Source: Punctularia strigosozonata HHB-11173 SS5
Lineage: Eukaryota > Basidiomycota > Agaricomycetes > Corticiales > Punctulariaceae
Assembly (NCBI RefSeq): GCF_000264995.1
Contig: NW_006767434.1
Coordinates: 2,558,344-2,622,343 of the forward strand
Direction of reading: 5' to 3'
DNA: 64,000 nucleotides
This document shows positions 1 to 64,000 of the stretch, one piece after another (within the stretch, counting starts at the first letter, position 1; each line of letters starts with the position of its first letter). The translations under genes were made by a program, and so were the position numbers. The notes under the pieces were generated by a model that was given only the letters and a program-made list of their open reading frames with translations, ran no database searches and was not told the DNA's origin.

Positions 1-417
1 GTTAGACTTGGCGTAAAGTCTGTCGTTGTAGTCTAGGCTGTGTCGTGTGACTTAGGCGTGAGAGTTCGGACTCTAGACGCACTAGGTCGAGTGTGGTGGG
101 TTGTTGTAGGTAGCGGTGTCTTAGTTCTTAAGTCTAAAAGGCCGTAACCGAACCGTCAATCGTTATAGCGCTAAGGGCGTGTATAACAGATGGACGAGCT
201 GAAGTCCATCGACTTCAGCTAGCGTCTTATATACTACTATACAAGTACTGTACTAGAACCTTCCAGTACCTACCATAACGTTCTATACTATTCTACAATG
301 TTCCTTATGAGTCACAGTCGAGTCATAACCTGAGTCACTACAAGTCCTAGAACCTTCAGGCGTATTCCAGCGCCTTCTACAAGGTTCTACTCTATTCTGC
401 GTGTCATTACTAAGCGT
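1..417. repeat. Non-coding, repeat-like left edge
   Basis: No open frame here resembles a protein. The stretch is richer in A+T than its neighbours and carries several variants of a short motif around 'ctagaacctt' and 'aaggttct', plus a perfect 10-bp inverted repeat with a 4-base loop at 197-220. It begins exactly where homology of the adjacent ComA-like gene stops. It may be the end of a mobile element, but no terminal repeats, target duplication or element protein are visible in the window, so the family cannot be named. Confidence 0.3.
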
Positions 418-1201
418 TCATGACAACTGGATCCCGACCTCAGGTTTAGCCTTCATGCCATACTTGGTGACGAGAGCTATCAACTCGGCCCAATCCTTCG
501 TCGGAATCGACAAGAAGCCAGATGAAAGTTCAACGACGTCAAATCTGCATACATATGGGGTTAATGGAATCCCCCACATGCAATAAAGACCTTATACCCC
601 ATGTCGCGGCACGTTTTCACGTATTTTTCGACAACATTATTGTTCCCAGCGGATGCTGCTAGCACGCGTTCGATGTAGCCGCCAGTAGACACATACGTAT
701 CGTGTCTGCATAAAACATCGTAAGTAATATGTATGCCTCAGATTTCGGATACTTACTTGTGTGCTACATCTATAAGCGCTTTCAGTCGGTCTTCCGGCAT
801 GAGACTAAATGCACCTCCAGCAAATTTGACACCGTCAACATATTCGCCTGTAGTATTAGCTCAGTCACCGCTCCTGCCCATACGCAGCTGTCCAACCAAC
901 CCCAGTCGCCGAGGAGTTCGTCTAAGTATGTCTTTGTGACGGGCGCGTAGTAAGGACCCCGAATCTCGGTGATGCCAGACTCGCGCGATTTCATGCCTAT
1001 GGAGACGTCAGAGAGAGCATGATGTGTAGGAATAGTCGATCACGTACTGAGGCCCGTTCCCGCATTCTTTGGTTTCAGAGCCAAAGAATTGGCCGGCAAG
1101 AACGAAAAGGGGGTAGCAGGCGTCGTGAGCGTCGGGGTCGTCGTACTGAAGGCGCGAACTCGGGCAATCACGCTAGTTTGCTTTCCGAGAGCTCTCAGCA
1201 T
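418..1201 (-). CDS. ComA/phosphosulfolactate synthase-like protein, C-terminally truncated
   Basis: Five exons (1201-1048, 996-901, 847-757, 705-598, 544-418) join in phase to 191 residues. The first ~45 residues, starting MLRALGKQTSVIARVRAFST, are basic and hydroxylated like a mitochondrial presequence. Then comes the ComA barrel signature: a TEIRGPYYAPV segment, a VDGVKFAGGAFSLMPED segment, YVSTGGYIERVL, and VVELSSGFLSIP. The family normally continues after PEVGIQ with a Gly-rich loop and roughly 80-100 more residues. Here only LS and a stop follow, and repeat-like sequence begins. The biochemical role of fungal members is not established; the archaeal enzyme adds sulfite to phosphoenolpyruvate. 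The gene looks 3'-truncated and is probably non-functional, unless a distant exon lies outside the window. Confidence 0.7.
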
Positions 1202-1691
1202 GTTGTCACTGTCGTGTTCCAACGATAAGTGTGCTCGACGGCGCCGACACTGGCACGCATACCCACAGCAGCTGTGGTGCACGGTGACGCAACACATTGA
1301 CGTTTCGTGGCTCAAGTCTGCGGGTCCTAGGATATCCTCTGCGAATTCCTTTCATCCGGATCCCGAGAATCGGTCAAATTTATCACGGAGGGAATATTGT
1401 CGATTGCCGTTGCATGAGGCTGCATGAGGTATGATAGAATGATTGTCCAAAAGGAATGCGCGTACACATATACATCGATGAGGTCACATGACTCTATTGA
1501 GGTGAAGAAATAAATGTTGAAATGCGTGTATGAGAAGCCGATGATGAACGAGGGGATGGGGGAAAGATATCGGTAGATAGGCTGGGCGGAGTAACCATCA
1601 ACGTACGACAAAAAAGTTGCCGACGAGGTGATGAGGTATGGCACGACAGAGAACGGAGGTACGCGTGATAGGAGATCGATCCACGCATCCT
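1202..1691. other. Intergenic, upstream of the ComA-like gene
   Basis: This stretch lies between the start of the ComA-like gene and the stop of the next gene, both on the minus strand. Reading it in all frames gives only short, compositionally unconvincing ORFs. I see no gene or clear promoter element. Confidence 0.5.
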
Positions 1692-4600
1692 TCACGGACC
1701 TGGAACGCGATAACCAGGAATCAGCTTGCTAAGATCCACGGGTGAAGGTGGAGTCACGCCCGCGGCTACGCAAGCGTTGATGGTTTGCTGTTTGATAGTC
1801 TCCATCCGTCTGCGAAGGACTGCAACTCGTCAATCGTGCGACGCCGAAGTGCAGAGACCGACTTACTTGGAGAGGGGAATAGAGCATACAGATACTCGAT
1901 AGGCTCCAGCATACCTTTGCAGACCTCTAGCGCAACCAAGAGGGAGTGATCGTACGACCATAGCGTCAATGCGCTGCGATATTGTTAATGAAATGCGTAC
2001 TATGTGGCCACCGAGGGGCTTACCGAGAAACCTGGCCTATAAACCAGTACACGAAGAAAGGGCGGAGGGCGAGGGCAGAAGACGCGAATCCCGTCACTTG
2101 ATGTAGATTGAACACGACGTTCTTCGACACGACGACCTGGCGTGAGACTAGGGAGCTGATCAGCAAACAAGGAACACGCGAGCTTCGAGAACGAAGACTT
2201 ACGCCATTCTTGTGCTTTCGCGCGTGGAGCAAAACCACTGAACGTTCGCGAAATCAGCAACTGTGTGCAGTAAAGATAAGATACATACCTGAACACTTGC
2301 GGGATGAAACGTTGATAATCGTATGATATGCACATCCGAGTGCTGAAGGTAATGAATCAGTGGGTAAGCGCAGTGGGGGTGAGGCTGTGCGCCCTTACTT
2401 GAACAGGATTTCGCGAGCGTGATACATGGATGACTTCTCAATTTCACAGGTGTGTCTATTCAGCGCCTCCTCGATGGCTTCGGTCTCCAACCAGGTGCTC
2501 ATAGCGTATTGCGCCTTCTCTGTGTCCGACATAGACGTGTCACCCCTTCGACGTACGCATTGGCTCCAGAGCAGACTAGCACGATCTGATAGCGCCCATA
2601 TTGTGTCCGGCCCTTGATCGCCGTAGGGTTGCAACGACTCTCCCGAGAACATCACGGCAAACTGTATTCACAATTACGTAAGTGTCAACGGACAATCGAG
2701 TAATGAATATGCGTATAATACGCACATTGGCTGGGTCCGCCATGAAGAGGTCCGAGCTCCTGAAACGACTCGCGTGCTCGAAGCTAGCATGGGATGCAGT
2801 GAGCGTCGCCGACGTCCAACAAATCCGTCTGCACTCCTCGCGACGTATCTCGGACTCGGACCAACGCGAATCCCACGCCGGCGTGTTAAGCCACAAAGGA
2901 GTATGCTCTCGTGCGCCTTCCCAATTCGCGCCGAGAGTCAGAACGGCGCATCTGCACCCACGCGTAGCTGCTACCGTTACAGGACGCAACGGCGTCGCTA
3001 GGGACCGCGCGTGAGGTGACAATTGGTGTTGAATATTCCTTTGCGATGCAATGGGAGAAGCGATGTGTTGCCGCTGTTGGGTCTGTTGCTGTACAGCGTC
3101 GATATCCACGGAGGTGAGTGCAAGTGTCCGAATCAGGCCGTCCAGCACCTTCATAGCCGAAGCGGCACGCTCTTTCGTCCCCCACGGGTGCGGGCACGAT
3201 TCAAACATGGCTATCAGCTAGGAAGAACATGAGCAGAAGTCCAAAGAATGGACGGGTTTGCATACCCAGGCGGCCTGGACGAGCGATACGTCCAGCCATC
3301 CAGCATTGATGCTTGCCTCTAGTGCACCCTGGGCTTCTTCCCTCAGGCGCAACGCTTTCTCTCGACCTTGCCGTCCTTTGCGGATCTCCGAGCTTTGGAT
3401 GAGGGTAGAAACCGCGAGTAAACTCAGTATCAAGCTCGGCTGCATGAAGGCTCGGGAGCTCGAATCGAAATAGGCAGCGAAGAAGCGCGGAACATGCAGG
3501 AACGAGAACCAGTAATTGGAGGATCTGAATATGAATCGCAGATCCATCGTGATCTCCGTCGCTGCGGCATTACGTTGAGAGGCCGTCATCATCGGCAGAC
3601 CAGGGACACGACGGAACTGTTCTGGCGCGTAGTAGAGCTCGACGAGGGCGTCCCACCACGTCTTCCGTGCGAAGTTGAGCGACGGGTCGAATGCTATGCC
3701 AGATATATCGGCCGGCTGGGTAACATAGCCTGTATAGCTATCCTGGCTTGCGTCGTCTTCCTCGTCGTACAGCTTCGCACCAGGCACCCCAGGAAGGCCG
3801 TAACCGACGACGAAAGGAGGATAGTACACATGCCCGGTAGCCTGTATAGGTCCGCGGTCACTTGTCAGGACCGATGGCAAAGTCTGCGTGTTCGGGGTTC
3901 GCCCGTACGACGTTGTTGTTGATGTAGCCGAAGCCATCGACAGGGTTGACGAGGATAAGGTGGCGAGCGTAGACGGAGGAGATGTCGACGAGGATAACGC
4001 CGACAGTGGCGCAGCGTACGCCGACCTCGGCGCTGGGGGAGATGGGATCGTGACATGCAGCCGAGGCGGCGATGGAGGTCGGATGATGGGCGCGGGTTCA
4101 CCGACTGGTGGGGATAATGACTGTCCGTCTTTCTGGTACGGTGTCTTGTCCTCCGGCTTGCGTCGTCTTCTGCGCACTGGACCAGGTTCGCCCTCGCTTC
4201 TGCTTACGCGCTGCCTCGCTCCGGGGTCTCGATCCGGTCCACGACGTTTCGGGACGGCGTCGTACGAGCACTCGGGCTCGGGCTCCTCGTGTGCTTTCTC
4301 CCTCTCCGCAGCGCGCTTTGAGCAGTTATAGCAATTCGGTCGAGCACCGTCGCAGCGAACCTTGCGGTTGCGGCTGGCAGGGTGTCGATGAGCGCACACC
4401 CCTCGGTCAACCATCCCCACGGTGACTCACCATTGCACGCACGCTAGGAACACTCGTTGGCGAGGTTTCCCTTGCGTCGTCGGTGGCTGACTGTCGTCCA
4501 AGGCGATGCGCTCCCTTATCTTCTTCTTGCGAGGTTTGCTGGGCGCCTGCTGCCTGCCATAGCTCTGCGAAGCATCCGCTGCGGGTGGGACGTATCCTGC

Positions 4601-4747
4601 GGGACCGAGCGAGGTGGCCGGATGGTGGTGTTCGGGGACGAACCAGCTGGTGTCGAGCTCGCCTTGCTGGGCAGCGACGACGGCGGACGAGGCGTAGGAC
4701 TGGGGCTGGGGATGACGCGCGTGCGGGTACGGGTGCAATTGGGACAT
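1692..4747 (-). CDS. Zn2Cys6 fungal transcription factor
   Basis: The start ATG is at 4747. Exon 1 (4747-4431) ends inside the zinc cluster and exon 2 starts at 4373. Together they give ACVQCRNRKVRCDGARPNC followed by YNCSKR, and the last Cys comes after an expanded Glu-rich loop ending in ECSYD. That is the CX2CX6C...CX2C pattern of a binuclear cluster, with a longer than usual final spacing. A Pro/Ser-rich linker follows. Later exons (about 3208-2576, 2655-2395 and onward to about 1692) carry a middle-homology-like region with RREECRRICWTSATLTAS, as in fungal_trans regulators. The last exon seems to end PGYRVPGP at 1692. Exon boundaries between 2.4 and 1.7 kb are the least certain. The target genes are unknown, and there is no metabolic gene cluster beside it. 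Confidence 0.8.
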
Positions 4748-5558
4748 GGTTCAGTGGCCGTGGCGGCGTGGCTACGCGGTTTAAGTGCAGCGGCGTCATA
4801 CGTGCGTGCGACCTCGTTAGCACAATGCCGCCCCCCTTTCTGCTGTTATCTTCGGCCAGGCCTGCCTGCTGGCAACCAATCGAAGCTTTCTCCTGCGTTC
4901 TTGCATGGAAGTGTCCTTTTCGAGCTTAGCCCTGGAAGACCGCCAGCGCTTGACGTCGAACCTGAGGGGGCCATCGCCATAAGCATTTCTGGCGATATCG
5001 TCAAGTCAACGTAACATGCCTGAACGTCTTGATGACAATGCATAGTCGAACCTCGTCTGGCTGGACGTCGCAGGACCGCCCGTGCTGGATCCCCGATTGC
5101 AAGTTCACGCAACGTTGCCAATTGCACCGCTCAACGCTTCTGAATTCAAATTCGAATCTGGCTCAGTCAGGATCTACTTACTCGTACCGACATCACTTTC
5201 AATCATGAACACCACTTCGTTATGTGACATCGAGGATCGCGTCGACCATCGAAGCGCCATTTTATGCGCTCTCGGTTTCGATCCAACCGCGAGCTAGGCA
5301 GCTTCGACCGTCGCGTAAAGGGGTTGCGTAACAACCAAGAGTAGAATTTCCTAGATCCCTACGGCACAAACCGATGCGACCAGTTATCGAAGTCACGGAG
5401 TGCAACCCCGACCAGTTTTAGGTATGCGCTTGCTGCTTCTTTGGCGGTAAATCATGCGCATCAGCAGATTCCCGCTCATATGACCTATACAAAAGACACA
5501 CGGAACTGTTGGTATACCGTACTTCGATTATCGTGAGTGTCCAGTAGTTACTACTGGG
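4748..5558. other. Intergenic
   Basis: This is the upstream region of the Zn2Cys6 gene. Short ORFs exist on both strands but none has convincing protein character or splice continuation. Nothing further was recognised. Confidence 0.5.
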
Positions 5559-6901
5559 CTATGTAAGAAGGAAGCTGACATCACTCGTCTCCAACCGGAA
5601 GATCGCAAGCACCGGATAGCGCTCGCAACGACGGCCAAACGCCTTCGGGCAGTCGCTCTTTATGCGCTCGATCTCCTCGTGAATGTCACCCGGGTTTGGA
5701 TCTTGGGCATCGCCTCTGGAGTTCTCCTCGACTTCGATCCTCGAGCTTGTCGGACATACGCTAGAGAGATACCCGGAGGACCCGGAACCTGTCCTGACGA
5801 AGACATCGTACGACTTCATGTATTTTGGCACTCATCGAATTACCATTAACATCGCCTCGTCGTGGCGACGATTTGTGGCGAGGACACGACGCACATGCAT
5901 GAAAACAATAAGCAGAGTGATCGACTAGGCCTAGGCAACTTGCACCCTGGCGACGGTCATTTAGACGAAATAATATTCATCGACGCGCGCCAACCTCGTG
6001 TCATCGTAGACTTTCTCGCCCCAACTATATGTAGGGTTTATTGAGTAAACGCAGGCGCAGACTCTCCCAACAACAACAACTCAACGTTCTGGATTGCGTT
6101 GTGAACACGGAGAACGTAAGAACCAGAGGTGTGCGAGGTGTGCCTGGTTCTCGAGGCTTTCCATCGACCACCGAACCGCGGGCTTCCTCAGGTCGCGCAT
6201 GAAAGACGGCTGCGGGTGCCTCGCGCCCTTCGTTCAGGAATGACGTGCTTATGCATGGCAAGTACCGGCCCGTCCCCATTACCGTACACGGCTCGCCACG
6301 GCTCGGACCCGATTGTGAGATTCTTCCAGTGGATGCCGGCTTCTTGTCCTCCAATGAAAACGACCAGATATTTCTGTGAGCGAAGGACACATCATTCTGC
6401 ACCGGAAGACATACCATCCAGTCGCCGGCGTGAACAACTCCCTCTTTGATCATCATCGAGATGTTTGCCGAGGCGAGCCCGCCGACGATACCGCTGCCGC
6501 TCCTGAACATGTAGACCTCCGGATCGTGTGAAGTGAGGCGCAGCAGGAACAAATAGGCGGAGAGGCATGGCCCGCACGCACAAGAACCGGTCATCCTGTT
6601 CGTATCCTACATGGGCTTCGGATTTCGCCGTGGAGAATGATGAGCCGAGCATACCATGGAGGATGATGTTTCATGCGCCTCTGGCAGGAGACGAGGTCAA
6701 CCCGCCAGGGCTGCTCCGATGGTCGACGAAGCCACTTGTGAACGTACAAGATCAACGAGGACACGCACAGACCGCTGGATTCCCCGGTAAGCTGAAGATT
6801 GTGACCGACCGATGGACATGTGGTGCAGCTGTGTTCCCAGTGTCGACGGCCGAAGGCACGGCCAACTCTGCCATCACTGCCTGTACGCCACTAGTCTTCA
6901 T
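5559..6901 (-). CDS. Unresolved minus-strand gene or gene remnant
   Basis: I do not recognise this one. Protein-like stretches appear in changing frames. Near 6901 an ATG opens MKTSGVQAVMAELAVPSAVD. At about 6560-6380 there is VYMFRSGSGIVGGLASAN and then GVVHAGDWMVCLPVQND. At about 6360-6250 there is VFIGGQEAGIHWKNL and then IGSEPWRAVYGNG. An open block at 5831-5559 may be the 3' end. The frame changes could be introns, but I could not find a full set of phase-consistent splice sites, so the exon structure and even the functional status are open. No domain was identified. Confidence 0.25.
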
Positions 6902-6913
6902 CTCTGCACCCGA

Positions 6914-8994
6914 CTATTCTAGTACTCCTTGAAGGTAGTCGTGTATCCACTTGGGTATCTTGCCGAAGAAGCGGCGCGGAAGCCTCCAGGCTCGTATTCT
7001 GCATCCGTGAGGGAGACAACGTCATGCAGCCCATCCAGTACAGGCAGAAAACAGGTAGGGGTCATGGCTATTTGGTATCGATGATGAGCTATGTCGAGCG
7101 TCGTGTGCCGGATCATCAAGTTGACCTAGTATCGCCAAATCTTTTCCTGTTGTGATGATGCCCACGCGTATTCAACCACTGACAACAATCTGCGTTGCGC
7201 CCACACTAATCAGAGATAGGAGATGATGGGAATGAGAAAGAGTTCCTGCGTTCAACATGAGATCACCTCGCCGTAATCTTCCCCAGCAAGTCTGCGTTCG
7301 GCCCAAGGTGCTACTTGCGACGTCAAGACCACGATGCTTGGCCCGGAACCGTCTTCGTCCACGAAAGAGGCGTATTCGCTGCGGACGCACGCGTCCAAGC
7401 AAGCCATGCAATGACCTGGGACCGTCGAAGCGGGCACAGGAAACAGAGCGCCGGTCATGATCTCGTTAGCTCACGTTGTCCGGCGTGTCTTCGTCGAATC
7501 CAGGCGGAGGGTCGCCAGAGGCTATTGAACCGATCACGCGCAGTTGCACTGGTCTTGACGGGGATGCCGGCGAGGTGTACGAGCTGGTTACGCAGAAGTC
7601 GTCCATGATCGGGTCGTCAAATGGGGTCGTGCTATGGTGCGGTGGACCGCGCACGCCAGGACGCTCCCAACAGACATTGTGATAGCGATGGACCCCTCGC
7701 GGCTAGTGTTGGTAAATGCGATAAGTGCAGAATCGACGTTTCCTTCGCATGTTGAAGACGCCAAGTCTTCGAGAATATTGAGGGCAACCACGTATGTAAA
7801 CTTCTGAACTGGCATGGGGGGAGAAAAAAGGTTGCGAAACATGCAAGAACCCGAGGTTCGTATTGTTGTTATCGCCAGCGTCCGAACCGGCGACCACCAT
7901 GACGAGGTCCGAAGGCCGCAGCTGCGGCCCCTCAGACACTGCTCGTTCCCGCCTCGAGAGCGGATTCTGCGTAGCCGTGAGCAACCGCTGGATACTGGCG
8001 CACTAATACCCAGACAAAATGGCATGACATCGCTTCGGTGCGCATGGACTGAATCGTTTGTCTTGACACCCGAGCAATCCTTGGGCCGATGCTGGCGGAT
8101 ACGGATAAAAGTGATCTATGAGAGAACAGCCTACGAGCCCGTATGAGACGTTCGTGAATCACTACGGAGAACAGCCAAGCCAGGCACATAGCGACAGCGG
8201 AGATGTATCGAGCGTCTCCGAATTTCTGCTTCTTTCGTCGGGAATTGGCGCTCGAAATCATTTGTAGGATACAGAATGAAGCTGCAGCACGTCCGTAGGG
8301 CATGCCACGGTCAGCTCGTGGTGGTAACGACCAAGCTCCGCATCCGACGCGCGCTCCCAGGCTGAGCCGGTCAGCGGCCCGGCCCGAGCAAGCTTCTCAC
8401 TGACATCGTCACTTGTGTTCGGCGTTCGTTTCGTCCGACATCGACGCGCAGGATTCGAGCTGCCCCCGGCCTTCCACTTCCGCGCTAGCGATGCCAACAT
8501 GCTTCACAGTATTGGCCCTCGGACGTGCTGCTGCTAACCACAGCATTCTTCAAGCTCCCAATGCCGGCTGCATTTCGACACTCGGATTCAGGTCGAGCCT
8601 GTATGCCGCATTCCACCCTCCGGATACCGAAACGGGGCAAATTGGAATCGTCTCTGCGTCACCGTGACACGACTCCTATGAGAACTGTACAGACGGGCGC
8701 TTCAACCCGCACAAGCGCATAGCAACCCAACGACGGCGCGGACCCCAGACTGGTCGAACCGGCGAACGGCAGATCCTGCATGTAACCACCCGACATTGAT
8801 GCGTTGCTGTACCTCTCCGACGCACGACCAGAATATGTCAGAGATCCCGACTGCGTACACGATCCCTCAGAGGTGACGCGCCGATTCTGCCTACGTCGAC
8901 CTATGGAAATGCGGAAATGCAACTCACGCTCCCTGGTCGAAAATTCAACGAATTTCCAGGCGGCGACAATCGTGTCATTGTTGCCTTCCGCCAT
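6914..8994 (-). CDS. Unresolved multi-exon gene, function unknown
   Basis: Several stretches read like real exons: an ATG at 8994 opening MAEGNNDTIVAAWKFVEFST; EGPQLRPSDLVMVVAGSDAG near 7940; TYVVALNILEDLASSTCEGN near 7780; QLRVIGSIASGDPPPGFDED near 7520, with a good donor, then a GHCMACLDACVRSEYASFVD exon at about 7400; and a natural-looking C-terminus FFGKIPKWIHDYLQGVLE with its stop at 6914. I could not connect them all in phase and recognise no domain. It could be a fast-evolving orphan gene or a decaying one. Confidence 0.35.
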
Positions 8995-9469
8995 TTATGC
9001 TCCTTTCCGAACGGGTTTTGGGAGGTAAAAGCGGAAGGAGGCATTGCTCGCATACTCCCGCGTCCTGAACGGAATAGCGCAGTGATGTGCCTTCACGCTG
9101 TTACAAGCACTGCCTAGTACTCCGGGGCAAGTCGACGAATGTGGGAGGTTTCGTCGTACCCGCCCCTCTGCTGCACAGTGGTGGCGGCGCCTCATCACCT
9201 TTGACATCTGGTTGCGTCGGGAGATACCACTCTGGCGGTGCTTCTTCTCCACGCTTCTTCATCCCGACGTCGGGACCGGGCATACTTCTGTGATCCCCGG
9301 TCCGCCTCCAGAGAACGGATCTCTGGGCGGCGCAACTTGACGAGGCAATGCTTCCCGCCGTGCTCCAGGCAATATGGAACAGCAAATTCGGACGTTCGTT
9401 ATTGGTGGAACTATGCTCGCAGTCCCCTGAGTCGCTCCCATCCCTCGCGATGACGGCGGTTTGAGGAGG

Positions 9470-9476
9470 TATAAAA
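9470..9476 (+). promoter_or_regulatory. TATA box of the manganese peroxidase gene
   Basis: TATAAAA lies 91 bp upstream of the start codon at 9567, a normal distance for fungal TATA-driven secreted peroxidase genes. I did not find a convincing metal-response element (TGCRCNC) in the nearby 400 bp by eye. Confidence 0.6.
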
Positions 9477-9566
9477 CGTGGGGATGCAAGTAGTTGGGAG
9501 CCTCAGAACACCCAGGTTCTCTAGTTCAGCATTCGCCTTGCCAAGTCTTTTCTCTCAGACTTTCCA

Positions 9567-10833
9567 ATGGCGTTCACATCTTTCTTTGCTTTCGTCATAC
9601 TCGCCGCGGTCGCCTCCGCTGCTCCTGCCAACCAAGCTGGCGTATGCCCCGACGGCACCCACGTATCGAACAAGGCGTGTTGCGCTTTCATTCCTGTAAG
9701 CAGACATACTTCAGTACTGTTTGCGCATGAATAATTATTCCCCTCATAGCTCGCGCAAGATCTTCAGCAAACCGTCTTCCAGAATGAGTGTGGCGAAGAT
9801 GCTCACGAGGTCATCCGCTTGACTTTCCACGATGCGATTGCCATTTCCCAGAGGCAAGGTCCTAAGGCGTGAGTTATCGTCTTTATATCCGCTTTTGTCC
9901 TGCTCACCGGGCTCATCTCGTAGTGGTGGAGGCGCGGACGGTTCAATGTTGCTTTTCCCTCGCGTTGAGCCTGAGTTCCACGCCAACGACGGTATTGACG
10001 ACTCCGTCAACAACCTTATCCCTTTCCTCGCCAAGCACCCGGTCAGCGCTGGTGACCTCGTTCAATTCGCCGGCGCGGTCGCGCTCAGCAACTGCCCCGG
10101 TGCCCCGCGCCTCGAGTTCTTGGCCGGTCGACCGAACCACACCATTCCTGCGGTTGATGGCCTCATTCCCGAACCACAGGACAGCGTCGACAAAATACTC
10201 GCACGCTTTGAGGACGCCGGCAATTTCTCGCCATTCGAGGTCGTCTCACTCCTCTCTTCGCATTCCGTCGCCCGCGCGGACAAGGTGGACACCACGATCG
10301 ACGCAGCTCCGTTTGATTCCACGCCCTTCACCTTCGACACCCAGATCTTCCTCGAGGTGCTCTTGAAGGGCGTAGACTTCCCCGGGACAAACAATAACAC
10401 GGGCGAAGTCTCCTCCCCTCTCTCCAAGCACTCGGGCAACGATACAGGGGAGCTGCGCCTTCAGTCCGACTTCTTGCTTGCGCGTGACCCGCGCACTGCC
10501 TGCTTCTGGCAAGGCTTCGTGAACGAGCAAGACTTCATGAGCAGCTCTTTCAGAGCGGCCATGGCTAAGCTCGCCGTCCTCGGTCACAACCGCAACGACC
10601 TCATCGACTGCTCCGAGGTCGTTCCCGTCCCCAAGCCCGCCGTAAAGAAGCCCGCGACGTTCCCTGCCACGAAGACCAGGAATGATCTCGACAAGTTGAC
10701 CTGTAACAAGCCCTTCCCTGCCTTAGGCACCGACCCTGGCCCCACTGAGACGCTCATCCCTCATTGCCCGGACGGTGGCCAGTTCTGCCCCTCCGTGCAG
10801 TTCGACGGTCCGGCCACGGGCTCGTCATCTTGA
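9567..10833 (+). CDS. mnp: Manganese peroxidase (class II secreted heme peroxidase)
   Basis: Three exons (9567-9695, 9750-9868, 9924-10833) give 385 residues. The signal peptide is [20 protein letters not shown]. The protein oxidises Mn2+ to Mn3+ outside the cell, using H2O2, in lignin breakdown. The distal site has R66 and H70 (in [13 protein letters not shown]); the proximal heme ligand is H196 ([12 protein letters not shown]). The three Mn2+ ligands are all present: E59, E63 and D202. S191 stands where lignin and versatile peroxidases carry the exposed catalytic Trp, so this is a true MnP. The C-terminal tail [11 protein letters not shown] supplies the extra disulfide typical of MnP. It closely resembles Phanerochaete chrysosporium MnP1 along its length but has only two introns. 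Confidence 0.95.
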
Positions 10834-11094
10834 GCGTATGTGCTACAAGCGTTCACTCATTCGTTTGACTTTTTATTCGGGCGTTCTTCCGTGGCGATAT
10901 GCTGCTAACGTATAACCTTCCTTGAACATTCGTAGTCGTGAACATTATATTATTTCCGTCGGCATGTATGTCGCGCATGGCTAACGCTGTATCGGCTTAG
11001 CTATAATATTATTTTGTTAATGATACATATTGATGTTGTGATCTGGTTGCCATAGCTCGAACTTCCCCTTGCTAGGTGCGTGAGGTCGACACGT
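10834..11094. other. Convergent 3' region
   Basis: 261 bp between the stops of the manganese peroxidase (plus) and the PNPO gene (minus). It is A+T-rich and serves as 3' UTR space for both; no gene is seen. Confidence 0.5.
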
Positions 11095-11944
11095 TTACGG
11101 CGCAAGCCTCTCAATCTTCCACTGCGGTGCATCGTCCGATGATCCTTCAACGCGCGTATACCGCACGCGATCGTGCAATCGTGAAGGCCTCCCTGCCCAA
11201 AATTCGATTTCGCTAGATCCAGGAAAATGTTAGCATCGTCGACAGCGTCATGACTGCTGGAGGTACGCACTCTGGTACAATCCGCCATCCTCCCCAGAAT
11301 TCGGGCGTTGGCACCTCGACGTTTTCTTCACTCTCTGCTCCAAAACGCGTTTTAACCTTGTCCAAACGTGATGACACCTCTCCCTCTCCGACCACCTTGC
11401 TTTGTTGACTCGCCCAGGCACCAAGACGACTGCCGATCGGCCGGGATTTAAAATACGCTTCGCTCTCTTCCCTGCTCACTTTCTCTGCCCGGCCTACTAT
11501 CCGAACTTGTCTATGGACTTCCCTCCAATAGAACGCTAACGCAGCATGAGGGTTGGAGTCTAGTTCCTTCGACTTTCGAGACGTGTAGTTGGTGTAGAAC
11601 ACGAAACCCCGAGCGTCGAGTTGCTTGAACAAGACGAAACGAGTTGAAGGGATTCCATCGCTCGTGCAGGTCGTGAGCGCCATCGCCTCGGGCTCGGATA
11701 CTAACGGTTGGGCATCGATGAACCACGAGTGAAACTGGTCTAGAGGAGACGGTGCCACCGATACAGGCGAGAGCGGAACGGACGCGAGGTATTGGTGATG
11801 AGATGTGATCTGGATGGTGTTCGCCGCCGCCTGCGGTGGTGCGGTGGATATTACAACATCCATTTTGAACATTCGCTGGTGTTGAAACAAGAGAGGGACA
11901 GTTGAAGCGCGAGTCACAAACCGTCGAGCGCAGGATCGTATCAT
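11095..11944 (-). CDS. PDX3: Pyridoxamine 5'-phosphate oxidase
   Basis: Two exons (11944-11271, 11212-11095) with a 58-bp intron holding a GCTAAC branch site give 263 residues. The enzyme oxidises pyridoxine- or pyridoxamine-5'-phosphate to pyridoxal phosphate with FMN. Family signatures are [20 protein letters not shown] (FMN-binding), [31 protein letters not shown], and, across the splice, [18 protein letters not shown] near the C-terminus. The chosen ATG gives [14 protein letters not shown], which looks like a mitochondrial presequence. In-frame ATGs also exist at 12073, 12010 and 11863, so a cytosolic form starting at 11863 (236 residues) is possible. Confidence 0.92.
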
Positions 11945-12161
11945 CGTAAGGACATCATCTAATCGTACCTGCCGCGGACAGGGGCTGTGACGTTGACAGT
12001 GGATCGTCATCGTCAATCGCTTGGGTTCACATTTCTCCGAGTGCTGCGAGAAATTGAAGCTCGATGCAGTCATATTGAATCCATATAGAACATGTTTGTC
12101 TAATCGCGTGGAGAAAAATACATTCACGCGCTGTATTCATGCGCTCAAATAGTTCTACTGG

Positions 12162-13912
12162 CTACCGTTCGGTTGTGACAGGCTTTCCAGGAATCACGCT
12201 GGAGTCGATGAGGCTGCTCCTGGCAGCTTCTACATCCGCTTGGATATCATGAAGCCAGAGCCAGTCCCAACGATCAGCAAGCTCCTTCGCTAAACCAGCA
12301 CGATCGGAGCCACATGGACCACGATATTCATATAGCTGGAAAATTCATAAGCCCTAAACAATTCGTGCAGAAGATGGCCCAATAACTCACATCACCGGTC
12401 GCACGAGCGTGTAGTTGCTGCGCGCTGGCGCGCGGCCTACGTACACCTTCGTACGCCTGAAGAAAAGCTGGTAGGTTCGCAGCGTCGCATGCCGGGTCCG
12501 ACAAGAGAGACACAAGCACGACCATATCCTCTAGGGCTTGAGCTGCCCCTTGCCCATTATGAGGCAGGCTCGCATGTGCCTTTGATACTGTGTCAGAGAG
12601 TCTGGGTGTACGGAGATAGGGTGCCAGGTACTCACAGAGTCTCCCAGCAATGTGATGCGGCCCATCGTCCAATGGTCGAGCGGCTCCACATCGAACATCG
12701 CCCATTGTACAGGATTTTCGATGAGCTCAAAATAGCGAGTCAATCGCTGAATATTGAAATTCGTCCCGCTAACTCACCTCTAGGAGTCGCCTAGGCGTCT
12801 CATGCGGTTCCTTAAACTCTGCAAGCATCTGCTCTCGGGTGACAGGCTTTTGCCACGGCCCAGGCCATACCGCTTCCTCATTAGGATCAGACACAAAGCC
12901 AACGAAATTCAGTATTTTTCCGCCTTCGATTGGGTAAGCGATGATATGCTGTGTTTTTGCCCACCTGAGCGGAGACTCGGTAATGGAGGGAGATAGAACA
13001 TACCTTCATAGGTCCTGCCCAGATCGTAGTGGACGACATGATGTCCTGCCCGACCTTGGAAATAACTTGTTCTGCCTTCAAGAGTGCACGATATCCGTAG
13101 ACGCCGCTGTATCTATGGTAGCCGCCTGTATTGGGCTTTATGTGTTCCCGTACCTGTCATACAGCGCATCAGTACTCAACTTCTTACGACGGGGAAAATA
13201 TCCTGACCTTACTCCGGACGCCGTCGCAGCCGATGATAGCAGATACCTCGAAGACCTCTCTTGTCACCTCGGCTTCGTCGGAAGTGCGTCTTTCGACCGT
13301 CAACCGGGCGTAATTTGAATCGATTCCAGCTCCGGCCACGCTTTCCACGTCGCACACGCGAGAAGAGAAATGCGTGGTTACATTGTTGGGAAGGTAAGCG
13401 ACCAGTCCCTCCAGCAATCTGGCCCTATACAAGAAACTATTCAATATCCGCATTGATGAGATGTCATTATTCCGAGCACGCACCTGTGCACTGAAGCATA
13501 ACAACCCTTGACAAGGACCTGAACAACCATCAGCAGATTGGTACAAGCAGACCACGCTAGACACACCTCCCCTATGGGCGAATTATTCGAGTAATCCCGG
13601 CATGTCAGCCAAACAGAGCCAGGCTCCTGGAAGTCGGCAATCTCTCCGAACATCTTCCCAACACCCAGGAACTCGAGGGCGGCGATCGCGTTTGATCCAC
13701 AACCTATACCAGCCCCTATCTCGGAGAATCTGGTGTATAATCCGGTCAGCGTTCACTACGAGCTGTTACGAGCGAACAGCTTACTGGTGAGCTTGTTCGA
13801 AGACATGCACCTGATAGCCAGCGCGGCCGAGGCCGATAGCCGTGCATAGACCTCCAATGCCACCACCGACGATCGCGATGCTGGTGCTAGTCCTGTCTTG
13901 AGCGAATACCAT
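12162..13912 (-). CDS. FAD-dependent aromatic-ring monooxygenase (salicylate hydroxylase type)
   Basis: The start ATG is at 13912 (MVFAQDRTSTSIAIVGGGIG), giving the N-terminal GxGxxG dinucleotide fold GGGIGGL. Later exons carry the DG motif, IIGCDGVRSKVR, near 13220, and the second FAD segment, split by an intron near 12600: RITLLGDS and then AHASLPHNGQGAAQALEDMV. This is the class A flavoprotein hydroxylase layout used on salicylate- or phenol-like substrates with NAD(P)H and O2. The C-terminal exon ends GKPVTTER at 12162. There are about eight exons; boundaries in the middle were not all fixed. A TATATATA lies at 13955-13962. The true substrate cannot be told from sequence. Confidence 0.82.
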
Positions 13913-15395
13913 CCTTTCAAAGTTCGACGCGCCTTGTTATCGTTTCAGTTCCTCTATATATACGCATGAAGTCCAATAGTTGGCACAGCCCAGCCAGCAC
14001 GAGACTCGGTGGAGTGATTCATCCTCAGGCGCCCTTTCGCAGGATACCCGAAGCGAGTGATTTCTGCATTTGATCCGGGGCCGTTCTTGGGAATGCACAT
14101 CCCTTACGTGAAGCAATGAGTAACACACCCACCCACCTTGGAACACTGGAGCCGGGAAGCTTGGAGAAGATAAATGACTGGACGAAACGGCACATGTATA
14201 GCTGCACCTTGACACGGCGAGAAACTCTCCAATACGCATCGCACCTTGAACGTGAGTGCAAGTAGTGTGTGGGTCAAGAAGACTCGGAACGGCGGCATTC
14301 GGAAACTCGGAATGCTTACTTCAATAACTTTTTACGGCGGCAAACCGCTGACAGCGGAAGTTATGATCATGGAATCTTCTCCGCTCATGTGGATGACTCT
14401 GGACGTAGTAAACAATCGTGCTGCTCGAGTGATCGTCGCGTAAACAAACATTCCAAGTTTTGATGAAAGCACGAATGACCAGCAGATCGCACAGGAAGCG
14501 GGGGTCGAGTCCAAGGCCTGATGACTGTCGACGGAGAGAGAGTCACTGCTTACGGCAAAAAAAGCGGACCATTCGACTCCTTCCGAAGGAGTCGAATGGT
14601 CACCTGCAGGTTCTGCGGACGATCTCCTAGGTCGACGTCCCCTTTGCCCGCGAATAATCCACTCTTCAAAAACGCGATCGCTCGCTCGGTAATAGTAGTA
14701 GTTCAATACGTGAATTCAGTTGCCCGTGCGGGGTTGACCCACTCGCAACCCACTCAGGCCACTTCCTTTGTCAAGTAAATGCAAACATGCCATCGATTCG
14801 GTACGCGGGGAACATTGCCCGGTACATTAGCGGTTAGTATTATTATCAGCAGACAAAGGACGCAGTACTTCTCGCTAACAGCACCCCGCATGCAGCTCCT
14901 TCCATCGTGAATGTGAGCCTCACATACTACCCCAATTCCGGCACGATCCTCGCAACAGCAGGAGTCCCACGATGAGGCTCGTCCATGATACCACTCGGAC
15001 GAAATCAATGTAGCCTGCGACGCCCGAGTATGGAGCGCACCGCGAGCGAGCCCCCAATGAAGTGGGCCCCGACCCGCAGCGGCTGCCCACTTCCGCATCA
15101 GGGTGAAAGACGTCCCGAAGGACAGCACCTGAGCGAAAGGGGTGCGGAGGCAAGAGGATATATAGCGAGGAAATGAACGTTCCTGACGGTCCTTAACAGG
15201 TACACAGAGAAATCAGATAACAGGGCTCGCGAAAGTTCTTGATGTGACAGTGGGTTCGTGGTACATGGGGACAACAGCGACGATAGCGGGTCGGAACCTG
15301 TACAGCTTAAGGAAAGAAAAAGGACCATAGATGATTAACACGTCTTCAGAGAACCACCGCACCATATATTGCGCGGTGAATGCAGTCATGCGGGG
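13913..15395. other. Intergenic, about 1.5 kb
   Basis: Between the monooxygenase start and the 3' end of the FYR gene. It contains the monooxygenase promoter (TATA-like 13955-13962) and a perfect palindrome at 14567-14601. ORFs here look like chance frames. No RNA gene was recognised. Confidence 0.5.
14567..14601. repeat. Perfect 35-bp palindrome (17-bp arms, 1-nt centre)
   Basis: Every base of the left arm (starting gaccattcgactcc) pairs with the right arm (ending gtcgaatggtc) around a single central C at 14584. It lies in non-coding DNA more than 600 bp from the nearest gene. Confidence 0.85.
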
Positions 15396-17537
15396 TCACG
15401 CCGAGATCGGGGGAGACGTCGAGTCTTGCTTGTAATATCGTCGACCATTTGCGGAGGAGGGATCCGCGGCTGGAGTGTTCGACGGCGTGGGTATATGCGC
15501 GTCCGACGGGCGATAGTAGTTGCCCAGGCTCGGCGAAGAGCCAGGGATCTCCTCGACATGTTTTCGGGATCGACGCTCGTTGGTTCGACGAGCCGGCGCA
15601 CGGTCGGCATCCTCGTCTGTCTGCTCGCGGTCCATCTGTCTCTCCCTCTCCCGAGCGAGCGCTAGCTCCTGCTCGCGCTCGCGCTCCCTTTCTGACGCGA
15701 ACACGGGCGGTAGGTTCTGGCTTGCCGCAATCTCGTCCCGGTCCTCGGGCAGCGCAGGCGTCACTGCGGCATGTCGTCCTCCGAGGTGACTTCATTGTTC
15801 GCGTAGGAGGACGTAGAAGAGGAGCCGACATGGTTGCGTTTGCTGCATCAACTAAGCCGGTTCGTACCAGGTCACTAGCACGGTGGAAATGTACTCACGA
15901 TCCTTCGGTGAAGTTTTGCCAAACATAGTCCTTCAGCCGATCGGCATTAGGAAGCTCTTGGATGAGGCTCCGGATCGTGTTTTGGCCCAGGCCGAAGAAG
16001 TCCGGTCCCGAGACCGAGTTGGAGTGCAAGCGTTTGCGCACATGGTTGGCGGCCCGAACGATGACGGCCCAAGCACCGGTAGCGGTGCCTGATTAATGCT
16101 CAGTCAAGTCGAAGAGTTAGGCGCGGACAGAGTAGACGCACCGGCAACGATCGGTTTGTCGGGCACGTCGCTGGCAACGACCGAGAATTTGGGACCATCT
16201 CCGCCATCGAGAATGGTGCAGGTATAAGTGACCTCGATATTGGGGTCGATGGTAGACAGGTACTTCCTGATGTTCGTTGAGCCATAACATTGTCGACTAT
16301 ATACAGTCTGCAACGCACCTCGTGACCGAATATCCCACAGGGAAGATGTACCTCTCTGTGTGGAAGTGTTCCCGCATGCAGACCTCCCCGAGCGAGAGCA
16401 CGGTCATGATGCCCACGTTGAGGGGCAGGAGTGGCTTGCCGTCCGAGTCCCTGGGAATCGTCGGGATGGTATGCGTCTTGGACGTAACCGTGTGCGCTTT
16501 CAGTCGCTTGGGTTTTGTGCGTGTTTTAGGTTCCTCGGCGCCGATGGATCGCTGCTCGACCGGAGACAAGTACGGATCATTCGCGTCGGACGCGTTGCCG
16601 TTGTGACGATGGGGCGGCGAGGGATGGTAGGATGTCACGGGCGAGCTTGACATGTTCCGTGACATGCGCGAATATTCATGTGAATCAGGCGGCGGTGAGG
16701 CGGGCTCGGGCGGTTCAGACGCCGGCGCGGTCGGTGGCTTGATGCGTAGCTTGATCCCACTGCCAGATCCCTGTGCCTGCCCGGCGCTATACGATGACGA
16801 CGAGGGCGGAGGCGCATCCTTGTCCTTGCCCTTGGTCATCTTGGCGCGACGGCTCGGTTTGGCGTCGCGCGCCGCCTGGGCGGCGGCGGCCTCTTCTTGC
16901 ATGCGCTCGCGTTGGCGCTGCTGTTCCTGGAGCTTGCGAGCGTGGGGTCCAATGTGTCTCGATGAGAAGATGGGGTCGAGCTCGTGGTTTTCGCGCTCAA
17001 CCTCTTCGCGGGCGCGATGCATGTTCGCAACGAAGGCGGTCTTGGCCCGGTCGGAGAGTAGCGAGCGCGGGAAGGCGGACGTCGGAGGCTGGTCAGGGCC
17101 CAGAGACGGGCGCCGGATGCCAGGCGTTTCCAGTTTTTCGAGTTCCACCACGCGGTCGAGGAGGGCGCTGGGCGGGTGCGAGGTCAGCTCGACGCGAAAG
17201 GGTGGATCGTTCGGCGATGGACTCACTCGCGTTCTTGTCGTATCTTCACGTTGCGCTCGCCCGAGCGGACGAGTTCACTGTGCATTTCCTTGTATTTCTA
17301 CAACGAGATATGAGTCCATCGCGAGCTGCAGAGCGAGTGCAGCCCGAGCGGTCTCACCTCTTCGAGTATAGAATACTTCCGCTTCAGTCTCCTGTACTTT
17401 TCGGCAACGAGGGCCTCTTCCTTGGCTTGATGAGGATCGGTCGTGGGCGGGGGCGCCTGGGGCACCGGAGGCGGGCCCATGACCACGTCTTTCGAGCTGG
17501 ATGCACCGCCCGCAGACGCATTGCGACGCGTGCTCAT
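15396..17537 (-). CDS. FYRN/FYRC-domain chromatin protein (TBRG1-like)
   Basis: The start is taken at MSTRRNASAGG (17537); an ATG 30 bp upstream is in frame. The N-terminal part is Pro-rich followed by a coiled coil (AEKYRRLKRKYSILEE). The middle is Ser/Pro-rich with long charged helices. Near 16450-16300 is the FYRN domain (VGIMTVLSLGEVC, then ERYIFPVGYSVTR). It continues across an intron into the FYRC-type segment KYLSTIDPNIEVTYTCTI, then GPKFSVVASD and LGQNTIRSLIQELPNADRL. Such proteins associate with chromatin-modifying complexes. The last exon is an Arg/Glu-rich tail; it is in frame only if a non-consensus AAG acceptor near 15796 is used, so the final exon is less sure. Function is inferred from domains only. 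Confidence 0.8.
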
Positions 17538-18964
17538 CGTGGGCCGTGGCGAAGTTCGGTGGTGCATTGACGGGGTACTTGGGCGGGGTCGTTGAGGGGG
17601 AGGAGCGGGGCTGGCAGGGAGGGAGAGAGGAGACGCGACGTAACACACGGCCTCCTTCCTTTAGCCGTCCCACCCAATTTGGTCCGATCAGCCTCTGGCG
17701 ACTCGTCCAACACAGGACGCGCCATCAGGAGGACAGCCCTGGCGTACAACATAGAGCCACTCATTGTTGTTCTGACGCTCGCCCGACATTTTCTGCCTCT
17801 GCATCTGCCGTTGGCGAGGGTGGCGGCGTACCCGGGCGCGGCGCACCACTGCAACATCGTGCCTGCCGTATGAACTGGGAAGCTTTGCCGAGGCGTAGCG
17901 AAACGCCCGGAAAGGAAGGTGGCATTCGAATCCGTATTCGCTTCATCTGTTGTGTCCTACCCCCACGTCTCACTCACCTCTTGGTTCGTTCTGCTTGGCC
18001 GGGATTACTCTATCTGCTCCGACTAGCTTGCGACGTATCCGACACATCGCCGCTGCATGAGCATTCGAGTCGAACCACCGTATCAGCGCGTGGCCGGGAA
18101 TAACCACCGGCGTCGCGCCGGGCCAGATGCCGTCTCACATACACGCCCACTGCTGGATTTTCCCTCGGACCCCCTTCCTGAAGCACCAGTGGATACAACG
18201 CTCACTGTTCCGAGCGTGCATCCAGGTAAAATAACCATACCACGCTAGCTTTGTCGCGAACGCGCGGACGTCGCTCCTGTGCGCCTATATACAGCTCCTT
18301 GACTGCATAGCTCTCTCTGGCTTCTTGTCGCATACATGGACGAGCGGCAAGCTGGCGGAAGGAGTAATTGCGCCTATCAAACAAACACCTTGACCACGAC
18401 AGCGCATCGCAACAAATAAACTTTGCCCGTGGCTGTGCTAGCCTGTTGCTCAGAGATCTCGTTAAGCGCATGGAAACTCATTAAAGGCGGCTTGACTGTA
18501 CTCTGGCAGCTGTGCGTTCACCACATCAGTTCATGGCATACCAACTTCCTGATAGATCAGTAAATTCTGTACGTCGGGTAATTGCTGACAATGCATGCTA
18601 TGCTGCACGCCCGGTCGTTACTCATCCTTCGCAGGCCAAACGTATGGCCGCACTCGGATCGTGCTTCTTGGATCAAACTAGGAAGGCGGAGGCTCGGAGA
18701 CAAATGAAAGCGACAAGTTAATGTGTGCTTCTGCACGGTAGTACCGCCTGGCTACTGCACCAAGCGCATTGTGCGGATGCGGTCATTAGTCCGCGCGTAT
18801 AAAGTCACGGGCACGAACTCGAGAATTCTTCACCTGGAGTCAACCCCATTCAGATCAGATCACGCATCCGACTTCTCTCTGAGCAGCGCTCGCATATAAA
18901 CCCCTTTCAACTTGCACATCCTTTGTCGTTCACCTCAACTCCCCGTTTTATTTCTCCTACGATA
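17538..18964. other. Divergent promoter region, 1.4 kb
   Basis: Between the FYR gene (minus) and the secreted lactonase (plus). No gene is convincing. Two TATA-like elements sit on the plus strand near the lactonase start (18798-18804 and 18896-18901). Confidence 0.5.
18896..18901 (+). promoter_or_regulatory. TATA box of the lactonase gene
   Basis: TATAAA lies 69 bp before the start ATG at 18965. A second TATAAAG at 18798-18804 is farther away than usual. The tandem arrangement fits a strongly expressed secreted protein. Confidence 0.5.
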
Positions 18965-20688
18965 ATGATGTTCTCCAAGTCTTTCGCCTCTCTCACTCTG
19001 CTCGTCGCGGCCGCTTGTGTCTCTGCAGCCCCGGTCATTAACAAGAAAACGATGGTCATGAACAACAGCGTGGGCCTGAAAGGAAACTCAGCCGGAGCCG
19101 CCTACTGTAAGCAGCAGACGCTGTATTGCTCCGTTGATATTCAACTCAGCATTTCCCTCCTAGTCATCACCAACGAGCCCAGCGGCAACTTTGTCGTGTC
19201 TGCAGACATCCACTCTGACGGCACTCTGGTACGGACAGCTAGCCGCTGAGGATAATCGAGACTGACGGAAAGCGGATAGACCCTCGCCAGGGCCGTAAGC
19301 GCAGACGGCCGCGGAGAGCACGGCAATGATGCCCCCGCTGCCACGGGTCCCGATGGACTCTTCTCGCAAGCCTCCGTCAAGGCGTCCCAAAACGGCAAGG
19401 TCCTGGCGACCGTCAACGTAAAATTCCATATCTCCGTTGGTCCCTACCTCTTCTCACTTTCTCCTGTTAGCCTGGTTCCAACACAGTTGCGATTTTCGCT
19501 ATCAACGCCAAGAACCCATCTATCATTAACATGATTGGTACGCATCTCTATGACTTGTTTGGATTCAGAGCTCATAAGATGTGTCCTCAGGCAAGCCCGT
19601 ATCGACTGAGGGAGAGTTCCCCATGTCCCTTGCTCTCAACGAGGCTGGCAACAAACTCTGCGGTCAGTTCAGCGGGACGTTCTCAACGAAACATTTGCTA
19701 ATTTTTACCTCTAGTCCTCAACGGAGGCCAAGTGAACGGAGTGAAGTGAGTTTGCAACCTCTCCTGTTCACCAACGACGCTGATGTTTGCTGGATTAGCT
19801 GCTACAAGGTCGACCCCAAGAATGGGCTTCAGGCGATTGGCGGCACACTGCGCTCGCTCGGTTTGAACCAAACCACGCCAGCCACTGGTCCCGCTGGCAC
19901 CACCTCGCAACTCCTCTTCAGCTCGGACGAGAAGTCGCTCATAGCCTCAGTCAAGGGCGTGCCACCGCAACCAGGTTTCCTCGCCGTCTGGTCCGTCAAC
20001 GGTGACGACTCGCTCTCGCCCGACTTCACCAAGGTCGCGCCCGCCGCCGGCGGCCTGCTCCCGTTCTCGATGACTCCGATCCCGGGAAAGAACGCACTGC
20101 TCGTGACCGACCCCGGTCTCGGCTTCGACGTGTTCGATCTGTCCAACGTCCAGTCAGGCGGTAACTCGCAGAGCGCGATCAACGCCACCGGCGCGAGCAG
20201 CGCGAACCCAATCTCTGGTCAGAGCGCGACGTGCTGGAGCAGCTTCAGCACCAAGACGGGCAACTTCTACCTCACCGACATTGGGACCGCGATGGTTACT
20301 GAGGTCAACGTTGATTCCAACCTGAACAGCACCATCGTCAAGGTATGTACCCGCCCGGTGTAGCGAGAGCATCAGGACAAGGTAATGACGGCCTTTTCAT
20401 CAGCAATACGCGCAGAAGGCGAGCTCCGGTACTATCGATAACGCCATCGCCACCGTGAACGGAAAAGAGTACGTCTGTCATGGCCGCCCAACGGAATATA
20501 ATTAATTGCCATACAGTTTCCTCTACGTCCTCGGTGCCAACGCGACGCAGATCAACGTCCTTTCTCTTGACGCCCCCGGTCAAGCACGAGGCATTCAGAC
20601 TCTTGATATCGCCGGCCCGTCAAAGAATGCAGGGCTCACGGTGAACCCCTTCAATTTGCAGGGCATGACTACGTTCATCAAGAACTGA
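18965..20688 (+). CDS. Secreted beta-propeller lactonase-family protein
   Basis: Nine exons (18965-19106, 19164-19228, 19280-19417, 19471-19537, 19591-19662, 19715-19745, 19799-20342, 20404-20468, 20517-20688) close exactly to 431 residues. The N-terminus MMFSKSFASLTLLVAAACVS is a signal peptide. The body has repeated propeller-blade strands such as GKVLATVNPGSNTVAIFAIN, GFLAVWSVNGDDSLSPDF and FLYVLGANATQINVLSLD, typical of the 7-bladed 6-phosphogluconolactonase / carboxymuconate cyclase-like superfamily. Basidiomycetes secrete many such proteins. A role in aromatic-acid or sugar-lactone handling outside the cell is possible but not shown; no catalytic residues are certain. Confidence 0.85.
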
Positions 20689-21231
20689 ATGTTATTAAGA
20701 AGATAGTAATCGGAGGTTTACCAGACTCGGAGCATCATCTCATTTATCGTACATTTCGCTTTTGTTATCGGACACTATCGAGCCTTGCTATGTGCCCTCG
20801 ACGTAGTATAGCTTAATTTTATAATGTTTCTTGAAGAGCTTCACAGCTTCGTCTGTGCCTCGACAGTCTAAGCACCAACAAATAGTTCTGACGCACTGAG
20901 AAAATCCACATCCATATTTCCCTCTACAATCATGATTACGACAACAACGTAGAAATGCAACGAGGGGCACCTCCAGCGAGCCAAGAAGGTGAACGACACA
21001 TGAGCACACCAAAGAGCTTGCGTCGGATAATACAGCATCAGGGGGGGGGAAACAAGGCGAGTATGACGAATAGTGGAAAGTATGGTATCTTGGAACCTGC
21101 AGTGTTATGTACATGCTGAAAGTCAGAGACCTACGGTCTGGTGTGGTACGAAACATGGTTCGTCGCCTTATATAAGATGTCATGAGCTCACTACCATCGC
21201 AAAGTGGTATGTGAAGGCTTACATGAAAGAA
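20689..21231. other. Convergent intergenic region
   Basis: Space between the stops of the lactonase (plus) and the SH3 membrane protein (minus), with no recognisable gene. Confidence 0.5.
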
Positions 21232-23357
21232 TCACGCATCCTGGAAGCAGGCTTGCGGGATTAGACCAGTCTCAACCACCCCGTTTAAGCTGCGCTCGAC
21301 CAATGCCCAGCCATCGCCAAAGTACTTCAACACGGAAACGTCCTCTCCACGCTGAACCCCAAGTTCATCACCCCGGTAGGGAATGTAGGATCGCTTGATC
21401 GGCTTGAGGTGAACAACGTCCAGGAATGGGTTCTTAAGCTCCGTCGGATCTGCGAAAGGACTTTCCGAGGAGACGGCCACAGCAGTATGGTACGTGTCGT
21501 TGGTCTCGGAGGTTTCTGGAACGCTAGCGATGCTAGCTTGAGGAGAGTGGGTGGCAGTCTGCACACCCTTGGTCTTTTCAGATCCAGGCGGTTTTGGGAA
21601 GGCGAAGGATTCGGAGGGAGTGAATGGGCGCACGGAGACCTGTGAGATCCAGCTGAGCCGTCTGCGCTCCTCTGCCCAGCGAGCGTCCATCTCGGCCTCT
21701 TCCGTGCTGTTGCGTGAGAAGGACGACTCCGACCGGCCATGGAACTGGGACGATGCCGTCGGAGAGAAGACCGGGGTCAAGGGAGTGATCGGGACAAGCA
21801 GATAATTGGCGTCCTCTTTAGCAGTGTGATATTGGGTCGATTTCTCATCCGCACTCGCGCTGGACTCGGACTCCGAGCGACGCGGCGAGAGTTGCGCCTC
21901 GTGGTGAATTACGTCGACCGGATCAGGTATGACGTTAATAGAGGTCGTGCGGAGAGCGGAGGCAAGCTGCAGCTGGGGTGGACGAGCCGGCAAAGCTGCG
22001 TTGAAAGTAACCCCCTGGGAGTTAAGCTGCTCCATGTTCTGCGTCATATCGGTCTGGGAGGTTCGTCGACTATCGAAGACGGTCAGGCTGCCTTCCAAGC
22101 TGCGCGTGAAGTTACTGGAATCGCCCGGGTTGAGATCGAGACGGAACGGGCTTGCAGATGTGGGTGTATAAGGAGGCGTGTATTGTGCGATAGGAACCAA
22201 CGGTCCCTGGCCGTCGAAAGGCGTCCCGAAGCTGCTAGTCGAGCTACGGATGCTCGCTCTTGCGACAGCGGCATCGTCCGGGGTGATGGGGCCGCCTCGC
22301 CACCAGTTCTTCCTGCGGGTCGACCGCTTCTTGATCAACCTACGGCGCATCAAGAAGACCGCCAATGCGGCTGCCAATAATGTCACCGCAACCACTATGC
22401 CAACGATGGCGCCGACGGACAACCCATGGTGTTTGGAGACAGAACCGGAGCCGCCGCCGCCGACGGACCCGCCGTTTCCATCGGTCCTATCACCTCCATT
22501 CCCAGCCACGCCCGACCCCACGCCCGAGGACGAACCAGAGCCGGATTTCGAACCAGACTTGGCGGTAGCGGCAGCACTGATGCTAGTTTTGGTTCCGGAA
22601 ACAGGGTCGGAGTAGGTAAAGAGAGGCTGGCCATTCGAGTCGGTGCCCGTGGCTTCACCGACTGCCGCTGCAAGCTGAAACGACGTGCTGCCAGAGGGAC
22701 TGACAACGCCTGACCCAGGGGCGTCGCTTGCGCTTTGTGAACCGGCTTCCAAACCACTGCTGGAGGCACTCGTGCTGATAGCGGATGCTCCACTGGCAAT
22801 AGTCGCGCTCCCAGTCACGGATAACGCGCCCGAAGAAGCGGATGCTCCTTGCGAGGACGGCTCTGAAGAGCGACGGGTCAGAATGATATACGTCACATCT
22901 TTAAGGGACTAACCAGGGCCAGGGGTCGCGCTATTTGCGTTGCTCGAACCGGCGTCGGCACTGGATCCGCCACTGCCATCCGAGTTCGACCCCGAGCTGC
23001 CATTAGAACCGGAGTTGCCAGAACTCGTAGCAGGTGCCGACGGACTGGTGGTAGTTGCTCCTGCCACAGAAGTCTGGGTCGTTGCAGCAAGCGTAGTGGT
23101 CGGCGCGACGGTGGCCGACGAAGATGTAGCATGCAAGCCCGCGATAAGAGGTGTAAGTAAGGGATCTGCACAGCGACATGTCATCGTAATGATCCTCTCG
23201 CTTAGGGTGATAAATACAACTCACCCAGGATAGGATCCAGTATCGGCGTGAGCAGTGGCCCAAGCACCGGGATGGTAGGCAAGGGCTCCGAGAGCGTTAT
23301 CAACGCGGGCTCGCGCTCCTCAAGAGCAAGCCCAACGCGCGCGTGGCGCTTCCGCAT
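21232..23357 (-). CDS. Fus1-like single-pass membrane protein with C-terminal SH3 domain
   Basis: Three exons (23357-23225, 23165-22914, 22862-21232) give 671 residues. An in-frame stop just upstream fixes the start. Residues 1-50 lack a clear cleavable signal. Residues 60-275 are Ser/Thr/Gly-rich and probably extracellular and O-glycosylated. One membrane helix (VGAIVGIVVAVTLLAAALAV) at about 278-300 is followed by a basic RRRLIKKRSTRRK stop-transfer. A long cytoplasmic Ser/Pro region leads to a C-terminal SH3 domain (about 610-671) with SYIPYRGDELGVQRGEDVSV, GDGWALVE and GLIPQACF. The layout matches yeast Fus1 (cell fusion at mating tips), which suggests cell-surface signalling or polarity; homology beyond layout is not proven. 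Confidence 0.82.
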
Positions 23358-25915
23358 AGACAAGTCTGCCGTGGTTAAAAGAATGTGGGGTAAAATGAAG
23401 GTGGGTGCGCGGGGCGAAGGCGCGGGCTCGGAGAGACGAAGCAGCGAGAAAGGAGGCCTTCAGATGCACGCCGTGGTCATTGAGAGGCCAGCGAGCGAGC
23501 TACGGATGGCTTTCAGCATTTCCAGAACACAAGAAAAGGCGTTGGCTGAATGAATGGCATCATCAAAGAAGCGCGCAGAAGCAGGGCCGTGTGACGTCGG
23601 CAAACACTGCTGTGACGCTCTCCCTGGCGTGTGTCACACGTCCTCAGCGCTGGCCTCCTCCTGCGTCGATCCTTGGAGAAACTCCACTCCGACTTGCTTG
23701 CTGTTCGGTCTCTCGCGCATTTTGCACAACATAACACTGTGCACGGAGCGTTGAGAAACGCTGTATACGCCGCGAGATTTTCGATGACGCGCGGTCAGAT
23801 AGCGTTGTGATAGTCGATCACAAGAGGTTCCCTCGTTGCTGATATTTTTGCACGCGGATGAACGACTTCCCACTGCATTCACATGTCCCCGGAGGCCTTT
23901 CACGCACCGAGCAGGACTATCCAAGAAGAAGTACGTCAGACATATCCGCGTCTTACAGGATTCCCCACCTTTGTGCTCAAAACGGACGGCCACCGAATCC
24001 TTCGCAGCACATGAAGCCCTCACGACGGCGGTCCGGCTCAAGCTCGGCCAAGAGATGATCGTTGGCTCACAGCAACCCGAAGACCGAACGCGGGTCCGCG
24101 CTGTCAAAAACGTCACAGAAGTCTTCTGACCGTGTCTCCCCAAGGTTGAGCCTGGATGAACATGAGAACGCAGCCTTCATTCGCAAGCCATCCGTTCATT
24201 TGCCGTCCCATTCTGTGTACTCGACACGGAAGCTACCGGACGCGACCTGGGGGAGCCTGGGGGCAATTCTCCCTAGAACTCGGTTTCTTCCTGAGTTCTT
24301 CTTTGACAGACAGTTGCAAGAAATCGCGGGCGCAATAATGTGACCATGGCCTGACGACGAGGGGACGAACGCAACCTGCCATGTGCAATCCAGACATTCA
24401 CACATTTCGTGACCGCAACGAAAGCCTCTGCTTCAGTGCACGACCAGGACTTGTCTGGTCTCATATCCGTCGCCTCGTCAGCCTCAGCATCGAACAATAA
24501 GAATACGAGAAGGCGGGGAGCAGTACGAAGTCGGCTTCCGGATCAGGCCACGGCCGATACAGTGTCCAGCTGCGGAGTATGGGCAACTGAACAGACGTTG
24601 CGGCTGAACCGTCCCATGCGTTCACTATCTAGTGAACACTTACGAAGACCAGGCAGGATGTGACGCGTTATACCTGCCGCCAATCGCGGACGACTCGCTA
24701 CTAGAAATCATCGTCGGCGACTGACAGCATCGTATTATCCGTATCGTTTATATTCGATTTCTTGAGTGGTATAGGTCACGAGATATGGGCCAAATCGTTG
24801 TTGCTGGCGAATCGCATGCGCGGGGGACAGTGGCTCGGCCGAATGAGATGCAACTGCTTTCTGCGCAGTTCATACTGACGAGCGGCCACTGGACTGTGGT
24901 CGCCTCCCCTCTTTGATGGTACCTCAAAGTTTGACCATATCGTGCCTGGGCACTGGACCCAACAGAGGGATGGAGACAGAGAGGGCTTAAAAGGTACCTG
25001 CCGGCACGAAGGCGGCCACCTCCGATCGAGAGTTATCGGCAGAGCCCAAGCCGTCTTCCACGCTAATCTGATAATCGCGTGGCTTGTGCGCGGTCTTCTG
25101 CCAATTCAGAGGGGTAGGAGCGGGGATAGGTAAGAGGCATCGACACAACAGCAGTGCGTTGGGCACCGTGAATAAGTAACTTATACGAGATTGACGTCGT
25201 GGCATGATAGACGGGGGATCTGGATATGGAAAATGGGATTTGATTTTCCCCGGTGGGATTGCTATTATCACCCTCAAGGATCGGCAGGAATGCATGTGCG
25301 CGGACCCGAGTTGCCTCGGAGGCCGGAGCGTTTGGATGACAGATGATTGCGTTTTCGCCCTCGATTACCATTGCATACCTCTAGAAGGTGTTTGCGTAAA
25401 GAAAGGTTGGCCGTGATCACGGTCATCTAGCGCATGATTCCAGGAGTGCAGCCGCGTCGCGAGTTAAAAATATGAGCTATAATTTGCCTATGTGACAGTC
25501 CATCCGTCGAATAGAGAACGCAGTGCATATTAGTATTTGGGACGCTAGGCAACGGTACAGCTTGAGAAGTAATCGCGCTGGATCTTCACACTATACGGAT
25601 AATGCCGAACATGAGCATATGGCGGTCGTGGCCGACGTTCCATGCGAACGAGCGATGCAGGGAAACGAATAAAATTGAACTGGCCCCGGGTCGGCATCAT
25701 TGGCAGGCTTGGGTAGGCTTGGGTATGCAAGTGCTAACGAGGAAGCGGTGGCGTCGGCGCCATGAGGCGAAAGAAAGTGGGTGGGAGAAGAGCGCCCAGG
25801 GTCGGTGATTCGATCGACTGGTCGCTCGTCGCCGCACAGCCCCTGGACGGCGTCTTCGCTCTTAGCCCGGGGCACACACACCAGCCCCGAGGTCGCTCTT
25901 CTCTCTTATGCCACG
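23358..25915. other. Large divergent intergenic region, 2.6 kb
   Basis: Between the Fus1-like gene (minus) and the Kelch/BTB gene (plus). I read both strands and found only short ORFs without domains or splice continuation. It may hold long promoters or a non-coding transcript, but nothing specific can be supported. Confidence 0.45.
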
Positions 25916-28900
25916 ATGCACTCCATTTCTGACCTGACCACCTTTTGTCGAAAGACCACCGGCGATGTCCCGCCTAAACTCGTTGTATGTCGGTGAACAA
26001 CGTCCGTGTGTGCGCCCTAATGACCTCGTGTACGATCCTCTAGGGCGCCTCTACGACGGTGGTGGGCAACAAGATGTACCTCTTCGTGAGCGCGATGCCC
26101 CATCTGCAGGGACTGCACTGACCCTCGTAAAGGGAGGTCGTCTTGTAGCAGAGCGCCGGATGGTAGCGGACTTGTACGCCTTCGACCTTCGCACGTTGAA
26201 CTGGGAGCGCATGCCGGCAGCACCAGAAGATGACGTCCCGGCGGCGCGGTATTTCCACAGTGCAGATGCCTGCAAGTCTTTCCGCCGTTTTCTATCCCAT
26301 CCATGTAGCTGAAGCATTATACAGGGAATAACCATCTCGTCATCTTCGGCGGCATGGGTAACAAGCCTGACGCGATCAACCCTGAAGACCTCATCGTCCT
26401 CAATGACGTTCGCCTATTCGACCTAGCCTCAGGACACTGGGTGTCCATCTCGGGTCCTGAGCTTCCCTCTGCCATACAACCCAAAGCCCGCTACGCCCAC
26501 CTTTCGTCCGTCACCGGCGACCGCCTCTTCGTCATCGGCGGCCAGGACATAAATAACGTCTGGCTTGATGACGTCTACATTTACGACCTCAAGACGAGGC
26601 AATGGATTCACCGTCGAGACTACCAGCGCCATTGTGGTACATACCGCAGTGTTGCTGTGGCGGCGGACCTGCGGGTGAGGATGCCTCAGGACGAGCTCCG
26701 CGGCCAACCCTCCACACTCGGTCCTCCTGGGACGCGCTTCACCAAAGAGGACCAAAAACTCAATAAGGAGTTCACGCCGTCAGAGTCGCTCGTACACCTT
26801 CCTTACTCCACCAAGCCGACGGACGATTACCCGAACGACATCTACCTCTACTCCAACTACAACTTCACCGACGTCAAGCGCGAGCTTGAGGTCTTCACCC
26901 CACTTCCCTCTGAGGCAGACTTTGCCATCACCGATCGGTCCTCATCCATGACCGGCTCTGCGCTTCCGCCAGGCCTCCGTTTCCCCGCCGGTGCCATCCT
27001 CGGCACGCATCTCATCATTGCTGGAACCTACCTCGCGCATACGTACCAATCCTTTTCCATATGGGCCCTCGATCTCATCACCAACACCTGGGCGCGCATA
27101 GACCCGGGTTCGACTCTCTCCAGCGGCTCGTGGTTCCGCTCCTGCCTTTGGGCGGAAGCGAACAAGTTCATGATATTCGGGAATAGGAAGGGCAACCTCG
27201 TTGAGGACTACAACAGACGCTTGCTCAGCTGGGACCACGTCGCGACCGTCGATCTGGAGGCGTTCGGGATGTATCAACCGCCCAAGCTTGCACTCGAGGT
27301 GCCGATGCAGGAGCTTGGGCTTGCCGCGCTCGAGGAGGAGGTCCTCGCTGACTTCGAGATCATCTGCGACGACGGGCGCAAGATTCGTTGCTCACGTCAA
27401 GTTCTCGAGGAGCGCTGGCCATGGTTCAAGGCACAGCTCATCACCTTTATGCAAGAGGCCGCGCGTCTTTCTGCCTCATCTTCGGGAGGTATCCCGCCGC
27501 TACCAACATTACCCGGCTCCTCACCCTCGTCTGAACCACGGCACGACCCCCGCCTGACGCCGCGCAGCTTCCAGCTTTCAGAACCATACCCGATCAGCCT
27601 CGCGTTTCTGCAATACTTCTACACCCGCGCGCTTATCACGCCACTCCAGCACGCGCCGGCCGTGCTCAGCCAATTGCTCGTGCTCGCGAGCACCTACGAC
27701 CTGCCGCACCTGCAAGACCTCGTTGTGCATGCCATGCACCGCGCGCTTAGCAACTCGACGAGCGTTGGCGTGTACGAAGTCGCGACGCTCTGCTCGTGTC
27801 GCAGCCTCCAAATTCGTGCGCTCAAGACGGTCATGGCGTACAACCAGCGCCGGCCGACCGGCCGCTCTCGCCGAGACGCTGACGGGGCCGGCGGCGGTCC
27901 AGGCTCCGGTCCAGGCTCCGGCTCCGGGAGACGCGCCGACCGGGAAGACCGTGACCGGAACGGGTACGGCGGGGGCGGAGGTGGGAGGGACACGTCGAGC
28001 GCGGCGCGTCCTCGGGGGATGTCGGACGCGTACATGCGCGGCACGGCGTATACAGGGACATCGGTGGGCGGCGGTGGGAGCAGCCGCCCTATCGGCACCA
28101 TGGCCAGTGTTTCGCCTGCGGGTCAGTCTTCTACTTGGATGTTGTAATATATTTTCTCGGGATTTCTTATGGATGGATCACCTTTCTTGGATGCATTTTG
28201 CAGGTTATCACGACCGTTACGTGAGGGAGGAAGATTGGTCGTCTCCGGAATCGGCTGGAAGCGAGCCGGCGTACGAGGTTCCGTGGCGCGGTCCATTTGC
28301 CGTTGGCGGTTCTGGAACCATTATTGTCACTGCGCCTCGGCCACAGCCCATTCAGGAATTATCGTCGGCTGGTAAGTGATTGATGATGTTCTTCCTGTTG
28401 GGTAAATGCTCAACGGTAGTGCAGATGCCTTTCCAGAGGAATCTGTGCTGCCCAACTCGCCGTCGTGGCATCTGTTGGCGATACCCGAGCCACCCAAAGA
28501 GGTTCCTGCGGAACCGGAATTCATCGCGCAGCTTGCTCGCCTTCAGGGTTCTCATGAACGGACAAGGAGCATTATGTCCACGAACACCGAGCGCGAGATC
28601 ACCAGTTTCGTGGAGCTGCTCGGGCCGTCTGTAACTAGTGGCGATCCCGAGCCCAGCTCTTCGGACGAGAGCTCATGGAATGACGATGAAGATATCGTGC
28701 CGACCATCACGAGAACTGTGCCAGATGCGGAAGACGAGTACTACTCTCCAAAGGTTTCGTTCGAGACCGTTCGTTTGCCCCCTCCGACGTTACGTCGTGC
28801 AGGACATCCTCCTCCCCTCTTGATATCGTCATACAGCCAGACATCCCCCGCGTCTCTTGCTGTTTCTACTCCCGATCTGGAATCCGACCCCGATCTGGAC

Positions 28901-29662
28901 TTCCTTGATCTCCGCACCGACTATCCATATGCACTGACTGCTGGCTCTCGAACTCGCGCCAAGCGCTCGTCAGGGCAAGGCAGCGTCAACAGCTGTTCTC
29001 CGTCGCTCGCTACTTCCATATCCGGGAGCTCATTCTCGACAGCGCCGCCCTCTACCCCTTCGAACCACGGTTTTGCGATCACCCCCAACACGGCTCTTTC
29101 TCCACGTTCGTCTGTGTTCCCGGAAGAAAGGAGCCGTCTGCGGCACATTCGTTCAGCACAATGGGAGACCGGCTCCTTTTTAACTCCAGTGGATGAAATG
29201 CATCAGCTCAAGCTGACTACGCCCGCTTTCCCCGCAGTTCCCACCGTCGCGGCACCTCCTCGTGTATCTTCACCTACCTCTGCCAACCACCCTCGGAAGA
29301 ATGGCCTGGACACCGTCGAGATCGCTGACCCCAACCCACTTTCACTGATGCCCGACACTCCGCGATCGGGGTCCAGTAAGCTCTTTGCAAGGTTCCGAAA
29401 GAACTCCAAGCCCGATCCAAACCATACCATTCGCGCTTCCTCAGAGAGTAGAAACACGGAAGAAAGGAACAGAAAGGCGGCGAAACCAGTCAAGCCGCCG
29501 ACCAAGGTCAAGTCGCCGGTCACCCCGACAAGTTCGGGTTTCAGGACTCCCGTCAAAGGCTCCCGCGTCTCGACTATGTCGTCGCAGTCATCTGGATCTA
29601 AGAAAAGAAATGTGCACGATGCCGAGGCATCCATGTTCGGCGGTCTGACGTTGATGCTGTAA
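25916..29662 (+). CDS. Kelch-repeat and BTB protein (Ral2-like architecture)
   Basis: Six exons (25916-25984, 26044-26085, 26133-26271, 26325-28121, 28204-28371, 28425-29662) close in phase to 1150 residues. The N-terminal half has Kelch blades (GASTTVVGNKMYLF+GGR; HLVIFGGMGNKPD; RLFVIGGQDINNVWLDDVYI). A BTB-type segment follows (ADFEIICDDGRKIRCSRQVL ... HAPAVLSQLLVLASTYDLPH). The C-terminal part is a long disordered Ser/Pro region ending FGGLTLML. The intron at 26272-26324 uses a GC donor. If the intron at 28122-28203 were retained, a stop at 28145 would end the protein at STWML and the 3' part would be a separate gene starting at 28173. Kelch plus BTB recalls fission yeast Ral2, a Ras-pathway protein; that link is inference. 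Confidence 0.8.
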
Positions 29663-30317
29663 CCGCGACCGAATCCCCCCCCTTCGTTTCGTTCACCTGC
29701 TTTATGTTTCCGTCGACTCTTGTTGTATGTGCTCCTGCTGTATCTGCTTGTCGTGTTCCCACCTACTTTATTTCTATGTTTCAAAAACCGGCATGTACGA
29801 CTCCCGACTGTTCATGGCTGTTGATATCCTATCACTCATACACTCCTCGGCCATTGGTAGAATCCACATCTGTAGAGAGAATGAGACTGCGGAAACTGAT
29901 GGTACACTGCGAGAACTGGTATAATCATAAGAGAGCACGCGGGGAATCGTGTGGTGAAGTGTTCCGGAATACGGAAGGTATAGCGCAGAGCAGAAAAAAG
30001 GGGGCAGTGAAGGGGTAAACAAGTGATCCTTCCTAGAAAATGACGGAGAGTGGCGCCGGATTGCGTTGAGAAAGCTACCATTGTGAGGGCAAACCTACAC
30101 CATCGGGGAAAGGAGGAGAAGACCCCCTTGGAGCCCTCCCGTGCCAGTCCCTTGACAAGTTCGCAAATATGGCGGCGCCGCCAGAGCTCGCTGCGGCGAC
30201 GGCAGGTGGCAAAGTGAAGTCTCGGAGATCGTCCATGTGAGGCGGGTGGGCCGGGATTACCGGGAGTTGCTGTTCAGGGTCGGCAATAGGGTGGGCGAAT
30301 ATATGGTTATCTGTGAT
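29663..30317. other. Convergent intergenic region
   Basis: Lies between the 3' ends of the Kelch/BTB gene (plus) and the RING ligase (minus). No gene seen. Confidence 0.5.
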
Positions 30318-32017
30318 TTAACCGTTCATCGCTTGTCCAAAGAACAGCACATATCGAGACTCACACTCTTTGGCGTGAACGGTGTCCTTCTGCCGTTCGC
30401 AGGCGCTACCTTCCGGGCAGTCCCTGCGGCTCAGCACGCCAGGGTCGACGTGTCCTTTGCGGCGTTCCCTGATCCACCAGTCCCTGCGATTGTTGATTGA
30501 GCACATTTGATGCTGATGGCGCAAGCTTCCGACCGACCTGATACCCCACATCAACACCTCAGCAGCGCAGACGCGGCAGATCCGGGTGCGCGGATGGGAT
30601 GGGTCGTTGTTAACGCCAGTTGCCTCTCCATGTCCGTTCTCGCTGAACAGACCCAGCTCGATCAGTGACGAAAAGCCACGCGGCTGTGACTGTATGTACA
30701 GTACGATCTGGTAAACGGAAGATGTGTTCAGCATTTCGCCGTGACGGTTGGTTCGCATAGCGCACATCACGATATATCGCCTGTGGTCGCAGCCTCTTTG
30801 TTACTAGGTAATCCAGGAGGATCTCCACTTCGACGGAGTTGGAGTCAAAGCACTCGTAGAGTTCAATGCTCTGGATAAGGTCACTGACATCCGCGAAGCC
30901 CTGCGGCTGAGCATTCTCGATGCGGGCGGCGATGCACCGGCCTTGTACACCAATGCCGCAGAATGAAACCTCGCAAAAATCGCAGTTCGTCGTTGCAGGG
31001 GCTCGAAGAGCGAGCAGGTCCTCACTGCAGAGACGCTATCGTCAGCCACGCGGGTAAAGCGGTTTACGAGAGATACCAACCAGTTGCCACAGAATGCGTG
31101 CCCAGGGGGAGGCCCGTTGTCTAGGTTCCAGGCCTGGTTGGGGTGAGCGTCTGGATCGGGTATGGGTTGCAGGCATCGGTACCCATACGGGTTATCAGGA
31201 TGACAGTGCGGACACGGACGCGCCAGCGAGTCGTTGGTAGGAATCTGCGGAGGAGGCGAACTGGGCGCCGGCATCGGTATCTATGCAAACCGGTCTGGTT
31301 TCAGTCCCATGCATCCCGCGCGTGGTGGGAGAAAGGCAAACCCGTAAAGTCGTGCCGGCTTTGTACACTTCGTCGGCTTGCTCGCGTTCGCGTTCAGATC
31401 GGCGCTTCGAGGGGCAGTTGCGAAGCAAAACATCGATCATAGTCTGTAGCGCCCGAGAGGGCACGGCAGTCGTAGATACTCCCCTACATGCAGGGCAATT
31501 TGTGCCGCCGTTCTGTGAGGATTATGATCAGGTGCAATTCCACATGACGCCACACGGGACGCATCAGTCACCTTTATCCAAAGGTGGCAGCAGCTAGATG
31601 AAGGACGTAGAGGTATCAACATCGGTGCAGCATGATACATCAACCGAGGATTCACCTTCCGCAGAAGAAATGTTGACAAGGATTCACGACGACGGGCTTG
31701 TACGCCAATGCGGAGCATATGCCGCACTCCAACTCGCTCTCCATGTCGTCTGCGAGCGCTCGGCCGTCCACCTTGGGTGACTCCGCGACCTGATCGTCAC
31801 GGGGCATCCTTGGATCGTCGACCGGGGCTCCATACGGCCGAACGCTCTCGTCTCGGTCGACTGAGTGCTCGCGGAGCTTCTTGTAGCTCGTGCTCGCCTC
31901 TTCGAACGATGGTGAGGCTCGCCGTTTCAGCGAGGCGACCGCCTCGCCCGCCTCGGCACCGATCACCGGAATAGAGGCACTGGTGAGGTATCCGTCCGCG
32001 GAACTATGCGCGGACAT
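30318..32017 (-). CDS. CHFR-like RING E3 ubiquitin ligase
   Basis: The start ATG is at 32017. The first ~90 residues are disordered. A C3HC4 RING follows from C98: ECGICSALAYKPVVVNPC, QHFFC, then after an intron SCCHLWIK and, after another, GGTNCPACRG. Next come a Lys/Arg-rich helix and a Cys-rich domain with RPCPHCHPDNPYGYRC and AWNLDNGPPPGHAFCGNW. The C-terminal exons hold VEILLDYLVTKRLRPQAIY, TRICRVCAAEVLMWGIR and RRDCPEGSACERQKDTVHAK, matching the Cys-rich C-terminal region of CHFR-type ligases, which ubiquitinate mitotic regulators. The usual N-terminal FHA domain is not seen, as in many fungal relatives. Several internal intron borders were placed only approximately. Confidence 0.8.
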
Positions 32018-32514
32018 GGTAGCGGGCTGCAACTCTCGGGACTAAGGCGGGTGATGGTCAGGGTCTGAGGTCAAGGGGTTCTCGGACGGAAACGTCGGTG
32101 AAAGAGCTAATAACTTCCCGGCGGTCACAGTACACGAACGCAGCCACCCACTGCCGGGAAGGCACCGATGGCCCGCGGGCCACAGTTCCGATCGAGTTGG
32201 ATAGGTGTATTTATGCGATTATCGATACAGTAGGGACCATAACGTGCATGTACCTGCGTACGAACGAGCCGACAGATGCATGTAGGGTACCATATATGGA
32301 CTAGCGTCCGTCGGCTATGACGAGACCATTATCCCTGCCTTCGATGTTCCCATCTACGCGAACCGCGCGATAAGATAATACACATGGATGCAGATCGTCC
32401 GTAGAGGAGGAACAGACACCGTGGCCCATCCTTCGCCTAGAGTAGCCACTGCAGGGGTGTAAAGGATCGGCGGAACAAAGGATAGCAACATCTCCGCACG
32501 TGGCACCTGCGCGG
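32018..32514. other. Intergenic
   Basis: Promoter region of the RING ligase, just downstream of MON1. Nothing else was recognised. Confidence 0.5.
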
Positions 32515-35120
32515 TCAGAATACTGGGGCATTCCTCAAGAACAGCTTGCCTTCCTCTCGCTTCACCCAGCGCGCAACGGCGTTCGCTGCATTGATCACCG
32601 CGCTCTTGGGTACGAGCGGTGACATGGCGATATACAGCTCGAACGGCTGAGTAATCTGCATCAGGGAACGGTCGGCGTCATTCTCCTCGAAGCTGACAAG
32701 TCTCGGGGTCTTACCCATCCCATGATGCTTTCCTTCTCTGTTAGCAAGTATTGCAACTTCAGCTGCCCCTTTTGACCAGATTTCGCGTGGATGTTATCAT
32801 GTACGGCCTGATACAACGTCACCAGACTAACGTCGATTGTCCGTGAGCTGCCTGAGATGAGGTGAACGCCGATCGACTCACCGTCTGCGATTCTCAACCA
32901 CATCATACGGATCTTCGTACATCGGGACCGTGACCTGCACATGCAAGCGGCTCTTGTACACAAAATGACGCAAGCCAGGGATACTGAGCTCGGCTACGGA
33001 GTACCGCACGGTCCCGGTTTGTATGGACTTGCTGATCCCAGCGACAACGTTGTCGTCGGTCAATTTCTACAGGTACGAGCGCTCATCAATGGAAGTTTAG
33101 GAGCGAAGATGGTAAGCTTACCTTGGCGATGAGATCACACCACCCCCGGATCGCCTCAAAATCGCCACCGGCGCTGACACAGACCAGCGCTACACCGGTA
33201 CCCGTCTCGAAGTCACCACGTTGACGTCTGTCCTCGCCACCCTGTCGACCCGTTGGCTCAGGTTCAGAAGGTGCCGAATTAGAACTACTGAGGGTCGGCC
33301 CGATGCTTTGCGGCGCAGGTGAAGCAGAGCCAGCTGGAGAGGGTAATGGTGGTTTTGTCGCTTGGGGTGCGCTTGTTACGCCAGAACCGTCCCTCGAGGA
33401 AGCATGTCTGGATATAGGCGGTGGATTCGGAGCCTTCGGTGTCTCGGGAGATTGCGCTTGCTCTATAGAATCGGGGAAGAACGACACGTATACGTTGGCA
33501 AACCCGGAAGGATTGAACTTCGGCAAGCAAACGGGGAGCCAGCTGGCCGATGCTGAAGAGTTGAGAATTGACGGGGAATGCAGAGTGTTGAGGAGGATAT
33601 GGAGATCTGCATGGCACACGCAGCATCAGAAATGCATACCAGTCAGCCTGAGCAAAGTCGATCACCGGAGGGATGAATCGAATGTTTCTTAGGTCTTGCG
33701 ACAGTCACGACGCGTCCGTTAGCTATGACGATGATATACAGTATATCTCGCTAATTTTTATCGGCTATTAGGGTCCGTGGTTAGCGAGAATCTACACGGT
33801 GATGCGCACTTTTAGCTTCGAGGGCGGTTGTAAACTTTCGCCAGCACGTTTCCGAAGCCTATCATCGACTTTGAGCACGTGCAAGGCCGACATCGTCATC
33901 GCGAAGTCTTCGTCGACGCGGGCCAGTAGTGAGTGAAGAAGATTCTCGGCGCCTGTGGATAGAATTTAGTAATGTTCAGAGAGATGTTATCGCTCGGTAG
34001 TGGTCATACCGTCGAGTAATCGTCGAAGGTCGAAGTTGTTCCGTCGCTCGAATATCCTCCGAAGCTGTGCCAGGCTCACAACGCTCAGGATCTGCAAGTG
34101 GAGGTACTCAAGGTGCGAGCGCGTCTTCCTTCTCAAATTTCAGTATCCTATGCAAAGCTAGCGCACATACGACGTACAATAGACTCAGGCTCCCCCCAAC
34201 TCGATGCGCATACATAGTATAGCGGGGGTCTCAAGAGGAATGTGATGCGTAACTTTCCACAATTAATGCATCGTAGCTTGTCATTGTCGTCAGCGAATAT
34301 GGAGATGAGCGCTTGCATGATGCCCATGGTTGCCGTCAGTTCCGGGCTATCGTCTGTGCCACTGGGCAAACGGGGAATAGATATCAGTATGGAGATATAG
34401 GGCCCCAACGAACAGAAGACAAGGCACACCTGACGAAGACGGGTTTTCCTGCTTCTGTGAGAACGAAGTATTGTCGAGGAGGGAACAAGTCGACTGGAAG
34501 ACTTGTGAAATGGGGCTGAATTACGTATAGATCCCCATCACTCACCCTGAGATATCCTTCGAGACACCTCCTCCACGTCCAGAGTCAGAGAATCTTGGGT
34601 TGACTTCTTCTGCAATCGCGGCCGTTCCTCGTTGACTAAGGTTTCGCATGTTAGGCGAAGTCAGCTCTAGTCAGGCACGACGGTACCGACCGAAACTGGG
34701 CTCCCTCGACCGTAACGTCTGCCTTAGGTGCTGTCTAAGTGCCAGCTTCGACTCTTCATCTACTACGGGACCCTCAATGCGGCCCCTCGCCTCGCCATCA
34801 ACAGTCTCCACGTCTGCTTCAGGCACATCCTGGATCAGGATCCCTTCGCCAGCATTCGAGTTGATCTCGACGTTGAGGGCGGATGACGCAGAGCTTGGTA
34901 CCATAGAAGGAGCCGGATTCGTGGCGTTTCTTTCCCGTTCCTTGCCCTTGGCTCCGGTACGGGTGGATGAGGAGGAGGAGGAGGAGGATATGGAAGGGGT
35001 GCGATAGACCTGAAAGTTGGAGAAAGACTGCGTCGGGCGTAACGGCGGTAGTTGTAGACGTGGGGCGGGTGTCCCTGCGCGCGACGGCGTCCGGCTACGC
35101 GACTTTGGTGTGTTCGACAT
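32515..35120 (-). CDS. MON1: Vacuolar fusion protein MON1
   Basis: The start ATG is at 35120 (MSNTPKSRSRTPSRAGTPAP); an upstream in-frame codon is not ATG. The N-terminus is disordered with a run of Ser encoded by a TCC repeat. Then come longin-type segments YFVLTEAGKPVFVR, DDNDKLRCINCGKLRITFLL with LYYVCASSWGEPESI, SWLPVCLPKFNPSGFANVYV, GVALVCVSAGGDFEAIRGWC, GLRHFVYKSRLHVQVTVPMY and, near the C-terminus, VINAANAVARWVKREEGKLF. These match MON1 in order. With CCZ1, MON1 activates Rab7/Ypt7 on late endosomes and autophagosomes. There are roughly eight exons, and the middle ones were traced by homology rather than by full phase counting. Confidence 0.92.
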
Positions 35121-35243
35121 CACGTCCGCGCCGAACGATGGACGAGACGAGCGCCTTGCTGATCGCAACGAGCGCCTGTGGCTGTGCTGACTTGCACGTC
35201 ATGCTCTTCGGAATCCAGCCTTCGCCGTGCTGCGACTTTACCG
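35121..35243. promoter_or_regulatory. Short bidirectional promoter of MON1 and the SAM carrier
   Basis: Only 123 bp separate the start codons of two divergently transcribed genes, so this interval and the 5' ends must hold both promoters. No TATA box is visible. Confidence 0.5.
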
Positions 35244-36351
35244 ATGTCCTTCAGCACCAACACCAACACCGACATTTTGATTGTGAGTACTTACCCACAG
35301 CATATTCGTACCGGCTAGCATGCTTACAAGCGCTCGATCCAGGCAGGTGCAGCGGCCGCGTTTACCGTCGATTTTCTCATTTATCCTCTAGACACGCTCA
35401 AGACGCGCATACAAGCTCCGAACTACTCTAGACTCTACCTAGATGCCGCGACACAAGCCATCAATCGGCCTGCACTCTTCCGGGGACTGTATCAGGGCGT
35501 TGGCAGCGTCGTGATTGCCACGTTACCTTCTTGTTCAGTACTGGTCTTCTCCGCCTTCACTTCGCCTCCGTTCTCACACGTTCCGCTTTGGCCTTCCAGC
35601 AGGAGCCTTCTTCACAACGTACGAGGGCTTGAAGTCATTCCTTGATACCGCTGGCCCCAACAACGGCCCCTTCCTCCCGTGGCAACCCTTGAACCATGCA
35701 ATCGCCTCGTCCGTCAGCGAACTCGTCGCCTGCGCCATCCTCACCCCGTCCGAGGTCATCAAACAAAATGCGCAAATGTACGACTCTGCGCGAGATGGTG
35801 GAACCAGCGCCACGGCACAAACGCTTCGCAAATTCCGCTCCAATCCATTCGGGCTCTGGCGGGGATATACGGCTTTAGCGGGGCGTAACCTCCCCTTCAC
35901 CGCGATGCAGTTCCCGATCTTCGAGCAGACGAAGGAAGTCTTGAGGAGCTATCGCGATCAACATGGAGCGAGGACACACACCATCGCAGAGAGTGCTGTC
36001 ATCACGGCCATTAGTGCAGGCATCGCGGGCGGGATTGCTGCTACGATCACCACCCCAATCGACGTGATCAAGACTCGTATCATGCTCGCCGCCGGAGAAT
36101 CCGAAGCAAAGCCTAACAATGGCGTAGTGGATGCACTCGGCCACCAGCCAAAAGCGCGTTCGCAGTACTCCGGCTGGGCAATCGGCCGTGATATCCTGGC
36201 AGAAGAAGGCGTACGCGGTCTATGGCGGGGAGGCACACTACGCACCGTATGGTCCACGCTGGGAAGCGCATTATACCTGGCTGTCTATGATAGCGGACGA
36301 GTATGGTTGGCGAGACGTCGAGGGGAAGACCCCGGGGAAGACCTATCATAA
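35244..36351 (+). CDS. PET8: Mitochondrial S-adenosylmethionine carrier (PET8/SLC25A26 type)
   Basis: Three exons (35244-35282, 35343-35532, 35600-36351) give 326 residues. All three mitochondrial-carrier repeats are present, with signatures PLDTLKTRIQ, PSEVIKQNAQ and PIDVIKTRIM. The order and surrounding residues (GLYQGVGSVVIATLPSSGAF; GLWRGYTALAGRNLPFTAMQ with FPIFEQTKE; IAGGIAATITTPIDVIKTR) fit the SAM carrier rather than ADP/ATP or phosphate carriers. It imports S-adenosylmethionine into the matrix in exchange for S-adenosylhomocysteine. It shares a very short promoter with MON1, but no functional link follows from that. Confidence 0.88.
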
Positions 36352-36862
36352 AACCTACTATAGTGCTACTAGAATAATCACTAGATATACCCACAATCCG
36401 ATGTTTAGTACGGGCCGGTTCGTGACACATCGGGTTACGACCTCGAGATGTCATTCCCCCTTGCGGTTGTCTAATAGGGAAATATCCTAGATCTTCGACA
36501 TGAAAACACCAGAAACACAGGAAGAGCTTCGCCAGGTTGGGCAGACGTAGAAGCAAGGGGCCATAAGACGGTCCGAAGTCTGCATGGTGCTTGGACTGTG
36601 TTGGGTGCTGCGCGTATCTTCGATGGGATTTGCATGCACATGCTTGGATGCCTTCGAGGGAGGATGGAGTTGCATCACCGCAAGAGCGTCATAGTGCTCA
36701 TGAACAAGGATGTGATAGGAGGTTGTTGATCCCTGTAGGTCGCTTCGAGCACGAGAAGGTGAAACCCTTATCGCCGCATTGTCCACTGAGTGGACACACG
36801 AAACCGATCCATAGCATCTTCGACTGCAGTCCAGAATTGACTCCGGAGAACAGAGAAATGCT
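36352..36862. other. Convergent intergenic region
   Basis: Separates the 3' ends of the SAM carrier and the following unknown gene. No gene is recognised. Confidence 0.5.
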
Positions 36863-37591
36863 TCATGCACCATAGGGCTGGGAGGGACGAGCGGATCGTG
36901 ATGTCGATTGTCCGCCACCGTGTCCATTCGGAAGGACGTCGTTCAAGTCCGGCGCGTTGCCCCAGTAGGCTCCACCCACAGGCATGACCGGCGCGTTGAA
37001 CACGTCCAGGCCGCTGAGAATAGTTCCTGAAGCTAGTTGGCCACCTGCTCCAGATGTAACGGTTTGACCCTGAGCTACTGGATAGGTATTTGACCCTGAT
37101 TGAGACCGATTCGACGCGTCGGAGTAACCCATCATGCTCCGCATTAACGCGTCGATGTCGTTCGTAGATGGGAGCGGAGTTTGGGCCACTTGGCTGGGTC
37201 TCGACAACGTTCGTTCGAAGAGCTCGTTCTCCTCCAGTAGGCGGACTTGTCGACGAAGGTTGTTCATCACATGTTCGAATAGCACTGAAGAGAGGCGTTC
37301 ATCAGTCACCCAACGCTCCATATCTGGATTACGACAGCACGCACTCTGCTCTTCCTGAGGATTGTTAGGCTTTGGTAGCATTACCAGTCGGTTTGCGTGC
37401 ATCTCCTGGTCGCTGGGTTGGCCAAGTCCGATCTGCTCACGCACTTTCTTATCGAATTCCTCGGGAGAAAGGAGCGCGTCGGCAGGGTCCGTCTCGTCTT
37501 CCCCATACACAGATGTCACGGACGGTGCAGGAGACGGGGGGTTCACAAGAGGCGGAGCATATCCCGGATCAGTATGATGATAATGCGCCAT
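36863..37591 (-). CDS. Hypothetical protein, 242 residues
   Basis: A single uninterrupted frame runs from ATG at 37591 to a stop at 36863. I do not recognise a family. Residues 30-70 are acidic then helical (DALLSPEEFDKKVREQIGLG). A helix with heptad character follows at about 95-135 (LFEHVMNNLRRQVRLLEENE), which could be a short coiled coil. The rest is Gly/Ser/Gln-rich and probably disordered. Lack of introns is unusual beside its neighbours. Confidence 0.65.
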   Translation of the reverse strand: MAHYHHTDPGYAPPLVNPPSPAPSVTSVYGEDETDPADALLSPEEFDKKVREQIGLGQPSDQEMHANRLVMLPKPNNPQEEQSACCRNPDMERWVTDERLSSVLFEHVMNNLRRQVRLLEENELFERTLSRPSQVAQTPLPSTNDIDALMRSMMGYSDASNRSQSGSNTYPVAQGQTVTSGAGGQLASGTILSGLDVFNAPVMPVGGAYWGNAPDLNDVLPNGHGGGQSTSRSARPSQPYGA

Positions 37592-38178
37592 GTTCGCTGT
37601 TCAAACGTTCAAGCAAGGTTGGCTGACAGGACCGGCGAGCCATCGACGCGTAACGTCACGTGCTGCGCGTTACGAGCCCGGCGACCCGGCGCGCATGCGG
37701 CCTAAGGTAAGTAGGGCTCATCAAGGCTCATCCATAACTTATTAAGTGTTTGTTGGGGGCGAATGCTGAGATGGATCTACGAATGTTTATTCCCCTGCTC
37801 ATGTACAACTCTGGTAAGTACGGAGTCTACACCAACTAGAACAGGGATCATGGAACGCTATCGATACAGTGGGAATGCGTGGATGTATGAAAGTGCGTAA
37901 GGAGACATCGCAGCGATGAAACGCGAATGCACACCGGGAGCTCGTCAGGGGCGCCTTTAGCGCAATGCGTGGCAGAACGAATAAACATATGCACAACAAA
38001 GCAGAGCAAAGAGCATCGTGGACGGGGGCACACTACAGATATCAACGAGATGGATCAGTCCGGGGTATGGGGTATTGGGGTGCAGTAGGCCTCGGCTGCA
38101 TCTGGGAAATGAAATGCCGGAGGAGAGGAGGCCAGCGAACTTGAAGGCGTTCCTAAGGAAGGAATGGAGGGGAGGACT
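37592..38178. other. Intergenic
   Basis: Upstream of the 242-residue gene and downstream of the LRR-like gene. I found nothing in it. Confidence 0.5.
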
Positions 38179-39007
38179 TTAGGACAAGTTGCCACGGAGC
38201 TGCTCAAACCTTGCAGCGAGAAGCTGAACCCAGGCTGACTGTCCGATATACGTGACCATCTTGAGGTCCGGGTATTCAGCAGGAGGGAATGCCTGGTGCA
38301 GAATCCTCGCGACCTTGTTGGCATCTGCATCAGACCCGGAGGACCTGCCAAAGTCCATGTACTTTAGCTTCTTCCAGCTAAGGAACACTTGAGGGATCTG
38401 CAGCTCGGGCTTGATGCACAGCCCGAGATATTCCAAGTAGGTCCCGCATTCCGCGGCTGCTATAACGCCGCCCAGGGAAGGTAGTCGATCCTGGATTCCA
38501 TAGAACGCAGTATTGCCCATCGGGTTGAGCTCCAGGTGGCGGATCAGAGGCCAACCGCGAATCATTCCCTGGAGGTCTTCGTTCGTCAGGAGGAGGGGCA
38601 TGGGGCAACGAACGACGAGATGCTCGAGGTGATCAAACAGTCCGAGAGCCGAGACCTTCAACCAAGATTGTTCTGGCGGCGCGGAGATGATATCTACGAC
38701 GATGCGAGTGAGAATGGGGAACTGGGTTGCAATCGCTTGCAACGCATGATCAAGTTGGTCGGTAGAGTTGAGGGCGGGGACCTCCAGGTACAGATCGGCC
38801 ATGGCGTTCGTCGTGGAGGCTACGATCTCTAGCGTTGCATCCAAGTCGGCCTCGATGCGAATAGACCTGAGCGAAGCCTGGGACGAAGGTCAGACGCCGT
38901 GGCTGCCGAAAGATCGCAAGCCACGCAGGACTCACAGGGTTCGCTACTCCTCGCAAATCCTCAACGCTTCTCAGGACGACCTGCTGCCCACCACCGTTCT
39001 GATTCAT
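38179..39007 (-). CDS. LRR-like protein resembling the C-terminal half of F-box proteins
   Basis: Two exons (39007-38936, 38877-38179) give 256 residues. The pattern of leucines (ASLRSIRIEADLDATLEIVA, ADLYLEVPALNS, LTRIVVDIISAP, LFDHLEHLVVRCPM, LIRHLELNPMG, WKKLKYMDFG) is that of irregular leucine-rich repeats common in basidiomycete F-box-like proteins. No F-box is present at the N-terminus. Either exons farther upstream (39.0-39.4 kb) were missed or the gene has lost that part. Function is unknown. Confidence 0.6.
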
Positions 39008-39966
39008 GGCGAAACTTGCGGCAAGGATAGTCTATGAGAGTGAGGAACGCTGCAAAGCAGATATATGGCAGGAGGATAGTTGCGGTGAAGAAGCGGATGA
39101 CGCCAGAGCGCCTTGGACGCGTCGCGTCGAGCTGTAATGATTCCATCCCGTGACCAGACAAGACACAATTAGCCGGCAATGTCCAGGAATATGGGCAGAA
39201 CTGGATGCTGTGTTAGCCGGATAGACACCGGATAGAGCAGCCTCGAGTCTTAGACCGTGGCAGAAGGTATAAGAAGGTCGAGCTGTGAAAATCTGCCGTA
39301 TTCTGAGCCCACGGCTGTCAGTTGTCCACAAGGAGTCTGTAGTGGTCGGCCTGAAATGATCATCTTGGGGGGTATCCCGACACGCCGGCAACGCTAGCAC
39401 AGAACACGAGGCAGCGTGGCCTGCGCTCTGAGGGCTGAGGGTTGATGGAGACTAGAATGGTAATGATGGCCAGGGGAAAGTGGGGACAAGTATTGAGTTG
39501 TTGTGCACTTTGGCAGGGAGGTGGACGAACACGCAGCGTGACTAGTGGGTATGTCTTTACACATGCTTTAGGCACAGCCAGAAAACAACGTTGACACGTG
39601 GGAGGACCTCCAGAGTTTATAACAAGTGAACGAACGGTATGAATGATGAAGTCCCGGTGAAGCTGAAGGTTGCCAGGTCATCGTAAGCACCAAGATTTGA
39701 GTCGTTGAATATATGCACGTTTTTTCGGTTGAAGAAGAGGACAAGGAGGGGAGCACCGGGAAGAACACAAGACCCATATCGCACACGGAGGACCCATCAG
39801 TTGCGGACGGACATGTACAGCATACCATCGCTTTTGGCCTCAGAGAGGACAAGGTCGTCGTCACAGAGGATGGCCGGCGTGAGAAAAGAAGTCGCCGATG
39901 GCATCGTCCCGCTTGTGGCTGTGCCTTATTTATCCTCTTCGTCAAGCAGCTAGGAGCAGCGCAGAG
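39008..39966. other. Divergent intergenic region
   Basis: Between the LRR-like gene (minus) and RIO1 (plus). The longest minus-strand ORF here has no domain and looks accidental. Missing 5' exons of the LRR-like gene could lie here. Confidence 0.4.
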
Positions 39967-41938
39967 ATGGCAGACACGGACGTTACGAGTGGCGATCCAA
40001 GGCGGTCGAGCAACGAAACAATAACAGGAGCTCCGAGGCAGGGTTACAGTTATATCGATGATGAGTCCCAGGCACTGGAGTGGTCCGATCCAGAGGAAGA
40101 GGAGAGCGAGCTCGACGAACGCGACTTTGACGATCTGCGGGTTGAGGACGAAGACTGGGAGATGGCAGAAAGAGGTGCAGTATTTGCGCGAGTTCCATTT
40201 ATATGCTAGTGTGGCGTCGCTGACTTGCACAATAGATTTTACGAAACAATACAATCGGCTGAGACAACATGTCGCAGTTCGCACTGGTAACGTGCAGGGG
40301 ATCGTATCAAATGCTCCGTCAACCTCTGTCACTACGGCCACATCTTCTTCAGGCAGCGTTCATGTAGCCTCTCTCCCCGCAGTGAACCGGCCGAGGAATG
40401 TGGATGTCACCAAACAGCGAGACAAGACCGCTGACCAGCTCGCTGCGCTCTCGAAATATTCGTCGCGCATCTCAAACATCGACTTGCCCTATCAATTGGG
40501 TGTCGGGGTGAACAGGAAAGGTCCAAGTGCCACCGCCAACATGAAGGACAAATCGGACCGTGCAACGACCGAACAGGTACTGGACCCGCGGACGAGGGTC
40601 ATTTTGTACAAGATGATCGGCCGTGGCCTGATCCAGGAGGTCAACGGCTGTGTCAGCACAGGTAAAGAGGTTGGTCTCTACCACCTCCCCAATGACGCGT
40701 GTTTTCAGATTTCGCTCTGATCTTGTGATTCATAGGCGAATGTTTACCACGCCGTATCACCTACAGGGGAACACCTGGCGCTCAAGATTTATAAGACGTC
40801 CATCCTGGTCTTCAAAGACCGAGACAAGTATGTCTCTGGCGAGTACCGATTTCGACGCGGGTACTCGCGGCACAACCCGCGCAAGATGGTGAGGGTGTGG
40901 GCCGAGAAGGAAATGCGAAACCTCAAGCGGTTGGCAGCGGCAGGACTACCGTGCCCACGAGCCGTTGAAGTCAGGGAGAACGTCCTAGTCATGTCGTTCT
41001 TGGGGGACGAGGAAGGATGGTAAGTGCCTGCTCCACCTCATACGATGGTCGCCCCTCACGATCGCAGGGCATCTCCGCGGCTGAAAGATGCATCTATACC
41101 ATCGGCGGATTATCCGGCCCTCTACTCGGAGATCGTTTTGGCCGTCCGCACGCTCTTCCATAAATGCAAACTGGTGCACGCTGATCTATCTGAATACAAC
41201 ATTATCTATCACAAATCGCATCTCTACATCATCGACGTTTCTCAGAGCGTCGAGCACGATCATCCGCACGCGTTCGACTTCCTACGAAACGACCTGAAAA
41301 ACGTCGAAGAATATTTTGGACGCGCTGGCGTGAAGACGCTTGGGCTGCGGAGATCCTTCGATTTTGTGACGCGGGATCAGCTGGCGGATGGTGCAGAGAC
41401 GGAAGAGGTGGAGGTTTTGCACCAGTGGCTGGCAGAAGAGGTGAAAGAGGATGAGATCAACGAAAACGACGAGGAGGTTTTCAGAAAGTCGTATATTCCT
41501 CGGCGGCTCAATGAGTTATACGATCCGGAGCGAGATGTCGCGCTCGTGAAGGAGGGCGAGGGCGACAAGCTCATTTACGCTGACAGCATCGGGTTGGTGG
41601 ACCCTGCGAAGGAGAAAAGGGTCGAGGGGAAGGGAGAGAAGGGTCAAGTTAGGTTTGAAGATCAGTCAGGGAGCGAAGACGAAGACGAGGAAGAGGAAGG
41701 CGAGGAAGAGAGCGGGGATAGCGAAGAGAAGCCGTCCGAGGATCGCCGTCCACGCGGTCACCGACACGAGGACCGCGAGGCCAAAAAGGTGGCACCTTCG
41801 ATGTCCCGCCCGATGCACGCTGACCACATGCTGTAGGAGAGGAAGAAAGCGACGAAAGAGGAAGCCCGGGAGAAACGCAAAAACAAAATGCCCAAGGCGG
41901 AAAAGAAACGCCGCATCAAGACGACGTCGAGAGGATAA
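39967..41938 (+). CDS. RIO1: RIO1 atypical protein kinase/ATPase
   Basis: Five exons (39967-40174, 40236-40669, 40736-41019, 41068-41788, 41837-41938) give 582 residues. RIO1 acts in late maturation of the 40S ribosomal subunit. Motifs are the P-loop STGKEANVYHA (about 210-220), the ATP-binding lysine K231 in [19 protein letters not shown], the hinge [10 protein letters not shown], the catalytic loop [14 protein letters not shown] with D348 and N353, and the metal-binding IIDVSQSV with D365. The C-terminus is acidic, then [13 protein letters not shown], then a Lys/Arg-rich tail in the last exon. If the 48-bp last intron were retained, the basic tail would be lost (stop at 41834). Confidence 0.95.
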
Positions 41939-42040
41939 CAATCCATTTCCTATTAGACAGCGTTATGTTCATTTATGTATATACTTTTGGTAGGTGCGTT
42001 GCAAAGCGAATGAGCGGCGGCGGTCAACTGCCACGTGCTC

Positions 42041-44394
42041 TCATGCGTCCGTGATGCAGCCGTGGCTCGCATCCTCCACGTTCTTGATGTACTTGTACAA
42101 CGTGCCCTGCGTTGCCTTCAGCGGCGGTGCCTTCCATGCTGCCCGCCTCCGCGACAATTCCTCATCCGAAACGTGGAGTTCGATGGTGTTTTTCACCGCA
42201 TCGATGGATATCGTATCGCCGTCCTGGACAAGCGCAATAGGTCCGCCGACTTGGGCCTCGGGCACCACATGACCGATGCAGAATCCATGAGATCTATTAT
42301 GGATAAATTGCCGTCAGCCACCGATACACGAGTAAGAGAGGAAGCGACGCACCCGCCGCTGAAACGGCCATCGGTGAGCGATGCAACATCGTATCCGAGT
42401 CCGGCGCCCATGATAAGACTGGTCGGTTTCAGCATCTCCGGCATGCCTGGGCCACCCTTGGGTCCGAGGTATCGGAGGACAACGACTGTCTTCTTGCCCT
42501 TCTTGATCGATCCGCTCTCGACGGCCGTGACAAAGTCATCCTCGGAGTCAAATGCGCGGGCCTTTCCGGTGAAGCTTAGTCCTTCCTTGCCCGTAATCTT
42601 CGCTACGGCACCGCCCGGTGCAAGGTTACCCTTCAAGATCCTGCCAACGTTGCGTCAATGTGCAGCCAGGATAACAAGGCCATAGAGATGATGTACCTAA
42701 GATGACCGGTGGGCTTGATGGGTTTGTCCAAAGGACGAATGACGTCCTGGGTGAATGAGAGTTCGCCATGTTCGTGAACCCAGCGCTCGAGGTTTTCACC
42801 GAGTGTGCGTCCAGTGACCGTCATGCCGTTTCCGTCAATGAGACCGTTCTTCATCAAATAATGGAGAATCGCTGGCGAATCCCTTAGTACGAGCGACGTA
42901 CTAAGTTGGACACCACTTACTCGGGATACCGCCAATCTTGTGCAGATCTTCCATAACGTATTTGCCACTAGGTTTCAAATCCGCAATGAAGGGTATGCGA
43001 TCGGAGACGCTTTGAAAGTCGTCAATGGTAAGCTTGACGCCCACAGAATGTGCGATGGCGAGCAAGTGAAGGACGGCGTTGGTGGATCCACCGAGGATCA
43101 TCGTCAAGACCTGCATGTATGCGAGCTCAAGTCAAACCAACGACCGTCTGGAGAACTCCAATTCGTACCATCGCATTTTCAAACGCGGTACGTGTCATGA
43201 TGTCCCGGGGCAAGATGTTCTTTTCCAGCAGGTTACGCATAGCAGGTCCAACTTGGTCGCACTCGATTTGCTTCTCCTCGTATTCCGCAGGGAAAGAGGA
43301 AGAACCGGGCAGCGTCATGCCGATCGCTTCGGCAGCGCTGGCCATCGTATTTGCGGTGTACATCTACAGAACTTGTCGGTATCACAGCGCATGAAGTTAG
43401 CCGATCAACTCACTGCGAGTAAGGTCAGGAATACTTCATCACTCAAACTGAGGGTCTCGTACCTCCTCCGCAAGCACCCGGGCCTGGACAGGCGTGTCTG
43501 ATGGTGTTGTACCGCTCCTGCTCGGCATCAGGGGTCTTGCCCTCTTGAAGGTACTTGCCGTAGGACTGGAATGCTGAGACGATGTCCAAAGGAGGACCTC
43601 CACCACATGAACCGGGTCTGATGGTTCCACCGTAGACCATCAGCCCTGGCCGGTTCAGCCTGCCAACTGCATGTGCGTTAGATGGGGTTTCTCTGGAGAC
43701 TAGGCTGCTGCTACTCACGCGCCATGAGCACACCGGGCATATTCTTGTCGCACCCCGGAATCACGACCATGCCATCCAGCCAGTGTCCTCCGGCCGCGGT
43801 CTCGACCGAGTCCGCGATAAGATCTCTCGACTGCAGCGAGTAGGACATCCCGCGGGTGCCCATGCTAATCCCGTCGCTAACTCCGACAGTGCCGAACTGG
43901 TAGCCAATCAGGTCCGCGTCTACGACGGACTTCTTGACACGCTGGCCCATGGCAAGCAGATGCCGGTTGCATCTGAGAGGTCAAAGTGAGCTTGAAAGCA
44001 GGAGAGGTGCAGCGGGTCGGGGCCTACGGATTGCCTTCATACCTGGAGTGGTGTGCGATGAGAGAGAGTCGGTCTGGAGCGTGACGGGAATAACTCACCA
44101 TACGCTAGCCACGCCGACCATCGCCTTGTTGAAGTCGTCATCCGTTTTGATGCCCTCCGTCGCGTACAACATGGCCTATCATCGCAGGGTCTCAGTCTCC
44201 ACCAATAGATGCGGTCGTATTAGTCGCGGTACCTGGCTCGCGCCTTGTGCCTTTGGTTGGGTGATGTTTCTGCTATAGCGGTTCATGATGGGTTTCTCGC
44301 TACGGCGCGCAGCCGCCGCGCTGAAGCACCGAGCGCCATGGCGCGTAGACTGGCCGCGACACAACGGCAGACGAGCACTCATCTTGCAAGGCAT
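42041..44394 (-). CDS. ILV3: Dihydroxy-acid dehydratase, mitochondrial
   Basis: The start is at 44394 ([20 protein letters not shown]), with a second ATG at 44382. The first ~35 residues are a mitochondrial presequence. The enzyme uses an Fe-S cluster to make the 2-keto acids for valine and isoleucine. Visible signatures include [20 protein letters not shown] (cluster Cys), [29 protein letters not shown] then [20 protein letters not shown] (cluster Cys), [20 protein letters not shown] and, near the end, [20 protein letters not shown]. The C-terminus is [11 protein letters not shown]. There are about nine exons; those joining the listed motifs were read from frame changes with GT-AG borders. 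It converges with RIO1, 102 bp apart. Confidence 0.93.
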
Positions 44395-45789
44395 TTGCTT
44401 CGGACGTGACTCCGAACGAGGAGCCTTTCGGTCGCCCACGTGGAAACGCTCCCACAGCCCTGCTCCACGTGCCCTTTCAATGATGCTCCAGCTGAGATGG
44501 TTCGGTGCATGTACACGGGGGGCGAACATCAGGCAAATTACGATTTCACAACGGCGTCCACAGAATGGCATGGAAGAGATCGATGCATACATCCAGGCAC
44601 TACTCTCCTGCTGATTGCTACTGCCGTCAGATCGTGCTCGTCGCGCGACTCCTATACTCACCGCCTCGGGACTAGAATAGAGGCGGTACCGGGTGAGACA
44701 CAACTCAAAAACGCCGTCGGCCTGGCAGGTCCGCCGCGAGGATCGACGTACGAACCACCCGATATCGTCATCCAGGAATTACCGGCGGCCCGGTATAAAT
44801 TCCTAGTGCGATGATGTTACTAAGCATGCATATGCATATGGGTGCGTTGCCCGGGTCAGCGGGACCGCGATCTTTCGAGGGACGTGATGATCGAGGGGCT
44901 CGAGGTTGTCTCACCGAGATAGAGGTAGCGTGCTCTTAGACGCTGTTAGCATAGAATGCAGAGAGTCCGTACGCAAACGGCGTTCCTGAGGGTCATCCTG
45001 GGGTCCAATGCGAGAAGTCGCAGGGCGATAATCTAGTAGGTGGAGAGTTCAAGCTCAGAAAACGCGACGAAACCGAGGTCGTACCGGACTATCGGCACGG
45101 TGTTGACTAAAGCGGCCAAGAAGGAACAGGGGCTAGTCAGATTGGCTGGAAAAGATCTGATGGCGATCCAGTCAATGTTATCCAGGAAACACGTTACGCC
45201 CCGTGGCCCGCTGCCTTGAATTATCGCGCTCGTCTTCATACTCACAGCACGGTAGGTATTATTCCACGAGGCCCGCCGCACTTCCTCTTATCTACCGGGC
45301 TCGCGGTGCGGAAGATATTCACCGACACCGGCGTCGGCCGGAGCTGCCCCGTCTGAAAGGAGCGTGGCGGACAACGCAAAGAGGGGGGCGCCTTTGGCAG
45401 TGTCGTTGTCGCCAGCCACATCTCTCAGCAGCTCTTTCATCTAGACCACCACATCGCTGCCGTCTGGCCTTGCGACGGGGCCCTGCGGATCCATTAACAT
45501 CCCGAAGAGGAGGCGCAGCAGCCGCTGCCGATGCGGATTGCCAGGAGCCCACTAGCCGATCGCCGTTAGGGAGCTCCTATTCAGTCTCGGAAAAGCTTGC
45601 GGGTCCAGGGACGAGAGCAAGTTAGCCCCTTTACACGGGTGCAAAATTTGCGACCGTCGTCGTGCAGCCAAGTCGACCGTCCCGATCGCGGATGGCCTAT
45701 TTCTCTTCTTTCACCTGCACGGATCCAGACATCTCACCTACCCCACACCCATCTTCGCGCACAAAGCTTGCTCTTCTATCAAATCGATC
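44395..45789. other. Divergent intergenic region, 1.4 kb
   Basis: Between ILV3 (minus) and the Zn2Cys6 factor (plus). I saw no gene, RNA or strong repeat beyond a short run of alternating 'gcatat' near 44825-44840. Confidence 0.5.
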
Positions 45790-48031
45790 ATGAGTGAACA
45801 GGATCGCCAACCTCCACGGGAGAGGTCCTCTCTCCCGACGCCCTTATTGCAGCACATATTACTTGGCCCTCGGGAAGGTAACAGTGACAACGCACCCCCT
45901 CCCGCCGCCGCCGGCGGACCGTTTGGCGAAGGTCAAAGCGCAAGGCCATCGCCCTATTCCTACGATCCAGCTCGAGATCCAGCCCAAGTTAACCAACAGC
46001 CGTCGTCGTCAAGGTCAGCCTTTGTTCGCTTTCATCGGAATAGGCGGCGATTATTCAGCGATAATGCGATTTCAGGCGTCCCACCGATCGTTCCTGGTCA
46101 GAGACCGCAGAGAGCAGATACCTGCCCGAACCGCGCCTGGCCAGCTCTTCCATTCCCCATGGTCCAGCGGATCGTCCGCTCTTTGGCAGGTACGGTACGT
46201 ATCCTGCCGGCGACGCCGCCCAAGATATCCCCTATAGGTGGCCGCCGCTCCCGCCGGTGCCGCCGTCCTATGCCGCGTATCCGCCAGAAGGGCGTCCGCA
46301 AGCCGCCGACGCTGGGTCGTCCTCGCGCGGCGGCGGTGGCGGCGGAGCCTACGCTCGCTGGCGGGAACCCAACGAACCATGGGGTCGCGGCGGCGGGACG
46401 AATCCACCAGACGCCCTTTTGAACTTTGCGCCCCATTCCTGGCGTGACCGAGCGGGCGGGCAACGCGGTGTCAACGACGCCGAACAGTACGAGCGTGGGA
46501 GAAGTCCACGTCGAAAGCGCCGCCTGCAAGATATCCTTCGAGACTCTTCGTCCGAGGCGGAGGGACGTTCGAGGAGTCGCAGCGTGCGGCCCGAAGGCAG
46601 CCTCCGGTGGTCAGGTACATCCGCGCCATATTTGCCTGAATTGCTGGAGCCGTCTGACGGGCCGACTGCAGCGTCGCCAGGGGCGGAGTACGCTACCCCC
46701 GACCGCCACGCGCAGCGAATGCAGCTGCCGCCGATCCTGACGGGCGAAGACATGCCGCGCCATCCTCCCCGAACGAACGTGACGCCGACAGCGCCCCTGG
46801 CAAACCTGACGCTGCGTTCGTTCACGCCACCCCAGCCGGGCCAGATCGAATCGCCGCGGCCCCAGCGCCCGCTTCCCCGGCGAGCGGGCTTCGATCCGCT
46901 CCCCCACGGCGCGGGCTACCGGGAGCTGGACAGCGGGGACGAGGAGACGGACGTGTCGCCTCAGACGTGGTCGGCGTCGCCGCTGCACGGGCGGCAGGAG
47001 AGCTCGGCGAGTCCCGCGGCGACGGCGTCGGGGGTGCGCTCGGTGCAGAGCGAGTCGGACAGGGACGAAGAGCCGTCCCGGAAGAGAGGGAAGGGCAGCC
47101 GGGCGAGGAAGGCGGCTATTGCGTGCAACAGATGCAGGAGTGAGCGGGGGGTTCTGCTCTCACGAGGGTTTCCTGGCTAATTACATAAATGGCGTCTACA
47201 GAACGAAAAATAGCCTGCGACGGAATCAAGCCGCACCCGTGCTCGTCCTGCTTGGGCAAGCTTTGGGAGTGCGTCTACGTCGAGAAGCAGAGGCGCCGCG
47301 GGCCAGGCAAGGCGCCGCGCGGCAGTCGAAGGAGACCGGTCGCAGATCCCAGACCGGACTCGTCTGCGCAGTCGTCCCCGGACCAGCGCACGCTCTCCTC
47401 CCCCGCGCTCTCGATGATGTCCCTGCCCTCGGCCGGCGGGGGCGCGCAGGGCGCCCCGTTCTCGTTCTCGCCGGTCGCGGGGCCCTCGCACCTGCCCGCG
47501 CACGCCGCACCGGACTCGGCGCCACCATCGATCTCGCCCGGCGGCACGGCGCTCCGCGCGCCCGAACGGGACTATCAGTTCATCGCCGAGCAGCCTGGGA
47601 TGAGCGCATCCCGGCGCGCCGCCACCCGCCGCCGGATGGAGCCCGTGGGCGCGCCGGTCGCGGGCTCTGGGCCTAGCCGAGCGGGAGGGCCTGCTTTGTA
47701 CCACGGAGCCCACGGCTCGGTTCCCTCCTCCGTAGCTCCGCACGGGCATCAGAACGCGCTGGGGGAGGGCCCGTCCGGTGCTGCGGGCGTGCCCACGGGG
47801 GAGTTCACGTTCAGCTACGCGTCGACGGCGGGGCGCTCGGACGCGGGGCTGTCGGTCAGACGGGGGGCGGGTGCGTACGGGGACGGGGACCGCCACTGGG
47901 GCGGGGGCGGCGAGGGTGCGGGGTCGCCTGGTCGACACGCGGCGCCACCAGCGGGTGGGAGCCCGAACAGAAGTCGGGGCGGGACGCCCGCCGGGAACAC
48001 GAGGCCCCCCCAGCGGGCGGAGGGGGCGTGA
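45790..48031 (+). CDS. Zn2Cys6 transcription factor
   Basis: Three exons (45790-46013, 46076-47139, 47202-48031) close in phase to 705 residues. The first ~425 residues are disordered, rich in Pro/Ser/Gly/Arg. The zinc cluster is split by the second intron: ACNRCRKRKIACDG then KPHPCSSCLGKLWECVYVEK, i.e. CX2CX6C followed by CX2CX6C, with basic QRRRGPGK after it. There is no middle homology region; the C-terminal 230 residues are disordered and Gly-rich. The cluster sits in the second half of the protein, unlike the common N-terminal position. It is the first of three Zn2Cys6 clusters in 5.6 kb. Targets are unknown. Confidence 0.85.
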
Positions 48032-48497
48032 GGCCAGGGCGGCTTCGTCATTGGGTGCTCGGCGCGGAGGCACCGCAGCGGCGATATGCGGACGCCTTGC
48101 ACCCGGAGATGTGATTTTTCCATTTGATCCGTATCATTACGGCAACCGAGCGAGCCCCTGGCCGCGCCCCCTCTTCCCCCCCTCTCCCCACCCCTATCCT
48201 GCGCCTTGCCATAATCCCTAATCCCCCACCAGGCCTATTAATCACCGTAGAGCGCCCTGTACGCATGCGATAATCGAGCGTAGCATCGTCAGTTGTAATC
48301 CTGCCCGAACCCCACCCCCCCACGCGCCCGAGCGCCGCATGATTGGCCGGAACCACGTTAAATATTAAATTGCGGCTCCGCCCGGGGCGAGGGGACTGGG
48401 CCCGGCCGAATTTCTGGTGGAAGATGGGAGGGCGGAAGCACCGCGTTCTCGACTCGGGTCAAGTCCGCGCGGGGCAGCGGGCTGCTTGACCACGCCC
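48032..48497. other. Intergenic and 5' leader of the septin-like/TF locus
   Basis: Very GC-rich, with CCCC-rich runs. It contains the presumed promoter of the next gene and a short upstream ORF at 48424-48489. Confidence 0.5.
48424..48489 (+). promoter_or_regulatory. Upstream ORF, 21 codons
   Basis: An ATG at 48424 opens a 21-residue frame (MGGRKHRVLDSGQVRAGQRA) whose stop at 48487-48489 lies 8 nt before the main ATG at 48498, in a different frame. If the leader includes it, it should lower translation of the main frame. Confidence 0.45.
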
Positions 48498-51382
48498 ATG
48501 GCCGCCAGGCGCACCGACGACGACCGCCCCGACGCCTGGCCAGCCCCCGCCGCCGTCAACGTCGTCACCCGCGTCCCCGCCCCCGCCCCGCCGCGCCGCG
48601 ACATGCACCACCACCCCCCGCCCGCCGCACCGCCCGCCGCCAGCGAGGGTCCGTCCTCCGCCGGCTGGACGCTCATGGTCGCCGGCCAGCGCTCCGGCAA
48701 GACCTCCTTCCTCCGCCTCCTCCTCGACACCAGCGACGTCGCGCCCTCGGCCAGCCACGACCAGGTCGCCGCCGTCGCCAAGTTCGTCCAGGGGTGCAGC
48801 AGCCACACCACCCATCTCCGCCAGGCCGCCGTGGACGTGCTCGTGCCCGATATGGACGACCACACACGTCGTCTCGTCACCCTCGCCGTTATCGACACCC
48901 CGTCGCTCGACTTTAGTGACGAGGGCGCCCTCGAGCGGCAGACCCAGGACATTCTCCAGTTCGTCGACGCCAAGTTTGCCGAGAGCTGCGACGATGTGCG
49001 TGTTCACCCACTCAAGCGCACCGCAAAGCACCGCGTTCGTCCTGCATTCTAACGTATTTACCACAGGACTACAAGGCCAGGACCGGCGACCACCACGTCC
49101 ACCTGTGAGTACCCCCCCGTCACGTTCGCCTTTTCCGTCTTATCGCGCTTCCTGACCTTGTGACCCCAGCTGCCTGTACTTCCTGGACCCAGACGTTATC
49201 GTGCCGCCACAGGTCCCGAGCGCGCCTCCGCCCATGGTTCCTAGGGCGCGGACTTCTTCCCATACAGACGGCGAACCCTTCATCCTCGAAGCGCCGGTCA
49301 CGACCAACCCGCTGCTTTACACACCCGTCGTCCCCGCTGCGGAGATCGAGACCATACGCCGGCTCTCCGCCCGCGTGAACGTGCTCCCCGTGATTGCACG
49401 CGCCGACACGCTCACGAACGACCGGCTCGCGGCCGTCAAGATGGCCGTGCGCAACGACCTCGCCCGCGCGGGTATCGGCTTTGGCATCTTCGACCAGTCC
49501 GAGGAGGACGTCTCGCCGCTCATGTCTCGGCCTGCCTACTCGAATGGAAATGGACATGCTTCTCGCATCTCGCCGCCTTCTCCTCCGCGCGTCCCGTACG
49601 CGCTGATTTCCCCCGACCTCTATGCTCACAGCGACGGAGCCGCCCAAGTCCCTCTGTCGCGTCACGAGCTGATAGAACAGTACACTCCTTCCCATAACCG
49701 CCCCTCTAACCTCGTCCTCGGAAAATACACCCGCACGTATCGCTGGGGCTCGCTAGACGTCCTTGACCGCAAACATTGCGATTTCCTCTACCTTCGCGCC
49801 GCCATATTCCATCATATGGAGGTGAGCGACCGCCTGGCTGTTCGTCGTCCCGCTCGCTAACGTTTTGCCCAGACGTTGCATACATATACCAAGGGCTACC
49901 TCTTCAAGCGATACAAGACAGAGGTTCCGGCACACCGGATGCAGGCGCCCGTCCATCACCCGGTATCCCAACACAGTCGACGCCTCCCTCCGCTCTCCGA
50001 GGTCTCGAGAAGCCTCCCCGCATTGGAAGCACCACATCCAGCCGCGGCAGTGGACCGGCATTCCTCCCTTGGTACCCCGCTCACTCTCAGGGCCGACCCA
50101 CGGGTAGCGGGATCTGGCATTCTCGGTCCAGAGGTCGCCGTCCATCCTCCGACCGATAAAGCTCCCTATCCCGATCCGAGTAAGTCAATGTCCTCCCTTC
50201 CCCACCTCCTCGCCCTCGCCGCCCGCTCTCATGTGTGCATTCCTACGCATGGAACGAGAGTAAGCAAGCTGACGTCCTTCCTGCAGGTCTTTACAAGCAG
50301 CGGGCCAAGAAGATCCCCGTGGCCTGCAACTTCTGCCGATGTAAGGCATTGTGTGGCCATCAGCATCTTGATTTCACGTACTCATGCTTCGCCAGCCCGC
50401 AAGCTGAAATGCGACGGAGGACGGCCCGCGTGTAGCCAGTGCCTCAAGCGTGGCAACACCTGCGATTACATTCACAACGTCAAGCGCCGAGGCCCAGGCC
50501 GGCCGCCGAACCAATTCGGGGACAGCGGGAGCGAAGCGGAGAGCAGCATCGGCCGATCCCCTTACGACACCCCCTCGCGGTCCCCGGAGGTGCAAATGCA
50601 TCCGCCGCGCAACGGATCGACCGTGGACATGCTCTTGTCAGCCGAATCCGCGCATCCAGCGGCAATGAGCGTTTACGGTCCGCCCGAAGACTCGCTCTCT
50701 GTGCATCGTCATCGTACGGACGGCAGGCCGCGGTCCAATACCCTCGGCGGCTCGTCAACATCGTCAGGTCACGCAGAACCCCCCTTCAACGAGCGGCATC
50801 TGCCTCAAATGCCGTTCTCCTCTCCGCCGTCACCTGTCCAACGTGACAATGGATCATACTCGGCGAACAGGTCCGGGATGGATCCGCCCCCGACCGCGAA
50901 AAAGCGCGGCTCCGTCTTCGTGCGGGGACACCGACAGTCACACGGTTCCAAGGTCGTCGCTTGCAACTTCTGCAGAGGTGGGCTGGACCTTTCTCCCGTC
51001 TTTCCGTCATCTCGGTGCCTATTTTCTCATATATTCAATTTTGCTCCCCTCCTTAGCACGCAAGACCAAGTGTGACTCTGTCCATCCAACGTGCGCGAGC
51101 TGTGCCCGCAGGCAGTTGCCCTGCAGCTACATAAACGGCGCCTCCGGCAGAAGCGCGGGGTCCAGCGAGTCTAGAGCGAAGGAGGAATCCAACCCTTCTT
51201 CGCCCTCGCCCTCGCCTCCGCCTTCGGCTGACCGTGTCTCCTTGAACCGTATCTCCTCCGCGGACAGGTACCCGCACGAAGACGAGTACACCGATGGGAG
51301 CGACATCGGTCCGCTTAAGAAGATGCGCCTAGAGGGGATGAACGACAGCCCCATCGCCGTTGCCACACTGCTAAAAACATAG
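48498..51382 (+). CDS. Septin-like GTPase fused in frame to a double-Zn2Cys6 protein
   Basis: Seven exons (48498-48995, 49067-49104, 49170-49821, 49873-50179, 50287-50340, 50396-50977, 51057-51382) keep phase throughout and give 818 residues. Residues 55-425 are a septin-type G domain: P-loop VAGQRSGKTSFLRLL (from ~61), DTPSLDF where DTPG is usual, VLPVIARADTLT (G4), the septin-unique YRWGSLDVLDRKHCDFLYLR, and the end helix LHTYTKGYLFKRYKTE. A ~75-residue linker leads to cluster 1, VACNFCRSRKLKCDGGRPAC (about 511), and cluster 2, VVACNFCRARKTKCDSVHPT (about 707). Both have the CX2CX6CX6CX2CX6C pattern. Alternatively these are two genes: a downstream one could begin at an in-frame ATG near 49936 inside the last septin exon, or an unseen splice could end the septin part. 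Septins normally scaffold the cell cortex; a fused product is unexplained. Confidence 0.65.
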
Positions 51383-51874
51383 AGGACGCCCTGCCGATAC
51401 GGGCGCGTCGCCGGATACTATCACAGGACTATCGCACCCGCTCCAGTATCTGTTTTGCCTTTCTTTTCTTTTCTCTGTGCCGTTGTGGGTTTCCGTGGGA
51501 CCGTAGCGCTCGCTATCTGTATTCTGACCGACCCGAAAGATGTAGTTGTACCATCACCACCCCTGTTTTCTTCCCTTGGTCCGTGCCGCATTCCAGATCG
51601 CTCGCGTAACACGTAACAATTCTTCATGTATTTATGTTCTGGGTCGCACCTGTCCATATAGATTGTTCTCGTAGCTGATATACACGGTCTTGTGGCGCGG
51701 ATAAGGCCGGCATGTCCGTGGATTGATATTGGCCGGGGCTTCGCTCCTCTGAGATAGGAAACGAGGGGGATGCGTACGTGTGGGAGGCAGGGGCTGATCA
51801 CCGGTGGTTGCAGGATGCCCCCCCCAGGTCGGTATCGGCCTGCCCACGAGCCCTTCCATAGACGCGGACCGACC
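51383..51874. other. Intergenic
   Basis: Separates the double-Zn2Cys6 stop from the chorismate mutase start. No gene or TATA box was recognised. Confidence 0.5.
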
Positions 51875-53028
51875 ATGCAGAGCAACTACTTCCTATCGCG
51901 CGACCCGCTCTCGCTGGATTCGATACGCTCCATCCTGACACGCCTCGAAGATACGATCATCTTCCTCCTCATCGAACGCGCCCAGTTCGCGCACAACCCG
52001 AAGATCTACCAGCGCGGCGCCTTCCCCGAGCTCGCCGCCCAGGGGTTCGACGGCAGCTGGCTCGACTGGTTCCTGAAGGAGACCGAGACGTTCCATGGTA
52101 CACCTCCCTGAAGTCCCTTACTCGCTTCGTGCTGCGCGGCTGATACCAGGCCTCCCCCAGCCAAGGCCCGGAGGTACACAAGGCGAGGCAGCGACCGTGA
52201 CCATATCTGACCGCCAGCGCTGATCGTCTCGCTTGAACGGCAGCCCGGACGAGTACCCGTTCACCGAGGGCCTCCCAGAGCCCGTCCTCGGCCCGCTGCC
52301 GTTCCCCCAGATCCTGCATCCAAACAACGTGAACGTGAACCCGTCCATCCTCTCCTTTTACACGCGCTCCATCGTCCCCCGGATCACCAAGCAGGCGACG
52401 CTCGCACTAGCCGCGATCAAGCGCGCCAACGGCATAAGGGGCGACGCCGAGTACGAAGACGACGGGAATTACGGCAGCGCGGCGACCATCGACGTCGAAG
52501 TCCTCGCCGCGATCAGCAAGCGGGTGCACTACGGTGCGTGCGCAACGACATATAACCCCAGAATCGCGTCGGCTGACAGTGGGGGTGGGGGGACATTCTG
52601 GAACGCGCCCGGGGCGATCAGGCAAATTCGTATCGGAATCCAAGTTCTCCGACCATCCCTCCGCCTTCATCCCGCACATCAAGACCAGGGATCGCGAGAA
52701 GTTGGAGGCGCTCATCACCAAGCCCGAGGTCGAGGCTCGGTTGCTGCAGCGCCTGAGGAAGAAGGCCGCCCTGTATGCGCAGGATTTCGCGCCCGACGGC
52801 GAGCCGCTCGGCCAGAGTGGCGCTCTCAAGATCGACGTGGACGGCGTCGTCGAGCTGTACGAGAACTACATCATTCCTCTCACGAAGGAGGTCGAGGTCG
52901 GTCGTGACATGATGAATGATTGGCAGGCGTAGATCCGGGACTGACAGGTATAATCACAGGTAGACTACCTTCTCGTGAGACTCGAGGGCCTATCGGAGGC
53001 CGAGATCGAGGAACTATCCAAGAAATAA
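51875..53028 (+). CDS. ARO7: Chorismate mutase
   Basis: Five exons (51875-52097, 52161-52182, 52244-52533, 52622-52896, 52960-53028) give 292 residues. The enzyme converts chorismate to prephenate for Phe and Tyr. It is the all-helical AroQ fungal type: N-terminal [20 protein letters not shown] (active-site Arg), then AKARRYTSPDEYPF, a [20 protein letters not shown] segment with [11 protein letters not shown] (Arg/Lys of the active site), and the C-terminal [20 protein letters not shown] holding the catalytic Glu. The 22-bp exon 2 is followed by an intron with a GC donor; using it restores the same spacing as yeast Aro7 (RRFESPDETPF). Allosteric control by Trp and Tyr, as in yeast, is likely but not visible. 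Confidence 0.93.
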
Positions 53029-53285
53029 ATATCGCTACACACATGTACTACTGTCTCTTGGAAATGTCGGAAGAAACTATACTGGACGCCAAGTCCGCAT
53101 GAGATAACGAGCAAAAGATATGAGCAATAACGAAGATAGGATGTACAGGGATTCCAGAATGCAGCAATAATCCACGTCTCACAACCATATTACGATGGAA
53201 GCAACACAAAAATAAGCATAAATGATACTCCACACGGCGATCACATCCTGCGCGTCTTCCGAAGTTGTAGATGGGGTAAAAGTAT
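53029..53285. other. Convergent 3' region
   Basis: 257 bp between the stops of chorismate mutase and the minus-strand septin-like gene. It is A+T-rich, with no gene. Confidence 0.5.
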
Positions 53286-55466
53286 TCACAGACCAAGATC
53301 TATGGGGAGAATCAGCAACTTGAAGCGACATGTCTGATGCAAGCATCCTATACCTTCCAGCAACCGCAAGGTCTCGTCTTCACTGATGGTCCTGGTAGCG
53401 CGTCTGGCAAGCAGTTTTTCGGTTCTGTACTTTTCGTACAAAACCTCTCTTGTCCTGTTTTTGAGGGACTGGAGGACATATAATCAGCATATAGAATATG
53501 TTATCAGAGCACAGAACTGTTCAAGATACCTTCATATGCGTGGACAGCACGGCGGTCCTCATCGCCGCGAAATCGCAATGATTAGGGTCAAGGACGTCAA
53601 TCGTACCCCATCGGAATTTGCGCAGGAAGACGCCCCGCAAATCTTCAGGGGGGCCCATGACGTAGGACGCAGGCCGACTCCTCGCATGCGTCGAATGGGT
53701 ATACTCAGATGAGGGAGACAAAGGTTCCTCCTTCTCTTCGCCTGCTGGGTGTGCATCGCCATTCTCCGAGGGAGTAACGACGGTCAGAGGTGTTGGCGTA
53801 GCGTCTCCGCTGGCCGATCCCGTGTCGGCACTGTGCAAGGAAATCGAACGAGACAGAGACTGGGCTAGCGAGGCGGTCGGGAGGGGCGCACCCATAGACG
53901 GGCGGCGACGGCGGGACGAGCGCTCCGGAACCATCAGCGCGAAGGGTAGCGATTCGGCCAGGTTGGCCTTCGAAACGACGGCGGCGGAGAAGCGCACGTT
54001 CGCGACGCTCTCCGTGTCCAGCTCGTCCTCCGGGTCCTCGACCAGTTCCTCGGTAGCTAGCAGCCTCCCCCGAGAACGGGAGCGCCTGAGAGACGGCGCG
54101 TGTCTGGGCCGGCGTAACTTGATGACCGGCCGAGACTGACGGCCGTCATCCGCGTCCGCCTCTTTGTCGTCTTCCGCTTTCGATGCATCGTCGCCGTTCG
54201 CGACCACTGGGCTGGTGCCATTGGGCGTGGTCACAATCGCGAAGGAGATGGCGGATTTCTTTGCGGGCGACACGGGTGAAGATGGGATCGACTCTTGGGC
54301 GCTGACGTCGCGATGGCCCGCAGGCTCGAAGATCCCGAGGTCGATGCGCGCTCCGCGCAGGTCGCGCCGAATCGCGTCTTTCAGTTCGGCGAGGGATTCG
54401 TCCGTGAGTGAGTCGGACCTCGCAATAACGGGTAGGACGTTGACGCGTTCCGAGAGGCGACGGATGACCCGTATCTCGGCGGGTGACATGGTAAGGCGCT
54501 TGCTCTCCTCGTCTTCGTCCTCGTCTCCGTGGCCGTCAGACGACATCGAGGCGTTGATAGCAGAGTATCTGAGAGTGGATTCCGAATGTGTCTTCGAAGG
54601 AAGCGATGAGAGCGCCCGACGCGCGGATGCGGACATGATGGAAGAAGGGTCGATCATGTATATGCACCTACTGCACTTGAGCACAGACCTGATCTAAAGA
54701 GCCCGTCCACTTACAAGTGGATGTGTTGGTCGCCTTTGCTTTGCCTTGCGACTTTTGACTCCTCCGCCATAGTGTCGGCATACAGAGAATCGACGTATTT
54801 CATGATGCCCGACACTTGCCGCTCCAGCTTCAGCTCCCGTGTCTCCCTAAAATCCAATCCAGGCGTGTCAACGACAGAGAACAGGATGCGGTCCGTCTTG
54901 GACTCGTATATTTCGACGCATGCAGTCTGGATGGACTGGGTACGTTTGGGGTCACCGCGTAAGAAGCGCTCCATGACGGCACGCTGATCAACTGTGGCTG
55001 TCGGAGACAGGTCCGCTGTCTCGAGAAGGAGACGTAGCAACGACGTCTTGCCGCAACCTTGGGCCCCCACAACCTGTCCAAACCCGTCTGAGTCGCGTTC
55101 GCAACCATCGAGGAATATCTTGTGACGTACCATAAGATTGAAAGTCGGGGGTACGCGCGTCTTTCTCTGGGTGGCTCGGCGAGGCGGAGGGCGCGTCTTG
55201 AACGTGTCGAACGCAGACGGTGGGGGCGGCGCCTGTCCATTTCCGTTGAGCGACCTGAACGGCTTGTGGAAGGGGATGGGGCCGTGATCGACAGGCAGCT
55301 CCGCCTTCGCCGCCGTGGGCTCGTTGACTTCGGAGATGCTGACGAGCTCCTCGGGCCATTGCAGCGGCGGCGCGTTCTGCGAGAGCTCTGGCAGTGACAG
55401 CGTCGGCCGTATGACAGGCGCGCCGGTGTCTTCGGGCTTCTTCGACTTGCGGCGAATAGAGAACAT
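53286..55466 (-). CDS. Septin-like GTPase, second copy
   Basis: Five exons (55466-55131, 55073-54715, 54670-53530, 53468-53354, 53299-53286) close in phase to 654 residues. After a Pro-rich N-terminus comes the P-loop VVGAQGCGKTSLLRLLLE (G115-S123), a G3 VVDTPGLDF, a G4-type VLPVIARSDSLT, and the C-terminal septin segment FRWGTIDVLDPNHCDFAAMR with NRTREVLYEKYRTEKLLARR. A long insertion of ~190 charged and Ser-rich residues (with RRSRSRGRLL) splits the domain between G4 and the C-terminal part. It is the paralogue of the septin domain at 48498, about 4 kb away in inverted orientation, but it ends normally with DLGL. The acceptor of exon 3 is the weakest splice call. Confidence 0.8.
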
Positions 55467-55871
55467 GACGTTCTACTCCCTTACGATGCGACCAAGACTG
55501 AAACAAAAGAAGAAAGCCAAAAACGAAAGGAAAAGGAGCGTAAGTAGACGTGTGAAGGCCACAGGAATATGTTTATGTTGCCACAATGGCCCGGGAACTG
55601 AAGTGGGAGAGAGAGACGGCCGGAGGGGCTCACGTGGCGACCGGTCCGGTACCTGACAGTGACGGCGACAGCCCTAGCGACGCCCGGATGCGCGGTCAAT
55701 CACGGTCGCGTCAATGTCATCTGCGCTTGATCTGCACGGCAACTTCCGAGGCACGTTTGGTGGCACGCCACAACCCTATCCTCTTGCAGATCCTCCTGCG
55801 AGGAACCGGATGTGCCTATGCGACGCCCGGGGTATCTCGTGAACACAGAACAGGGGCTCTGCAAGGCCCGC

Positions 55872-56132
55872 TTACCTCACAGGAGTGCTTATGGTACATA
55901 GACTGACGCAAATGTGCTCGCAATCCCGAACCTTCCTCTGCTGCACTCCCATAGGACGAAGATATCCCGGGACCACCTTGTGCCTCTGCCCTCTTCGCCA
56001 TATCCGCAGCTGATGTGTTACTGGTATATCTGGACTGGGGCCGGGATCCGAGAAGATCAGCGTGGTCAAGTCTCCAGATTCCGCTACAGTGGCGCCGCCT
56101 GCAGTAGATCCTCCAAGGCCTACGTTTGACAT
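55872..56132 (-). CDS. Possible small protein, 86 residues
   Basis: The ATG at 56132 opens MSNVGLGGSTAGGATVAESG, continuing with a plausible hydrophilic sequence to a stop at 55872. A donor-like GTGGTC within it would allow splicing to another frame. No domain or homolog was recognised; it may be a chance ORF. Confidence 0.25.
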   Translation of the reverse strand: MSNVGLGGSTAGGATVAESGDLTTLIFSDPGPSPDIPVTHQLRIWRRGQRHKVVPGYLRPMGVQQRKVRDCEHICVSLCTISTPVR

Positions 56133-56511
56133 CGGTGTACCATGACACGTAACCTGAACGCCGGCCTCAATTCGGGTGGTGGATCATAGAGCACAAATAT
56201 TCGTGTAAATGGCATATCTCCCAAATGTTCAGGGGCTACCGGAATAATATGAAGCCCCTTCATTCCTCAAAGCGACTTAAACCCCGAACCGGAGCCGAAG
56301 CTTCTCGACCTCCATCGGAGAGCCTTTCTTCCCTGAACCATCCGAGGTCGGGATCTCGTTCACTCGGCGCAACTCACGTCGACGTTTCTCATTGGCTGTG
56401 TCCGATGTCTTGGGGCCAGTGCACATGCCGCTCGGCGTGCTTCGCTTGGAGCGTCGTAAACTCACTGCTTGGACAGGGCACGTACATACTCCGAACTGCG
56501 TCAGAATGGGC

Positions 56512-56519
56512 TATATAAA
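56512..56519 (+). promoter_or_regulatory. TATA box of THI4
   Basis: TATATAAA lies 80 bp before the THI4 ATG. THI4 is typically a very highly expressed, thiamine-repressed gene in fungi, which fits a strong TATA promoter. Confidence 0.6.
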
Positions 56520-56595
56520 TCAAATCTACTCGGGACAGATGGTTTGCGTGGGTTGCGCTCTGCACCGACGTTCGCTATCTCTGTATCTCTTTTGA

Positions 56596-57764
<1,169 letters not shown>

Positions 57765-57945
57765 AGAACTGCACTGATTTCGGGTGCATGGACATGTATT
57801 ATACACGATAGCATATGCGTCATGGGTATTCACGATCCCACGTACTGCTGAGCGTTTCCACCCTGGCTGTCCCAAGACGGCTGGGGCTCAGGATCTCGTC
57901 CGCAGCACTGTCCCCTACGTGCGCCAAATATTGCGAAGCACATGG

Positions 57946-58574
57946 TTATCGTTGCGCGTCGTTCTCTTTCGATCGCGAATCCGGGTGCGTGTCGGCGTCG
58001 ACAGTAGCCGCAACCTCGGGCACGAGACGTGATATTTCGGAGAAAGCGGCTCTAAGCGCGTCAAGATCGGCGTCGAGCGACTCTGCGCGAGTTTTCATCT
58101 ACATGGGGGGGGGTAAAAGATCTGAAGGACACAGGCAGAACTAGACAATAACGTACAGCAGCGATTGTGTCCGAGGCAGCGATGAGTTCATGATGATGGT
58201 TGTACACGAGAGACTGGCGCTCGCCATCAAGCTCACGTATTTCTACGCGAATAGTGTCAGAGACGGCAAGGCGGGTATCGACCACTGTTTACCGGAAAGC
58301 AGTTCGTTCTCCCGCTTGAGGAGCGTCGAGAGGGATGCCGTGGTGATCAGCTGTTCGTAGTACGCTTTCGCGTCAAACGCCGGCGAATCTGCAAAACTTG
58401 AGCGACTCGAGCTCCGTCGCTTTGCCTGAACAGCTTCGTACCAAGGTCCATCGGATCGGAAGGTCGACCAGAAGGGGCAGGCGGGCCGATGCCTAACCCA
58501 TAGTGTTTCCTCAGCAGGTCCCTAGCGCGAGACTTGGCAGGTGGACTTCCTGGCCTCCATGAGCTCTCTGCCAT
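57946..58574 (-). CDS. VPS51: VPS51-like GARP tethering-complex subunit
   Basis: Four exons (58574-58442, 58388-58293, 58242-58157, 58098-57946) give 155 residues, close to the 164 of yeast Vps51. Seen are SRARDLLRKHYGLG near the N-terminus, then AYYEQLITTASLSTLLKREN, EIRELDGERQSLVYNHHHEL and IAASDTIAAMKTRAESLDAD, the conserved N-terminal Vps51/Exo84/Cog1 helix pattern. The protein is almost entirely helical, with a hydrophilic tail. It would act in retrograde endosome-to-Golgi tethering with Vps52/53/54. The short form matches fungal, not animal, VPS51. Confidence 0.85.
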
Positions 58575-59051
58575 CGTTGGGCTAAGGGATGAACACCCAT
58601 ACCAGGTACGGTGGGCGCTCCGGAGAGGCGCCGAGATATGGGCTCGGGTACACCCGACGCTCGTCGAGCTTGCGTGTCGGGCAGCGTCGCGGTGCGCGGG
58701 GACGGTGACGGCGACGGTGGCGCTGCTGGCGGTGTGATTCGGCCAGCGTTCGGTGTACTTGCCTTGCGCGGGGAGAGCGGCGACGGTCTCGTGCGAGTGC
58801 TCATCGTGGCAGACGACGGCGGGAATAGGGGTTTGCGCGTTGCTCGAACGTTCTCAGGCGCTCGCGACTCGCGACTTGCGCGTTGTCGAGGCTGACTACG
58901 ACATCCTCTTCTTGGCACATTGCCACTGGCCAGCATATACGCTGAGCTTACGCAACTCCCGGTGGCCCTGGACGCGCGTCCCGCCCAGCGCCGCCATATA
59001 AACCTCGAACCATCTCCTTGACTTGACTTGACCACCACCAACATCCCCGCC
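58575..59051. other. Divergent promoter region of VPS51 and the AN1 gene
   Basis: 477 bp, GC-rich. A TATAAA at 58997-59002 lies 50 bp before the AN1 start. No gene was seen. Confidence 0.5.
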
Positions 59052-60040
59052 ATGTCCGGATCGTCCACGCCCAACGCCGAGCGCGACACCGCGCTGCTCT
59101 CCATCGGCGCCCAATGCTACGACCCGACCTGCCACCTCGTCGACTTCCTCCCTTTCAAGTGTCAGCACTGCGCGCATCTCTTCTGCCAGGACCACTTCAA
59201 GGCGCGTGCCGTGGATGCGCCCGCGGGCTCCGGCACCGGCCATGCTTGTGCCCACTACGACGAATCGCGCGTGAACCGTATTGCGCCGAGCTGCCCGCTA
59301 TGCTCCACCCCTGTTGCCGTCCCGCCTGGCGAGGACCCGAACGTGCGCATGGACCGCCATATTCAGCAGGAGTGCGCGGTCACCACCGGGAGGCAGGGCG
59401 CGCCGAAGAGCAACCTCCCGCACTGCGCCCGTGCCAAGTGCGGGAAGGTGCTGTATGCGCCGATCGGATGCGACAAGTGTCGCCAACAGTTCTGCCCCTC
59501 GCACCGCTTCCCGAACGCGCACAACTGCTCCGCCGGCGTTAACGCGCGCCCGACTGCGGCCAAGGCCAGCTCGGGGGTGTCGGCGCAACAGATGAGGCAG
59601 GAGATCAACCAGGTTGGTGCACGAGGTGCAGCGGCAATGGCTGCTATCAAGCGATCCCTCGCGAATGCTCCCGTCTCCTCCGCCTCCGCCTCTGCTTCAC
59701 GGTCGCCTGCTCCGCCTAAACCGGCTGCCGGCGTCACCACTACAACTACGTCCACATCCAGCGCGGCGCAGAAGAAGTTGAACCCATTCAGCGCCACTGA
59801 CCGGTGAGCACCTTTTTACCTGTGATGTAGAGGATATACTCATGACGACTCAGTCTGCCACCTGTTTCAATCGTCAACGCCATTTCGTCCGTCTCTGCCA
59901 TCCCATCCAAATCCCCATCCGCTCCGTCTTCACCCGCGACGCCTTCCACCACCGAATCCGAACCCGACGGACCGTCGAAACCGGCTCCTGTTATTGACCC
60001 CATGTCATGGGCTCCTCCGCCTCTCTTCGCCGCCGCTTGA
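59052..60040 (+). CDS. AN1-type double zinc-finger protein (ZFAND2/AIRAPL-like)
   Basis: Two exons (59052-59803, 59854-60040) give 312 residues. Two AN1 fingers are visible: one from about residue 18 (GAQCYDPTCHLVDFLPFKCQ then HLFCQDHF), the other around 120-155 (PHCARAKCGKVLYAPIGCDK with FCPSHRFPNAHNC). A low-complexity Ala/Ser/Thr/Pro tail follows. Double-AN1 proteins of this class bind ubiquitin or the proteasome/Cdc48 system in stress. If the intron is retained, the protein stops at ATDR (59807). The animal relative AIRAPL ends in a prenylated CaaX box; here a CaaX-ending ORF starts 94 bp downstream. Confidence 0.85.
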
Positions 60041-60133
60041 TCTGCACGTTGAATCTGTATCGATATCTCCGCCATTGCTGTATCCATGACGATCGACCCG
60101 AATGTTCGACCATAAACTATCAATGCTCCGTGG

Positions 60134-60382
60134 ATGCGCATACACCCGACCACGGACGTAATACCCTTAATGATTCAATTATACTCATACATCGACCCCG
60201 CTCTCTGGGCGAGAAGCCGCGCAAAGGCCGAGCGGGAATCTCGCAGGAAGGCACTTCAGGAGCGCGCGAAGAAGGGGCTCTTGACCGAGGAGGAGAAGCT
60301 GGCCCTTGCGACGGAGGAGGCCGAAAGGGCAAAGGATGGAGGAGGCAAGGACGGGAAGGATGGGGATTGCGTGGTGATGTAA
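60134..60382 (+). CDS. Small charged protein ending in a CaaX box
   Basis: An 82-residue ORF starts at an ATG at 60134; a second in-frame ATG is at 60170. The C-terminus GDCVVM is a CaaX motif, which predicts prenylation and membrane attachment. The body is a highly charged helix (ARSRAKAERESRRKALQERA) followed by LLTEEEKLALATEEAERAK, which weakly resembles a ubiquitin-interacting motif. It may be a separate gene or the last exon of the AN1 gene just upstream, since AIRAPL-type proteins combine AN1 fingers, ubiquitin-interacting motifs and a CaaX end. I could not find a consensus splice acceptor to join them. Confidence 0.5.
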   Translation: MRIHPTTDVIPLMIQLYSYIDPALWARSRAKAERESRRKALQERAKKGLLTEEEKLALATEEAERAKDGGGKDGKDGDCVVM

Positions 60383-61181
60383 GAAGGGAGGAGGAGTAAG
60401 TGGTTCATGGATATAATGATAACCATCTGTATATGATACCATTGAATTAGAACCGTATTGGATCTGACATCGGCGTGTGTTAACTACCGCCCTTGCGCAT
60501 TCGAGACACCTTGACGTATTCTGCCAAGAATTCCACTTGTCGTAGTGCAATACTCAAGTCCTCTATCAACCCTCCCCGACATTGCCCCGGTACGAGAGAA
60601 ATAGTCTTCATGTGCCGTCTCGGCGTTTAGCCCCCAGGTTCTCCCACGGGTGATGCGCAGTTATGTGATACCAGCACGAAGAAAAGCCATCGGTCCTTTG
60701 AGCGCCTTAATGCCTGAGAAAAAGGATCCTTCCATCACCTGGGCAGTATCACGAAACGTACTACTCACGGCCCAGTACCCTAACCGTTTTCATTGATCTT
60801 CGAAGATGGCCTTAAATCGGTCATTCATCCTTCTTCTCCCTCGGTTAGACGGGATTCGGCCAAGGAGACCTCGCATTGTGCGCTTCTTCCACCAGCGGCG
60901 ACGTCCTGCGTGGGGTCGGAACAACTACCCTGGGCAGCGGAGTCCACCATTCGCCCACACCCATAGACTTTTGCTGCTTCCCATGCGCTTCCCGACGCGC
61001 ATGGGACGTACTCCGACGTGACTTGGGTACCGAAACAGGACACTCTAGGGCCGAAAGCGACAAATGGCTTCACGTCAGCGGCCCCCCGGGCGTCGTTATA
61101 ACGAAGATCAGAAGGAAGACCTCGACGAGTGGTCTGACACACACTTGCTTAGTTGCTGCTTGGTGATACCTGCATACAGCC
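60383..61181. other. Intergenic, upstream of the P450
   Basis: About 0.8 kb in which I saw no convincing gene. ORFs here overlap on both strands without domains. Confidence 0.45.
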
Positions 61182-63607
61182 ATGAACGACAGGCTCGTGA
61201 CAATCGTTGGGAGTGCCGCGGTGGCATATCTGCTGTACAAGATCGTCTTCCGCGCATCTTCGCAAGTAAGCGCTCTCCTCCCGGCGCTGTGACCTTGCGA
61301 ACCGGAGGCGGCTAATCTGATTACGTCCTCCTACCCAGCTCGCGGCTATCCCGACGATCGGATATAGCAATCCAATCCTATCCTACATCGACGCCGTTCG
61401 ATTCTTGCGCAAGGATAAGGACCGTCTTGCCGAGGGATATGCAAAGGTACCACTCGTTTGGACGACGTCGCTGCTGCCACTCCGTATCTGAGTTTGATAC
61501 ACAGCACAAAGGCGGCTTCTTCAAGATCGCACTATGGGATAGGTGGCTGGTGTTGGCCAGCGGTTCGGCGGCGGAAGAGATGCGCCGCTTGCCGGACGAT
61601 ACTATGTCCTTCATGGACTTTATCACCGATGTAAGTGGAAGCGACAGGCGTGCAATTTAGCTTGGAGGCGTGTTTACGTTTACACCAGTTCCTTGCCACC
61701 AAGTACATCTTCGCCAAGGAGATTACGGAGAACCAGTACCACCTCCACCTTGTGCGTGTTGATATGAGAGTTCTGTTGACAGGGTTAGACTAAAGGGAAA
61801 ATGCAGATCCCGGTGAAGCTGACAAAGAATCTGGCAGCTTTATTCAGCGATGTCCGCGAAGAGGTGCTACTGGGCTTCCAACAACTCGTGCCGGATAAAG
61901 GCGACGGTAAGATCGCGCATATATGCCATGCTCAATGACAATCATGATCCCTCCCTCGCAGAATGGGCAGTACTTCCCGCAATGGAAACCATCAGAACAA
62001 TTGTGGTGGGCAATTTCGTGCTCATGTATCGCCATACCACTGCAGGCTCATGCGCAGGATACAGTGCCGCGCCAGCAACAGGATATTTGTCGGACATCCG
62101 TTGTGTAAGCACTCATGCGATCGTCTGTCCTTGCTCTCCTAACGGTTCGCTCAGGCAGGGATATCGAGTGGCAAAATCTTAATATGCAGTTCGCCATGGA
62201 GAATCAAGTAGCCCAACAACGGGCGATATTGATTCCGAACTTCCTTAAGCCGTACGCCTATCCAGCATGGATGATATCGACAGCAGTGCTGACGTAATGC
62301 TCTGAAGAATCCTTGCCCCCTTACTGCTCAACGTTAATAAGGCCGTGAAGGATGCCTCCCGCGATCTAGGCCCCATCGTAGAGGAGCGAAGACGTCAATA
62401 TGATCAGTACGGCATTGATTACCCCGATAAACCGGTGAGTCGCGTGTTCGCTCGGCGGCTGAAGGGTTCTGACGTCGCGAGCGCAGAATGACTTCGTGAC
62501 GTGGATGATGGACGTGGCCGAGGGTCCGAATCGTCAGGTTGAAGATCTCGTAACCAGAGTCCTGAATCTGAACTTTGCAGGCTCGTATATCTCCTTCTCC
62601 TCCTCCTTCTCCTACTTCAATGTAGCCTGAACCGTTTCGTCTGCAGCGATACACACCTCCACATTGGTGAGCAAGGGTTGCTCCGACCGCACCATAGGAT
62701 GACATATGTTTTGGACGCATAGACGATGACGCACGCACTATATTCATTGGCAGCAAATCCGGAGCTATGGCTGCAGCCTCTTCGCGAAGAGGTCGAGCGC
62801 GTGGTCGCTGAAGATGGGTGGACGAAGGTGATAGAATATCGAAGGCAGAGATGAGATTATTATGCTTACCCTCCTGGCGCGCAGGTTGCCATGACCAAGA
62901 TGCACAAGGTCGACAGCTTCATCAAAGGTGAGACACAAGGGGGGTAAGCGAACACCATTCTCATTGATCCAAATCAGAGTCAAGCCGGATAAACTCCTTG
63001 AGCGGAAGTATGTGACTCACAGTTCCTACTTCGTCCAACTGATGATATCGTCACGACAGTCAGCCTCATGCGTCTAGCACTGAAGGATCATACATTCTCG
63101 GACGGCACTCTCATTCCCAAAGGAACTTCTTTGGCGGCGCCCGCCATAGCCACACACGAGGATGAAGCCAACTACGACGATCCTTTGAGCTTCAACCCAT
63201 GGCGCTTTTCGGACGTAAGGGGGAGCGAGGGTGAAATTGCCAAGCACCAGTTCGTCAACACAAATCCAGGGGTAAGCCTCAGGCAGCTTCCCCAGATCAG
63301 ACCTGATCGTCGTACTCCCAGTTCCTTACCTTCGGACACGGCAAGCACGCATGGTATGTCCCCAGCCTGAAAACGTGTGATGCGCAAGCCTTAATGTCAC
63401 CGCAGTCCCGGTCGATTCTTCGCCGCGAATGAGCTCAAGCTGATGCTCGCGCACCTTGTGGTCAACTACGACGTGCAACTCGAGAACAGTTCTCACATAC
63501 GCCCACCCAACGTCTATTTCGCCGCCAACTGCCTAGCCAATCCAACGGCCAAGGTTTGCTTCCGCAAGAGACAGAATGATGTCGGGGCTTTCCATGATGA
63601 CAATTGA
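61182..63607 (+). CDS. Cytochrome P450 monooxygenase
   Basis: The start ATG is at 61182; exon 1 (to 61265) encodes the membrane anchor LVTIVGSAAVAYLLYKIVF. At least twelve short introns follow. P450 landmarks in order: RASNRIFVGHPLCRD, the I-helix NLNFAAIHTSTL with THALYSLAANPELW, the K-helix ESSR, IPKGTSLAAPAIATHEDEAN, FNPWRFSD, and the heme loop FLTFGHGKHACPGRFFA with the Cys ligand. The I-helix 'AAIHTS' in place of AGxDT is usual for a group of fungal P450s related to ent-kaurene-oxidase-like enzymes of secondary metabolism. The intron at 62581-62646 needs a GC donor. There is no terpene or polyketide synthase nearby, so the substrate is unknown. Confidence 0.88.
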
Positions 63608-63824
63608 GGTTGTCTTACAATACATCTTCCGCGAGATCTTCTAGGAAGATTGTCCTTAGCGCTACATGTACACATTGCGAGGAATCTGTAGTTGTTGTTA
63701 TAATTAGACCTCACGAAGCTTTGGCTGTGCCGTCGCTTGATCAACGCGAAACGCGTAGGGCCGCGGCTTGTGTTCAACTTGTGTGGCGAGCGGTGCATCT
63801 ACTCGCATTGTTTCACCATCCTGA

Positions 63825-64000
63825 ATGACTGTAGATGATTCCTCTGCTCAATATGCAGCTATCCTGGACAGCGTCAATGGCGAGGTTTCATTCTTTCGCA
63901 ACTTGATGCGAGCACGCCCAGTTGGCATTCATCGCCACTTCCACGTCCTTACAATTCGCAATGGCGTGCACAAGGACACTGGCGAGGATGTCTCCGTGGA
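63825..64000 (+). CDS. EAF7-like chromatin subunit, 5' part only
   Basis: The ATG at 63825 opens a frame running to the window end (58 complete codons): MTVDDSSAQYAAILDSVNGE, then VSFFRNLMRARPVGIHRHFH and VLTIRNGVHKDTGED. This matches the N-terminus of Eaf7/CT20 family proteins of the NuA4 histone acetyltransferase complex, where the 'RxRPVGxHRHFHMLxI' segment is characteristic. The rest lies beyond the window. Confidence 0.75.
   Translation, partial: MTVDDSSAQYAAILDSVNGEVSFFRNLMRARPVGIHRHFHVLTIRNGVHKDTGEDVSV

Follow-up and report, generated by a model that had tools for sequence, protein, structure and literature searches.

A probable in-frame fusion of a septin-like GTPase with two Zn2Cys6 clusters in Punctularia strigosozonata

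In the genome of P. strigosozonata HHB-11173 SS5 (33.6 Mb in 32 contigs), a single open frame at positions 48498–51382 on the forward strand of the window, the 64,000-nucleotide stretch analysed here (G000:C2:2558344-2622343), carries a septin-like GTPase, a linker and two Zn2Cys6 clusters. The frame is continuous, septin homology extends to residue 413, two clusters follow, and no in-frame stop intervenes. The reading that we favour is a real open-frame fusion, that is, one gene, which probably yields one 818-residue protein. Its domains are known ones in an apparently new combination, and the function that we propose for it below is deduced from the sequence.

Structure of the fused gene

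Retranslation agreed with the original prediction of seven exons in phase, giving 818 codons plus a stop without internal stops. Exon 1 (48498–48995) encodes a proline-rich N-terminus, the P-loop GQRSGKTS and, as located by alignment with a neighbouring paralogue, DTPS at the G3 position. Exon 2 (49067–49104) ends in HVHL, and the intron after it has an identical position and phase in the paralogue. Exon 3 (49170–49821) carries the G4-like ARAD and, from septin alignments, the septin segment WG..DV..HCDF..LR. Intron 3 (49822–49872; 51 bases) again has the position and phase seen in the paralogue; if it were retained, a stop would be reached at 49858–49860. Exon 4 (49873–50179) was assigned from homology and coding scores and contains the end of the septin domain (FKRYKTE, to 49926) followed by the linker (49927–50179). 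Intron 4 (50180–50286; 107 bases, GTAAGT...CTGCAG) was placed by its splice scores, and the alternative chosen by our decoder, 50233–50300, which leaves the reading frame unchanged, was ranked below it (splice sites 8.0 versus 10.8). Exon 5 (50287–50340) encodes KQRAKK and zinc cluster 1 up to its second cysteine. The 55-base intron 5 separates it from exon 6 (50396–50977), which encodes the remainder of cluster 1, the basic patch KRRGPGRPP, a low-complexity middle and cluster 2, again up to its second cysteine. Exon 7 (51057–51382) completes cluster 2 and encodes the C-terminal tail and the stop; translation and Pfam agree on the contents of exons 6 and 7. Introns 4 and 5 total 162 bases and contain no in-frame stop, so that retaining both would keep the frame and break cluster 1; their joint retention is a possible splice switch, or chance.

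In the translated protein, the septin-like GTPase thus extends to residue 413 and is joined by an 86-residue linker to the part with the two clusters; Pfam Septin (8.9e-30, three stretches) and Zn_clus (7e-19, two stretches) are both matched on one chain. The model frame was the best one in exon 1, with a coding score of 74.7 as compared with 42.8 for another forward frame and 41.2 for the opposite strand, and was likewise the best in exon 3 (62.1). Chance read-through of noncoding DNA was rejected for the locus as a whole on the strength of these exon scores and the zinc clusters. A search of 44000–58000 against Rfam gave no match.

The septin-like half

The fused protein scored 104.3 bits against PF00735 (cut-off, 26.2), and a phmmer search against solved structures returned 43 sequences at E ≤ 0.001, the best at 1.3e-15. 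Residues 367–413 aligned with residues 252–299 of 5ar1, which we take to be Cdc11 of yeast, up to FKRYKTE (i-Evalue of the stretch, 2.5e-4). The septin unique element and the last helix are therefore present, since this region matches Cdc11 and also stretches from four canonical septins of the same genome (the stretch from contig C10 includes some intron letters). As the phmmer alignment of this region crosses intron 3, that intron must be removed and exon 4 must be read in the fused frame; we regard this homology as the strong evidence, since without exon 4 in that frame the septin fold would lack its end. The original prediction had placed the expected end of the septin soon after FKRYKTE, and this is borne out by the paralogue, which reaches its own stop 25 residues beyond the equivalent YRTE.

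In the septin consensus, the P-loop reads GxxxxGK[S/T] and the G4 motif resembles AKAD. Both motifs are present in the translation of the fused copy, with the G4 lysine replaced by arginine. Together with the WG..DV..HCDF..LR segment and the last helix to Y.TE, they are what the protein shares with septins (PF00735) such as Cdc11 and SEPT9, from which it differs in being very divergent, in carrying insertions and in continuing into zinc clusters rather than ending. It also departs from the G3 motif DxxG, with DTPS in the place of the DTPG of the paralogue, and has few basic residues in front of the P-loop: only two K/R were counted in the 30 residues preceding it, whereas the paralogue has seven. 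Septins are cortical and septal scaffolds, and the original prediction had joined a cortical GTPase to DNA-binding modules; of this, the in-frame fusion stands as the best reading of the DNA, having survived our attempts to split it, but the link to the cortex is doubtful for the fused copy because of the reduced basic stretch and the altered G3.

The same changes, and a Septin score well below the 164 bits of the paralogue, are what would be expected if the septin half were a decaying duplicate that has lost its stop, in which case the read-through hybrid would be a by-product with no selected function and the zinc-cluster factor would be made from a start at 49939. We consider this very improbable, because the septin half runs for 413 codons without a stop or frameshift, its P-loop is intact, and the model frame is the best one in exons 1 and 3.

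The linker and the open frame

From 49861 onward, the exon 4 frame meets no stop until 51073–51075, even across introns 4 and 5. As had been claimed, the two halves are thus not separated by a stop, the number of in-frame stops in 49861–51072 being zero. A septin that stopped short of the zinc clusters would consequently require splicing of the linker into another frame. The two weak points that had been raised about the linker are both real features of the sequence. An in-frame ATG, which had been put near 49936, lies at 49939, and its start context falls at the 64th percentile of 61 decoded starts, which is average, as compared with the 36th percentile for the gene's own ATG at 48498. Another protein-like frame does cross the linker, with its stop at 50157–50159.

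These features bear on an alternative in which the locus holds two overlapping transcription units. The zinc factor would be transcribed from a separate promoter within the septin gene and start at ATG 49939, the septin would be terminated by retention of intron 3 or by unusual splicing within the linker, and the fused frame would not be the main product. The in-frame ATG, with a better context than that of the upstream start, is in its favour, as is the coding score of the first half of the linker, in which another frame (9.8) exceeds the fused frame (6.8). The fused frame scored highest in the second half (5.2, with −7.4 and −4.1 for the remaining frames) and across the linker as a whole (12.0, with 2.4 and −1.1). 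On balance, and in view of the decoding results given below, we judge two overlapping units to be possible but unlikely. Within the fusion that we prefer, a second, short product consisting of the DNA-binding part may also arise from ATG 49939.

When the 253-base linker was shuffled with its dinucleotides preserved, 649 of 2000 sequences remained open, and the coding score of the linker was matched or exceeded by 256 of the 2000, which is not significant; much of its openness and score is therefore accounted for by composition. With the final model, none of the 54 3′ flanks taken from decoded genes reached the linker score of 11.6 in any frame; six of these flanks were open in the frame that continues from the gene, and 13 in at least one frame. 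This comparison is biased toward the linker, however, as the flanks were picked by the same decoder. The linker statistics are moderate and do not by themselves prove a fusion.

An assembly or base-calling error would offer another explanation, in which a true stop or frame shift near 49927–50180 had been missed and the locus consisted of two ordinary neighbouring genes. The sequence comes from a single assembly, one base would be enough, and the GC3 of the linker (0.59) is below that of the septin part (0.82) and the zinc part (0.73). Such an error is nevertheless improbable, given that the fused frame has a positive coding score in each half of the linker and that strong splice sites stand on either side. 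In addition, a search of the genome with the linker plus the zinc part gave eight matches that covered the linker at the fused locus only (one weak match, E 0.002, begins at query residue 71), so that there is no sign of a collapsed repeat.

Attempts to split the gene

The locus was decoded with a home-made gene decoder, whose content models were derived from 253,000 bases (20 stretches of the same genome plus the window outside 45001–56000) and which was trained on 25 partly overlapping chunks totalling 243,000 bases, two of the 20 stretches having been dropped because they contain N. An earlier version, which predicted 1394 introns for 49 genes, was discarded; the final output comprised 61 genes and 304 introns. 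The decoder is rough and mis-splices cluster 2 as well as the P-loop exon of the paralogue. As a check, it kept the upstream zinc-cluster gene (ending at 48031) and a chorismate mutase model (starting at 51815) separate from the fused gene.

Unconstrained decoding of 48498–51382 gave a single gene (score, 197.2; 839 aa) that differed from our model in intron 4 and in the last intron. The last intron that it proposed, 51072–51126, would delete cysteines from cluster 2 and was therefore rejected; the fused frame is unaffected by this choice. The best split scored 189.2, or 8.0 nats below the fusion, and is exactly the arrangement expected of two overlapping units, with the septin ending in a retained intron 3 and the zinc part starting at ATG 49939. 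The lead of the fused gene was 5.5 and 11.5 nats at start/stop penalties of −5 and −8, respectively, and shrank to 1.6 nats at −3, where boundaries are cheap and two tiny frames of 66 and 6 bases were added outside the gene. Retention of intron 3, however, deletes the conserved septin end TLHTYTKGYLFKRYKTE, which is required by homology to Cdc11 and to the paralogue. Splits that preserve this end scored 181.8 (with cluster 1 destroyed), 181.1 and 177.9, and so cost at least 15.4 nats; the second of them uses an intron at 50072–50133 with a splice score of 1.2 and an ATG at 50188 whose context is at the 3rd percentile.

Unusual splicing within the linker was addressed by listing single GT-AG introns of 42–160 bases. 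Of these, 65 lead the septin frame into a stop, which lies before 50301 in 40 cases. The best combined splice score in these 40 was 5.3, as compared with 6.8–10.8 for the six introns of the model. Such splices are poor but not impossible, because 5.3 is above the 5th percentile of training introns (4.2).

The zinc-cluster half

The two Zn2Cys6 clusters, at residues 512 and 706, each have exactly the spacing C-X2-C-X6-C-X6-C-X2-C-X6-C. In sequence searches, cluster 1 matched Hap1 and Gal4, and cluster 2 matched Ppr1. The fused protein resembles fungal Zn2Cys6 factors (PF00172; Hap1/Cyp1, Gal4, Ppr1) in the six-cysteine spacing of both clusters, and differs from them in having two clusters per chain, a septin module in front and no third Pfam domain. 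At E ≤ 1, Pfam detected only Septin and Zn_clus in it, and the fungal-specific regulatory (middle homology) domain was not found at that threshold; this domain is common in Zn2Cys6 factors, but not universal. Basic patches were seen by eye in the zinc half.

A search with the double-cluster part in two collections, viral_contigs and genome_contigs, neither of which is fungal, gave 18 and 54 pattern matches, respectively, none of which was confirmed. By eye, neither a second cluster nor a linker-like N-terminus was seen at four further zinc-cluster loci of this genome (L012, L013, L014 and L016); L013 and L016 lie on the minus strand, and in L013 the cluster is followed by a similar patch, KRRGP. 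The zinc-cluster gene immediately upstream in the window (45790–48031, forward strand) has one Zn_clus match and carries the patch RRGPGKAP after its cluster, as compared with RRGPGRPP in the fused gene. These two neighbours may be old tandem relatives.

The paralogue and the origin of the fusion

The stand-alone septin-like paralogue (53286–55466, reverse strand) encodes 653 aa and matches Pfam Septin at 5.6e-48. Its alignment with the fused copy gave 35% identity over 292 columns and a second block ending in YKTE and YRTE in the fused copy and the paralogue, respectively, and the two genes have two introns in common at the same place and in the same phase. DTPG, the basic stretch and an own stop are retained by the paralogue alone. 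By eye, its G4 is separated from the C-terminal septin segment by a very long charged insertion. Besides the two septin-like genes of the window, at least four other septin loci were found in the genome (two on contig C1 and one each on C9 and C10); according to PMC1931588, basidiomycetes carry four or five septins.

A plausible origin, suggested by these relationships, is an inverted duplication of a septin-like gene, after which one of the duplicates came to adjoin a zinc-cluster gene and lost its own short tail and stop. If this is correct, the locus would clearly illustrate how local duplication and fusion can give rise to a new domain combination.

Between the two septin-like genes lies a chorismate mutase gene (51815–53028, forward strand; 1.6e-54 to 6hjw), a 175-residue piece of which gave no Pfam match.

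Possible function and comparison with known systems

Because the basic stretch is mostly lost, a serine replaces the last glycine of G3 and no third Pfam domain is present, the septin module would mainly serve as a dimerisation or nucleotide-sensing unit for the DNA-binding part, and not as a subunit of cortical filaments. Such a role appears more likely than one in cortical filaments. Tethering, by which the factor would be held at septin structures and then released, is possible, and the sequence features lend it less support than they do dimerisation or nucleotide sensing. A bolder proposal, which we put forward only tentatively and regard as unlikely, is that the septin GTPase module controls the two-cluster module, so that the nucleotide state of the septin at the cortex or septum, or its assembly there, would be converted directly into gene regulation, with no signalling cascade in between. 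A covalent link between septin and DNA-binding modules would connect cell architecture directly to gene expression.

As a caution against our reading, a septin gene model has been joined to its neighbour before: in an author's note to PMC11238149, the aspE record of A. nidulans is described as an apparent erroneous fusion with a neighbouring gene, and that model was replaced. The present gene is similar in that respect, but its two halves share a frame without a stop. In the rice blast fungus, according to PMC5542705, the organisation of septins is under the control of a Zn2Cys6 regulator, Tpc1, which is a separate protein. Among the matches listed in a search of open-licence literature, which consisted mostly of titles and the openings of abstracts, no septin-Zn2Cys6 fusion was described, which leaves the originally proposed new architecture uncontradicted.

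Elsewhere in the window, we observed a Thi4 family gene (56599–57764, forward strand; 1.6e-101) and a fungal peroxidase gene (9567–10833, forward strand) with the Pfam domains peroxidase and Peroxidase_ext, the latter gene being in keeping with a wood-decay basidiomycete.
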